Assembly (NCBI GenBank): GCA_028753945.1
Contig: JAPNXP010000006.1
Span: 2,976,001 to 3,040,000 of the forward strand
DNA length: 64,000 nt
Reading direction: 5' to 3'
Origin: Hexactinellida sp. DTS-2022
Taxonomy: Eukaryota > Porifera > Hexactinellida
The translations under genes and the position numbers were made by a program. Under the pieces are notes generated by a model. The model was not told the DNA's origin. It was given only the letters and a program-made list of their open reading frames with translations, and did no database searches. Positions 1 through 64,000 of the stretch are shown here, piece after piece (position 1 is the first letter of the stretch; each line of letters starts with the position of its first letter).

Positions 1-250
1 GGTGGCCTGGTCACGCCTTTAAACATTGAATGCTTAAACTTGGCATGTAGTTGCGGAGTGACCGTATAACTTGCACCTGGGGTTACGATTTTTGATTTTT
101 GATTTCAAAATTGTCTGGTCCCTAACTCATAAATGTTTTACTAAACCCCCAATTTCTATTTCACCATTGGAATCGCCACAACCTATGGCCGGTATACGAA
201 AGTTTTGTCCATTTTCTTCGAACCAAATTTCCTTACCTACCTCCCCAGGA
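1..250 (+). repeat. Repeat-A head/body fragment
   Basis: Matches the first ~200 bases of the repeat-A units seen at 9690, 34401, 35851, 37127 and 44223: shared blocks include CTTGGCATGTAG, TTGCACCTGGGGTTACGA and TTGTCTGGTCC. The unit is cut off by the window edge on the left and by the recombinase pseudogene on the right. No coding potential is seen. Confidence 0.7.
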
Positions 251-254
251 ATCT

Positions 255-1310
255 ATGCAACCAATTGAATCAATGCTGACATCCCTTAAAGAAGCCCTCG
301 GAAAGGATCGTCATGTTCGAAGTAGAGCTACAATGACAGCTAGTCGACAGCGTATGCTACACTCTCTGGACGTGCTGAGAGAGAGGCGCTCTCGGAGAGA
401 ATTGGTAGAGGTGAAGAAGCTTTTCCCTTCGTCCACTCCTGGTGAGCGTTCAGGCTTGATGAGGGTTTATTTGTCAAGCTTCGAAATTACTTAATCGTCG
501 AAATTATCCTGGCGAATGCTCAGCGTTCTGGCATTGTCTAGGGAATGCTTATAGGAGAAGTTCTGAAAGCGAAGAGCAATGTCAACAAAGACAATCTCCA
601 CTACATCTATGTTGAACAGCATAAAACTGGCTACATTCACCCGGCTATAATCTACCTCACCACAGAAGTCTACAACTATTTGTTGCTCTTTGTGACGGTG
701 ATCCTTCCTGAACTCCCAGCCATCGGAAACGTGAGATCTGGACAGGACTGCCATGTTTTTCAGACCTAGCTATCCGACTGTCTCCATACCAGTAATGTCA
801 GTAGTTGCTTGCGAAAAAGTTCAAAGCTATATGGAATTGATGATCCGGACAGATGCGCCACGCATTACCGTAAAGCTGCTTCAGCATGCCCAAGCCTGAA
901 CTCCAATAATCATTGTTTCAGTTCATGTGTCACTAAAGATCAACTACTGAGTGGCAATAATCCTGATAAGGACACAAACAATACTGCTGTACCTGTCGAT
1001 GTTTGTACCTCTACGAAGCGCACCGAGTCAGATTCTCCTAGTTTCGATCCTCTCGTGACGGACATCAATTTCCAAGAAGAAACTGCTCTCCCCAAGTCTC
1101 TTCCAAATGGAATGCGAAGAGTATTTTCACGATCAAATGGAGGAGGACCTTTTCTTTCGAGTCTTGGAAAATCTGCTTGACAACACCCTCTCAATTCTAC
1201 ACCCGGTGACCAGCAGAGAGGTATCCAAAATCAGTGTGGAATCACCCCAGTTCAGGCCCATTTGGGAGCGGCTCGTGGAACATTTTGGACAAGAACAGCT
1301 TTAAGAAAGT
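255..1310 (+). pseudogene. Tyrosine-recombinase (Crypton-like) remnant
   Basis: A coding-like stretch, more GC-rich than its flanks, read with frame changes. The first frame runs 255-494. After a frame shift near 475 the peptide contains NAQRSG, then a TAG at 539-541, then VEQHKTG at about 590-630, a second TAG at 767-769, and THYRKAA near 860 in the same frame. NAQRSG fits the first catalytic arginine of tyrosine recombinases, HKTG the beta-hairpin lysine, and T-x-x-R-K the second arginine box of the animal Crypton-like recombinase-domain proteins. Another shift near 1107 opens an acidic peptide to 1304. Such proteins cut and rejoin DNA through a tyrosine, which I did not find here. With at least two stops and two shifts it is very unlikely to encode a working enzyme. 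The family call rests on these motifs only. Confidence 0.55.
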
Positions 1311-1494
1311 TACCGACAAGATTAGAACATTTGGACGGAATAACCGAAACAAAGTCTCTTCCTCCTAAGCCATCACACTCTCAGCTTATCGGACCAGCTC
1401 AGTCCTTACAGGCGGAACCGAGCATTCGCATTGTTCAGGTGTTAGTACATTTTATATCCTTGATTATCTGCACTCAATATCCTTAGCCTTCAAT

Positions 1495-2260
1495 TTGTAC
1501 TCTTAGTCCAGCAATATGGTGCAAGATTGTGCATTAAAGTTTTATGGGAAACAAGTCCGGCGAACACTATCGGACGTGTTAAATATGACGAGCTGTAATG
1601 GCCGATATAGACACTCTTTCAATTGCCTCAATATCCAAAAATTTTCGCACTACATCAAAGTACATGTGTACAAATTTTGGTGCTTTTATCAAAAAAATGA
1701 ACAATCTGTTGAAACTTTATGTCTATGCCGTGGACTAGTAGTCCAGCAATATGGTGCAGGAAATGGTCGAATTGTGCATTTTCGAGATAAAAGTGCCAAA
1801 TTTTGCACAATTGTAGTATTATAGGTTCTGATCAACTTCAGCTATGGCACATAGCAGAATTTTTGGAAGAACAAATTTTTCAGGGGGCCAAAAATTGGTG
1901 CCCAATCGAAATCGCCGACAGTATAAATACAGGATAGCTCATTCAAATGAATTCTTAACGACTTTATTTGTCAGATTCGTGCTCAGCACTTAATTTCCAG
2001 CATTTTGATAGGTATATTGACTATATTTGGTGATAATATTTTTTGGTTTTTCCATAGCAACAGTAAGAATGTGCTAACATTCCGATCTCCCAATTTGGAG
2101 TAACCATATCGAGTGACCCCTTGTTTTTCTCGGGTATGCGTACTGAGTGCGAATATACTTTTAGAAACACTCTAAATATTAATTGTCGATCCAAAAGTAT
2201 GTATTTATCATATTCCTGCTCAAAGCCAAGATTTATTCAAGATAAAAAGTAGTAGTTGCT
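1495..2260 (+). mobile_element. Repeat B, partial copy
   Basis: Nearly the same sequence occurs inverted at 6330-7070 (shared blocks include GGGAAACAAGTCCGGCGAAC, ATGGCCGATATAGACACTC and GGATCGACAATTAATAT read from either strand). Open frames here are shadows. Copy 6330-11575 shows that the full element is a foldback, so this is one arm plus centre sequence. No transposase. Confidence 0.65.
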
Positions 2261-2308
2261 TGGACCGGCCAGGGATGGATCCAGCACAAAAAATCTGGGG
2301 GGGTGCAT

Positions 2309-2619
2309 CAGAGGCGTAGCTATAGGCGGTTCATTGAAATCATAATTACTATATTAAATCTCTACGCCTGTACAGAACAGCCAAAATCCCTATACCGTAC
2401 GGTCTTCAGGTATGCAAAGGTTCCAAAATTCACCATTTGCAGATATACTTCAATCATACTTCATCAAAATTTCGGGAAGTGCCATTTCCGAACCCAAATT
2501 TACCCAGATGTATGCCGCGAACCTCCTTAAATTTTAATACTCCAATTTGAACTATTGGGGTCGGGGGCCCCGGCACATACTTTTGAACTGGGGCCCCCGA
2601 AACCTTAGCTACGCCACTG
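2309..2619. mobile_element. Small hAT-type element (311 bp)
   Basis: Ends CAGAGGCGTAGCTATAGG and CCTTAGCTACGCCACTG are inverted copies with the CAG start typical of hAT elements. Flanks GGTGCAT (2302-2308) and GGTGCAAT (2620-2627) look like a slightly decayed 8-bp target duplication. Non-coding. Confidence 0.6.
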
Positions 2620-2756
2620 GGTGCAATGCCCAGCGTTGGGCATTAGAATTGTGGACGCCGTAGGATGCGCCCGCGAGTCAAATGTGGTTTTGGACGTTAT
2701 TTTTTAAGAAATGCATTTGAGAAAGCAACTTTCAAGAAAGTTGAAAAATATTTAAT

Positions 2757-3240
2757 ACTAGCGCGCTTCGCTTGCTAGGTCGCTTCGCGGCAGAACACAA
2801 CCACACACCAACCGCTTCGCGGTTGGTGTGTGGTTTATATACTCCTAATATTGATTATAAAGCGTAAATAGGCCTAAAATAGTAGAATTTAACAATGTGA
2901 AATTTAGTGATTACGTCATCATGCGATAATGAGAAAGCATATTGGTGATCTGGTGTGACCAACGTGTCCGCATCACAATCTCTTAAAGGGCGCGATTTAT
3001 GTGTGATTAAGTGAATTTTCAGGGTTCTCGAAATGTGACAATGACGTAATATCTTGTCGAGGTGTGAGAAATTTTGAGTGGAAACCTCAACTTGTTGACG
3101 GGTGCCAAAAGTTACCCCTATATGCCAAAAATTACATTTGGAAACCGTTCAGTTTCTTCAATCAACTCGGAACATACAAACAAATATATATACACACACA
3201 CATATACACCCAGCCTTGTGTTTTAATAGTTTAGATACGT
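2757..3240 (-). mobile_element. Helitron-like non-autonomous element
   Basis: On the minus strand the element begins with a TTTGTTTG-rich head near 3190-3240 and ends with a long hairpin (2798-2834, ACCACACACCAACCGC paired to its complement around TTC) followed by a CTAGT end at about 2757. A strong hairpin just before CTRR-T is the Helitron 3' signature. The block 2760-3150 recurs at 31890-32335 in the other orientation, inside the P element. No Rep/helicase ORF is present. Confidence 0.45.
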
Positions 3241-3505
3241 CAAATAAATCTATTCTATATTCATACATAACTATAAATTAATAATGAATTAATCAAACTA
3301 TCAATTAACCAACAATCACAATGAATCAACAGTTAAAAATTAGTTAACGATTTTTCCTGATATTTGGTATACAACGTTCCCAAAAGTACTCACAGAAAAG
3401 ATAGGGAAGAGAACTCTCATATGATTCTCTCAACCAATCTCGGAAATTGTGCCAGTCCCTAGATATAATTTTGGAATATAATTATCATAATCTTGGGGGG
3501 GAGGG

Positions 3506-3790
3506 TAGTGGCGTATCCAGGATTATCGTGAGCGGATCCTCTGGAGCGAGCGAAGCGAGCAACGGTAAGGGGGGATCTGGGGGGCAACCCCCCATAAATT
3601 CTTTTGAATCTTAGACGCTCAAACATCGATGTACAGCTATTCTTGTCACATAGTAGGAGGAGTGTAATATTGTGCAGTTGTACCAAAGATGTTTAGATGT
3701 TTTTGGTATTATAAATAACAACATATCCCTTTTGGAAACCAGTTATGAGGGGGTGTTTGAACACCCAAATCCCCCCTGGATACGCCACTG
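3506..3790. mobile_element. Small hAT-type element with G-rich interior
   Basis: AGTGGCGTATCCAGG at the left is inverted as CCTGGATACGCCACTG at the right. The flanks are runs of G (GGGGAGGG-like), so the target duplication cannot be resolved. Tracts of C or G of 6-12 fill the interior and the flank to 3870. Confidence 0.5.
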
Positions 3791-4118
3791 GAGGGGGGGG
3801 GGGGGTTCGCACTCCCCCTGATCCATTTTGGGAGGGGGGGTCCAACCCCCCTGAACCCCCCCGATGGATCCATCCCTGGGACCTGCCATAGTTCCATAGT
3901 GCAATGCACATGCTCCCCCATTTATGCGTCCTTGTGTCAGGACCAGTAGCTAGGGGGAGGCTCCCCGGCTAGGTTAACTTTTGTGATATATCTGACATTT
4001 GGATTTGTTGTTGAATTGGATATTATTGGAGTTTCATGCTCACATTTTGTATTAATACTGTACCCTCGAATAATCTAGTATCGCACTTGTACGTAGGTAT
4101 TGAAATTTGGGTGAATAG

Positions 4119-4580
4119 TACTAGTGTGATGACGGGCTGACAGGAGTGCACTAGAGGGGTCCTAGTGTAGGTGAGTTGTGCTTAGTACCTGTGATAGGAG
4201 AACGGCATGGCTCACTGGTAACTAGAACTGGAGTAGACCAGTTGTAGTGTGGTTGAGGGTTACCCTCCTGATGAGTCCTTGTGATAGGACGAAACCACTT
4301 CCACTAAGTAAGAGATCCCAAACCTTATGATGTGGTGGTAAGACCTTGCAGGCTTTGAGGGCTTGAGGCAGGTGCTGCAAGCATTGCAGGCTTGGCACCG
4401 AAGTGGTCAGCCCAGGTACCTATGGAAGGGAACCTGATGTGATGACGGGCTGACAGGAGTGCACTAGAGGGATCCTAGTGTAGGTGGGTTATGCTTAGTA
4501 CCTGTGGTAGGAGAACGGCATGCTCACTGGTAACTAGAACCCCTCTAGTGCACTCCTGTCAGCCCGTCATCACACTAGTA
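4119..4580 (+). mobile_element. Hammerhead-ribozyme element with 41-bp inverted ends
   Basis: Bases 4119-4159 (TACTAGTGTGATGACGGG...) recur exactly inverted at 4540-4580. Inside, about 100 bases of the left part recur directly: the block at 4131 is repeated at 4444, a 313-base period, so the element holds one full unit plus a truncated second. Minor differences separate the copies (GGGGTCC versus GGGATCC). A hammerhead core lies at 4245-4306 in the first unit; the second unit stops before it. The ends are TA...TA, compatible with a TA target but not proof. A tandem unit of about 300 nt with a hammerhead resembles the retrozyme class of non-autonomous elements, but long inverted ends are not part of that description. 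No ORF. Confidence 0.7.
4245..4306 (+). ncRNA. Hammerhead ribozyme, type III topology
   Basis: All core positions are present: CTGATGA at 4268-4274 and GAAA at 4291-4294. Helix II is GTCC/GGAC (4275-4278 with 4287-4290) closed by an 8-nt loop. Helix I is GAGGG/CCCTC (4255-4259 with 4263-4267) closed by TTA. Helix III is open: 4249-4253 (GTGGT) pairs with 4294-4298 (ACCAC), or, by a shifted outer pairing around a 4-nt bulge, TAGTG 4245-4249 pairs with CACTA 4302-4306. Predicted cleavage follows T4254 in a G-U-U triplet; U at position 17 fits the NUH rule but usually cuts more slowly than C. The three-base loop I leaves little room for the loop-loop contact of fast natural ribozymes. Confidence 0.8.
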
Positions 4581-5643
4581 GCATTGTATCTGGTTTCCAA
4601 GGGCTTCGCCCTGGATCCAACTGGGGTGCTAACTGCTCTCCCAGACCCCAAGCTGGCGATGTGATGTTTTAGAAACCACAACCCCCCTTATAGCAAATCC
4701 TAAATGCACCCCTACCCAGGGTCTTCATATTAAATTATTATACTCAGCTCCCCTGCAATCCTCATAGCCTCACCCACTACTACTTCTGGCTACTGGCCTG
4801 CCTTGAGTAATAGTGATTTGTTAACCGCCCCCCGCCCCCTAGTCACTTAATGGCACCACCCCAAAGAGAGGCGATTCCGATCCTGCTTCTAGGTAAATGA
4901 TTAGCTCTTTCAGTCCCAACCAACATTTTTATTACTATTTTCACTCATTTTACTCACAATATCGTCAAAATATTGGATGTTGTAACATATGCATCTTTTG
5001 TTCTTGAATCAAATGGACCTTTATGTTTTTATTAAGTATCTATAATATGGTATGAGACGCATTTACTCGAGTCCAAACAATAATTCGAACTACATTGACC
5101 CATTTACACTAATTAGACAATAAACTTGCATTAAAAAAGCGCACCCAAGGGGAGGCTAGCTAGGACCATGGCACCCTTTCAGGGCTGTAGATGGGGCTAA
5201 CACCGCATGCTGAGTGATATAAATAGTACGGGTATATAGTTTACATGTTGTTTATATAATATCTGGGAGGAGTTTAGACCCCTAGCTCCCCAGATCTACA
5301 CCCTTGCCCCTTGATATACTCTGGCACTACCTCTGACCCAACTTGGCTTCCCTCCATTTAATTACTATTAAGCTAATGATGTCTAAGCATTCTGTAAGTA
5401 CAGTAGTGAAAACTCTTTTCACTACTGTACTTATAATATATTGAAGTGATAACATTCGACCTAACTCTGGATTCAATTCTAGTTTTTATACAGAATTCCT
5501 CCAATTCAAGCGATGGCCCTTTGTCTATGAATCGCCCAAAGTCCGCAAGTCTCTCATCTCTCATAGTAGTTCTGAGGTTGGTTGTTCAGCTATGATTCAA
5601 AATGGAATTTGTAAATACGAAAATCGGATTCAGTATACATGAT
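4581..5643. other. No gene seen
   Basis: Low-information sequence with short C-rich patches. The only structure I see is the hairpin at 5395-5433. Confidence 0.5.
5395..5433. repeat. Perfect short palindrome
   Basis: Two exact 18-base arms (TAAGTACAGTAGTGAAAA and its complement) around a 3-base loop CTC. No matching element border was found, so it may be a hairpin of a larger decayed element. Confidence 0.75.
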
Positions 5644-5811
5644 CAGTGGCGGCGCATAGGGTGGTCAAGGGTGGTCAGCTGACCATCCTATCAAAGTGCT
5701 TGACCACCCTCCTGACTATACTACTATATTTGGTGTTTGACACAAAAATATCCATGCTGACCCATGGGTGACCACGTACCACCCAGTGGTGGAGCACACG
5801 CGCCGCCACTG
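5644..5811. mobile_element. hAT MITE (168 bp)
   Basis: Terminal repeats CAGTGGCGGCGC and GCGCCGCCACTG, flanked on both sides by the exact 8-bp duplication TACATGAT (5636-5643 and 5812-5819). Non-coding. Confidence 0.88.
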
Positions 5812-5869
5812 TACATGATTACTTCTTATAACATTGGAAGTGGTCTCTATCTCAATAATAAATCCGTTT

Positions 5870-6325
5870 TATATCGACCTATCACTCTAATATAATGGGG
5901 AAAAACAAACAAACAAGCAAACAAAAAAAAGCACAACAATCGAATTTTAATATTATAAATTTATCGTGCCATGCAGCCAGAAAGAGCGAGATATCTCACT
6001 AATACATTGGTTTGATAAAAAGAGAGAAGCGGCTGCGTCAGTTTTAACACTAATATCTGATGGCGTTACAACAGCATAAATACTAGTCATAATTGTGACT
6101 AATTATAACTGTCTAATAACTAAAATGGTAACTATTTAAAACCACACATAAATATTAGCAGGGTGACGCAACCCCACATATGGAATGGAAGTAAGTTGGC
6201 AGATCCCTCCAAATAGCAGGCTTATGGCCAGCTCACGAACAAAACGGCCCTGCCGACAGTGCCCTTGGAACTGTCTCAGTCCGCCCTAGATGCATAAATA
6301 CAATTACTGAAATGGTTCACTTATT
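5870..6325. other. Helitron-like head and unassigned DNA
   Basis: At 5900-5950 a run of AAACAAACAAGC-type sequence followed by ACAACAATCGAATTTTAATA is the reverse complement of the head of the element at 19766. No matching tail was found. No gene. Confidence 0.35.
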
Positions 6326-7283
6326 TTGGACAAAATATTGAGGGATCAAGGTATTAAAATGGCGAATCAAAATAGCAGGATATTAAAATGCATACTTTTG
6401 GATCGACAATTAATATTTAGAGTGTTTCTAATAGTATATTCGCACTCAGTACGCATACCCGAGAAAAACAAGGGGTCACTCGATATAGTTACTCCAAATT
6501 GGGAGATCGGAATGTTAGCACATTCTTACCGTTGCTATGGAAAACCAAAAAATATTATCACCAAATATGTATAGTCAATATACCTATCAAAATGCTGGAA
6601 ATTAAGTGCTGAGCACGAATCTGACAATATAAAGTCGTTAAGAATTCATTCGAATGAGCTATGCTGTATTTATACTGTCGGCGATTTCGATTGGCCACCA
6701 ATTTTTGACCCCCTGAAAAATTTGTTCTTCCAAAATATCTGCTATGTGCCATAGCTGAAGTTGATCAGAACCTATAATACTACAATTGTGCAAAATTTGG
6801 CACTTTTATCTCGAAAATGCACAATTCGACCATTTCCTGCACCATTTTGCTGGACTACTAGTCCAGCGGCATAGACATAAAGTTTCAACAGATTGTTCAT
6901 TTTTTTGATAAAAGCACCAAAATTTGTACACATGTACTTTGATGTAGTGCGAAATTTTTTGGATATTGAGGCAATTGAAAGAGTGTCTATATCGGCCATG
7001 ACAGCTCGTCATATTTAACACGTCCGATAGTGTTCGCCGGACTTGTTTCCCATAAAACTTTTTCAAATTAAGTTATATCGTCTTTTTATTGTTGAATTCG
7101 GTTTCCAAGTAAAATTTCCGATAATTTGATATATCACATGACCATATTTGGAAGAATTTTTCCATAGCAACGCTGGAATGTATCAGGAATTGATAAAATT
7201 ATTCGATATTTATGGTAAATCACGGTGAATCTCGAATAATTTTATCAAATCACGTTTTACAGGGTCGGTATGTGTATAATTAT

Positions 7284-8135
7284 TAGGGCTGTACCGGATA
7301 TCCGGTTCTAATCCGGTATCCGGTGTATCCGGCCAATTACCGGATATGAACAACTATCCGGCCGGATAACGGTCTCAGTTGTATTTGTGTATGAATTAAA
7401 GAATAACTATCTCTCCGAATATCAAGTGAATTTGCATAGCTCTAGGGTCATTAACTGTCCATTTTTTCTGTCGTTCTAATGTCTGGTATAGGTTTTCTTG
7501 TATAGATATTCTTGGAATAGAATTTAGATAGTGTGTAATAGCAGAACTAGTTGATTGAAAAAATATTATGATCACCTTGTTGTGAATTTCTACAAGAGGA
7601 TTTTCATTTATTGTTTTTTCTTTGTAAATTTCTGGATGTGAATGTTTTATGTGGTTCCACAGTGGTGACGTGCTATATGTTTAGGATTTTTACCACGTGA
7701 TATATGTATTGGCATCACATTCATTACAGAGTGCTCTGAAAGAATCGTTATTAGATAGTGAGAAAAATGCCAAATTTCACTCATGCTGGGATTGATAAAA
7801 AATGCAACCTTTCAAGCTATAATATATAGGAATCGAAAATAAATATGTTATTGAAAAGATCTTATTTACCATAGGTGAATGCGATTGAAAGTATATTCAT
7901 ATACTGTATCAATTGTGGAATCACATAAATTATTTTAGAAGCCTCCCTAAAAAAACACAAGCTTAGTTTATGGACAATTTAATTATGAATAAGCAGAACT
8001 TGTTATTGATGTAATATTATGGTTTCATTTGTCAAATACATATTTAGCCGGATATCCGGCCGGATAACCGGATAATTGAGCACCGGATATCCGGATCCGG
8101 CCGGAGTAGAGAATCTCTAATCCGGTACAGCTCTA
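7284..8135. mobile_element. hAT-type element (852 bp), CCGGAT-rich ends
   Basis: Ends TAGGGCTGTACCGGAT and ATCCGGTACAGCTCTA, one mismatch, flanked by the exact 8-bp duplication ATAATTAT (7276-7283 and 8136-8143). Both subterminal regions are dense in CCGG/ATCCGG repeats, as expected of transposase-binding sites. The AT-rich middle has no ORF. Confidence 0.85.
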
Positions 8136-9542
8136 ATAATTATACTCAGGTAGTTGATTGGAGTCGAAAGAGGGGTCACTCGATTGGATAAGGACACAAT
8201 TGGAGAAAGGAATTTTTTACACATTCCAGCGTTGCTATGGAAAAAAATCTTCCAAATATGGTCATGTGATAATATATCAAATTATCGGAAATTTTACTTG
8301 GAAACCGAATTCAACAATAAAAAGACGATATAACTTAATTTGAACAAGTTTTTATGGGAAACAAGCAGTGGCGTAGCCAGGGGGGGGCCAGCCGGGGCCA
8401 GGCCCCGGTTAGCGGAGCTCAGGCCCAGGTTAGCGAGGCTGAGGCCCCGGTTGTCGCACCAAGGTTGGGGCCCCACCGGCTCAGTATTTCAACTCTGCGG
8501 ATCCTGCTGAAACACATAGTTAGGGCCTGCTACAAGGGCGCATCCAGCACAAGGATGGGGTGCAACATATTCTTTATGGATACCGCTACTTTACTGTCCT
8601 ATTATTGTTCAAACTAAATACTCTCGTTCAAAATCTAAATACTCTCATACTTTCTCGAGCTTTTTTTTTTTTCAAATGTGTGCAATCTCTATTATCCGAA
8701 CTATATAGTGCCCTTCCAAAGTATTCGTACGACGCCGAAAAATTATATATTTAAATTAATTATTCGCAATGATGTCTAAATTCATGCAAAATCGATTTGA
8801 TGTCGAATTAACTCGTGCAATTAACTAAAGGCTGCGCACTATGGAATGATTATGGATAACATGAGTTCTCTATCTTTCACAAAAATACAGTAGAGAGATA
8901 GAGAGCGAATGGAAATCTTAATAGCTTTTTCTATTATTGTAATACGATTAGTTGTAATACAATATTACTATTCATTGACTCACTCACCGGGGTTATTGAT
9001 TATATTATTGTCCATTAATTTCAATGCAGAAGTTATGTGTACGACTAGTTTGGTAGGGTAGATTATAAAGAAAAATACATGGCAGAGAAGGTTAAATTTG
9101 TTTTGGTAATCATAGACATAAATATTACTAAATGTAAAAATATTCACATAGTATATATGACAGGCCCGCAAGAGCAGGTGCCGCCTTGAACGCAACAATA
9201 TTTAGCTAGCCGCATCAATATTCGGGTACCATTTTAATTCACACTGAGATTCAAAAACTCTACGTCACTTCGCCGTACCAATATGAATTGGCTTGCTACG
9301 AGCCTGTAAGAGATTGTGCTTAATAATGGAAGGTAATTATTGTATCTGGAACAACTGCACACAAATTTATGAGAGTTGTTGAGATTAGTACCACACAACA
9401 ACTGCGAAGCGGTTCTGTGGATATTACAGGTGTCGAAGAGACCGAGAAAGCGTAGTGCGCTAGTATTATATAATATTATAGCATATTATAGCTAAAATTA
9501 CTTAGTTGTATGGGATGCCCTATACCCTGTTATTAATATTAA

Positions 9543-9583
<41 letters not shown>

Positions 9584-9689
9584 TTATCATTATTATTATT
9601 ACTGTGCCGACTATACTATAGTATAGTGGCCCAGTATTGGAATCACTGCCTTTATTATTATTATTATTATTTATATTATTATTTTTTCT

Positions 9690-11094
9690 CCGTAGACGGT
9701 GCCCTGGCCAGAGCTTTATGGTTGATGGGCTGAAACTTGGCATGTAGGTTCGGAGTCGACGTCTAATTTGCACCTGGGGTTACGATTTTTTATTAACAAA
9801 TTTTTGACACATCTTTAACACCTTTCAAATTTTGTCTGGTCCATAACTCAAAAGTTGTTTTACTAAACCCCCAAATTTTATTTCACATTTGGACTCGCCA
9901 TAGAATTCTGCGTCTGATGGGACAAGAAAGTTTCGCATAAAGGGGTCAATTTCTGCCATAAATGGGCGTTGAAATTTCTTTGTTTACTCACACTTCAATT
10001 TCAGTAAAACTGTGAAATCTAATTCCATTGTTTCAACTTGTAATAATTATATTGATTTAACTTGTTAAATCCTACTCTATTGATTCAACTTGCGATAATT
10101 ATATTGATTCAACTTATAAATTCCAGCTGGCTTCTATTTAATTGTAGCATTACTATACAATGGATTAAATTAAATTAATTTATATAAGGAATTTGTTGAC
10201 TTTACTCAACTAACCGTGGATAACATTGCTAAAATAAATAACTAATAATTTAATTTATTATCATTAAGTAATGAATGAATGGCATTAAACTAAAGATGGT
10301 TTATGATAGAACCGTTAAGATTTTACATTCCACAACAACGACAGATTAAGTGATTATATTTATTTCGGCGAGAATATTCTTTTTGCACAATTAATGTACT
10401 GACGTAATTTATTATAATTAATTCCTTTTGTATTTAACTTATAGAATTTTCCAATTGGATTATTGGGGTTATCGAGTGCGCTGAATTCAAATATGATAGT
10501 GAAATTCGATTTAAATTAATAATAAGTGCAAATAATTGAACTGTATTTATTTTGCTGTACATAATAATGGTGTTAAATTATTAATTTATTAATTAAATAT
10601 TTATACTAATTAGGTAAATTTCATTAATCTCAGAGATGATACAAGATAGAAACAAACTTTCAATTTATCAATTGGTCCTTATGCCAGGTACCACCTATAC
10701 AAGTGGGTCTTGACACCTTGAGGTGATGATGACATCGTTAAAAAAATGTATTTTTACAATTTTGTGAATTAAATAATTCGCATGGGTTGGTTGGAGTTGG
10801 GTGAATACCCAACACGCACTTAAAAAATGCTGAGTCATCACAGATTATATTCTACTGAAACTTGAATATCTCTCAAATGAATTGAGCTAAATGGAAACTT
10901 CCACCACTCTAAGGGTCGTTGCCTACTGAAACACCTTTCTGAAATAATTTAACACCTTCATAGTGATGATGACTAGGCGAAAAAAAATCCAAAATTGCAG
11001 CTAGTGCTGACAGCATGTTCCTTTGGAGGCACTATCAATAAACCACCACCAAAATATAGTGCCACCAAAGGAACATGCGTCGGCACAGCTGCAA

Positions 11095-11097
<3 letters not shown>
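9690..11097 (+). repeat. Repeat-A unit, complete
   Basis: Head (CTCCGTAGACGGTGCCCTGG), ~1.3-kb body and terminal hairpin (10987-11097). Aligns almost base for base with 37127-38543, with only scattered substitutions, so the two copies separated recently. Preceded by the palindromic 59-bp motif at 9601-9655 and a TTA tract. No ORF. Confidence 0.75.
10987..11097 (+). repeat. Terminal hairpin of repeat A (first of 12)
   Basis: Arms of about 45 bases: ATCCAAAATTGCAGC, then CATGTTCCTTTGGAGGCACT, paired with TATAGTGCCACCAAAGGAAC, then ATGCGTCGGCACAGC. Small conserved asymmetries (CGACAG versus GCGTCG, and an A facing A in GGAGGC/GCCACC) recur in every copy. Confidence 0.85.
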
Positions 11098-11098
<1 letters not shown>

Positions 11099-11186
<88 letters not shown>

Positions 11187-11187
11187 C
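11099..11187. repeat. TTA/ATT microsatellite
   Basis: About 30 nearly uninterrupted ATT triplets directly after the hairpin of the repeat-A unit. It produces meaningless poly-Ile/poly-Tyr frames on both strands. Confidence 0.95.
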
Positions 11188-11799
11188 ATGAATGATTGTA
11201 TGACTAGTTCCAGCAAAAACAATAATGCCCTAGTTATTCACATACACTCTGTGAAAAATCTGTGGGGTTGCACCCCCAAGCCCCCTTTAGATCGCTCGCT
11301 ACGCTCGCTGAATTTACCTTTGACCCCCTAGATTTTCTTCTGGCTACGCCGTGGGTGAGTGCCCCAAGTGTGCCCAGGTTGGGCTCAAGGTCTGGCTACG
11401 CCACTGGAAACAAGTCCGGCGAACACTATCGGACGTGTTAACTTTGACGAGCTGTCATGGCCGATATAGACACTCTTTCAATTGCCTCAATATCCAAAAT
11501 TTTTCGAACTACATCAAAGTAACCGTGTACAAATTTTGGTGCTTTTATCAAAAAAATGAACAATTGTATGGTTGTGCCGCTGCACTACTCATGAAATACG
11601 TCCTGAATAAATGATTTAATCTAGATAATTCTGATACAACTAATTACTATAACTAAGATAAACTAAACAACTAATATAACTTACATTCATTAACTAAACA
11701 ACTAATATAGCAAAGATTAATTAACTAAACAACTAATATAGCTAAGATTAATTAACTAAACAACTATGTAACTAAGTTTAATTAACTAGACAACTAATA

Positions 11800-12535
11800 T
11801 AACTAAAAACATAAAAGTACGCATCTTCCACTATGCTTTTGAGTTTCTCGTGTCTTCTCGACAAATCTTTCCACTTCTCTTTCTGTCTATGCCATACCTG
11901 CCAACCGTACATGGATTCCCTGTACGGTACAGGGACTTTGACCATTTTGGCTGGACCGTACAAGGATTTTTAAATTTGTACAGGGATTTTTAGCTAGGGA
12001 AAAATTATTGATTGCGAGTCTATTAATACCTAAACATGTCTACACCATCTAAATATATCATTTTGTTTTGTTAAATAATCTGTTCCTATTCGAGCATACA
12101 GGGATTCCCTGTACAGTATATATAAACTAATGTTTTCACCTTTCAAGAAAGATTATTTTGGGGTGTACAGGGATTTTGGCCAATGTACAGGGGGAAATAG
12201 GAGCCTCGTACAGGGATATGTCTTAAGTAGGTTGGCAGGTATGCTATGCAGCTCGCTCTCCAAGTCTCCTAAATCATTGTTTTGTTGTTAACTGTTGTTT
12301 CCAACTCTTCCACCTTGTTGTTTAATTTGCTAACAGTTGTATCCAACACTTTAGCATTTTCTTTCATCTTTTTTTGCAACTAATCCCGCCAATAACCCCT
12401 CAATTTCTTCAATAACAATGTGAGAACTTTTTCTGCTTTCACCAGGTCCATCTCTTTTGTGAGCCATATATAAACAAAAAACCCTCAAGACGGGATGGGA
12501 GTGTGCTTTTTCTGGTTGCACAGGCCGATCCAATG
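11800..12535 (-). pseudogene. Broken coiled-coil ORF, unrecognised
   Basis: On the minus strand an ATG near 12468 opens MAHKRDGPGESRKSSH and continues IVIEEIEGLLAGLVAKK. A single-base shift at about 12365 would extend it into a heptad-rich stretch (KLNNKVEELETTVNNK), then a stop. After the transposon at 11893-12243 the frame resumes with WKDLSRRHEKLKSIVED. The charged helices suggest a short coiled-coil protein, perhaps encoded by a mobile element. I do not recognise the family. At least one shift, one stop and the insertion break it. Confidence 0.35.
11893..12243. mobile_element. Small inverted-repeat element in the coiled-coil ORF
   Basis: Ends CATACCTGCCAACC and GGTTGGCAGGTATG are exact inverses, flanked by CTATGC on both sides (11887-11892 and 12244-12249). 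Interior repeats of GTACAGGGAT type. hAT-like in look, but only 6 bp of duplication can be seen. Confidence 0.65.
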
Positions 12536-12539
12536 TTTA

Positions 12540-13200
12540 ATTTAGCTAGAATTTCAAATTTTCAATATTCAATTTACATTTTATCTTAGTTAAATATAAT
12601 TTAATTAATGTTTGAATAGTGAAGACTTCGAATGTTTAATTAATTAATTAAAGTATAATTATTACAAATAGAAATAGAAATACGTACGTGTGTATTTACG
12701 TTACTATTTTGAATAACAGAATTGACATAATCATCAACTGTAAAATGTTCCAAGTGTTTTCATTGCAGTATGAAACACATATTCACTTATAACCAATCAA
12801 ATAACAGTCATTATCTAGCAGTATAGTTATTATGTAATACGAGCCATTCGGTCTCGGTCGCTTCGCGACGGATCACTCTCTCACAAAAATCGCTTCGCGA
12901 CTTTTTTGTTGCTAATTCAAATTATTAAAGAGTCACTAGACCAGAACACAAATTTCGATATAACTGACGAACAAAGACAAAAGATTTGAGAATTCGGGCT
13001 TGAGGCGAAATTCTCTCCAGGAAATTCTCTATCCCCAGTCTAAATTTAAAATGTCTATCCCTAATGGTTTAGTCAGGCCATCGCGTACGGCCGGAACTCT
13101 ATCAAAACGAATTCAATAGTGTGCACTTATAGTATAAAGTTATAAACATTGGTGAAGTTGAGCCTGATGTATAACTGAACACAATCAAAGGATCCAATAT
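12540..13200. other. AT-rich DNA with a Helitron-like tail fragment
   Basis: At 12838-12880 the reverse complement of the tail motif GTCGCGAAGCGACCGAGACC is present, matching 20045-20080, 23190-23215 and 39480-39510; its head was not found. The rest shows no coding signal. Confidence 0.4.
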
Positions 13201-13205
13201 TAAGC

Positions 13206-14830
13206 ATGGTGTTGAAGAAATTCGAATCTAGTGAACCTGAATCATTTGATCAAAAAGAGTTCTCAACAATGCCCTTGCAACGATTTAAACAAATTTGTAA
13301 TCAATTGGAGGTGGATAACGGTATTCTTTTTCGAATATACAAACCCCATGCATTCAGTCGAGTAGTTGTTGTACCTGAATGTTTCAACAACAAATTCTTA
13401 CATCGCTGCCATGAGATGCCTCAGTCGGGACACCTAGGTATGAGAAGAGTCTTTCGAAATTGAAAAGCATTGATTATTGGCAGGGGCGTCCCGTGACCAT
13501 TTTGAGTGGGGGGGTGTAACTTCTTGGTTTTACCTACGAACATGCATTGGTGCTATACGTGGAGGCAGATAGAACAGTTTACCCGCAGGTTTCATCAACA
13601 AGGATATCCGAAATTACTGTTAATCGATCAGTTTTACCGAAGACCCAGGATTTACCGATCAGATAGGCGAAGTGGGGGGGGGGGGGGGGTAGCACCCCCC
13701 ATACCCCCGCACGGAACGTCCCTACTTAATGGGTAGGAATGAACGAGAATCTTGCTGACTACATCAGAACGTGTCAGGTTTGTCAACAGACAAAATCAAG
13801 TACTCAACCCAAGGCTCACTTGATGCATTTACCGATTGGAAAACCAATGAAATTTTTGTCCTTGGATGTTCTTGAACTTCCTCTATCAAATTTCCGAAAT
13901 CGTTACTTGGTAGTGTTCGTTGATGGCTTTAGCAGATGGTTGGAGCCTGGAGGCTTACAATATGCCAGATCAAACGGCTGGACAAATTGCAGGCATTTTA
14001 GTTGAGATGTTTTGCAGACTCGGTCATCCTCAGTTTTTACACTCTGACCAAGGTAGGAATTTTGAGTCTATTTTGATCAAGGAAATCTGTAAAGCTTGGG
14101 GAATAGCTAAAAGCTGAACTACTACATATCACCCATCAGGAAATGGGGAAGTGGAGAGAGCAAATAGAAGTATTATTCAAATGCTACGAGCCTTTGTAGA
14201 AAGCAGAAGTAATTGGGGAGAATACCTTCCCCTAATTCTCTATGCTTACCGAACATCGGTGAATTCGTCAACAGGATTATCTCCGTACTTTCTAATGTAT
14301 GGTCGAGAACCCAATGAGTTAACTCCATATGACAACCGGAATTCACGATATTTTGATATTAACGCAGATGCTTATCATGAGCTAGTTAGAAAGAAATTAG
14401 CAGAAGCAAGAGAATATGTTGAGGCTAAAATGGCACAACACCAACGTGTTCCCAATACAATTTAGAGATTAAGAGACCCTTCCCAATTGATCAACCAGTG
14501 TGGTTATCAAGTTTTACGAATGGAGTGGCAGATAAACTGAACAACGGTGGGATGGAGACTGGTCAGTAAGAGATACACCGAACCTGGTTACTGCAGAAAT
14601 TGTCCATTCGGATGGGAGAACAAAAGTAGTACATGTAAATAGATTAAGACCCAGGTATTCACGCTCAAATATTGCATCACCACCTCTTTTAGAGATGGAA
14701 GAAGAAGCTACACAATTTGGAGGTAATTACAGAGATAATGTAGACAAAAGTGTAATTGAGCAGTCAACCAGTCAAGTTACAACCGAACTTTTAGCTCATT
14801 CAACGGAGTTCAAGGTTCATCTCGCAAGCG
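13206..14830 (+). pseudogene. Ty3/gypsy-type integrase remnant
   Basis: Integrase inserts the element's cDNA copy. The HHCC zinc finger appears as HRCHEMPQSGHLGMRR (near 13400) and, after the inserted element 13481-13724, as RTCQVCQQTK (near 13770). The catalytic core follows: SLDVLELP (first Asp), HSDQGRNF (second Asp, near 14045) and HPSGNGEVERANR (Glu, near 14150), then a C-terminal segment ending HVNRLRPRYS near 14660, a gypsy hallmark. The frame is broken by shifts near 13458, 13940 and 14465 and by a TGA at 14115-14117. Gag, protease, reverse transcriptase and RNase H are absent upstream, so this is a 5'-truncated copy. 14853-15077 continues open without a recognised domain. Confidence 0.85.
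13481..13724. mobile_element. hAT MITE inside the integrase
   Basis: Begins CAGGGGCGTCCCGTGACC and ends GCACGGAACGTCCCTA; the interior GAGTGGGGGGGTGTAA and the ending C/G tracts match the element at 17895-18211. Flanks TTATTGG and TTAATGG are consistent with a mutated duplication. It separates the HH from the CC half of the zinc finger. Confidence 0.7.
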
Positions 14831-14852
14831 AACGTTAACAGGAGATAATATC

Positions 14853-15077
14853 ATGAGTGAATTGGAGCTCGTAACTGATAATGACATGACTGATGTGTCA
14901 ACTGAATTTACTCCAAATATATCATCAACACCAAGATCAGTCAGAGGTCAAAGCGATATTGTTAATCAAAGCGGGTCAACCAATTCAAAAGCTCTAATTC
15001 CTAGCATTGAAAAAGAGCTGAGGAATTCAACTAGAGTTAAATCCAAGCCACGTTATTTGGAGGATTATATCACTTGA
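14853..15077 (+). pseudogene. C-terminal tail of the Ty3/gypsy polyprotein
   Basis: A hydrophilic, Ser/Thr/Asn-rich open stretch ending RYLEDYIT, 40 bases before the LTR. Its position between integrase and LTR fits the variable C-terminus of gypsy Pol. No domain recognised. Confidence 0.5.
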
Positions 15078-15116
15078 ATAAGCTCTAGGACGAGCTTAGA
15101 GGTAGAGGTAGAGTAT

Positions 15117-15300
15117 TGTTACAGAGTTAATTCTTAACTAAATAATTGTTAATTGATTCACATAGTAGAAATTGACTACTGGCATTGATTAGAGATTATA
15201 TAAATTCCCAGTAATAGGCCAGAACATATCTTTGTACAGCAGATTATCATTAAATTATCTACTAGCACTATTGATCTATTAGTTACTTATGTACGTAACA
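15117..15300 (+). repeat. Short 3' LTR of the Ty3/gypsy remnant
   Basis: Starts TGTTAC and ends GTAACA, the usual TG...CA with matching inverted ends. A purine-rich tract (AGAGGTAGAGGTAGAG, ending 15113) sits just upstream as a polypurine primer, and a TATATAA box lies at 15197-15203. At 184 bp it is short for an LTR. No 5' partner lies in the window, so the borders are inferred. Confidence 0.6.
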
Positions 15301-15438
15301 TAACAAATACGCTGATTTTAATCATAGAAATTGTTAACTACTACGATTAAATGTTGATAACTCTATATTTGATTAAACTGTTATACGTACATTTTTAAGT
15401 GATATATGTATACTACAGTGGTATAAAATTAGAAATTA

Positions 15439-15604
15439 CTTATATAGAGCTCAGCTCTAGTAGAGTTCAGTTTTTCACTATGTGTATTCATGCACTGAGA
15501 AAGGTCAGTTTTTTTCCAGAGTTTGAAATTGACCTTTAGAAAGTAAGCCTGGGCTTTTAGTATGGGAAAAAATCTGAACTCTACAAAGCTCAGCTCTATA
15601 TAAG
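15439..15604. mobile_element. MITE with CTTATATAGAGC ends, copy 1
   Basis: Long terminal inverted repeat beginning CTTATATAGAGCTCAGCT. A second copy in the opposite orientation lies at 58762-58925. Target duplication not resolved. Non-coding. Confidence 0.7.
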
Positions 15605-15719
15605 GATTCCCTAAAATTTATATTACATTTTCAGGATTTTTGTCTTGGAGAGAGAGTGAAAACAATTGGTGGGGGGATGAATGAGAGAATCATTAAGATT
15701 TAAGAATATTAATCTACGT

Positions 15720-16298
15720 CAAGGGTGGGGTTGGTTAACCGATCTGAGGCTACGGTTACAATTCAATTTCTCGCCACGGTTAACCGGTTAACCGCCCATC
15801 CTACTCATTACAATAAATCCTTTATAAAAATTTGATTATACTACAGAATAAGACTCAGCTGGCAATGACTCAGGGCCGGCTCCACCGGGGGTGTCCTGGG
15901 TGTCCGGACACCCACTGCCTCAAGGAAATGAAGCGGTGCTTTGGACTTTGACACCCACTAGACTATACAATGACACCCACTACACCCACACCTCATAATA
16001 CGTGGCGCCGGCAATGGCTGTATAAAGTATAACCGAAAAAGTATATTAACTGATATATTTCGTGCTTTAGGTAAATTTAAATCAATGTTGTCCAAGAAAA
16101 TTTATTAAGTGGTGATGAGAAATGGATTTAGGACTATATATTCTGATAAAATTCAAATAAATTTAATACTTTATACATTAATTTCCCAATAACTCTGCTT
16201 ATATTCAACAGTCCGGCTATCTGGTTAATAAAATCTCTAACCGTTAACCGATGTCAGCAACGGTTAACCGGTTAGCCGGTTTACCGAATCCAGCCTTG
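15720..16298. mobile_element. hAT-type element with GGTTAACCGG-rich ends
   Basis: Ends begin CAAGGGTGG and, inverted, CAAGGCTGG; both subterminal zones are rich in TTAACCG. Flanked by TCTACGT on both sides (7 bp visible). A smaller inverted-repeat insert (CAGGGCCGGCTCCAC to GTGGCGCCGGCAATG) sits at about 15871-16015. Confidence 0.65.
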
Positions 16299-16905
16299 TC
16301 TACGTATTTCATAAAGTTCAATATTATATTTTACCACTCCATGCCCAACACTTTTAATAGTTATCAACAATATTAAGTATTGATTTAAATTTACGTATAA
16401 TAATATATGTGTAGCTTATCCTCACTTATATACCTACGTAATATATCTCCGACTCTTCACTGACATCCAATACATACAGTATCTTTCAACTTGCTATATA
16501 ATCATGCAGGCCAGTAGTAAGCCAATTATTATTGGTGCGGAAAAAGTGACTTCACGCTATTGACTTAAAACACTAATGAGTATTTTTTCCTATAAACGCT
16601 CTTTTATTCTCTGTTTGAAGTTACTCACCTAGCTGCACCTATACGCACCTGGACCATATGTGCCGCACCTATGCCATTTATGCCACCTTATTCCGCACCT
16701 ATAAAAATAATATTTAAAAATCCCACCCACCTTCGTAATTTTCTGGATAAGGCCAATACAATAAATTACTTGTTTATCATCCCCGCCCGTACCAATTTTT
16801 ATCCTCCTTCCGGACAATATATATATTAATTGTATTATGCAATCATAATGTCTAAATAAACAATTTCATATATATTATTAAATAATGTCGACTTTTGCTA
16901 ATACG

Positions 16906-17079
16906 TACAGTCGACTCCGCTTAATTAATAGATTTCTCAGCTTAATGGGTCAATATTTCAGACGATTTATAGGACGGAATTACAGTTCGGCTTAAAATAT
17001 TTCGGTTAATAGATTTCTCCGCTTAATCGGTCAAAGTAACCTGATCCCGAGGTGACTCTATTAAGCGGAGTGGACTGTA
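16906..17079. mobile_element. Tc1/mariner-type MITE
   Basis: TACAGTCGACTCCGCTTAAT at the left is inverted at the right as ATTAAGCGGAGTGGACTGTA; the TA at each end fits the mariner target. Same family as 57583-57688 and 59182-59288. Confidence 0.75.
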
Positions 17080-17811
17080 TATCATATTTTTTAACTTTTA
17101 AAATTTAAATTTTACTCTCTTTTTTAACTACAGTTATTTTTCCTTAGTTAATAGTATACAACATAGTGAAATACCTCGTCAATCTCTTGTAAGTGAATGA
17201 ACACTTTAATATTAACCAATATTTATTAAATAAATAAAAATGCCGCCTCCCGTCCCAATTTTGTCGAAAAAGATTGATAAACAAGTAATTTATTTATGTG
17301 GCATAATTGATAAACAATATTTTTACTCTAACAATCAATCACTAGTTACTATCCAACCATTAATTAAAAGTTTGTACAGTTAATTTATTCGAGTGGAGTA
17401 TATCAGTAATCAGCACAAACATTAATTTAATACTTTCTTTGTAATAAATTTAATTGTTTCTGCTAGATATTAATTATCCTCGTGTGACTCCCACTCATTT
17501 TTATCGGTGGGATACTAGCAGGAGAAAATTCTTTTGACGAGATGTTCACTTTCATTAGTCTTATTCCATTACTTATAAATTATAGCTAATACTAGTGCGC
17601 ATTGCAAGTGAATCCAGATTCGGCCGCATTTTCTCAATCTTTGGCCCGTTCGATCCAGACACGGTTCGTAAATACTATAAATGGTTAATTTGATTATATT
17701 TATCCAATCATTGGATAAATATAACCAAATTCGCAATATATTTAATTGTATGAAATAATTCCATGATCAATGACATCCCATTGATTTGAACGGCTATGGT
17801 TTTTATTTATT

Positions 17812-18230
17812 TCTGTGCCGACTATACTTTAGTACAGTGGCCCAGTATTGAAATCACTGCCTTTATTACTGTGCCGACTATACTATAGTATAGTCAGGGG
17901 CGTGCCGTGACCATTTTGAGTGGGGGTGTAAATTCTTGGTTTACCGACCAACATGCATTCTTCCTATCGTGGAGGTAGATAGATAAAATATATCACAATT
18001 TCCCTGACCCTGCAGTGCTGCAACTTCTAGCGTTACTAACGTTGACTCATCGACGACACTAATAAATTTTAATTATACATGTGTAAATATAATAATCTGA
18101 AAAATTGATTCTAATCGATCGATTTTACCGACGACACAGGAATTACCGACCAAATAAGAAAAAGTGGGGGGTGTCACACCCCCCCACACCCCCCCGCACG
18201 GTACGCCCCTGAGTATAGTGGCCCAGTTCT
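17812..18230 (+). repeat. 59-bp palindromic motif, two copies, one interrupted
   Basis: The motif TGTGCCGACTATACTATAGT plus its GGCCCAGT tail occurs at 17814-17868 and again from 17874; the second copy is cut by the hAT element 17895-18211 and resumes at 18212. Confidence 0.75.
17895..18211. mobile_element. hAT MITE (317 bp)
   Basis: Ends CAGGGGCGTGCCGTG / CACGGTACGCCCCTG with exact 8-bp duplication AGTATAGT at 17887-17894 and 18212-18219. Same family as the element in the integrase. Confidence 0.88.
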
Positions 18231-19765
18231 AAGGACATGTAAAATAAATTAAGTATGTGAATTGTAAATTACACGTACTTAATTTAATTCAGATTAGTTT
18301 GTCGCAATTTGTGAATCAATGTAATTCAACTTATTAATTAAATTGCTATTTAATACCAAGATTTTCCAGCCTGACAATAAATTGTTGGATCAATATGTCA
18401 TTTACAATCCAGAAGATATAGGCGGGTAAATCGTTGAATATCTTTGAAAGTAATATCATGCATGATTATGTGATTGACGTGAGCAAAAATAAATCAGCAA
18501 TAGAAGTAGACTGATGGAAGCCTAACTGGATTAATCAAATAATGCAATCTGCGAAAAATGTAGGTGAAGATTGAATATCCAAAACACAATTTGATCAATG
18601 AGGAAGCAGTTTGAGGTACGTTTTTGATAATAGCTGACGCAGATTAAAAGTGAAATTGTTAAATTTACAATACAATATATAGTATATTGTGAAAATTTTG
18701 TGTCGACTGAATCAAAATTGTAGGATTAAATCCAAATTAGTTCCCACGTGAGGCTATAATCCCATAAATCGTACGAGTGCTTCATTTTATGCTGCCTTGT
18801 AATCTAAAATTGTGGCCGATTCGGACTTTAACGAATGAGTTATTCCAAAATACACTCAAACCTCCCATATCCGGGCACTTTTAACGAAGGGCGCCCGTAC
18901 CGGGAATTTCCCCGCATCTCAGAAAGTTTATTGTCCATATTTTTATCATTAAAGGTGATCATTAGTAAATAAGTACATATTTAGTTTGACAATACATCAA
19001 TAAGGGTGACGTTTGGAAGGTTGAGGTTATGCGCTTTTATGACTCAGAATGCCGATATTTCGTTTAGAAGACGTAAAGACCAATTCATATTTGTGAACGT
19101 GTAAAATTACACCTGCATGCCAATTTGTATATTTCTAGTGCATATTGTCTTCCCAAATAATTCTAGACTAGCACACACAAAATCAGACAAAATTGTGCTT
19201 TTAATATATGGATAGACAAATTTATTGAGAAAAATGTCACGAAATACTTATGTATCTGGTGTTGCTAACATTTTATGGAAACTTCGGGTTTAGCTGAAGC
19301 AAACTATATACAGAGGAAACTAGTTTCTACTCCCAAATCAATCCGATTTCCAGGGCAAGTTGACCTAAACTGGGCCTAAAATGTTGTGGGCCTAGGACTT
19401 TAGCCCGAGCAGCCCTATGGTAAATCCGCTACTGCTAGTCTACAGTACAGTAGAGATGCAATTCTGTTGATTCAGGGTTTTTATGAGACAAGTTGCTCGT
19501 CCGCGCTACGCGCGTCCTTACAAACTTGCACTCGAGCCTGCGGTCCTCGCTTGTATTTCAAGCATATCCCCTTTCAAATCATATGTAGCTTTTGAACAGT
19601 ATCTCCTAGCTATAGGTTTATATAAGGACAGAGTAAATAAATTGGAAAATAATACTCCAGTCAGCGCCGGTATTGTTAGATATTTATGCTAATTTGAACA
19701 GGTCATTTTCTAGATATCAAAGCTTGTCTGTGTATAATAATATACCCACTCCAATAGAAAATTAA
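18231..19765. other. No gene seen
   Basis: AT-rich, no long frame. A fragment like a TA-type MITE end (CCTCCCATATCCGGGCAC) is at about 18859. A short open frame at 19483-19692 has no family resemblance I can name. Confidence 0.45.
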
Positions 19766-20075
19766 TCTATATTATTAAAACTCGATTGTTGTTTGTTTGT
19801 TTGTTTGTCCGGATTTATTATAGTGATGGGGGAATAGAAACCGCATTTATAATTGAGATAGGAACTAACTTCCAAATGTTATTATTATAAGTAACAAGTA
19901 TGCTGATCACGAATTTAAGTTCCACAAATTTCTGATGTGAATATTTGTTATTGTCGTTGTTGTTGTTGACAAAAAGAGGTAAACAAAAAGTTCATATTTA
20001 TTGTCTATTGAAAAAATGCGAGATTGCGTAGCGGTTGAGTTATCCGTCGCGAAGCGACTGAGACCGAAGGGCTCG
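19766..20075 (+). mobile_element. Helitron-like non-autonomous element (310 bp)
   Basis: Starts TCTATATTATTAAAACTCGA followed by repeated GTTTGTTT and GTCCGG, ends with the hairpin GTCGCGAAGCGAC about 15 bases before a CTCG-T end. Copies with the same tail sit at 22613-23213 and 39478-39985. The TC start, T-side insertion and 3' hairpin are Helitron-like; the CTCG end departs from the usual CTRR. Confidence 0.45.
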
Positions 20076-20587
20076 TATCAATAAAAAACCGTACAACTCT
20101 GGGACCCCTGACTTTAGGCTGTGGAGAAGTTATTGCATTGATTGGTAATTATTGAATATCAAATAGACACAATCGAATGGTATAAATGTATGGCTAGCCA
20201 ACGGAACGCAAATAGCTAATTGAATGAATGAAAATCTATTAAACTAACACCTCGAATTTAATTGGTTAAGAGTATCGTCACCTTTTGGGATGGAAGATGT
20301 GAATATTTTCTGGATATTTAAACTTGTCCCTAGAAACAGGATTCCCAACCCCCTTGACAAATTTCAAGTCTGTAGCTCTTACCAGTTCCTCAATCAATTC
20401 CGAACAAAAAAACCCATCACGCTTTACTATACGTTTAAGATTTTTGGTTGTGCTAGCGTAGCGTTGTGGTAAGCAGTTATTCAGTCGAAAAGCTGATATA
20501 ATTAGATTATATTTTTTGCTTCCATAATCTTGATTGGATCTTATCTGCTGAATTTCTATAAATTTGTCTTACAAATTGAGAGCAGCC

Positions 20588-21402
20588 ATGGCTTACTATA
20601 TACTACGGCTTGCTAAGCATAGAATTGCCATATAATTTCCAGGCCATTGATTACTTTCTAATTGCTCGTAAAATAAATTACCTATTGTCATGGAATAAAC
20701 TGAACTTAGGTTTTCAAATACGCTGGAAACATCTAAAATACTTTTGAGAATGATTTCTCATCGGATTTAACCACAATGACGTAATCAAATATACATACCC
20801 ATATATGGTAATGATGTTAAATAAATGTTAATTTTTTAGATAATTTGAGAATCTAACTTAGCCGTTTTTATCCTAATGCATTTTTCTTGTTAAATACTAA
20901 CTATAGTAACAACTTATGTAATTCCTTTCGCTCAAATTCTTTTCAACGTCAATGTAAGTAAATAATTATACTATTGTTATTAAACCATATGTTTTGTATT
21001 TTTTTGAAATGTATAGTTAGATTTTAATCTAAGTCTTAAAAGTGCTGTTTGACGACGTACATGTTGCCCAGTCAGTTCAGTTTAATGACCGTTCTTGTGA
21101 CTTATTTAGCTAATGTTCACAGAATCTCTACTTCAATCTCCACTTCAAATCTCTACTTCATAATTAGTATTAATTACCATATATGGGTATGTATATTTGA
21201 TTACGTCATTGTGGTTAAATCCGATGAGAAATCATTCTCAAAAGTATTTTAGATGTTTCCAGCGTATTTGAAAACCTAAGTTCAGTTTATTCCATGACAA
21301 TAGGTAATTTATTTTACGAGCAATTAGAAAGTAATCAATGGCCTGGAAATTATTTGGGCAATTCTATGCTTAGCAAGCCGTAGTATATAGTAAGCCATGG
21401 AG
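20588..21402. mobile_element. Foldback element 1
   Basis: Arms of about 220 bases (20588-20810 and 21178-21402) are inverted copies starting CCATGGCTTACTATATAC. The arms contain TGACGTAA. AGCAG flanks both ends. The unique centre has no real ORF. Confidence 0.75.
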
Positions 21403-21421
21403 CAGCTCAAATAACTACACT

Positions 21422-22269
21422 CGTGACCTTCGTTATATAAGGCCTTACTACTACTCCGAACCATGGATTACTTAAAGGCCATTGATTTTTAGGTTATTTA
21501 TAATTATCTCCATAACTAGTAATGATAGACGTCATAAATGTACTATAACTATATAGGAATTTGGTATCAAGGTATACATAGCATCCTTCAGAATTGTGCT
21601 ATTTCACCATATGATGACGTAATCGCTATTTTGGGTGCGAAATATCGTGTTTTAATAACCTGCTTTTACCATAGTTAAACGCGTTATAAATGTTCAAGAT
21701 TGGAACATGATGATGCCCAGGACTAGTTAAAAGAAATATATTGAAATTATAAATGGAATGTTGAGACATTCCTCGGTTGCCAGGGAAATGTAAATTTCCT
21801 AAATGAACCATAACTCAAAGACTATCAATTTTATGTAAACTGGGCGAGTTCTGATCTATCCGGAATAGATAACTTCCTATTCATTGATAATACATCATTT
21901 ATGCTTAACTTCATTAACTTTTGAGATAATGAGATATTTAGCTTAGAAAAATTATTTGCTAATTATCTCATTATCTCAAAAGTTAATGCGCGTTTAACTA
22001 TGGGTTTAACTATGGTAAAAGCAGGTTATTAAAACACGATATTTCGCACCCAAAATAGCGATTACGTCATCATATGGTGAAATAGCACAATTCTGAAGGA
22101 TGCTATGTATACCTTGGTACCAAATTCCTATATAGGTATAGTACATTTATGACGTCTATCATTACTTTATGGAGATAATTATAAATAACCTAAAAATCAA
22201 TGGCCTTTAAGTAATCCATGGTCCAGCAAAATCTACTCAGTAGTAAGGCCTTATATAACGAAGGTCACG
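21422..22269. mobile_element. Foldback element 2 (848 bp)
   Basis: Arms of roughly 400 bases, beginning CGTGACCTTCGTTATATAAG, with a 7-bp duplication CTACACT at 21415-21421 and 22270-22276. It shares arm sequence with foldback 3 (the TGACGTAA region and TATACATAGCA blocks). Its right border lies about 20 bases before kinesin exon 1. Confidence 0.82.
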
Positions 22270-22291
22270 CTACACTTTACTAATCTCGTAG

Positions 22292-22570
22292 GTTGAAGCG
22301 ATGGGAATAAGCATGAAGGGTACCCCCGACTGCATAAAAAGGAGAAAAAGCACCACTCCGTCTTCCACACCTTTGGACCCGAACAGAACAATGTCTCAGG
22401 GAATCGCTGAAAAAAGCGTGGATAGTGTTATTCCTGAAGACACGGTAGTTACCGATGTGGTGAAGAGCCCGGCACTCAATATCACGGCCGAATTAGCCTA
22501 CCAGAAGATTAGGGATTCAGAGAAACTCATGCAGGAGCTCACACTCCCTTGGCAAGAAAAACTTGAACAG
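22292..22570 (+). pseudogene. Kinesin-3 exon 1 (linker before FHA)
   Basis: AG acceptor at 22290-22291, donor GTGGGT at 22571. 93 codons in phase 0. The C-terminal SEKLMQELTLPWQEKLEQ matches the KIF1 segment just before the FHA domain. An ATG at 22301 could start a motorless protein, but the frame is open to the acceptor, so it may be an internal exon. Confidence 0.8.
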
Positions 22571-22612
22571 GTGGGTAATACTAAAAGTTATGTTTGCTAT
22601 TTATCTACAGTA

Positions 22613-23213
22613 TCTATATATTAAAAGAGGAATTGTTGTGTGTTTGTTTGTGTGTCCAGAATTAATTGGAAAGACTACGAGTCCTAGAAAGCTGAAAATT
22701 TGTATACAGGGGTAATTTTGTACTGCGACAACGATCTATTGGTTTTTGAAGAGAAATATTCACATTTAAAGGTGACAAAATATGTTAGCCAATTAAATTC
22801 GAGGGTTTGTTAGTATGGATTAGCTAGACTTCATCAATTAGTATAAATAGACTGTCCATATAGAAAGATTTTCTGAGGCTCCAATTTGATTGATTGAAAA
22901 TACATTCATTTAACCAATCAATCATTTGTCTATCCATTGCATGTTTTTCTTTTAGTATTATTTGGATTCGAGCTATCCTTACCGTGCAATTGAAATTTAT
23001 TGAGCTACTAATATGAGAATTTGAATTTCCCAAACAAATTAATTGTGTAACATTCTTTTTAATTAAGGGAAAATATGAGGAATATATTTATTACACCAAA
23101 TAGATTTATAATTCTAAATGATTAGTTTCAAGCCGTAGTTAGGCCGCGCAGCGGTCGTTAATTGAGGCGTGAAACCCCGAACAGTCGCAAAGCGACCGAG
23201 ACCGAAGGGCTCG
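22613..23213 (+). mobile_element. Helitron-like element in kinesin intron 1
   Basis: Starts TCTATATATTAAAAGAGG with GTTTGTTTGTGTGTCC and ends with GTCGCAAAGCGACCGAGACC and CTCG-T, as in 19766-20075. Fills nearly the whole intron. Confidence 0.45.
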
Positions 23214-23240
23214 TATATTTAATATTTGAATGTATTCCAG

Positions 23241-23653
23241 GCAGAGAAACACAAAAACGAGACTGAGGACTACATGAAGAAGATGGGTATTGCGATTAGC
23301 GTAGGGAAAGATGGGCTAGAGACTACTGTGAAGGGCGTGTTCTCTCCTAAGAACACGCCGCACCTTGTCAACTTGAATGAGGATCCTTTGATGACCGAGT
23401 GCCTCATCTATTTCATCAAAGAAGGAGTGACTAACGTGGGAACAAATGATACTTTCGATATACTCCTACACGGAAACTTGATCTTGCCTGAACACTGTCA
23501 ATTTCAGAACAAAAGGTGCAAAGTCCGTTTAGTTCCAACCCCAGCTCGTGCACCTTCGTTAATGGCTCCAAGCTAACAGAGGCTGTAGAGCTAAAGCAGG
23601 GCGCTCGAATTATACTGGGGGTACACCATGTGTTCAGATACAACAATCCAGAG
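23241..23653 (+). pseudogene. Kinesin-3 exon 2 (FHA domain)
   Basis: [17 protein letters not shown], then EHCQFQN and, in a second frame, [18 protein letters not shown] and HHVFRYNNPE: the order of the KIF1 FHA domain. The frame shifts near 23545 within CCAACCCCAGC, and the length (413) is one base short of phase, so one base has been lost, probably in the C run. Donor GTTAGT at 23654. Confidence 0.85.
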
Positions 23654-23712
23654 GTTAGTTGAGTACCTTACTTGATACTATATTGTTAGTTCTGTAATAA
23701 TTCTGCTGTTAG

Positions 23713-24024
23713 GAAGCTAAGACTTCAGTAATGAGTTTTCTGACCTCCATCGATAAAGCTTACTACTCTTTGAATCCAAGAAATCTGGCAAAAGAAACCC
23801 CTCCTTCATGTGGTCACTGGAACCCCAATCAGCCGCATGAACCTTACACTGACAATATGACAACATATGACTACGAGTACGCGCAGAGCGAGTTGATGAG
23901 GATACAGGGCAGTGAGATGCTGCAGCAACTGGAATTAGAAGAGGCAAGGGTGGAACTGGAAGAGACTAACAGACAAGCTCTCGACTACAAGGAAATGTAC
24001 GACCAATTAATGAAAGGGGAACAG
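23713..24024 (+). pseudogene. Kinesin-3 exon 3 (end of FHA, coiled coil)
   Basis: 104 codons in phase 0, resuming EAKTSVMSF and continuing YDYEYAQSELMRIQG and a Glu/Leu-rich coiled coil (QQLELEEARVELEE). Its normal donor CAG|GTAGAA is now at 27275-27280, beyond the hAT element 24026-27269; the copy left at the exon end reads CAG|GCAGGG. Confidence 0.85.
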
Positions 24025-24371
24025 GCAGGGACGTCGCCACGGGGGGGCATAGGGGGGCAATGCCCCCCCTGGTAAAAATTCGTGCCCCGGGACATACCCC
24101 CCGCTAAATTATCGCCAAATAACGTTGTATGTGTATTATTATTACTATTATTATTATTATGTATACAAGCACGCTTCGCTTGCTTTCGCTGCGCGGCTGC
24201 AGAAAGCACCCTTCTGGTGCCTCATATATCCCAACCAACAAATAACAGAAGTAACGTTTGTAAATTCCTTATAACGTGTACATCTAAACAACAAATATAT
24301 ACATATGGGTTGTTAACAACATCATATTTGGAATCAGCTTACTTAATTACTCCATATATAGTCGTTGGAAG

Positions 24372-26758
24372 CACGGACTACTATATTACCGGACGCGACA
24401 AAGCCAAACCACAGTCAAAGATGCATAGGCTGAACATTGTATGACTGAAAATATGGTCAATTCTGTATTTTTAGTCACTAAATTTGGTATCTAACAGAAT
24501 CTTTGGGCGCTGAATTCAAAAATGGCAATTTCAAGGTTCAAAAACTCACTCCCCGCCAAAATTTTGGCAAAAAGGCGTGGTCACACCCAAATATGGTCAA
24601 TTCCATATTTTTGTTCTATTACTTCATCATAACACTAAATTCGCAATATCCTCTTAACTATAGGAACGATATTGATGAAAATATGATTAATAAATTGTTC
24701 AGCTAAATATATATTACTACGTGACGGTCGTGACCAGGGTTGTAAATAAATCATTTTTTTTTTCTCAAATCAAATCAAATCAAATCATTTTAGATTTAAA
24801 ATTATTTCAAATCAAATCATTTCAAATCATTTGAGATTTCAAATCATTTCAAATCAAATCAAATCAAATATTTGAAATTTCAAATAATTTCAAATCAAAT
24901 CAAATCAAATATTTGAAATATTTGAAACTTTCAAATCATTTCTGAATCACTGTCAAAACGTATAGAAATTTTGAAAATGATCTTATATATTTGAAATTGA
25001 ATGGAAAATGAAGTGAAATTATACTAAAGCGATTTGGAAACGATTTGAAAATGATTTACCGAATATTATTTGAAAATGATCTGAAAATGATTGGAAAAAT
25101 GATTCGAAAATGATTTGAAAATGATTTGAAATAATTTCAAATCAAATCAAATCAAATCATTTGAGAATTCAAATATTTTTAAATCAAATCAAATCAAATC
25201 ATTTGAGGATTCAAATAATTTCAAATCAAATCAAATCAAATCATTTGAGAATTCAAATTCTCTTAAATCAAATCAAATCAAATCAAATATTTGAAATATT
25301 TGATTTGATTTACAACACTGGTCGTGACCTTCGGTATACAAGGCCTGCATTGCTAGGCGAAAATTTGTGTACCATGGATTACTTAAAGTTCATTGAAAAT
25401 TGGAGAATTGATCCATATTCCAATAATTAGCAATGATAGAGCTGAAAAGTGTATTATAACTATATAGGAATATGGTATCCAGGTATACATAGCACCCTCC
25501 AGAATTGTGATATGTCATCATCTGATGACGTTATGGTAATTTTGGTTGCGAATTATCTTGTTTTTCTAGCATACTTTTAACATAGTCAAACGCGTTATAA
25601 ATGTTCAAAATTGGAACATGGTTATACCCAGAAATAGTTGAATAAAATATATCGAAATTATAAATGGAATGTGACACATTCCTCGGTTGCCATGGAAAAT
25701 GTATATTTCCTAAAATGTGCCATAACTCAAAAACTATAAATGTTATGTAAACTAGGCTGGTACTAATCTGTCCGGAATAGGTAACTTCCTATTCATCGAT
25801 AATACATTTTCAATGCCTAACTTCAATAATCTTTGAGATAATGAGATAATTAACACTTAATTCATTATTAGGTAATGACTCACTATCTCAAAGATTATTG
25901 AAGTTAGGCATTGAAAATGTATTATCGATGAATAGGAAGTTACCTATTCCGGACAGATTAGTACCAGCCTAGTTTACATAACATTTATAGTTTTTGAGTT
26001 ATGGCACATTTTAGGAAATATACATTTTCCATGGCAACCGAGGAATGTGTCACATTCCATTTATAATTTCGATATATTTTATTCAACTATTTCTGGGTAT
26101 AACCATGTTCCAATTTTGAACATTTATAACGCGTTTGACTATGTTAAAAGTATGCTAGAAAAACAAGATAATTCGCAACCAAAATTACCATAACGTCATC
26201 AGATGATGACATATCACAATTCTGGAGGGTGCTATGTATACCTGGATACCATATTCCTATATAGTTATAATACACTTTTCAGCTCTATCATTGCTAATTA
26301 TTGGAATATGGATCAATTCTCCAATTTTCAATGAACTTTAAGTAATCCATGGTACACAAATTTTCGCCTAGCAATGCAGGCCTTGTATACCGAAGGTCAC
26401 GACCGTCACGTAGTAATATATATTTAGCTGAACAATTTATTAATCATATTTTCATCAATATCGTTCCTATAGTTAAGAGGATATTGCGAATTTAGTGTTA
26501 TGATGAAGTAATAGAACAAAAATATGGAATTGACCATATTTGGGTGTGACCACGCCTTTTTGCCAAAATTAAGGCGGGGAGTGAGTTTTTGAACCTTGAA
26601 ATTGCCATTTTTGAATTCAGCGCCCAAAGATTCTGTTAGATACCAAATTTAGTGACTAAAAATACAGAATTGACCATATCTTCAGTCATACAATGTTCAG
26701 CCTACGCATTTTTGACTGTGGTTTGGCTTTGTCGCGTCCGGGTATCTAGTAGTCCGTG
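24372..26758. mobile_element. Foldback element 3 (with nested hAT)
   Basis: Ends CACGGACTACTA / TAGTAGTCCGTG with 7-bp duplication TTGGAAG at 24365-24371 and 26759-26765. Without the insert 24735-25320 the arms are continuous and nearly identical over about 0.9 kb, meeting at about 25865. The inner arms share blocks with foldback 2. The 67-residue frames at 24503 and 26424 are mirror copies of non-coding arm sequence. Confidence 0.85.
24735..25320. mobile_element. hAT MITE made of AAATC repeats
   Basis: Ends CAGGGTTGTAAAT / ATTTACAACACTG, exact 8-bp duplication GTCGTGAC (24727-24734 and 25321-25328). The interior is almost entirely variants of AAATCAAATCATTTGAAATT. A related left end, CAGGGTTGTTATTCAAAG, occurs at 42637. 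Confidence 0.85.
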
Positions 26759-27491
26759 TTGGAAGTAAGCGGCCACGACCCTTTAAAACATGTAAATTAC
26801 AAATAATTGATTGAATTTATTATTTTTCTCTCGCCCAATTAAATTGCAGTTTCAGATTGGCATTCTATAATGCACGCTTAACAAATATTAGAGACACTAA
26901 ATCAATTTATACTAATTGAATGATAGCTGCTATTCCATACTGTGCCACGCTCGAATTTAATTGGCTAAAGGTTTTGTTACCTTTTGAGATTGAAGATGTG
27001 AATATTTTTCTTAGATATTAGAACTTGTTTCTAGATACGTAGTTATCCGCCTCCCTGCCAAATTTCAAGTCTGTAGCTCTTACCCAGTTTCTCAATTAAT
27101 TCCGAACAAACAAACAACAAACAAAAAAACAAACCATTTAGATTTAATATATAAGATAGAAACTTGATAATTTCATATTATAATCGACTCTCGTTGATAC
27201 GAATTTTGTGAGGGGGGGAGGGAGGGGGGGCATGCCCCCCCTGGATGAAAAATCCTGGCGACGTCCCTGGGAACAGGTAGAATGCACGTTATCTAATTAA
27301 TTAAATTAATGTTATATTTGTCTGCTATACGCAACATAATGGCTGTACGCTGAAGTACTGAGCAATCTGCTTAGCTCCCATTTGCATTGGTCTGTCTGTC
27401 ATGTGTAACTCATTACCTACGTACCTCGATTAGAATTTAATTTATTTCATTTTCAATTATGTAAGTATAGGCATAGCATCCTATAGGGATC

Positions 27492-28707
27492 CAGTCAACT
27501 CGTACCTATTTCAACTCGTCCATAATTATTTAGTCAACTCGTACCTATTTTTTAGTCAACTCGTCCCTAGTACTTTTAGTCAACTCGTGCCTATTTTAGG
27601 CACTAATTGCCTTTATTTTTGGTCAATTCGTACCTATTTTTTTGGTCAACTCGTACCTCTTATTTCGGGCAACTCTTACGCGTACCTATTCTATAAGAAC
27701 CTTGTTCATCAACTTATTCTCAATTTGATTAATTAATAACTTGATATTAATATTAAATAATGAGATCGTTTTTATATAATGATGAGAAACAATAACATAT
27801 TTATCATATATTATGATATCTAGCAGAGATGGAACCGGTCAGGATTTTCATGACCCGACCCGACCGGTCCAGTTCGACCGGCCGGTCAAGGTTCCGACCG
27901 GTATCCGACCCGACCCGATCGGTCGACCGGTGCCGGTCAGACCCGACCGGTTCCGTCTCTGATATCTAGCTAGATGAGTAGTTGAGCACATCTGTTTAAT
28001 CCTTAATGACATTTAGTTTTCCGGGAGTATATCTAATGTATACGACGTTTTTACAAATGGTACACGGTCAAAACTTTATGGTAGTTATAAATATATTTTC
28101 TTCTGAACCCAAACTAAATTGCTTTTAGTGTTTTACCATCGACGTGAAATGTCATAACAAATGCTTGAAAACCGTCATGATACAATATTCCGTGATTTAT
28201 AAGGCCAAATGTGCAATGCAAGAAGCAACAAATTTGAAATTTCTTCTCGAAAACTTGTCCGTTCGGTTCCGTGAATTAGGGAAGCTCCATTTTAATCTCA
28301 AGTATCATAAAATTTCATCGATTAACCGAATGGTGTTGTTTCCCACAAATTATTCATTGTTCTAAAGATTTTGAGAGGTAAACTTAAATTTATATAAAAA
28401 AGAAGGCTTGATCATTGCATTATATATGTATAGAACACTATGGCTTGATATTAATTTACTCCTCTTATATACATATCCAAGTTTTTAACCATCCCCTAAA
28501 TTTGGTTAACTAGTCAAGCCCCTGTTGAACATTGACATAGTACAAATAAAAGTTGGTATTTGGGACGAGTTGATATTTGGGACGAGTTGATTAGGTACGA
28601 GTTGATATTTGGAACGAGTTGATATTTGGGGCGAGTTGATTAGGTACGAGTTGATATTTGGGGCGAGTTGATGTATGGTACGAGTTGAAATAGGTACGAG
28701 TTGACTG
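27492..28707. mobile_element. 1.2-kb element with TCAACTCGTACC repeats
   Basis: CAGTCAACTCGTACCTATTT at the left is exactly inverted at 28688-28707. Both subterminal regions are arrays of TCAACTCGTACC-like units, inverted relative to each other. No target duplication could be matched. A 73-residue frame at 28144 has no recognisable domain. Confidence 0.7.
27824..27961. mobile_element. hAT MITE (138 bp), CCGACC-rich
   Basis: CAGAGATGGAACCGGTC / GACCGGTTCCGTCTCTG with exact duplication ATATCTAG at 27816-27823 and 27962-27969. Nested in the 1.2-kb element. Confidence 0.88.
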
Positions 28708-28951
28708 GCAATCATTCTATACATAAGGCAATGGCAGTCACTATTTTTTTTGGACCAGGGATTGGTTAGTATATTCAATTTTTTTTCCTTTATTACGTTA
28801 TATAGGTTAATTAAGAATATTATTAATTAAGACGTAATTAATCTTCGTAATTATTTTTATTCCGGAATAAAACAACTATGACACATTGTAATTATACACG
28901 TATAGCTCATACAGGTATAAACACAAAATATACATTGGAGTTAAAGAACAT

Positions 28952-29285
28952 ATCGGGACAGACTTGTACTTCATGGACAGACTTGTACTTCATGGACAGA
29001 CTTGAACTTCATGGACAGACTTGTACTTCATGGACAGACTTGTACTTCATCGACAGACTTGTACTTCATGGACAGACTTTTACTTCATAGACAGACTTGA
29101 ACTTCATGGACAGACTTTTACTTCATAGACAGACTTGAACTTCATGGACAGACTTGTACTTCATGGACAGACTTGTACTTCATGGACAGACTTGTACTTC
29201 ATGGACAGACTTTTACTTCATAGACAGACTTGAACTTCATGGACAGACTTGTACTCATGTGGCGGAGTTGTACTCATGTGGCGGT
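28952..29285. repeat. 19-bp tandem array in the P element
   Basis: About 16 units of CAGACTTGTACTTCATGGA with few variants (GAACTTC, TTTTACTTC), between the left terminal repeat and the end of the transposase frame. Possibly a transposase-binding or subterminal array. Its in-frame peptides are an artefact of the repeat. Confidence 0.9.
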
Positions 29286-29301
29286 CACTGGCGGAGTTGT
29301 G

Positions 29302-31806
29302 CTAATGAGACGGACTTTTACTTCGAAACATATTAAGAGTGATATAGACAAGCTTTGAACTAAAAGAAATAAAAACAGAATTAGTTTTTGAATTTTTTAA
29401 GTTTAGAATTGTCGTGACCTTGACTTTATTGGAAAGTAAACAATTAGAAAGAGTCACAAATAATTTCTGCAATATATCCCAACATGACATGCTACAATCA
29501 CACCAAACCCTCCACATATTACCATACTTTGTTTCTGTCCTTATACAAGCTAACTGAACAAGTTTTGTACGATACGAACCTGTAAAAAAGTTCTCAAACA
29601 GCTGTTTTCGACTGTCGATTTTACTAAATATGTCATATATAATTTTTGCAATATCGATTACACAAGTCGATGGGTATTTCAGAGAACCTCTATCCAACAA
29701 TTCTATTAGTCTAAACTGATTACCAATGTCATCGTTAACCTGTATGGATTTTTCAGTCGTAAGAAAGTCTCTACACATTGGACAGCCATTTAATTTATTT
29801 AGGTATGAAAAAACTGCATAACCTGCCACAAATGCGAGGCACTCAACTTGAGAAATAGATATTTCTGGAAGGGTGAACTGTTCTAAATTTGTGATAAGTT
29901 TTTCTAATTCCAAATTTGAGTCCTCGCCATCATCAGTAACACTAGAAAAGGTACTCAAATATTCCATGAGTGTAGGTTTATGAATGGTATCAGATTTAGT
30001 TTTGATGTCAAATAGTTTTAGTATGTTAGAGAGTTGTAATCTGCGTTCGGATTCTAGGATTTGGCTATAGGAGATTTGATAGTGGGAACCTGACATTTGT
30101 CTATACAAACCAAAATGATGTTCTAAAGGATCGTTTTGTATCCTTGATGTCAACAGGTACTGGAAACCATATTTGGTACAAAGCATATCAACAAGCAAGG
30201 GCAGTGCGTTGCAAGTGTGTTTCAGACTTGTGAATGTTTGAGGTGACAGTTTTCCTTTAACAGTGGGAAGGTTTTTCCAATAGTCTAACCAGTTAACTAC
30301 ATTTCGTAGGAACAAGATTCGAGAGTCGTCTGGAGATAGAGGTCTAGAAAAGTCGTCATTAAAACGTATACCTTTCCCGACCCAATTTACATTAAACATT
30401 TTCCAGATGTCATTAATTAACTTCAGAAATTCAACAGTTTGGTTTTGACTTATACTTTTCCTTTCAAAATTGAGAGCTAATAGGCCAGCTGAAGTTGACT
30501 CGTGAAAAATCTTAAGTGCCAAATTTACATTCTGTCTTTCCAAGCTAGATGGCCAACAAGCTTTGGAAGTTAATTTTGGAGCTCGTTTAAAAATGTTACA
30601 TCTATCAGATTTGTATAAGGTCCTAATGTCATCAAAAACTGAATAGCATATTGTAGGATACAAAAAAAAAAAAATTAGCAAAATTAGTTGTGTAAATTTT
30701 GAGGCCTGAAGTATTGATCGATCTCTCAAATGATCCTGAGATTCATCTTCAGCAGATGTATGGTTAGGAGTGATACAATCATTAAATTTAGGAAAAATAA
30801 ATACTTTCTCGTAGTCTTTCAAATTTAACCAATTATTTCGAATTGATTTTAAAATATGGACTATATCAAAAAATAAAATAAGGTCTCTATTTGGGTTACA
30901 AGGATGTATAACTTTAGGTAGCAGTGTTTTGTGATTTAGGGAAAGAAGTTTATATAAACTGACATTTAGGGGGTAATTGTCGGTACAGACAGCATCTACA
31001 TATAAATTACAACTTTCAATGTCAGAAATTGTCTTAATAACAATGGGTAATAGTGCAGCAGCAGAGCTAGAACCAAGAGGGACTAGCCTTACAATGGTAG
31101 AGAACTTAGTCATCAAACTAGATACCATTATAGAAAATACAGTGGTGGGTGGGTCTTCCGGATGGTCAATAGAGCCAATAATTCTACCACCTTTATAACT
31201 AGCATCGCTACGTATATGAACTTCGTCCATCTGAAGTATAACATGCCTCTCTAAATCTTTGAATGTAGTAGATGAAAATTCCTTAAGTACACTTAAATAT
31301 TCACTCTCTAAACCAATTGAATTTTTAATTTTGAGTAGATTACGTTCATGAGGGAGATTCAAACAATTTGAGGATTGGATTAGCCGAAAACAAGCGGGAG
31401 AAATGCCGTGTACCTTGAGGGAAAAAACCTGCGTTGTCACGCTATAACGGCGCCCATATTTTGAAATTATTAAATTTCTCAATTGATCAAGTAGAAACAT
31501 AATCCCAATTTTTGGTAATATAGGTAAGTTCTCGATTTGGGGTCTCTGAAATTCTATATCTTGATCACTCTGCTCTATTAGTTCAATGGCACTTTGCAAC
31601 TCAATAATAGCATTTTCAACATGCGTTTTAACGGAGGGTTGACGTTGGTTGGGTTTGCATTTAGGACTATTAACTGGGAATGTTTCAATTTCTACTAACA
31701 ATGTCTCAATCTGGCGGATGTCATTAATTTTGTTGAGAGATAAATATATTTGGCGCTTGTGTTGATCAAAACCATTAATCAATAAACATTGGTCTATTAC
31801 AAGCAT
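29302..31806 (-). CDS. P-element/THAP9-like transposase, no THAP finger
   Basis: An uninterrupted frame of about 834 residues from the first ATG (31806); the frame is open to 31875 without another ATG. It matches the P-element transposase fold: MDEVHIRSD near a quarter of the way (first catalytic Asp), a stretch with VDAVCTDNYPLN (second Asp region), FFDIVHILKSIRNNW (the conserved D-x-x-H-x-x-K-x-x-R box), and NDPLEHHFGLYRQ near the C-terminus with the likely catalytic Glu. These enzymes cut DNA with GTP as cofactor. The N-terminal C2CH THAP DNA-binding finger is not in this frame. Upstream, a short ATG peptide MSCIVPV at about 32430 is cut off by Helitron-like sequence and might be the first residues of that domain. 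Integrity over 2.5 kb suggests recent activity, but DNA binding may be lost. Confidence 0.82.
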   Translation of the reverse strand: MLVIDQCLLINGFDQHKRQIYLSLNKINDIRQIETLLVEIETFPVNSPKCKPNQRQPSVKTHVENAIIELQSAIELIEQSDQDIEFQRPQIENLPILPKIGIMFLLDQLRNLIISKYGRRYSVTTQVFSLKVHGISPACFRLIQSSNCLNLPHERNLLKIKNSIGLESEYLSVLKEFSSTTFKDLERHVILQMDEVHIRSDASYKGGRIIGSIDHPEDPPTTVFSIMVSSLMTKFSTIVRLVPLGSSSAAALLPIVIKTISDIESCNLYVDAVCTDNYPLNVSLYKLLSLNHKTLLPKVIHPCNPNRDLILFFDIVHILKSIRNNWLNLKDYEKVFIFPKFNDCITPNHTSAEDESQDHLRDRSILQASKFTQLILLIFFFLYPTICYSVFDDIRTLYKSDRCNIFKRAPKLTSKACWPSSLERQNVNLALKIFHESTSAGLLALNFERKSISQNQTVEFLKLINDIWKMFNVNWVGKGIRFNDDFSRPLSPDDSRILFLRNVVNWLDYWKNLPTVKGKLSPQTFTSLKHTCNALPLLVDMLCTKYGFQYLLTSRIQNDPLEHHFGLYRQMSGSHYQISYSQILESERRLQLSNILKLFDIKTKSDTIHKPTLMEYLSTFSSVTDDGEDSNLELEKLITNLEQFTLPEISISQVECLAFVAGYAVFSYLNKLNGCPMCRDFLTTEKSIQVNDDIGNQFRLIELLDRGSLKYPSTCVIDIAKIIYDIFSKIDSRKQLFENFFTGSYRTKLVQLACIRTETKYGNMWRVWCDCSMSCWDILQKLFVTLSNCLLSNKVKVTTILNLKNSKTNSVFISFSSKLVYITLNMFRSKSPSH

Positions 31807-31889
31807 AGACTCCTTAAGTAAAGGACTGGAACGTCGCGATCTCGGGGGTTTTAACTTGAGTCTGAGAGGCTCCAATTATAAAAATTGAT

Positions 31890-32430
31890 AATGCATTAAG
31901 TTTCCGGTCTCCAAATGTGATTTTTGGCATATAGGGGTAACTTTTGGCACCCGTCAACAATTTGAGGTTTTCACTCAAAATTTCTCACACCTCGACAAGT
32001 TATGACGTCATTGTCACATTTCGAGAACCCTGAAAAGTCACTTAATCGCACATAATTCGCGGCACTCTAAGAGATAAAAATCTGAAAACTTAATAGAACA
32101 TGCACATTAATGATGCGGACACTTTGGTCACACCAGATTACCGATATGCTAACTCATTATCACATGATGACGTCATCACTAAAATTTCACATTTTTAAAT
32201 TTGACTATTTAGGCCTATTTACGCTTTATAATCAATGTTAGAAGTGTATAAACCATACACCAACCGCAAAGCGGTTGGTGTGTGGTTGTGTTCTGCCGCA
32301 AAGCGACCTAGCAAGCGAGGCGCCCTAGTCTATATAGATATACTGTTGCATCAATCTATATAGATACTAGCGTGCTTGGCGGCAGAACCCAACCACACAC
32401 CAACTGCTTCGAGGTTGGTGTGTTCTAACG
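31890..32430 (+). mobile_element. Helitron-like sequence between THAP start and transposase
   Basis: 31890-32335 matches 2760-3150 (inverted), including the CAACCGCAAAGCGGTTGG hairpin and a CTAGT end. A second, inverted tail fragment follows at 32345-32430. They lie where the 5' part of the transposase gene should be. Confidence 0.5.
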
Positions 32431-33297
32431 GGTACGATACAACTCATCTCGTTGATATTGAAGTTAGAATAAGTGATTGTATAGTAGATAATAATAATTT
32501 CAATATCGCTTATTTATGTTGAATAGTTAATTTAATCATTATGGGTTATTAAAAAATTAATCTCAAAAACACCTAATTTGTAAATGTTTTATATGTTACA
32601 GGTTAGTTTTGCATCTCCTATACTATTTTTATATCAGAACAGCTAATGGATGTTATATAAACGTAATAAGGAAATTTTTTGGATATACTAACCAATCCCT
32701 GGTCCAAAAAAAATAGTGATTGCCATTGCCTTATGTATAGAATGCTATGGTATAGGCTATTTAATTACCAGTAAGTACGATTGCTTAATTATCATATATT
32801 AAGTTAATATACGATAATAGCTGGTGTATATGAAACTTGCTGTTCACTTAATACGGGTTCTTACTGAAGTTAGCGCACATTGCACTTTCGATTTAGTTAT
32901 AGAGCAATTTTGTTATTTCTACAAAATACAACTAATGCAAAGTATAGTAGAACCTCGTTAGTACGAATACCAAGGGAACTTCAAAATGTGTTCGCCTTAT
33001 ACGGAATTCATATTAACAGATAACATTTGTATTGAAAAGGATTTGAAGTGGACTGAAATAGTGTTTCTATTAACCTTGTTTGTTAACGAGGATGTTACTG
33101 GATGTATTTTGATGCAACCTTGTTAAATTAATAGACCATCTACCTGCCAACCGTCCAGGGACTTCGCCCTTTATACAGGACTCATGAATTTATTCCATTA
33201 TTTAGTTAGAGGAAGGTTACTTACTCTCTTTCAACTTTACAATAGATAATACTTGATTTTCCATTCATAATAATACGTACATATTTCTTGATATATA

Positions 33298-33958
33298 TAC
33301 CCTCCCCTACCAAAAGTATTCGTACACCCAAAAATTTCCTATGGAAATACAGGTAAACCTCCCAAAGCGGCACCTCCGAGTAGCAGCAACCTCCGAGAAG
33401 CGGCACAAAATCATTCTCCCGATGGCTGCCGCTTTGGGAGTTTTACCTTACGAGCAACCTCCCAAAGCGGCAACCTCCGAGAAGCGGCACAAAATCATTC
33501 TCCCGATGGGTGCCGCTTTGGGAGGTTTACCTGTAGTACTATATAACTCTAATATTTATCGCTAATGTATACAAATTATATGAGATGTCGCCACTTTGGT
33601 TTCAGAATCGTATTCTACGCCACCGAATTAACCATTTTAGAAGCTTTCAACTCAATTACATATTTATTAGTTTGAAAATTATCATCCGGTGTCACCATGT
33701 ACCACTTCTTCCATTTGTCCCCATTGTACAAGATGGGAATAAGTGGTACATGGTGGCATAGGATGATAATTTTCAACCTAATCAGTAGCTAATAGAGTTC
33801 AAAGCTTCTTTAAATGTATATTTCGAATGCGTAGATTACGAATATGAAATCTAAATTGCAATATTCCATGTATTTAGTGTACAATAAACATTATTATTGA
33901 CTTACTATTTTCTATGGGAATGCTTATGGAGTACGAATACTTTTGGTAGGGGAGTGTA
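33298..33958. mobile_element. TA-flanked MITE, CTCCCCTACCAAAAGTATTC ends
   Basis: TACCCTCCCCTACCAAAAGT and its near-exact inverse at 33938-33958, TA on both sides. A palindrome of AAAATTATCATCC arms lies at about 33670-33780 and another MITE is nested at 33348. Confidence 0.65.
33348..33535. mobile_element. Nested Tc1/mariner-type MITE with internal duplication
   Basis: TACAGGTAAACCTCCCAAAG and its inverse, TA-flanked. The interior is a tandem duplication of about 95 bases containing CCGAGAAGCGGCACAAAATC twice. Confidence 0.75.
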
Positions 33959-34200
33959 TGTATATAATACGTGTGTTCTTAATTAATAAATAGCAAGCGT
34001 ATCGAGCAATCGAAATGCCCTCCAGAAATGTGTCCAGAGAAATGATCCCTATCCAGGTTTGTCTGGAGTAAATTGGCAGGTGTGAGAATGTCAAATATTT
34101 AAATGCATGATGTATGGGGAGAAAGATTTACTATAATTGTAAATAGCTTTCACAATATATTGATTATTGTGCATTAATAATACACTTACTAAAAACATTT

Positions 34201-34373
34201 TTACTGTGCCGACTATACTATAGTATAGTGGCCCAGTATTAGAATCACTGCCTTTATTATTTTTACTGTGCCGACTATACTATAGTATAGTGGCCCAGTA
34301 TTGGAATCACTGCCTTTATTACTGTGCCGACTATACTATAGTATAGTGGCCCAGTATTAGAATCACTGCCTTT
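34201..34373 (+). repeat. 59-bp palindromic motif, three tandem copies
   Basis: Each copy holds the perfect palindrome ACTATACTATAGTATAGT inside TGTGCCG...GGCCCAGTATT, followed by CACTGCCTTTATTA. They lead into the TTA tract and the head of the first repeat-A unit. Confidence 0.9.
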
Positions 34374-34400
34374 ATTATTATTATTTTTATTATTATTATT

Positions 34401-37400
34401 ATTTCTCCGTAGCAGGTGCCCTGGCCACACCTGTATACATAGAGGGCTGAAACTTGGCATGTAGATTCGGAGTCGACGTCTAATTTGCACCTGGGGTTAC
34501 GATTTTGTATTAACAAATTTTTGACACATCTTTAACACCTTTCAAAATTTGTCTGGTCCATAACTCAAAAAATGTTTTACTAAACCCCAAAATTTTATTT
34601 CACATTTGGATTCGCCATAAAATTCTGCGTCTGATGGGAGAAGAAATTTTTCAATAAAGGGGTCAATTTCTGCCATAAATGGGGGTTGAAATTTCTTTGT
34701 TTACTGACACTTCAATTTCAGTAAAGTGTTAAATCTAATTCTATTGTTTCAACTTGTAATAATTATATTGATTTAACTTGTTAAATCCTACTCTAGTGAT
34801 TCAACTTGCGATAATTATATTGATTTAACTTATAAATTCCAGCTGGCTTCTATTTAATTTTAGTATTACTATACAATTGATTAAATTAAATAATATAATA
34901 TAAGGAATTTGTTGACTCAACTCAACCAACCATGGATAACATTGCTAAAATAAATAACTAATAATATAATTTATTATCAATACATAATGAATGAATGGCA
35001 TTAAACTAAAGATGGTTTATGATAGAACCGTTAAGATTTTACATTCCACAACAACGACAGATTAAGTGATTATATTTATTTCGGCGAGAATATTCTTGCA
35101 CAATTAATGACTGACTTAATTAATTATAATTAATTCATTTTGTATTTAACTTATAGACGGTTCCAAATAGATTATTGGGGTTATCGAGTGCGTGGAATTC
35201 AAATATTATAGTGAAATTCAATTTAAATTAATAATAATTGCAAATAATTGAACTTAATTTATTTTGCTGTATATAATAATGGTGTTAAATAATAAATAAA
35301 TAAATTAAATATTTATACTAACTAGATAAATTTCATTAATCTCAGAGATGATACAAGATAGAAACAAACTTTCAATTTATCAATTGGTCCTTATGCCAGG
35401 TACCACCTATACAAGTGGGTCTTGACACCTTGAGGTGATTATGACATCGTCAAAAAAATGTATTTTTACAATTTTTTTAATTCGATATTTAAAATGGGTT
35501 AGTTGATGTTGGGTGATGACCCAACACACACATAAAAAATGCTGAGTCATCAGCTATTATATTCTACTCAAACTTGAATATCTCTAAAATTATATGAACT
35601 AAATGGAAACTTCCACCACTCTAAGGGTCGATGCCTTCTGTAACACCTTTTTGAAATAATTTAACACCTTCATAGTGATGATGACATGGCGAAAAAAAAA
35701 TCCAAAATTGCAGCCTGCGCCGACAGAATGTTCTTTTGGAGGCACTATAAATAAACAACCAACAAAATGTAGTGCCACCAAAGGAACATGCGTCGGCACA
35801 GGCTGCAATTTTGGATTTTATTATTATTATTTTTATTATTATTTTTTTTTTTCTCCGTAGACGGTGCAATGGCCATAGCTTAATTGTTGATGGGCTGAAA
35901 CTTGGCATGTAGGTGCGATGGGACCGTCTAATTTGCACCTGGGGTTACGATTTTTTATTAACAAATTTTGGACACATCTTTAACACCTTTCAAAATTTGT
36001 CTGGTCCATAACTCAAAATATGTTTTACTAAACCCGCAAATTTTATTTCATATTTGGATTCACCGTAAAATTCTGCGTCTGATGGGAGAAGAAATCTTTC
36101 AATAAGGGGTTTAATTTCTGCCACAAATGGGGGCTTAAATTTCTTTGTTTACTCACACTTCAGTTTCAGTAAAGTGTTAAATCTAATTCCATTGTTTCAA
36201 CTTGTAATAATTATATTGATTTAACTTGTTAAATCCTACTCTAGTGATTCAACTTGCTATAATTATATTGATTTAACTTGTGAATTCAAGCTGGCTTCTA
36301 TTTTGCAATTGAAAATTAAGATTATATATTTCATAACAACGACATATTATGTGATTATATTTACTTCTGCGAGAATATAATTGCACTGTTAATATACTGA
36401 CGTAATTAATTATAAATAATTCAGTTTGTATTTAACTTATATAGAAGCTTCCAATTTGTATATTAGAGGTTATCGAGTGTGCGGAATTGAAATTTGATAG
36501 ATAAATTAATTAATTAATTATTTATGACAAAATAATTGAACTTAATAATTGTATGTTGACATTGAAATTGGTGTCATATTATAAATAATATTAATAATTA
36601 TTTATACTAATTAATTAAATATCATAAATCTCAGAGATCATAGAAGATAGAAACAAACTTTCAATATATCAATTGGTCCTTATGACACGTGCCACCTATA
36701 CAAGTGGGTCTTGACACCTTTAGGTGATGATGACATCGTTAAAAAAATGTGTTTTTACAATTTTGTTAATTCGATATTTAAAATGGGTTAGTTAATGTTG
36801 GTTGATGACCCAACACCCACTTAAAAAATGCTGAGTCATTACAGATTATATTCTACTGAAACTAGAATATCTCTTTAATGAAGTGAGCTGAATGGAAACT
36901 TCCACCACTCTAAAGGGTCGTTGCCTTCTGAAACACCTTTCTGAAATAATTTAACACCTTCATAGTGATGATGACTGGGCGAAAAAAAATCCAAAATTGC
37001 ACCCTGTCTGACAGCATGCTCCTTTGGAGGCACTGTCAATAACCAACCAATAAAATATAGTGCCACCAAAGGAACATGCGTCGGCACAGGGTGCAATTTT
37101 GGATTTTTTTATTATTATTTTTTTTTTCTCCGTAGACGGTGCCCTGGCCACAGCTTTATAGTTGATGGGCTTAAACTTTGCATGTAGGTGCGATGGGACC
37201 GTCTAATTTGCACCTGGGGTAACGATTTCTGATTAAGAAATTTTTGACACATCTTTAACACCTTTCAAATTTTGTCTGGTCCATAACTCAAAAATTGTTT
37301 TACTAAACCCCCAAATTTTATTTCATATTTGGATTCACCATAAAATTCTGCGTCTGATGGGTGAAGAAAATTTTCAATAAATGGTTTAATTTCTGCCATA

Positions 37401-38543
37401 AATGGGGGTTGAAATTTCTTTGTTTACTCACACTTCAATTTCAGTAAAAGTGTTAAATCTAATTCCATTGTTTCAACTTGTAATAATTATATTGATTTAA
37501 CTTGTTAAATCCTACTCTAGTGATTCAACTTGCGATAATTATATTGATTCAACTTATAAATTCCAGCTGGCTTCTATTTAATTGTAGCATTACTATACAA
37601 TGGATTAAATTAAATTAATTTATATAAGGAATTTGTTGACTTTACTCAACTCACCGTGGATAACATTGCTAAAATAAATAACTAATAAATTAATTTATTA
37701 TCAATAAGTAATGAATGAATGGCATTAAACTAAAGATGGTTTATGATAGAACCGTTAAGATTTTACATTCCACAACAACGACAGATTAAGTGATTATATT
37801 TATTTCGGCGAGAATATTCTTTTTGCACAATTAATGTACTGACGTAATTTATTATAATTAATTCCTTTTGTATTTAACTTATAGAATTTTCCAATTGGAT
37901 TATTGGGGTTATCGAGTGCGCTGAATTCATATATGATAGTGAAATTCGATTTAAATTAATAATAAGTGCAAATAATTGAACTTTATTTATTTTGCTGTAC
38001 ATAATAATGGTGTTAAATTATTAATTTATTAATTAAATATTTATACTAATTAGGTAAATTTCATTAATCTCAGAGATGATACAAGATAGAAACAAACTTT
38101 CAATTTATCAATTGGTCCTTATGCCAGGTACCACCTATACAAGTGGGTCTTGACACCTTGAGGTGATGATGACATCGTCAAAAAAATGTATTTTCACAAT
38201 TTTGTGAATTAAATAATTCGCATGGGTTGGTTGGAGTTGGGTGAATACCCAACACGCACTTTAAAAATGCTGAGTCATCACAGATTATATTCTACTGAAA
38301 CTTGAATATCTCTCAAATGAAGTGAGCTAAATGGAAACTTCCACCACTCTAAGGGTCGTTGCATACTGAAACACCTTTCTGAAATATTTTAACACCTTCA
38401 TAGTGATGATGACTAGGCGAAAAAAAAAATCCAAAATTGCAGCTGTGCCGACAGCATGTTCCTTTGGAGGCACTATCAATAAACAACCACCAAAATATAG
38501 TGCCACCAAAGGAACATGCGTCGGCACAGCTGCAATTTTGGAT
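34401..38543 (+). repeat. Tandem array of three repeat-A units
   Basis: Units 34401-35816, 35851-37104 and 37127-38543 are head to tail. Each has the head CTCCGTAG...GCCCTGGCCA, a 1.2-1.4-kb body with conserved blocks (CTTGGCATGTAG, TTGTCTGGTCCATAACTC, CAAGTGGGTCTTGACACC) and ends in the hairpin (35700-35816, 36989-37104, 38429-38543). Unit 2 lacks about 160 bases of the body. Joints are AT-rich tracts. No ORF. Lies in kinesin intron 3, 110 bases before exon 4. Confidence 0.85.
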
Positions 38544-38650
38544 TTTTTTTTTTAAAAAATACGTGCTTACAGCAGATCACGTATTATGTATTATACAACA
38601 AATGAATACTATTGCCAATTGCTATAATAATATTGCATCCAACCTTATAG

Positions 38651-38848
38651 TCAATGGGCAATTTATCAGATGAGGGTATTAATTGCTATGAGGAAGAAAC
38701 TACCTCCCTACTTGAGCAGAAAGACCTTCTGCTCAATTGTGTGAACAAATGGAAAGACTATCGTTATAACGGGTTACGAGATTCTCTATACGACAATGCA
38801 GTGTTGCTTAAGGAAGCAAACTCAATCTCTCTAGAGCTCAGACAACAG
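38651..38848 (+). pseudogene. Kinesin-3 exon 4 (KIF1B-type region)
   Basis: 66 codons in phase 0 between acceptor TTATAG and donor GTATGA. NKWKDYRYNGLRDSLYDNAV and LLKEANSISLELRQQ match the KIF1 segment after the coiled coil. An acceptor at TATCAG (38667) would break phase, which supports 38651. Confidence 0.85.
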
Positions 38849-38962
38849 GTATGAAATTATACACTATAAGCTAGAACAGTCAGCAAGACCAGTACTCATC
38901 TGTCTCTATCCTCTTACAGGTAGCATTTCAGTTCGTGCTAATGACAGACTGTCCATACGCGC

Positions 38963-40174
38963 TAGGGGTTACAATCCCGGTCATAATTATTAATCCCGGG
39001 ATTTCGGGATTGATATTTTAACTAATTTCGGAATCCCGGGATTTCGGGATCCCGGAATTAAATTTTGAAAATTTTATAATAGGGAATATATATACGATAC
39101 ATATTGTTACATAGTACGAAAGGAATACAACTGAATTAAATGGGTATTCTAAACGGTTGGGTTCTGACTAAATATCACTTTCAATTTATGACATTAATTA
39201 TTGGTATCTAAGAAAAACTAAATGTGAGAATCATTGTAGAAATAGATTAATAATGAAGAATTGGCTAACAATTGACTGGTATATATGGAAAGAACAATTA
39301 TTTTCTATTATTCATACTACTATTTATAATCTACATTCCTAACAAAAGTCTTTGTAATCAAATCATGTTATTAATCTACACTGAGTCCATTTGAGAGTAG
39401 AAAATAATTTATTGGTGAGTAACAAATGTAAATACCCTATTGTTCCATGAAGCAATATACGTATTATATACTTTGCCCTTCGGTCTCGGTCGCTTTGCGA
39501 CGGATCGGTGCTACGCACCTAAAGTTAACGGCCGCTATGCGGCCTTACTCCTCACCCTTTCTATCATGGAAAATGGTAGAAAGGTACGTTTTATACATCC
39601 CTTTATAAGATTTCCATAGTTTTAACTTGTTTTTTCATGTTTAGAAATTTATAAACGCGAAATTCGTGTTCAGCATCCTTGTTTACCTATAATTCCCGTT
39701 GAAAGTTAACTTCTAAGTTGATTTTGAATTTCATTAATTTGTTTACCTATTTTGTGTAAACAACAACAACAAATATTCATGTTATAAATTTATAAATATC
39801 AAATTCGAAATCAGCATACTTGTTTACATATTATAACATTTGTTACCAATTACAACATTTGACAGTTAGTTTATATCTCATATATTAATGCGGTTTCTAT
39901 TCCCCCATCACTTTAATACAATCCGGACACACAAACACACAAACAAACACACACACAACAATCGAGATTTAATAATATAGATATATACTACTGCTATTAA
40001 AATCGAATAATTATCGATATTTTCTCTTTTTTAATAGTTTGCCGCAAGATAATTACCAAAACATCAAAATCCCGAGATCCCGGGATTCAATCCCGGAACG
40101 CGGGATTGAGAAATCAATCCCGGAATTCAATCCCGTGAAGAAAATACACCGGGATCCCGGGATTGTAAACCCTA
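38963..40174. mobile_element. hAT-type element (1.2 kb) in kinesin exon 5
   Basis: TAGGGGTTACAATCCCGG and, inverted, TAGGGTTTACAATCCCGG, with target copies ATACGCGC (38955-38962) and ATACGCCC (40175-40182). Subterminal arrays of AATCCCGGGATT. A Helitron-like element is nested at about 39478-39985. No transposase. Confidence 0.85.
39478..39985 (-). mobile_element. Helitron-like element nested in the exon-5 hAT
   Basis: On the minus strand it starts with TCTATATTATTAAATCTCGA and GTGTGTGTTTGT, and ends with the GTCGCAAAGCGACCGAGACC hairpin near 39490, as in 19766-20075. Confidence 0.45.
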
Positions 40175-40489
40175 ATACGCCCATCTCCCAAAGACACTGC
40201 GCTGGGCCAGGACTGCGAGACGGAGAAAAATGAGAACTCTACCTACTCAGACTCCGCATTTCTCAAGAAGACAATCGTAGCAGTTGAGGTATCCGACGCG
40301 AGACACGGTGTCACACACATCTGGTCTCTGGAAAAGCTCAAGCAGAGAATAAACGCTATGCACGAGATGTGCTAGGCGAGTGTCAAGCCGGAGACAATAA
40401 GCCCTCGTGTCAAGGTAACATTAACCATAGCATTCTATAGCTACACTATAGCGCATACCGAGTTATAGTATTAACTGCATCTCTGTTAG

Positions 40490-40720
40490 GCTTGTCAACT
40501 CGATGACCGAAGTACAGACTCCGTGAGTGCGGGGAATGGAAACAACCCATTCTTTGACCTCTTCCCCTGGTACAATCTGATTGGACGTAGCTATGTATAT
40601 CTGACGCACATGCTCATTCCCATAATTCTAGAGCAAACCGTTGCTATAGTTACGGACAGAGGAGATGTGGTGGGACACATTGATGTGCTGTTGGCGCTGT
40701 GTGAGGATGAAGATGAAGAG
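40490..40720 (+). pseudogene. Kinesin-3 exon 6
   Basis: 77 codons in phase 0, intact. NPFFDLFPWYNLIGRSYVYL and VAIVTDRGDVVGHIDV match the KIF1 segment GDPFYDRFPW onward. Donor GTTAGT follows an acidic run. Confidence 0.85.
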
Positions 40721-40803
40721 GTTAGTTTGCTAAGAATGCTATGGCACAATTTCTGAACAAAATTTAGATATTTAGACAATTTCTATATTTCTTATTTCTT
40801 CAG

Positions 40804-41324
40804 ACTAAGGACTGCAAAGCTACAACCGTAGCATTCGACAAGACAGACTCTGCCTGGTATCCCAAAGATATCCCAGTGTACCCTTACAGACAGAATGACC
40901 TAATTGCGCAGTGCTATCTGGGAGATGAGAAGTTAACAGAGCTAATCGAGCGACCTAGGAAGATCGCTCGCGAAATTTGAGAGCAGCCTCCAGGTAGCTT
41001 AAAGAATAGACCCAGTCTACAAGACTCACAGACCTCTGAGGATCCCAGCAGGGAGGGCTCAGAGATGATGTCCTCTTCCGACTACTACTCGGAGACCTCT
41101 TCCTTCTTCGAGAGCAGCGAGGTATCCGCTCCCCACCTCAAGATAGGGAGTATGTCCGGGTCAAGGTCAAGATAATCAGAGTTAGGAACCTAGACAAGAA
41201 CTGCGCTAACATTCTGCTACAGAACAGATTCCTGTACGAGAATCAGGATCCATACTCCTCCGACATATATGCTAACGACGGTCAAAGCTGTGAAGTCAAC
41301 CACTTGCACGTATACAGGATCAAA
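40804..41324 (+). pseudogene. Kinesin-3 exon 7
   Basis: Starts TKDCKATTVAFDKTDS. A TGA near 40977 lies in sense sequence (REI*EQPPG), likely from CGA. Ser-rich sequence follows, then a frame change near 41125 to EYVRVKVKIIRVRNLDKN. 521 bases, one short of phase. Donor GTGAGT. Confidence 0.78.
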
Positions 41325-41388
41325 GTGAGTACTGTCCAATTAATCGCAAGTATGAGTAATGCTGTAATTCATTAATACATCTGTGCAG

Positions 41389-41794
41389 ATCACTCTCCCT
41401 TTCTTGGAATACGTCAAAACACAGGGATTCATGATTGAAGTGTTCGGACATTACGAACAGCACCCACTGCACTTCGAGAGCACCTCCTCGGAGTACGAGT
41501 ACCAGGGTGACAGACGCATCAGCGACACAGGCCCAGCCTAGCGGTTCCTTACCAGCCCTCCAGGCCCAGCCTAGCGGTTCCTTACCAGAACCTCAGCTCT
41601 GCTCAGGTAGTGGCTAAATATGACTTGACCATGAATCTCCAGATCTGCGAGCTGAGTCTTCAGGGGGACTACATCCCGGTGCCAGTCACGCACGTGCGGG
41701 AGACCAACGGGAGTTTCTTTCTGCTGCAACATGGCCTGCAGAGGCGACTGGTCTTGTCTTCGTATATGATAGCAATATTGAACTGAAAATGAAG
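41389..41794 (+). pseudogene. Kinesin-3 exon 8
   Basis: ITLPFLEYVKTQGFMIEVFG and HYEQHP match KIF1 (FEVFGHYQQHP). A 33-base direct duplication (GGCCCAGCCTAGCGG twice, 41538-41600) adds frame trouble. A second frame then reads YDLTMNLQICELSLQGDYIP and a third YDSNIELKMK. 406 bases, one over phase. Confidence 0.78.
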
Positions 41795-41890
41795 GTGAGT
41801 CTTAGACAGAGAGTAGAGTATTGCTTCGGAATTTACTACTGTAACTTACTTAGTTAGAGCGAATATACGTACAACTTTATATTTGTTTAG

Positions 41891-42636
41891 GTTAGAGAAG
41901 TTGTAGTTGGGAGAATACGCAACCAGCTGAAGCCAACTCCTGAGGACGAGAACTCCTCTCTAACACTCAATGTCTCATCAGCTGATTTTATACACCTGAG
42001 TAACGATCGTCGAACTGTATTTCGTATCCAGGCCGCCTGGGACACCTCGCTGTACCACACGAAGCTACTGAACATGATTACTCCCTCCAGCTTCCTCGTA
42101 CACTCTACCATGTCTGTGTACCTGGAGATGGAGAACTGTACTCAGCCTGCATGCTTCACCATTAACTTCAGTCTTCAGATCACTACCCGCCACCAGCAGA
42201 GGAGCGGGTCCCGTTTCTGGGACATGCTGTTCCCCTCTCAGCACCGTCCCGAGACTAACTGTGTGGTGGGACTGTACGAGGTAGAACTACAATCCACAGA
42301 GAACAATGCGCGCAAGAGGACTACAATACTAGACAATCAGTCAATGTATGTGCGGGGAGAAGAGATCATCTACGAGCATAAGAAGCAGGTGAAACTGCTG
42401 AGAGAGATAGAACAGGTGGAGAGGACAAAGCACGTGTTGTTAATTCGAGCGAAGGTTAATTCCGCTCGAGACAATATAATAGTTTACTTCTGGAGTCTCC
42501 ATATCAGTCACTTCCTCCAGGAGCACTTAACAGAGGAAGATCTGCTCAAACAACACAACTCGATGAAGAACAGGGTTCAGACTCCCCAGCGTAGCTGTGT
42601 ACCACTTGTTCACGATATTTCACACAAGAAGTCCAC
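41891..42636 (+). pseudogene. Kinesin-3 exon 9 (DUF3694-type region)
   Basis: Open from acceptor TTTAG: VREVVVGRIRNQ, then FRIQAAWDTSLYH, YLEMENCTQPACF and VRGEEIIYEHKKQVKLLREI, in the order of the KIF1 DUF3694 region. Conservation ends near KKSTR, where CAGGGTTGTTATTCAAAG begins a hAT-like insertion, so the exon's true end is unclear. Confidence 0.8.
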
Positions 42637-42850
42637 CAGGGTTGTTATTCAAAGATTTGATTTAATTTGATATGAAAATTGTCGAAATTGTCGAAAATTC
42701 ATGAATTTCGTGTGTAGCATTCCTAAATGCTACACTTGGATAATTTGGTGTTTACTTTCTCCAGATATGGGACGGCTAAACGCTGTTTCGTTATCGTTGT
42801 GCTGGTGAAATAGAGCCGTATCTAAGGAGTTAATCTTACTGCCTTGGTTA
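42637..42850. other. hAT-like left end after kinesin exon 9
   Basis: CAGGGTTGTTATTCAAAG resembles the left end of the AAATC element at 24735. No right end or target duplication was found. A GTAGCATTCCTAAATGCTAC palindrome is at about 42714. Confidence 0.35.
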
Positions 42851-45800
42851 TTACTGTGCCGACTATACTATAGTGTAGTGGCCCAGTATTGGTCTTAGTG
42901 CTTTGGTTGGTAATTATTATCCTTCCGTATCCTCTCCACAGAACAGAGTTATATTTACTAAGAACTGGAATTTCAGGACAGGTGTCTCATGGGTTACAGA
43001 TGTGCACCTGGGGTCACGATTTTTGATTAATTTTTTTTGGACACATTTTTGCACCTGTTTAATATTTAAACACGAACAATAAATAGTACCCGAATATTCA
43101 ATTTATATGCATTCGATAGAGAATTAAATTCTACACCTTTTCACAGTGCACGAATTTTTAAATTGAATTTCGTTAGTGCCACAATGGAGTTGCAATTTTC
43201 CTTTGTTTACTAACACTTCAGTTCAATTGAAAGTGTTAAATCTAATACTATTGTTTCAACTTGTGATTATTATATTGATTCAACTTGTGAGATCGAGTAG
43301 GCTTCTATTTTCCAATTTTAAACTAAGATTATATATTTCATAACAACGACAGATTATGTGATTATATTTCCATCTGCAAGAATACTCTTGCACTATTATA
43401 GACTGACGTAATTAATTATATAATTAATTCAGTCCGTATTTTGACTTATATATAGATGCTTCCAATTTGTTTATTAGGGGTTATCGAGTGTGCGAAATTG
43501 AAATATGGTAGCCAAATTAACAATAATTACTATTTATGACAAATAACTAATCTTAATAAATTTAAGTCGACATTGAAATTGGTGTTAAATTATAAATAAT
43601 ATTAATAATTATTTATACTAATTAATTAAATATCATAAATCTCAGAGATCATAGAAGATAGAAACAAACTTTCAATTTATCAATTGGTCCATATGGCATG
43701 TGCCACCTATACAAGTGGGTCTTGACACCTTGAGGTGATGATGGCATCGTTAAAAAAATGTGTTTTTACAATTTTGTTAATTCGATATTTAAAATGGGTT
43801 AGTTGATGTTGGGTGATGTCCAAACACTCGCATAAAAAATGCTGAGTCATCAGCTATTATATTCTGCTCAAACTTGAATATCTCTAAAATGAAGTGAACT
43901 AAATGGAAACTTCCACCACTCTAAGGGTCGATGGCTTCTGTAACACCTTTTTGAAATAATTTAACACCTTCATAGTGATGATGACATGGCGAAAAAAATT
44001 CCCAAATTGCAGCCTGTGCCGACAGCATGTTCCTTTGGAGGCACTATCTATAAACAACCAACAAAATATACTGCCACCAAAGGAACTTGCGTCGGCACAG
44101 GCTGCAATTTTGGATTTTATATATATTTATTTGAACTATAATGCGGTGGTTTTTACTGTGCCGACTATACTATAGTATGGTGGCCCAGTATTGGAACCGC
44201 TGCCTTTATTTTTTTTATTTATTTTTTCTCCGTAGAGGTGCCCTGGCCACACCTGTATACATTGAAGGCTGATACTTGGCATGTAGTTGCGGCGGAGTGA
44301 CCGTCTAATTTGCACCTGGAATTACGATTTTTTATCAAATGATTTCAACACCTATTTCAACTAATTATGGCTCATAACATGAAATAATTAATATTGAGCT
44401 TGATAAAATTACATGTACGGATAGAGAAATAAATTCTACACCTTTTGGCAAATCACAAATATTCAATTTAGCCTAGGTTTGTGCCATTATTGGGGTGCCA
44501 ATCTCCTGTGTTTCCTCACACTTCAGATTCAGTAAAACTGTTAAATCTAATTCTATTGTTCAACTTGTATTAATTATATTGATTTGACTTGTTAAACCTT
44601 ACTCTATTGTTTCAACTTGTGATAAATATATTGATTTAACTTGTAAATTCCAGCTGGCTTCTATTTAATTGTAGTACAGTAGATGTCGGATATAAGCACA
44701 CCGGTTATAAGAACATATCGGATATAAGCACACTATGTTGGAAAACGGTTGCCATATACCCTGTATTATTTATGTCGGTTATAAGAACATGTCGGTTATA
44801 AGCACATTAAGTGCAGTTCCCGACGATGTGCTTATAACCGGCATCCACTGTATTACTATACAATGGATTAAATTAAATTAAATAATATATGAAATTTGTT
44901 GACTTTACTCAACTCACCGTGGATAACATTGCTAAAATATATAACTAATAATATAATTTATTATCAATACATAATAAATGAATGGCATTAAACTCAAGAT
45001 GGTTTATTATAGAAACAAACTTCAAATTAATCTACCGTTCCTTGTGACTCGAAACAATTAACAAATAGTTCTTGACACCCTGGGCGTTGATGACTTGGCT
45101 TTAAAAAAAATCCAAAATTGCAGCCTGTGCCGACAGCATGTTCCTTTGGAGGCACTATCAATGAACAACCAACAAATATAGTGCCACAAGAGGAACATGC
45201 GTCTGCACAGGCTGCAATTTTGGATTTTTTTTACTGTGCCGACTATACTATAGTATAGTGGCCCAGTTCTAATCTTAGTGTTTGGTTGCCGATTATTATT
45301 ACTGTGCCGACTATACTATAGTATAGTGGCCCAGTATTGGTCAAGTGCTTTGGTTATTATTATTACTGTGCCGACTATACTATAGTATAGTGGCCCAGTA
45401 TTGAAATGAGTGCCTTGGTATATTATTTTTTATCCGTAGCCTCTCCACAGAACAGAGTTTTATTTGTTAAGAGCCCAAATTTCAGGATATGTGTCTCATT
45501 GGTTACAGATGTGCACTTGGGGTCACGATTTTTGATTACATTTTTTTGGACACATTTTACCCCTGTTTAATGTTGTAAAAATAACAATAAATGGTGCCCC
45601 AATATTCTATTTATATGCATTCGATAGAGAATTAAATTCTACACCTTTTCACAGTGCACGAATTATTAAATTGGGTTTCGTTTGTGCCACAATTGAGTAA
45701 CATTGCTAAAATTAATAATTAATAATAAATTTTTTATTATCAATACATAATGAATGAATGGCATTAAGCTCAAGATGGTTTATGATAGAAACAAACTTCA

Positions 45801-47610
45801 AATTTATCTACCGTTCCTTATCCACGGTGAGTTGAGTAGAGTCAACAAATTCCATATATTATTTTATTATATTTAATCCATTGTATAGTAATACTACAAT
45901 TAAATATAAGCCAGCTGGAGTTAAAGCAATATATTTATCGCAAGTTGAAACAATAGAATAAGATTTAACAAGTCAAATCAATATAATTATTACAAATTTC
46001 AAACAATAGAATTAGATTTATCAGTTTTACAGAAATTGAAGTGTGAGTAAACAAAGGAAATTTGCAACTCAATTGTGGCACAATCTCAGCCCAATTTAAA
46101 AATTCGTGCACTGTGAGAAGGTGTAGAATTTAATTCTCTATCGAATGCATATAAATTAAATATACGCGCACTATCTATTGCTCTTTTTCTAATATTAAAC
46201 AGGTGCAAAAATGTAGCCAAAAATTTGTAATCAAAAATCGTGACCCCAGGTGGACATCTGTAACCCACCAGACACATATCCTGAAAAAAATCCAAAATTG
46301 CAGCCTGTGCCGACGCATGTTCCTTTGGTGGCACTATATTTTGGTGGTGGCTTATTGATAGTGCCACCAATGGAACATGCTGTCGGCACAGCTGCAATTT
46401 AGATTATTTTTTTTCGTCATGTCATCATCACTATGAAGGTGTTAAATTATTTCAAAAAGGTGTTACAGAAGGCATCAACCCTTAGAGTGGTGGAAGTTTC
46501 CATTTAGTTCACTTAATTTTAGAGATATGCAAGTTTGAGTAGAATATAATAGCTGATGACTCAGCATTTTTTATGTGAGTGTTGGGTCATCACCCAACAT
46601 CAACTAACCCATTTTAAATATCGAATTAACAAAATTGTAAGACATTTTTTTAACGATGTCATCATCACCTCAAGGTGTCAACACCCACTTGTATAGGTGT
46701 TACGTGCCATAAGGACCAATTGATAAATTGAAAGTTTGTTTTTATCTTCTATGATCTCTGAGATTTATGATATTTAATTAATTAGTATAAATAATTATTA
46801 ATATTATATATAATTTAACACCAATTTCAATGCCAACTTATATTTATTAAGTTTAATTATTTTGTCATAAATAATAAATTAATTAATTTGGCTATCAAAT
46901 TTCAATTCCGCACACTCGATAACCCCAAATAAACAAATTTGAATCACTATATAAGCCATATACTGACTGAATTGATTATAATTTATTACGTCAGTATATT
47001 AACAGTGCAATAATATTCTCGCAGAAGTAAATATAATCACATAATCTGTCGTTGTTATGAAATATATAATCTTTTTTTCAATTGGAAAATAGAAGCCTAC
47101 ACGATCTCACAAGTTGAATCAATATAATAATAACGAGTTGAAACAATAGAATTAGATTTACACTTTCAATTGAACTGAAGTGTTAGTAAACAAAAGAAAC
47201 TTGCAACTCAATTGTGGGTTTGTGGCACAAACTAAGTACAATTTGAAAATTCGTGCACTGAAAAGGTGTAGAATTTAATTCTCTATCGAATGCATATAAA
47301 TTTAATTTTCGGGTACTATTTATTGTTCCTGTTTCAATATTAAACAGGTGCAAAAATGTTTCCAAAAAAATGTAATAAAAAATCGTGACCCCAGGTGCAC
47401 ATCTGTAACCCATGAGACACATATCCTGAAAATTTGATCTCTTAGTTAATTAAACTCTGTTCGGTGGAGTGGCTACGGACTAATAATATTGATAAAAATC
47501 CAAAATTGCAGCCTGTGCCGACAGCATTTTCCTTTTGGAGGCACTATCAATAAACCACCACCAAAATATAGTGCCATCAAAGGAACATGCGTCGGCACGG
47601 CCTTGAATTT
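42850..47610. repeat. Repeat-A array with an orientation switch
   Basis: Forward units end at hairpins 43998-44115 and 45110-45225. The head variant TCCGTAGCCTCTCCACAGAA begins at 45428. Sequence reverses at about 45830 and hairpins 46290-46404 and 47498-47610 belong to units read on the minus strand. The 59-bp motif occurs at 42854, 44155, 45234, 45300 and 45364. No ORF of interest. Confidence 0.78.
44675..44852. mobile_element. TA-flanked MITE with TTATAACCGG motifs
   Basis: TACAGTAGATGTCGGATATA is inverted as TATAACCGGCATCCACTGTA. Repeated TCGGTTATAAG inside. Inserted in a repeat-A body. Related to 50623-51815. Confidence 0.75.
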
Positions 47611-47699
47611 AATTTAAATATAAATATTATTGTGTTTAATTATTGCTTATTTAGTTGAGAAAGGTTGCAGTAGCACTCCATAATATGTAAGAATTATAC

Positions 47700-48480
47700 A
47701 GGTTCTAATCGGCCTATTTTATGCTCCTGAAAGGGGCCCCCGAGTGGGGCCCCCGGGATTTTGTCCCTTCTCCCCCCCCCTCTCAGTGGGCCTGATTGCA
47801 CATATCTTTCGATCGAGGTTTAACTGAAAGGAGGTATCTTTGTTCTGGAAATTAGGGATCAAAATTAACGGAATCGAAAATTCCGGAAAATAGGGATTTA
47901 AATTTCCGGAATAATTTTGTTCCGGAAATTAGACATTTATAATTTGCGGTATCGAATATTCCGGAAAATATGCATTTGAATTTCCGGAATAATTTCGTTC
48001 CGGAAATTAGGTATTCATATTTTCCGGAACCGTTCCGCGCAATTCCGTAATTTAGTTACTTTGATTTTCCAGAATGGTACCGTTCCATACCATCCCGTTC
48101 CGGAAATTAGGTATTTCTCCTCATTCGTGTGTCAATCATTGTGTTGTGACAAGTGTTTGTAACTTGAAATATACATAATTAATATTTTCCTTAGAAATTT
48201 CAAGAGAGGCTCAGAGGTTATTATTGAAGCCAAAAATGCATAAAATCAAAATTGATTAGGTTGATATTATATCGAATATATATACAGAAATCGATGGTAT
48301 TCTCTAACTTAACGAGGTTCTACTGTATATGAACCACAACTGACTGTCCAACTGACCCGCGCTAGAAAGGAGCTATTCCCCTGGTCTAGATACCCTAGCA
48401 ACAGGCATGCCGCTAGGAATGCGCGGCAGAGATCGGAGCAGAGATATTAACCTGAACAGGAAGTGGCGTCTTATAACCAA
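47700..48480. repeat. C-rich patch and CCGGAAATTAGG tandem repeats
   Basis: 47730-47780 is rich in GGGGCCCCC-like tracts. 47870-48120 holds five to six variants of TTCCGGAAATTAGGTATT. A TA-type MITE end (AACGAGGTTCTACTGTATA) is at 48312. No gene. Confidence 0.65.
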
Positions 48481-48495
48481 CATAAATTATATAGG

Positions 48496-48642
48496 GCATA
48501 GGCGTAGGCTCCGGTAGGGTTGGTGAGGCCATGGCCCTACCAATAATTTGTCAAGAGCCATCATCTTCTATTAAGTATGATGCAAGTTAGCATAAATGGC
48601 CCTACCAATCCGGGCAATCCCCATCCCGAGTATACGCCCCTG
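48496..48642. mobile_element. hAT-like MITE
   Basis: CATAGGCGTAGGCTCCGG and CGAGTATACGCCCCTG are approximate inverted ends; TAGGG is seen on both sides. Comparison with 44745 and 50690 shows it interrupts an older TA-type MITE. Confidence 0.5.
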
Positions 48643-49067
48643 TAGGGTATATGGAAACCGTTTTCCAATATGATGATCTTATATCCGGCATCTATAGTAT
48701 TTCTCACTGTTTTATCCGATTAGTAATAAAGAATTTTTTTATGAATTGTTAAGTGTGCATTATAGAATGCCCTAACAGAGGCTGTAATTTTATTGGTCGA
48801 GAGTATATTCATGCATCCAATCAGTTATTTAAATCAGTTATTTTACAGCATTTTCTTTTGGAGGCTTATTAATCAAACAAACGACTTTGGATGCGGTATT
48901 TGTGTATTTATTGCCATGTAAAATATATTAATAATTTAATAGGTTATCATCCAAGATTTTTTCAGAAATAGGGACGGCGGAAAGGGATTTTATTTTATTT
49001 TTTATTTCCATTAATATACCAATAACATTGGGTATTCTATAGTGCACACAAAGCATATTACTCTTAC
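48643..49067. other. No gene seen
   Basis: AT-rich; contains the end of an interrupted TTATATCCGGCATCTA MITE and unassigned sequence. Confidence 0.4.
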
Positions 49068-49231
49068 TACAGTCGAAATCGGGGTTTTTTGCCACGGGTT
49101 TTTTTGCCTCTCCGGGTTATTTTGCCTCCTTGATTCTTCATAACCTCATAGAACTGTATATTGTTAAATACGGGTTTTTTTGCCTCTTTTTCCATGCATT
49201 TAGGGGGGCAAAAAACCCGATTTCGACTGTA
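49068..49231. mobile_element. Tc1/mariner-type MITE, TTTTTTGCC-rich
   Basis: TACAGTCGAAATCGGGGTTT and its inverse, TA-flanked; internal GGGTTTTTTTGCCTC repeats. A second copy is at 62439-62618. Confidence 0.8.
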
Positions 49232-49690
49232 GTTCTTCAATCAATTCTGGACAAACAAAAAATAAATAAATTTTGTGATTTAATTGGATAAAATGGCTTA
49301 AAATCACAATGATACTAAATTAATAACTATAGCAAAATATTTATGGTCATTTCAGTGTCGTTTAAACAGTAGTTAATACGCTACAAGAAGTTTATTGTGT
49401 CTGGAAAAATTCCTCTTTTCAAATGGAAGGATGGATTTATTAGAATTATAATAATCCACTGCTGTATAGTCTAATTATTGTAATTGTGTAACTACATACA
49501 AAACTGCAGCCAATTAAATTAACAAACTCTCCAGGTATTACGATAACAACCAAGTATGTAGATTTCTAAAATTACTAAAGTAAAAAATACAGTTTGTCAA
49601 AACAAACTAAACCTTAACAATAAAATGACATTCAGGAGAAAAGTTGTGTTAGTATACGTAGTTTGTGTTAAGTATAGATATAGTTAAGTA
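49232..49690. other. No gene seen
   Basis: AT-rich unassigned sequence. Confidence 0.4.
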
Positions 49691-50575
49691 GGGAAACCTG
49701 AATAAGACCGAATGGAATAAGACCGAAAAAAAATCAGTACTGGAATAAGACCGAATGGAATAAGACCGAAAGGAAATCAGTACTGGAATAAGACCGAATG
49801 GAATAAGACCGAAAAAAAATCAGTACTGGAATAAGACCGAATGGAATAAGACCGAAAAAAAATCAATACTGGAATAAGACCGAATGGAATAAGACCGAAA
49901 AAAAATCAGTACTGGAATAAGACCGAATGGAATAAGACCGAAAAAAAAATCAATACTGGAATAAGACCGAATGGAATAAGACCGAAAAAATATAAGGGCT
50001 GCTTTTCACCCTGATCAATATTAGACACTTAGAAAGGCGAGCGTTTTAACCATTCTCCATAAAAGACAATTAGAGTGGCCAGTGTTTTCTCCATGATACA
50101 TATATCACACTTAAAAAGGCGAGTATTTTCTCCATTAATCACATAGTCGGGTGTTTTCTCAATGAACCATAATTCACGCATAGAAAGTCGAGGTTTCACT
50201 TTTATTCTTACCAATAGATACGTATTTCAGAGTAGTCCTTATATTATTCGGTCTTATTCCAGTACTGATTTTTTTTCGGTCTTATTCCATTCGGTCTTAT
50301 TCCAGTACTGATTTTTTTTCGGTCTTATTCCATTCGGTCTTATTCCAGTACTTATTTCCTTTCGGTCTTATTCCATTCGGTCTTATTCCAGTACTGATTT
50401 TTTTTCGGTCTTATTCCATTCGGTCTTATTCCAGTATTGATTTTTTTTCGGTCTTATTCCATTCGGTCTTATTCCAGTACTCATTATTTTCGGTCTTATT
50501 CCATTCGGTCTTATTCCAGTCCTGATTTTTTTTCGGTCTTATTCCATTCGGTCTTATTCCAGTCTTAGAAAATCA
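49691..50575. repeat. Inverted satellite block (44-bp units)
   Basis: Seven units of GGAATAAGACCGAATGG...GAAAAAAAATCAGTACT at 49699-49988 and seven inverted at 50247-50572, around a 257-base spacer with GTTTTCTCCAT repeats. The two blocks can pair for about 300 bases. Confidence 0.9.
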
Positions 50576-50622
50576 GATTTTCTGCCTAGATTTTCGGTCT
50601 AATTCAGTCAACTCGTTAAGTA

Positions 50623-51815
50623 TACAGTGGATGCTGGTTATAAGAACATCTCGGCAACTGCATCTAATGTTCTTATAACCGGCATAAATTATATAGGGGC
50701 TTATCAGTAGGGTGACCAGATGGCTTTGACAGAAAACCTGGACATTTTCCATTTTTTGGCCAAAAAACTGGACATTCCTGGACACGTAAAATCCAAAACC
50801 TGGACAAAAAACTGGACAAATCTAAAACCGTGATAAATCTCATATTATGAGCGTAGGAGTGCTAAAATTGTATATTCCATACTCTGATATATAAGAGTAT
50901 ATAATTTCATGTTAAAATTGTTCACTCAAATTCACGATAAGCTATTGTTTATACTCTATTCTACTTTAGTAATATAGAAAATACACCGGTTTATACAACT
51001 TTATAGGCACTCTCGTTAATATCTAAATCAGGGGACTATCAAAATTTGTCTGTATTACCTTCCAATTCGTATTACCGTGAGCTTATTCCATATTATTTAT
51101 AGCCCAATTACTACAATATTTCTTGCTTTTCCATTTATTTATAGAAAAAACACTCCAATGTGTAATAAGCAGGGTTGCGGTGGGTATGGGAAATTTCTTT
51201 AGCCTATGGGAATTCCCCATGTGGGAATCCTGTGGGAACGGGATGGGAATGGGAATTAAAATTCCCTTCCCACGGCAACCCTGTACTAATAAGGTTCGAA
51301 AAAGTACAAATAACTAAAAAGTAAAAACAATACAGAAAATAAGTTAATAGGCATGCATTGGGCCGAGCCAGGCAGGCCCATGCGCCCACTTTTTGGAGAT
51401 TGGGAAAATAATATTTTGATATCACTCCAGGATTTATAATACGAAAAATAATGAACAATTAGACATGCAAGATGTAATTTTGAGAAAACTAATGGTTCCA
51501 TATAAAATGACTAGCCTGTACAAAATTATCGATAACCGAATATACCGCAAACACAGCAATTAGAATCATTACATAAAGGAATATAAGACAAAAATTAGTC
51601 ATATTACTTATATAAAATGACTGGGTGGACAAAAACTGGACAGATTCCAAATTTGGGGGAAAAACTGGACAAAAACTGGACAAATCACAAACCTGGACAA
51701 TTTCTAAATTTTGCACAAAAAACTGGACTGTCCAGGGTAAAAACTGGACAATGGTCACCCTAGCGCATATGGCAACCGTTTTCAGTAGAATGTTCTTATA
51801 TCCGGTATCTACTGA
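50623..51815. mobile_element. TA-type MITE interrupted by a hAT element
   Basis: TACAGTGGATGCTGGTTATA starts and TTCTTATATCCGGTATCTA ends a MITE of the 44675 family; 50708-51762 interrupts it. Confidence 0.6.
50708..51762. mobile_element. hAT-type element with AAAACTGGACA repeats
   Basis: TAGGGTGACCAGATGG and CAATGGTCACCCTA ends; subterminal arrays of AAACTGGACAAA in opposite orientation. Target copies not matched. A CAGGGTTGCGG...CCGCAACCCTG-like insert lies at 51170-51283. Confidence 0.65.
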
Positions 51816-52640
51816 ATTATCTTCTTTATCACCTTACTAGCCGGGTTCCCGCGCTTCGCCGCGGTATTCAATTTCAGTTTTCCTCTCCAGGACATTCAAT
51901 TATTGTTTTCTTTCATACACAATTGAGCATTGAATTATAGACCAAATAAAACTCGAGTCAGAATAATGTGAAAACTCTGCAATCTGATAGGTCAAGGTCG
52001 GTACCCTCGCAAAGTGTGAAAAATATGCATGTGGTAAATTGCATATTATGCATTATATGGACTTTAAAATATCATATTTGGATTCCTCATACACTAAAAC
52101 CTAGATTGCAAGTTTGAAATGTTTTTCTAGCAGCACTGTGAACTTTTGATAATCCCCATTGAAATGTATGGGAAGGTGCCAAAAAAATCACATATTTTGA
52201 GTTAACTTCGCGAGGAGTGTAAATATCTCTTAAAAATTCCTTATTCAGGGTGGTGGGTTAAGTTACCTCCTAGATGGCATGCAAATTTTGGTTCAGATCT
52301 GTTGTGAACTCTCGGAGGAGATGTGAGGCAGACAGACATACATACACACAAACCTACTACTTTATATACGTATATAGATTAGCATAGCGACTTGATTTAG
52401 TAGGAACACGAGGGGACAGTCAATAATTGTCCGTTATCCGGAATTTTGTACTAACCGGAGTCACTCGCATGCATTGTATAGGCTAGGCGAATTAAACAAT
52501 TTATTAAAACGTAGATAACGTATCTAATTCCAATTGGCATTATGGTCGCTATGCAATCAGCCACGTGTAACCCAAAAACTTTCCCTAACTTTCAAGATAA
52601 TTCCATAGTAACCAATAAGTTCCTATTGTATGCTCAGGTT
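51816..52640. other. Upstream region of the NHL gene
   Basis: No long frame. A short hairpin GCGCTTCGCCGCGG is at about 51852, probably a Helitron-like tail, and a matching head-like ACACACAAACC is at 52340. Confidence 0.35.
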
Positions 52641-52646
52641 ACAAAG

Positions 52647-52654
52647 TATTTAAG
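52647..52654 (+). promoter_or_regulatory. Possible TATA-like box of the NHL gene
   Basis: TATTTAAG, 60 bases before the ATG. A position guess only; the transcription start is unknown. Confidence 0.3.
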
Positions 52655-52713
52655 ATAGAATCTGCAGAATCCAAATAAATTACTCGAACAAACTAACTTC
52701 AAACAACAATAAA

Positions 52714-53946
52714 ATGGCCACTAATCTGTCACCAAATGTGCCACTAAACACATTCGCACAGTTCGATGCTGTTGCCATAGAGATAGCCCAAACCTTTGAC
52801 CCTCTTATCGCACAGCTGATCGCGAGGAGGGACGCTCTCCTACTCGAACTGTCCCAGCTCCGAGAGGACTACGCCATCAAGGAGACCACGCGTAAGGCTG
52901 CCATTCTGGAACTGGAACTAACGAGACAACAGTCGCAGCTGATGAGTCTCAAAGTGAATACGAACATTCCTATTCACCAACAGGCTACTGAGCTGTACCA
53001 ACAGGGCCTAGAGGGTCTGTCGACACCTACCAAACTCCCGTGCCCTCTCTTCGACTGTCCGACTCTCCAAACGCTACGGAGTGTAATCTCAGGATTCGGG
53101 GAGCTGTCAGTTTGGGAGGTACCCGACTATTCCAAGAAAGTGGAACCGACACTAACTGCTGGGAAGACAGGGAAAGGTGCCAAAGAACTCAATGCAACTG
53201 GTCTCTCCATCGATGAACCAAACAAGCTAATCTACGTAGCTGATTTTGGCAACTCCAGAATTCAAGTGATGTCATTTGAAGGGAAGTTCGTAACAAGCTT
53301 CGGACAAGGAATACTCAAGGGACCATGGGGCATAGCTGTGACAGACGAACACATGTTAGTTACGGACTCAACACACCACTTTCTGTCCCAGTTCGGTAAG
53401 AAAGATCTGAAACTAAAGAACAGAACTGGAACTAAAGGGAAACTAGAAGGACAGCTATATTACCCACGCGGCCTCGCTATCGACACAAATGGAGATGTGT
53501 TTGTTGCAGATAGCTTCAATTACAGAATAACAAGATACTCCAAAACGCTTCAATACATAACGTGTTTCGGAACTGAGCAACTACACTTCCCAGAAGATGT
53601 GAAACTAACCAAATAATGTGTCGTGGTGCTGGACTCGAGTCCCAACTGTGTCAATTTCTTTTCAAGGAATGGATCCCTCCTCAGTTCCTGTATCTCTTTT
53701 GGAGAGGATTGTTTGGTGTATAACCCTTTCTTCTTCTGTTTGGATTTAGCTGGGAATATCATCATTAGCGACACTGACCACCATGCCATAAAGATATTCT
53801 CGAAAAGCGGACAGCACATCCATACCATTGGGAAGGAAGGAAACAAAATAGGAGAGTTCATTAGACCATTAGGTATTTCCATATCTCAATTAGGAACTAT
53901 ATTTGTTGTGTCTGATAATCCTAATTACTCGTTACAATGTTTCTAA
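52714..53946 (+). CDS. NHL-repeat protein with one in-frame stop
   Basis: A single intronless frame of 410 codons broken only by TAA at 53614-53616 (codon 301). The ATG has A at -3 and G at +4. Residues about 20-95 form a coiled coil (LIARRDALLLELSQLRE) like the B-box/coiled-coil part of TRIM-NHL proteins, but there is no RING or B-box. NHL blades follow: LIYVADFGNSRIQVMS, MLVTDSTHHFLSQFG, DVFVADSFNYRITRYS before the stop; VVVLDSSPNCVNFFS, IIISDTDHHAIKIFS and TIFVVSDNPNYSLQCF after it. Together they make six blades, a full propeller, which mediates protein or RNA binding. The stop leaves three blades. Sense resumes at once (CVVVLD), so this is a recent nonsense mutation, readthrough, or a sequence error. 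Confidence 0.8.
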
Positions 53947-54024
53947 TTTATTTGTTTGTTTGAAATTTGCTAGTAAGTATATACCTGTTGTAACTATATT
54001 CACAAATTAATGTTCCTATTTAAC

Positions 54025-54811
54025 TCATGGCCTACTTAATATACGGCTAGATATGTCACCGAGAAGGCCATAAAACGAGAAGGCCAGTTTCAAATTTTCA
54101 TTTTAGGATAAACTATGCCTCCTATTGTTGTTATTTGGGTTGTATATGGGGTAATCAACCATTGCGAGTCCATTAGAACCACTTTTGAGAATATCAGATT
54201 TGTGGTTAAGCTGTTTAGGCGCCATTTAATGATGACACCACAAATATACAAAAATGTAAAAATTCGAGTCTAAAGAACTGCGAGAAAATGAAAATAATTT
54301 GCTAATATACTTAGAATACATTTTCCGAATATATAATGAGAATGAATATATATAAACCAGCAATTATAAACGTTTTATGTACAAAAATAGTAAGTTTTAA
54401 TTCGGATACTACTTGTATTTTAGCATGTGGTTGCTTAATAATTTTTTTTTTAAAAATTTTTTAAAATGTCGCCATTTTGTGATTTAGTAGTCTTTGGGGT
54501 ATGAAATATATCCCTATATTAGTATTCCTAATATAAAATTATTAGAAAATAGAAAGAAACTGAAATTTATGATATTTGAAATTTTTTTCATTTTACCATA
54601 AATTGTTACCGTCATCATTAAATTGCGCCTAAACAGCTTAACCACAAATCTGATGTGGTTATAATGGACTCACAATGGTTGATTACCCCACATACAACCC
54701 AAATAACAACAATAGGAGGCATAGTTTATCCTAAAATGAAAATTAGAAACTGGCCTTCTCGTTTTATGGCCTTCTCGGTGACATATCTAGCCGTATATTA
54801 AGTAGGCCATG
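54025..54811. mobile_element. Foldback element 4
   Basis: Arms of about 200 bases starting CATGGCCTACTTAATATACG, with 7-bp duplication TTTAACT at 54018-54024 and 54812-54818. AT-rich centre. Lies 80 bases after the NHL gene. Confidence 0.82.
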
Positions 54812-54922
54812 TTTAACTTAATACGAATTACGGTTAATTAAGTACACATTTTGACGCTCCCATGTTAATAAACGAGTTTATAGTGTCATTGTTTATTTCA
54901 ACTAAACCAGGATGGGGGCACG

Positions 54923-55101
54923 CAGGGCCGGATTTACGATTAGGCTAAGTAGGCTATAGCCTTCGGGCCACTACAGGACCAATGTACAGGATACTACAGG
55001 ACCAATGGGCCACTACAGGACCACTACCGACCAATGTCGATCATGTTCGGGCCACTTGTGTGGTTCAGCCTTCAGGCCACTCAAGGGTCAATCCTGCCCT
55101 G
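54923..55101. mobile_element. hAT-like MITE
   Basis: CAGGGCCGGATTTACGA and TCAATCCTGCCCTG ends; flanks GGGGCACG and GGACCACG match at six of eight. Interior repeats of GGCCACTACAGGACC. Confidence 0.55.
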
Positions 55102-55207
55102 GGACCACGTGCCCCCATCGCCCTTACCTAGTTACGCTATGTGAACAGGGAACAGCAGATCATGTTCACGGAGTGACTGGTCTAAAATAAGGGGTTTTGT
55201 TCTCTTC

Positions 55208-55392
55208 TTTTTTTTAGAGATAACTTGTATGTAGACCGTCTATTTCTAGACCAGGTTTTCTTACATATACATTAGTATTACCCATAAAAAGCAGGGCAAG
55301 TGGTCTACAGATTTATAGACGGTCTACAAATTTTTGGCTTATTTGTATGGGCTTTTATAGACCGTCTAGAAATAGACCGTCTACATATAAGG
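55208..55392. mobile_element. MITE with ATGTAGACCGTCTA ends
   Basis: CTTGTATGTAGACCGTCTAT is inverted at 55373-55392. Further TAGACGGTCTAC copies inside. No target duplication assigned. Confidence 0.65.
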
Positions 55393-55439
55393 ATGCTCTT
55401 TTTTTAAGGGTTTTGTTTCTTCCCCACTCCTTCAGGAAT

Positions 55440-55830
55440 TTCGCCTTAGAACCGACGTTGTTCCCGTGGGAGGTGTGCTCTTTAAAAATTCAAAAGGAAT
55501 TGTATTAAGAATTATGGGGAACCGAATAGAAAATATGAAAGTAGGAATCCAATTATTATTTCATACAAGCTGCTCCTTGAAGCAGCACCTGGATCGGAGA
55601 TGCTTTTTGTTACAAACAGTTCCACAAAATCAGGTCCCTTCAATGGGTATTACTCCGGATAAAGCGAACAAACAGTTTCACAAAATCAGGTCCCTTCAAT
55701 GGGTATTACTCCGGATAAAGCGAACAAACAGTTCCACAAATTAGGTCCCTTCAATGGGTATTACTCGGGATAAAGCGAACAAATTTCTACCTTCTGTTGG
55801 TGTTCGTATTAACGAGGTTCTACTGTATAT
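55440..55830. repeat. Three 56-bp tandem repeats and a MITE end
   Basis: Units containing CAGGTCCCTTCAATGGGTAT at about 55631, 55687 and 55743. AACGAGGTTCTACTGTATA at 55812 is a TA-type MITE end also seen at 48312. Confidence 0.7.
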
Positions 55831-55971
55831 TGTTTTTAAGTTCCACACGAAGTGCGGCATATAATTATTATTATCTCATTTTTTAATAGTTATTTGAACA
55901 AATATTATAATTCGCGATTGCTTTTTGATCAAATATACCTTAATTTCAAAGTATAAACCACTCGAACCGAA

Positions 55972-56169
55972 TACAGTCAGGTCTGCTTATTATGAACAAG
56001 ATTTCGTCTGCTTAATGTGAAGATTTCTTATTATGAACAAGCCCTATGGTCCCAATTTAACAACTTACATAGGGTTTGTATTAAGTTGAGTTCGCTTATT
56101 ATGAAGTCTCTCTATTATGAACACAATTTTTGGTCCCTTGAATGTTCATAATAAAAGAACCTGACTGTA
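55972..56169. mobile_element. Tc1/mariner-type MITE
   Basis: TACAGTCAGGTCTGCTTATT and its inverse, TA-flanked; CTTATTATGAAC repeated inside. Confidence 0.75.
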
Positions 56170-56261
56170 TCAGTATTCATGAATAGGTGCCCTACCGAAT
56201 ACGAATACTGATATCAGGTTGGCAACTAAATATCAACTATTCGGCAAATAATATTCGGTTC

Positions 56262-57329
56262 ATAGTAGGGTCAAAAATGAATGTTCCGTGACCAACCTCT
56301 GGCTAGTTAAGTTTTATGCCTGATTCTGATACTTTAGGATATAACTCGCGATTTAAGCTCCCATGCCGCTCTGGAAAGTTTGGGCAAACTTTTTTATAGC
56401 GACAAATTCAAAGGGCCTCCGGCAATCATTTTGAAAAATTAAGGCCCCTCTCTGAACATTTCATAAATTGAGATTAGAGTATTCTTGAACAGTATGCAAT
56501 AAGTAGTAGCTGCACTGAAAATTTCAACTCAATCGGGACTATACTTTTAATGTAGTAACCTTTTGAAGATTCTTACGTCATTTGTCACCATGGGAGGTCC
56601 CTTCTTTAAACTATTTTTTTAAGGGATTTGAAGCATATCTCATCCTATATACATGCAATAACCTTTTAACTCGCTATGTAGTATGTCTCCATGTAAATCT
56701 CGGTAATAGACCTAAATTTACCACTTTGACTCTTCTGGAGATCTGACATGGGGGTGACGAAGCAAAGAAAATTGACCCATAATCGTTTTAATCGGCCACT
56801 TTATATATATAATTATCACAATTTTGACGTCAAATGACCGGATTTTTTAATTTTTGTATAGTCAAAGTGGTAAATTTAGGTCTATTACCGAGATTTACAT
56901 GGAGACATACTACATAGCGAGTTAAAAGGTTATTGCATGTATATAGGATGAGATATGCTTCAAATCCCTTAAAAAAATAGTTTAAAGAAGGGACCTCCCA
57001 TGGTGACAAATGACGTAAGAATCTTCAAAAGGTTACTACATTAAAAGTATAGTCCCGATTGAGTTGAAATTTTCAGTGCAGCTACTACTTATTGCATACT
57101 GTTCAAGAATACTCTAATCTCAATTTATGAAATGTTCAGAGAGGGGCCTTAATTTTTCAAAATGATTGCCGGAGGCCCTTTGAATTTGTCGCTATAAAAA
57201 AGTTTGCCCAAACTTTCCAGAGCGGCATGGGAGCTTAAATCGCGAGTTATATCCTAAAGTATCAGAATCAGGCATAAAACTTAACTAGCCAGAGGTTGGT
57301 CACGGAACATTCATTTTTGACCCTACTAT
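56262..57329. mobile_element. Near-perfect 469-bp inverted repeat (foldback 5)
   Basis: 56262-56730 and 56861-57329 are inverted copies in which I found no mismatch, around a 130-base spacer. Imperfect palindromy (TATTCGGTT) continues outside. Arms carry TACGTCAT. No ORF of note; the frame at 57296-57535 runs out of the arm into flank. Confidence 0.88.
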
Positions 57330-57582
57330 CAACCAAATATATCAGTATTCGGTTTCAACCTTGGTTAATTTCTGTAGACAGTAGACTTTACAATGAAGCA
57401 ACTGGTAATTGGCTTAACTCTGTTATATTTCACAGAATTACGGTCTTGATTACAGCTTGGTTTGTAATAGTTTGGTTAATTCAGTCAAACACACTTAGGG
57501 GCCATTTAAACGTTACAGAACGCAAAATTACCTGAACATTAGACGGTAATGCGGGAATGGTTCAATTTTTTCATAATTGGAA

Positions 57583-57688
57583 TACAGTCAACTCCGCTTA
57601 ATAGAGCCACCTCGGGACCAAGTAGTTTTCACCCGATTAAGCGGAGAAACCGATTAACCGGTGGCACTATTAAGCGGAGTTGACTGTA
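57583..57688. mobile_element. Tc1/mariner-type MITE (106 bp)
   Basis: TACAGTCAACTCCGCTTAAT and its inverse, TA-flanked; nearly the same as 59182-59288. Confidence 0.82.
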
Positions 57689-57689
57689 G

Positions 57690-58190
57690 TTTCATTTTTG
57701 TATTGTTGGACCATGGATTCTAGCTGGGTTTTTCTTATATCCATGGTACAGCACACTGAAAATTCGAACTACATATTTCCTATTTTGGTTTTTCGCACCA
57801 TTTCCACCATACCTCAAGGGATTTAATGTTAATTCTGTTCTCTAATATAAAGTTAAAAATGCGACTTACTATTAGTACACGAACATCAGTGTATATCACT
57901 TTTCTGTTTGTTAGCTAATAGCAAGTTTTAAAATGAAATTAAAATTTAAATTCGACTTGGTATTAAATACTGTTATTTGTATATCACTTTTCTGTTATTA
58001 GCTAATAGCAAGTTTTAAAATGAAATTTAAATTTAAATTCTACTTGGTATTAAATACTGTTATTTGTACATATATCACTTTTCTGTTATTAGCTAATAGC
58101 AAGTTTTAAAATGAAATTTAAATTTAAATTCGACTTGGTATTAAATACTGTTATTTGTATATCACTTTTCTGTTATTAGATAATACCTAG
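57690..58190. repeat. Tandem repeats of ~85-95 bp
   Basis: Three to four copies containing CACTTTTCTGTTATTAGCTA and AATTTAAATTCGACTTGG at about 57898, 57980, 58074 and 58162. The first 150 bases are unassigned. Confidence 0.8.
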
Positions 58191-58296
58191 CCCACTGGTG
58201 ACAATAATGTGTTCAATCAATATATACGTATTATCAAAAACAAACCATAATACAAATATTTACACATATGCTTAGCGCAAGCAGCCAATCACAGAG

Positions 58297-58638
58297 TTAT
58301 ATATAAGCAATTATATTTATATTTACTATAATATGGTCCTGTAGTAAATACACAACATTAAATCTTGGTTTCAGTAAAAATTTCGGTTTTGAATTTAATG
58401 AAAACGTTCTGAACATGTCCCTTACACTGGTTGCATCTGACTTTTTAGATTTATAAGCCTGCAGTATATTCTTGCTATTCCGTTTCTTCCCATTTGAGCA
58501 GCCAGTATTGATACTACTGTCTGTATCAACACTGTATTGGGGCGCTAAGCGTCTGGCACTATTCTCCTTGCTCCTGTACTTGTGTGTCGTGTTAGACTCT
58601 GTTAGATCGGTGAGGTCACACGAGTTAACTCGTCTCAC
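58297..58638 (-). CDS. Orphan ORF or exon, unrecognised
   Basis: 113 codons, more GC-rich than the surroundings and strongly hydrophilic (CSNGKKRNSKNILQAYKSKK), without repeats. No ATG opens it: the frame is open at its 5' end, so it may be a terminal exon or part of a lost gene. The last 25 residues turn hydrophobic and are probably not genuine. No domain recognised. Confidence 0.3.
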   Translation of the reverse strand: MRRVNSCDLTDLTESNTTHKYRSKENSARRLAPQYSVDTDSSINTGCSNGKKRNSKNILQAYKSKKSDATSVRDMFRTFSLNSKPKFLLKPRFNVVYLLQDHIIVNINIIAYI

Positions 58639-58656
58639 TCCTAACCTAAGTGACTA

Positions 58657-59165
58657 GTTCATTGAAATGTCATGAATTATTGATTAATTCATTGAAATGT
58701 CATGAATTATTGATTATTCATTGAAAATGTCATGAGTATTGATTATTCATTGAAGAGAATGCTTATATAGAGCTGAGCTTTGTAGAGTTCAGATTTTTCC
58801 CATACTAAAAGCCTAGGCTTACTTTCTAAAGGTTAATTTCAAACCCTGGGAAAAACTGACCTTTTTCAGTGCCTGAATACACATACTGAAAATCTGAACT
58901 CTACTAGAGCTGAGCTCTATATAAGTAATTTGTCATTTAAAATGTCATGAATTATTGATTCTTAATTTAAAATGTCATTAATTATTGACTAATTCATTGA
59001 AAATGTCATGAATTATTGACTAATTCATTGAAAATGTCATAAATTATTGACTAATTCATTGAAAATGTCATGAATTAATGATTATTCATTGAAAATGTCA
59101 TGAATTATTGACTAATTCATTGAAATGTCATGAATTATTGATTATTCATGATTGTTCAATGTGCT
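58657..59165. repeat. 28-29-bp minisatellite
   Basis: About 11 copies of ATTCATTGAAAATGTCATGA plus ATTATTGACTA, with small changes, split by the MITE 58762-58925. Confidence 0.9.
58762..58925. mobile_element. MITE with CTTATATAGAGC ends, copy 2
   Basis: Reverse orientation of 15439-15604, about nine in ten bases alike; inserted in the minisatellite. Confidence 0.72.
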
Positions 59166-59181
59166 CACAATCAATTGTGGA

Positions 59182-59288
59182 TTACAGTCGACTCAGCTTA
59201 ATAGAGCCACCTCGGGACCAGGTTGTTTTTACCCGATTAAGCGGAAAAACCGATTAACCGGTGGCTCTATTAAGCGGAGTTGACTGTA
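59182..59288. mobile_element. Tc1/mariner-type MITE (107 bp)
   Basis: TACAGTCGACTCAGCTTAAT and ATTAAGCGGAGTTGACTGTA, TA-flanked. Confidence 0.82.
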
Positions 59289-59328
59289 TTTAATACCTGC
59301 GGTAGCAGTAATATTAGACCCATTATAG

Positions 59329-59489
59329 CATAGGCGTCGGACCCACCCGGCCACCCGGCATGGGCCGGGTGGCCCAAAGGGGCTACCCGGCCATACCCGG
59401 CCCATCCTGCTGTGAATTTAGCGGCCCCAGAGACGATTGGGCCGGTCCCGGAGCCTTCGGGCCGGGCGGGCCCATTTCCGACGCCTATG
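59329..59489. mobile_element. hAT MITE (161 bp), CCCGGCC-rich
   Basis: CATAGGCGTCGGA / TCCGACGCCTATG with exact duplication CATTATAG at 59321-59328 and 59490-59497. Confidence 0.88.
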
Positions 59490-62438
59490 CATTATAGGTT
59501 CTCAAAAAATACCATTGCTAATTATATCCAGAAAATCCAAAATTGCAGCCTGTGCCGACGACGCATGTTCCTTTGGTGACACTATATTTTGTTGGTTGTT
59601 TATTGATAGTGCCTCCAAAAGAACATGCTGTCGGCGCAGGCTGCAATTTTGGATTTTTTTCGCTAAGTCATCAACGCCTCAAGGAGTCAAGAACCATTTG
59701 TTAATCGGTCCGAGTCACAAGGAACGGTAGATAAATTTGAAGTTTATTTATATCATAAACCATCTTGAGTTTAATGCCATTCATTCATTATGTATTGATA
59801 ATAAGTTATATTATTAGTTATTTATTTTAGCAATGTTATCCATGGTTGGTTGAGTTGAGTCAACAAATTCCTTATATTATATTATTTTATTTAATCAATT
59901 GTATAGTAATACTGGAATTAAATAGAAGCCAGCTGGAATTTATAAGTTAAATCAATATAATTATTACAAGTTGAAACAATAGAATTAGATTTAACACTTT
60001 ACTGAAATTGAAGTGTGAGTAAACAAAGAAATTTCAACCCCCATTTATGGCAGAAATTGACCCCTTTATTGAAAAATTTCTTCTCCCATCAGACGCAGAA
60101 TTTTATGGCGAATCCAAATGTGAAATAAAATTTGGGGGTTTAGTAAAACAATTTTTGAGTTATGGACCAGACAAAATTTGAAAGGTGTTAAAGATGTGTC
60201 CAAAATTTCTTAATCAAAAATCGTAACCCCAGGTGCAAATTAGACGGTCCCATCGCACCTACATGCCAAGTTTAAGCCCATCAACTATAAAGCTCTGGCC
60301 AGGGCACCGTCTACGGAGAAAAAGAAAAAGAAAATAATAATAAAAAAATCCAAAATTGCAGCCTGTGCCGACGCATGTTCCTTTGGTGGCACTACATTTT
60401 GTTGGTTGTTTATTTATAGTGCCTCCAAAAGAACATTCTGTCGGCGCAGGCTGCAATTTTGGATTTTTTTTCGCCATGTCATCATCACTATGAAGGTGTT
60501 AAATTATTTCAAAAAGGTGTTACAGAAGGCATCGACCCTTAGAGTGGTGGAAGTTTCCATTTAGTTCATATAATTTTAGAGATATTCAAGTTTGAGTAGA
60601 ATATAATAGCTGATGACTCAGCATTTTTTATGTGTGTGTTGGGTCATCACCCAACATCAACTAACCCATTTTAAATATCGAATTAAAAAAATTGTAAAAG
60701 TACATTTTTTTGACGATGTCATAATCACCTCAAGGTGTCAAGACCCACTTGTATAGGTGGTACCTGGCATAAGGACCAATTGATAAATTGAAAGTTTGTT
60801 TCTATCTTGTATCATCTCTGAGATTAATGAAATTTATCTAGTTAGTATAAATATTTAATTTATTTATTTATTATTTAACACCATTATTATATACAGCAAA
60901 ATAAATTAAGTTCAATTATTTGCAATTATTATTAATTTAAATTGAATTTCACTATAATATTTGAATTCCACGCACTCGATAACCCCAATAATCTATTTGG
61001 AACCGTCTATAAGTTAAATACAAAATGAATTAATTATAATTAATTAAGTCAGTCATTAATTGTGCAAGAATATTCTCGCCGAAATAAATATAATCACTTA
61101 ATCTGTCGTTGTTGTGGAATGTAAAATCTTAACGGTTCTATCATAAACCATCTTTAGATTAATGCCATTCATTCATTATGTATTGATAATAAATTATATT
61201 ATTAGTTATTTATTTTAGCAATGTTATCCATGGTTGGTTGAGTTGAGTCAACAAATTCCTTATATTATATTATTTAATTTAATCAATTGTATAGTAATAC
61301 TAAAATTAAATAGAAGCCAGCTGGAATTTATAAGTTAAATCAATTTAATTATCGCAAGTTGAATCAATAGAGTAAGATTTAACAAGTTAAATCAATATAA
61401 TTATTACAAGTTGAAACAATGGAATTTGATTTAACAGTTATACTGAAACTGAAGTGTGAGTAAACAAAGAAATTTCAACCCCCATTTATGGCAGAAATAG
61501 AACTCTTTATTGAAAGTTTTCTTCTCCCATCAGACGCAGAATTTTATGGCGAATCCAAATGTGAAATAAAATTTTGGGGTTTAGTAAAACATTTTTTGAG
61601 TTATGGACCAGACAAATTTTGAAAGGTGTTAAAGATGTGTCAAAAATTTGTTAATACAAAATCGTAACCCCAGGTGCAAATTAGACGTCGACTCCGAATC
61701 TACATGCCAAGTTTCAGCCCTCTATGTATACAGGTGTGGCCAGGGCACCTGCTACGGAGAAATAATAATAATATAAATAAAGGCAGTGATTCTAATACTG
61801 GGCCACTATACTATAGTATAGTCGGCACAGTAAAAATCCAAAATTGCAGCCTGTGCCGACGCATGTTCCTTTGGTGGCACTATATTTTGATTGTGGTTTA
61901 TTGATAGTGCCTCCAAACGAACATGCTATCGGCACTGGCTGCAATTTTGGATTTTTTTCGCATTGTCATCATCACTATGAAGGTGTTAAATTATTTCAAA
62001 AAGGTGTTACAGAAGGCATCGACCCTTAGAGTGGTGGAAGTTCCCATTTTGCTCACTTCGTTTCAAAGATATTCAAGTTTCAGTACAAAATAATAAGTGA
62101 TGAGTCAGCTTTTTTTATGTGCGTGTTGGGTGATCACCCAAAACCAACCGACCCATTTGAATTTCATAATTCAAAAATTGTGAAAACACATTTATTTTAC
62201 GATGTCATAAACACCTCAAGGTGTCAAGACCCATTTGTAGAGGTGGTACGTTGCATAAGGATCAATTGATAATTTGAAAGTTTGTCTCCATCTTGTTTAG
62301 TTTCTGAGATTTATCAAATTTGGTTAATTTGCCTAAATATTTAATTTATTTATTAATAATTTAACACCATTATTATGTACAGCAAAATAAATTAAGTTCA
62401 ATTATTTGCAATTATTATTAATTTTAATTTAATTTCAC

Positions 62439-62618
62439 TACAGTCGAAATCGGGGTTTTTTGCCCCCCAAAATGCACGACAAAAGGAGGCAAAAAACCCA
62501 ATAAGCAAAAAACTCGATGGAAAACACATTGAGATATCACATTTTTGCACGACAAAAGGAGGCAAAAAAAACCAATAAGCAAAAAAACCCGTGGCAAAAA
62601 ACCCCTATTTCGACCGTA
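62439..62618. mobile_element. Tc1/mariner-type MITE, TTTTTTGCC-rich, copy 2
   Basis: TACAGTCGAAATCGGGGTTT and TTTCGACCGTA ends, TA-flanked; inserted in a repeat-A body. Same family as 49068-49231. Confidence 0.78.
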
Positions 62619-62754
62619 TCATATTTGAATTCTGCACACTCGATAACCCCAATAATCTAATTGGAACCGTCTCTAAAAGTTAAACACAGAGCGAATTAAT
62701 TGGAATTAAATATGTCATGTATCCATTGTGCAAGAATATTCTCGCAGAAGTACC

Positions 62755-63015
62755 GTATTGCCTTGAATAGTAGCCGGGGCGATTATTGATTTCAAGCTCC
62801 ATTTTGGCCCAAGAAAATGTTATGATTTTCGAGAATGGCGAATATTTGTGGAATATAATCATTTGAGAGAGTCAATAATTGAAGGGAGGCGATTATTTGA
62901 TATCAACGGTTATTCTATCCGGTGTCAAAAAATAATTAGGACCTATTTTGGGGGGGCGATTATTCAAGGGGGGCGATAATTCGAGGGGGGGCTACTATTC
63001 AAGGAAATACGGTAA
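62755..63015. mobile_element. GGCGATTATT-rich MITE
   Basis: TACCGTATTGCCTTGAATAG at 62751 and CTATTCAAGGAAATACGGTA at 62994-63013 are inverted ends with TA. GGGGCGATTATTC repeats inside. Inserted in a repeat-A body. Confidence 0.72.
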
Positions 63016-64000
63016 ATATAATCACATAATCTGTCGTTGTTATGAAATATATAATCTTAGTTTTCAATTGGAAAATAGAAGCCTACTCGATCTCACAAGT
63101 TGAATCAATATAATAATAACGAGTTGAAACAATAGAATTAGATTTAACACTTTTAATAGAACTGAAGTGTTAGTAAACAAAGGAAACTTGAAACTCAATT
63201 GTGGCACAAACTAAGTACAATTTGAAAATTCGTGCACTGTGAAAAGGTGTAGAATTTGATTCTCTATCGAATGCAAATAAATATAATTTTCGGGTACTAT
63301 TTATTGTTCCTGTTTCAATATTAAACAGGTGCAAAAATGTGTCCAAAAAAATCGTGACCCCACGTGCACATCTGTAATCCATGAGACACTTATCCTGAAA
63401 ATTTCAGTTCTTAGTAAATCTAACTCTGTTCTGTGGAGAGGACACGGAAGGATAATAATAATAAAATCCAAAATTGCAGCCTGTGCCGACGCATGTTCCT
63501 TTGGTGGCACTATATTTTGTTGGTTGTTTATTGATAGTGCCTCCAAAAGAACATGCTGTCGGCGCAGGCTGCAATTTTGGATTTTTTTTCGCCAAGTCAT
63601 CAACGCCTCAAGGAGTCAAGAACCATTTGTTAATCGGTCCGAGTCACAAGGAACGGTAGATAAATTTGAAGTTTATTTATATCATAAACCATCTTGAGTT
63701 TAATGCCATTAATCCATTATTTATTGATAATAAATTATATTATTTGTTATTTATTTTAGCAATGTTATCCACGGTTGAGTTGAATTAAGTCAACAAATTT
63801 CTTATTTAATTTAATTTGTTTTAATTCATTAAATAGTAATACTGCAATTAAATAGAAGCCAGATGCAATTTCTAAGTTAAATCAATATAATTATCGGAAG
63901 TTGAAACAAATAGAGTAGGATTTAACAAGTTGAATCAATATAATTATTACAAGTTGAAACAATGGAATTAGATTTCACAGTTTTATTGAAATTGAAGTGT

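Follow-up and report, generated by a model that had tools for sequence, protein, structure and literature searches.

Two groups of retrozymes have been described. In plants, LTR retrozymes are reported with type III hammerheads, 4-bp duplications, a PBS and a PPT (PMC4918200), while metazoan retrozymes are presented as non-LTR elements with type I hammerheads and larger duplications (PMC7229834; PMC7761336). A December 2024 review, in its accessible text, repeats this split between plant type III LTR and animal type I non-LTR elements (PMC11722881). Animal type III hammerheads are reported from dipterans and from HDV-like agents of toad and termite, with a long helix I and an atypical architecture (PMC7936874). 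We found no description of an animal LTR retrozyme in the accessible text of the open-licence literature.

The element analyzed here lies in a 64,000-nucleotide stretch of DNA (the window) and has relatives throughout its genome. Frames in the window and in nearby loci match a kinesin domain, NHL repeats, a caspase domain, a TRAF zinc finger and cyclophilin, and from these domain matches the genome is very probably that of an animal. Two other frames, profiled together with the caspase, TRAF and cyclophilin frames, gave no match. The best solved relative of the caspase-like frame is a reconstructed effector caspase-3/6/7, a weak match (E 0.0008), followed by two chains named "conserved domain protein" (E 0.008).

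Anatomy of the window element

The element spans 450 bp (4125-4574) within a 4-bp target-site duplication, CTAG (Table 1). An LTR-like unit, R, is followed by an internal segment, I, by a shortened second R and by an inverted copy of the start of R. The hammerhead lies near the 3' end of the first R, where the 57-bp U5-like tail of most listed copies is absent; the second R ends 5' of the hammerhead, leaving one ribozyme in the element. The break in the second R falls at the foot of an AACTGG/CCAGTT hairpin found in full R copies, as read from their sequence and from the fold of locus L002. Everything beyond ACTAGAAC is the complement of the element start, down to the element's first base. Stop-to-stop frames that overlap the element reach 65 aa at most.

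Table 1. Features of the window element and minisatellite positions (window coordinates).
Feature	Position	Strand	Details and evidence
Left target-site duplication, CTAG	4121-4124		Identical to 4575-4578; directly outside TGTG...CACA
Unit R no. 1 (LTR-like, family A)	4125-4304	+	180 bp; starts TGTGATGACGGG; 180-bp match common to most listed copies
Type III hammerhead	4249-4298	+	RF00008, 47.0 bits; covariation over 50 distinct copies
Helix III	4249-4253/4294-4298		
Helix I	4255-4259/4263-4267		
Helix II	4275-4279/4286-4290		
CUGAUGA	4268-4274		
GAA	4291-4293		
Predicted cut	after U4254		
Internal segment I	4305-4437	+	133 bp; six matches at five genome loci
TTATGATGTGGTG, within I	4325-4337		Like the 3' arm of the LTR-end-spanning hairpin in related copies
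Purine-rich stretch	4424-4437		5' of second R; by eye
Second R	4438-4540	+	Stops at R position 104, without hammerhead; 95% to 4125-4228
Candidate fold-back priming site, ACTAGAAC	4533-4540	+	7/8 bases complementary to GTCCTAGT, 4159-4166
Inverted copy of R's first 34 bases	4541-4574	-	Ends CACA
Right target-site duplication, CTAG	4575-4578		Same as 4121-4124
Minisatellite unit, 24/52 bp	10020, 34727, 36175, 37451, 44539, 45919, 61332, 63874		

A preliminary description of this DNA had read the locus as a 313-base direct repeat with exact 41-bp inverted ends. A period of 313 does exist, but the part repeated is just 103-104 nt (4125-4228/4438-4540, 95% identity). Exact complements are likewise present (42 bp, 4119-4160/4539-4580), but their bounds are not those of the element, whose own share is 36 bp; the remainder consists of 4 bp of the palindromic CTAG duplication and 2 bp outside it that match by chance. 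Because it holds a single ribozyme and an inverted end, the window copy could undergo one cut at most, and neither a unit-length RNA nor a circle can be released from it.

Elsewhere in the window, a short element at 3507-3789 has perfect 15-bp inverted ends (AGTGGCGTATCCAGG/CCTGGATACGCCACT) and the flanks ggagggt and ggagggg, and looks like an ordinary MITE. On the minus strand, an 857-aa stop-free frame (29302-31875) contains a TNP-like RNase H domain and presumably belongs to the P-element/THAP9-like transposases. Two arrays of a 43-bp unit, with 6.7 and 7.4 copies (49700-49990 and 50246-50563), lie 255 bp apart and look like mutual reverse complements. By eye, a 24/52-bp minisatellite unit (TGTTAAATCCAACTC... 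or its complement) recurs in many places on both strands. A dispersed unit with GTGCCGACTATACTATAGTATAGTGGCCCAGTATT is tandem at 34197-34383 and 45224-45404 and is also found in locus L082.

The hammerhead is of type III

In a search of 701 bases, the Hammerhead_3 model (RF00008) matched the forward strand at 4249-4298 with 47.0 bits (E 3.8e-9), just below the curated cut-off of 48.5 bits; a scan of the whole window at the gathering threshold, which this score does not reach, returned no RF00008 entry. The core pattern has a single occurrence in the window, compared with a mean of 0.00 over 100 shuffles, and the folding energy of the hammerhead is unremarkable (z -1.06). Relatives in the same family score 58.3 bits (two sisters) and 54.3 bits (a third copy), and five sister loci hold 11 RF00008 matches above the cut-off.

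All hammerhead positions, including the predicted cut, were taken from an alignment of 50 distinct hammerheads, in which the nucleotide before the cut is C in 48, A in one and U in the window copy (4254). Over 57 aligned bases the window copy differs from its sister L004 only by this cleavage-site U for C. At the level of sequence, then, the motif is confirmed as a genuine type III hammerhead, as the preliminary description had proposed: the alignment gives the same predicted cleavage point, after U4254, and the tiny loop I noted there, of 3 nt, agrees with the Rfam type III alignment. The accompanying remark that type III is uncommon in animals is correct and proves to be the interesting part. 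A partial likeness to a hammerhead at 3924-3943 was taken as chance.

Hammerhead families across the genome

The strict core pattern has 185 matches genome-wide, in several families, and a reversed control pattern has none. A genome search with RF00008 gave at least 68 scored matches, 64 of the 68 above the cut-off, and the same model found no match in 14 control genomes. Standard pairs fill 97.9% of the 750 pair cells in the alignment of the 50 distinct hammerheads, while slid controls reach at most 64.1%. Two-sided changes affect five pairs and 48 cells, compared with 14.5 when shuffled; they lie in helices II and III, with none in helix I. The helices are better supported than the core, because the sampling pattern fixes the core and the loci were mostly found with RF00008, so that core conservation is partly built in. 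Nine strict matches, all on the minus strand, lie within ~0.42 Mb (G000:C1:12979927-13400565) and may be a segmentally amplified cluster.

For family A, to which the window element belongs, the whole 112.4-Mb, 18-contig genome was searched with the element as query, giving at least 89 matches (40 of 263 candidates scored). Most listed copies match R alone, followed by the 57-bp tail ending CTCACCACA, and not I; their usual length is ~237 bp (231-244, mostly 237), in the form TGTGATGA...TCACCACA. All the genomic matches of I belong to family A or to a degenerate relative. In single copies ~7/8 terminal bases are shared (by eye), compared with the 36-bp inverted match of the window copy, and long inverted ends are confined to some rearranged copies.

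These copies bear directly on what kind of element had been proposed. The preliminary description suggested a new, TIR-bounded ribozyme element, either a DNA transposon that had captured a ribozyme or a retrozyme inserted with an inverted partial copy. A TIR-bounded family is contradicted by the other copies, in which the core is kept without the inverted ends, and a TIR DNA transposon was rejected for the window copy since its relatives are without long inverted ends. The retrozyme with an inverted partial copy is the version that the related genomic copies support. The inverted ends are not a family trait; they most likely stem from an accident in the copying of a single element.

Duplications were counted in copies with both ends placed by patterns, inner copies of composites included, and expected counts come from mismatched pairs of flanks. 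Among 26 single-length copies of family A, 11 have a 4-bp duplication (0.24 expected), four a 2-bp duplication (1.68 expected) and none a duplication of 3, 5 or 6 bp; an exact duplication is absent in 15, some of them inner copies of composites. Twenty further RF00008 loci fall mostly in family B, whose ends resemble TGTTATGAG...CTCATAACA; 4-bp duplications flank 4 of 13 placed copies (0.00 expected), several loci (e.g. L043, L045, L048, L052-L055) being unplaced. The ends of family C are TGTAGTATCGG...TTATTACA or TTACTACA, and its duplications are of 5 bp (7 of 17, inner LTRs included; 0.12 expected).

LTRs, primer sites and Ty3/gypsy elements

In the complete members examined (L058, L061, L064 and L065), an internal part lies between two LTRs that each contain a type III hammerhead, whereas the window copy has one in the first R only. 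In three of them, which represent family C (L061, L064, L065), the LTR is followed by one T, an 18-nt complement of tRNA-Ser, the internal part, a purine tract and the second LTR. The tRNA-Ser complement starts one base after ACA and covers the tRNA 3' end including CCA. Their 5-bp duplications are ACATG, GTTAC and ACATG, and the two LTRs are 98.7%, 97.3% and 80.3% identical, respectively (99.7% in L058). By eye, the purine tract is clear in these three loci (AAGGTGAGAGGAG) and weaker in families A and B.

A primer site for tRNA-Gly, likewise one base after ACA, is present as 18-19 nt in L069, L071 and L084 and as 14 nt in L085. When 96 loci (192 locus-strands) were run for primer sites, ten gave 18-19 nt, one gave 14 and all others at most 9; the ten long runs are those of L061, L064, L065 and L069, of L071 and L084 on both strands each, and of the gypsy loci L081 and L082. 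At the loci used, ARAGORN identified genes for tRNA-Ser(gct) and tRNA-Gly(gcc) in the host genome. In six family A/B loci tested, no tRNA-Ser or tRNA-Gly primer site was found, the longest run being 6. Two priming styles appear to exist, on sequence evidence, among the retrozymes of this genome.

With one mismatch allowed, the tRNA-Ser site pattern occurs seven times genome-wide. Three of these places, L081-L083, have TTATTACA next to the tRNA-Ser site (mismatched at one base in L083), with gag-like frames or an RT frame downstream. Downstream of L083 lies L096, where pieces of protease, RT, RNase H and integrase follow one another as in Ty3/gypsy elements; it also has a 3' LTR piece of 95 nt that is 98.9% identical to the end of the 5' LTR. 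These gypsy elements with the tRNA-Ser site are decayed, and their gag-like frames gave zero significant Pfam matches. The stretches of L081-L083 upstream of the primer site showed no hammerhead core, which fits a helper supplying enzymes only. The helper of family C is most likely a Ty3/gypsy element of this kind, sharing the tRNA-Ser primer site and the LTR 3' end. For families A and B, a search with the internal segment (43 matches, 33 of 33 candidates scored) revealed no helper among the places opened, and a hairpin pattern, with nine places, no hammerhead-free candidate element; all nine places of the exact B-type hairpin are in hammerhead loci already collected.

Inverted composites and the LTR-end hairpin

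Inverted units within a single outer duplication occur in L004, L058, L062, L070 and L071, and without an outer duplication in L009 and L069; in L012 the second end was not found. An outer duplication surrounds the whole composite in 13 of 16 checked, inverted ones included, in a non-random set of multi-unit loci selected by eye. The outermost duplications are, for example, CTAT/CTAT in L058 and GTAG/GTAG in L059.

In non-inverted A/B copies (L058, L089, L090, L091), the 3' end of the LTR is spanned by a palindromic hairpin that shows compensating differences, such as CGTAACATAAGTACT (L089) versus CATAACATAATAACT (L058). The hairpin is also present in L063, which is truncated upstream, and in a shorter form in L028. 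This LTR-end palindrome is the hinge of the inversion in L058, L062, L092 and L094, while the inversion point of the window copy differs, pairing ACTAGAAC with GTCCTAGT at 7/8 bases. L009 leaves R at position 105, near the window break (104), at the foot of the AACTGG...CCAGTT hairpin. Strong self-pairing of the putative unit is not general, since the fold of L002 has z -1.7, compared with z -5.2 for L061.

Direct hammerhead spacings range from 238 to 486 nt: 313 (L046), 311 (L002), 238 (L005), 385 (L059 and L060), 372 (L061), 371 (L064), 380 (L065) and 486 (L058). Set apart from this range are 653 (L057, two separate insertions), 527 (L058, a third, rearranged unit) and 343 and 1299 (L071, rearranged; separate element). 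A 313-nt circle could come from dimers only, such as L046. Copies of family A with the order R-I-R have a 5' unit without the tail, and hence no textbook LTR pair; the best such dimer, L002, has a core change in its first hammerhead (CGGAUGAG). In the family A/B dimers L002, L059 and L060, the 5' unit has ~20 unrelated bases in place of the U5-like tail and of one half of the LTR-end hairpin.

Origin of the window copy

We consider it highly probable that the window copy is the cDNA of an LTR retrozyme that folded on itself and was then integrated, and that its families in the host genome are type III LTR retrozymes. What the sequences show directly is the structure of the hammerheads with their covariation, together with the LTRs, the primer sites, the duplicated target sites and the gypsy elements; from these we infer the steps of the cycle. 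A transcript with two LTRs would be cut at both hammerheads, and the released unit (238-486 nt by the spacing of the direct pairs) may close to a circle or stay linear. A helper reverse transcriptase would copy the unit, and a helper integrase would insert the TG...CA-ended DNA, with a duplication of 4 bp (families A and B) or 5 bp (family C). In the window copy, the growing cDNA strand may have halted at the hairpin, folded back, annealed ACTAGAAC to GTCCTAGT and copied its own 5' end into a mirror-image end. The integrase would accept this product because both ends now read TGTG...CACA. By sequence geometry, one fold-back priming step would account for where the inversion lies, how far it reaches and why the ends match.

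The same arrangement could have arisen at the DNA level, through a second, opposite insertion with a deletion or through recombination between copies. Genomes do rearrange, the mirror-image part is an ordinary segment of R, and L009 and L069 are inverted composites without an outer duplication. However, a single CTAG duplication surrounds the whole window element, both of its ends are exact TGTG...CACA, the five other inverted composites listed above have single outer duplications as well, and the break in L009 falls almost at the same point of R, so we regard a DNA-level origin as unlikely. Nested double insertion is the less likely because there is one outer duplication.

A different question is whether families A and B might be MITE-like cut-and-paste elements that carry the ribozyme by chance. 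Such a cycle would suit their 4-bp duplications, the short inverted ends of the form TG...CA, the many copies of the single length of 237 bp and the six tested loci without a tRNA-Ser or tRNA-Gly site, and Ginger transposases have a gypsy-type integrase and make 4-bp duplications. Yet family C, which shares this hammerhead and whose LTRs have inverted ends about as short, has clear primer sites, purine tracts and LTR pairs; direct LTR-internal-LTR multimers were integrated as one unit (L058, L059, L060); and compensatory changes preserve the pairing of helices II and III from family to family, for which a cycle at the DNA level would have no need. We judge this reading very unlikely. Inverted copies also occur among Penelope elements. 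Tandem units of ~300 bp are described as typical of Penelope-like elements and type I metazoan retrozymes (PMC7229834; PMC7761336), but the hammerhead here is type III, unlike the minimal type I hammerhead of Penelope terminal repeats, duplications are exactly 4 or 5 bp, LTR ends are present and family C has tRNA primer sites; we rejected both on hammerhead type and duplications, and their chances are close to nil.

Retrozyme cDNA integration being preferred, a bolder and rather doubtful extension is that animals own LTR retrozymes of the type III, viroid type, whose A/B branch dropped tRNA priming, with reverse transcription started instead by the compensated LTR-end hairpin, which would prime itself on a small RNA circle. 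If true, hairpin self-priming on the circle would also explain why many mirror-image copies were integrated as single units.

Comparison with known systems

The families described here bear on the origin of viroid-like circles with type III hammerheads and provide a defined set for the study of circle formation and helper dependence. They resemble plant LTR retrozymes, as these are described by Cervera et al., 2016 (PMC4918200), in the type III hammerhead of each LTR (in L058, L061, L064 and L065), the non-coding internal part, the solo LTRs, the primer site and purine tract (family C), the 4-bp duplications (A and B) and Ty3/gypsy as the likely helper. Unlike the plant elements in that account, they occupy a host that is very probably an animal, have units of 238-486 nt rather than 600-800, use tRNA-Ser or tRNA-Gly rather than tRNA-Met, and make 5-bp duplications in family C; the A/B LTR-end hairpin, the tested A/B loci without a Ser/Gly site and the repeated inverted composites are further differences.

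With the metazoan non-LTR retrozymes reported by Cervera and de la Pena, 2020 (PMC7229834), they share an animal host (very probably so here), small units and tandem arrangement at some loci. However, those elements are presented as type I, with larger duplications and without LTR, PBS or PPT, while family C has all three. Animal TRIM elements, in an ant (PMC3532108) and in bivalves (PMC6934838), are likewise very short non-autonomous LTR elements, and the accessible text of these reports mentions no ribozyme. The hammerheads of dipterans and HDV-like agents are type III in animals, as here, and the accessible text does not describe them as LTR elements (PMC7936874).

The host genome is very probably that of an animal, and its elements are best read as LTR retrozymes, the kind so far described from plants. 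If the host is an animal, type III LTR retrozymes beside gypsy elements with the same primer site would remove the split between plant and animal retrozymes.
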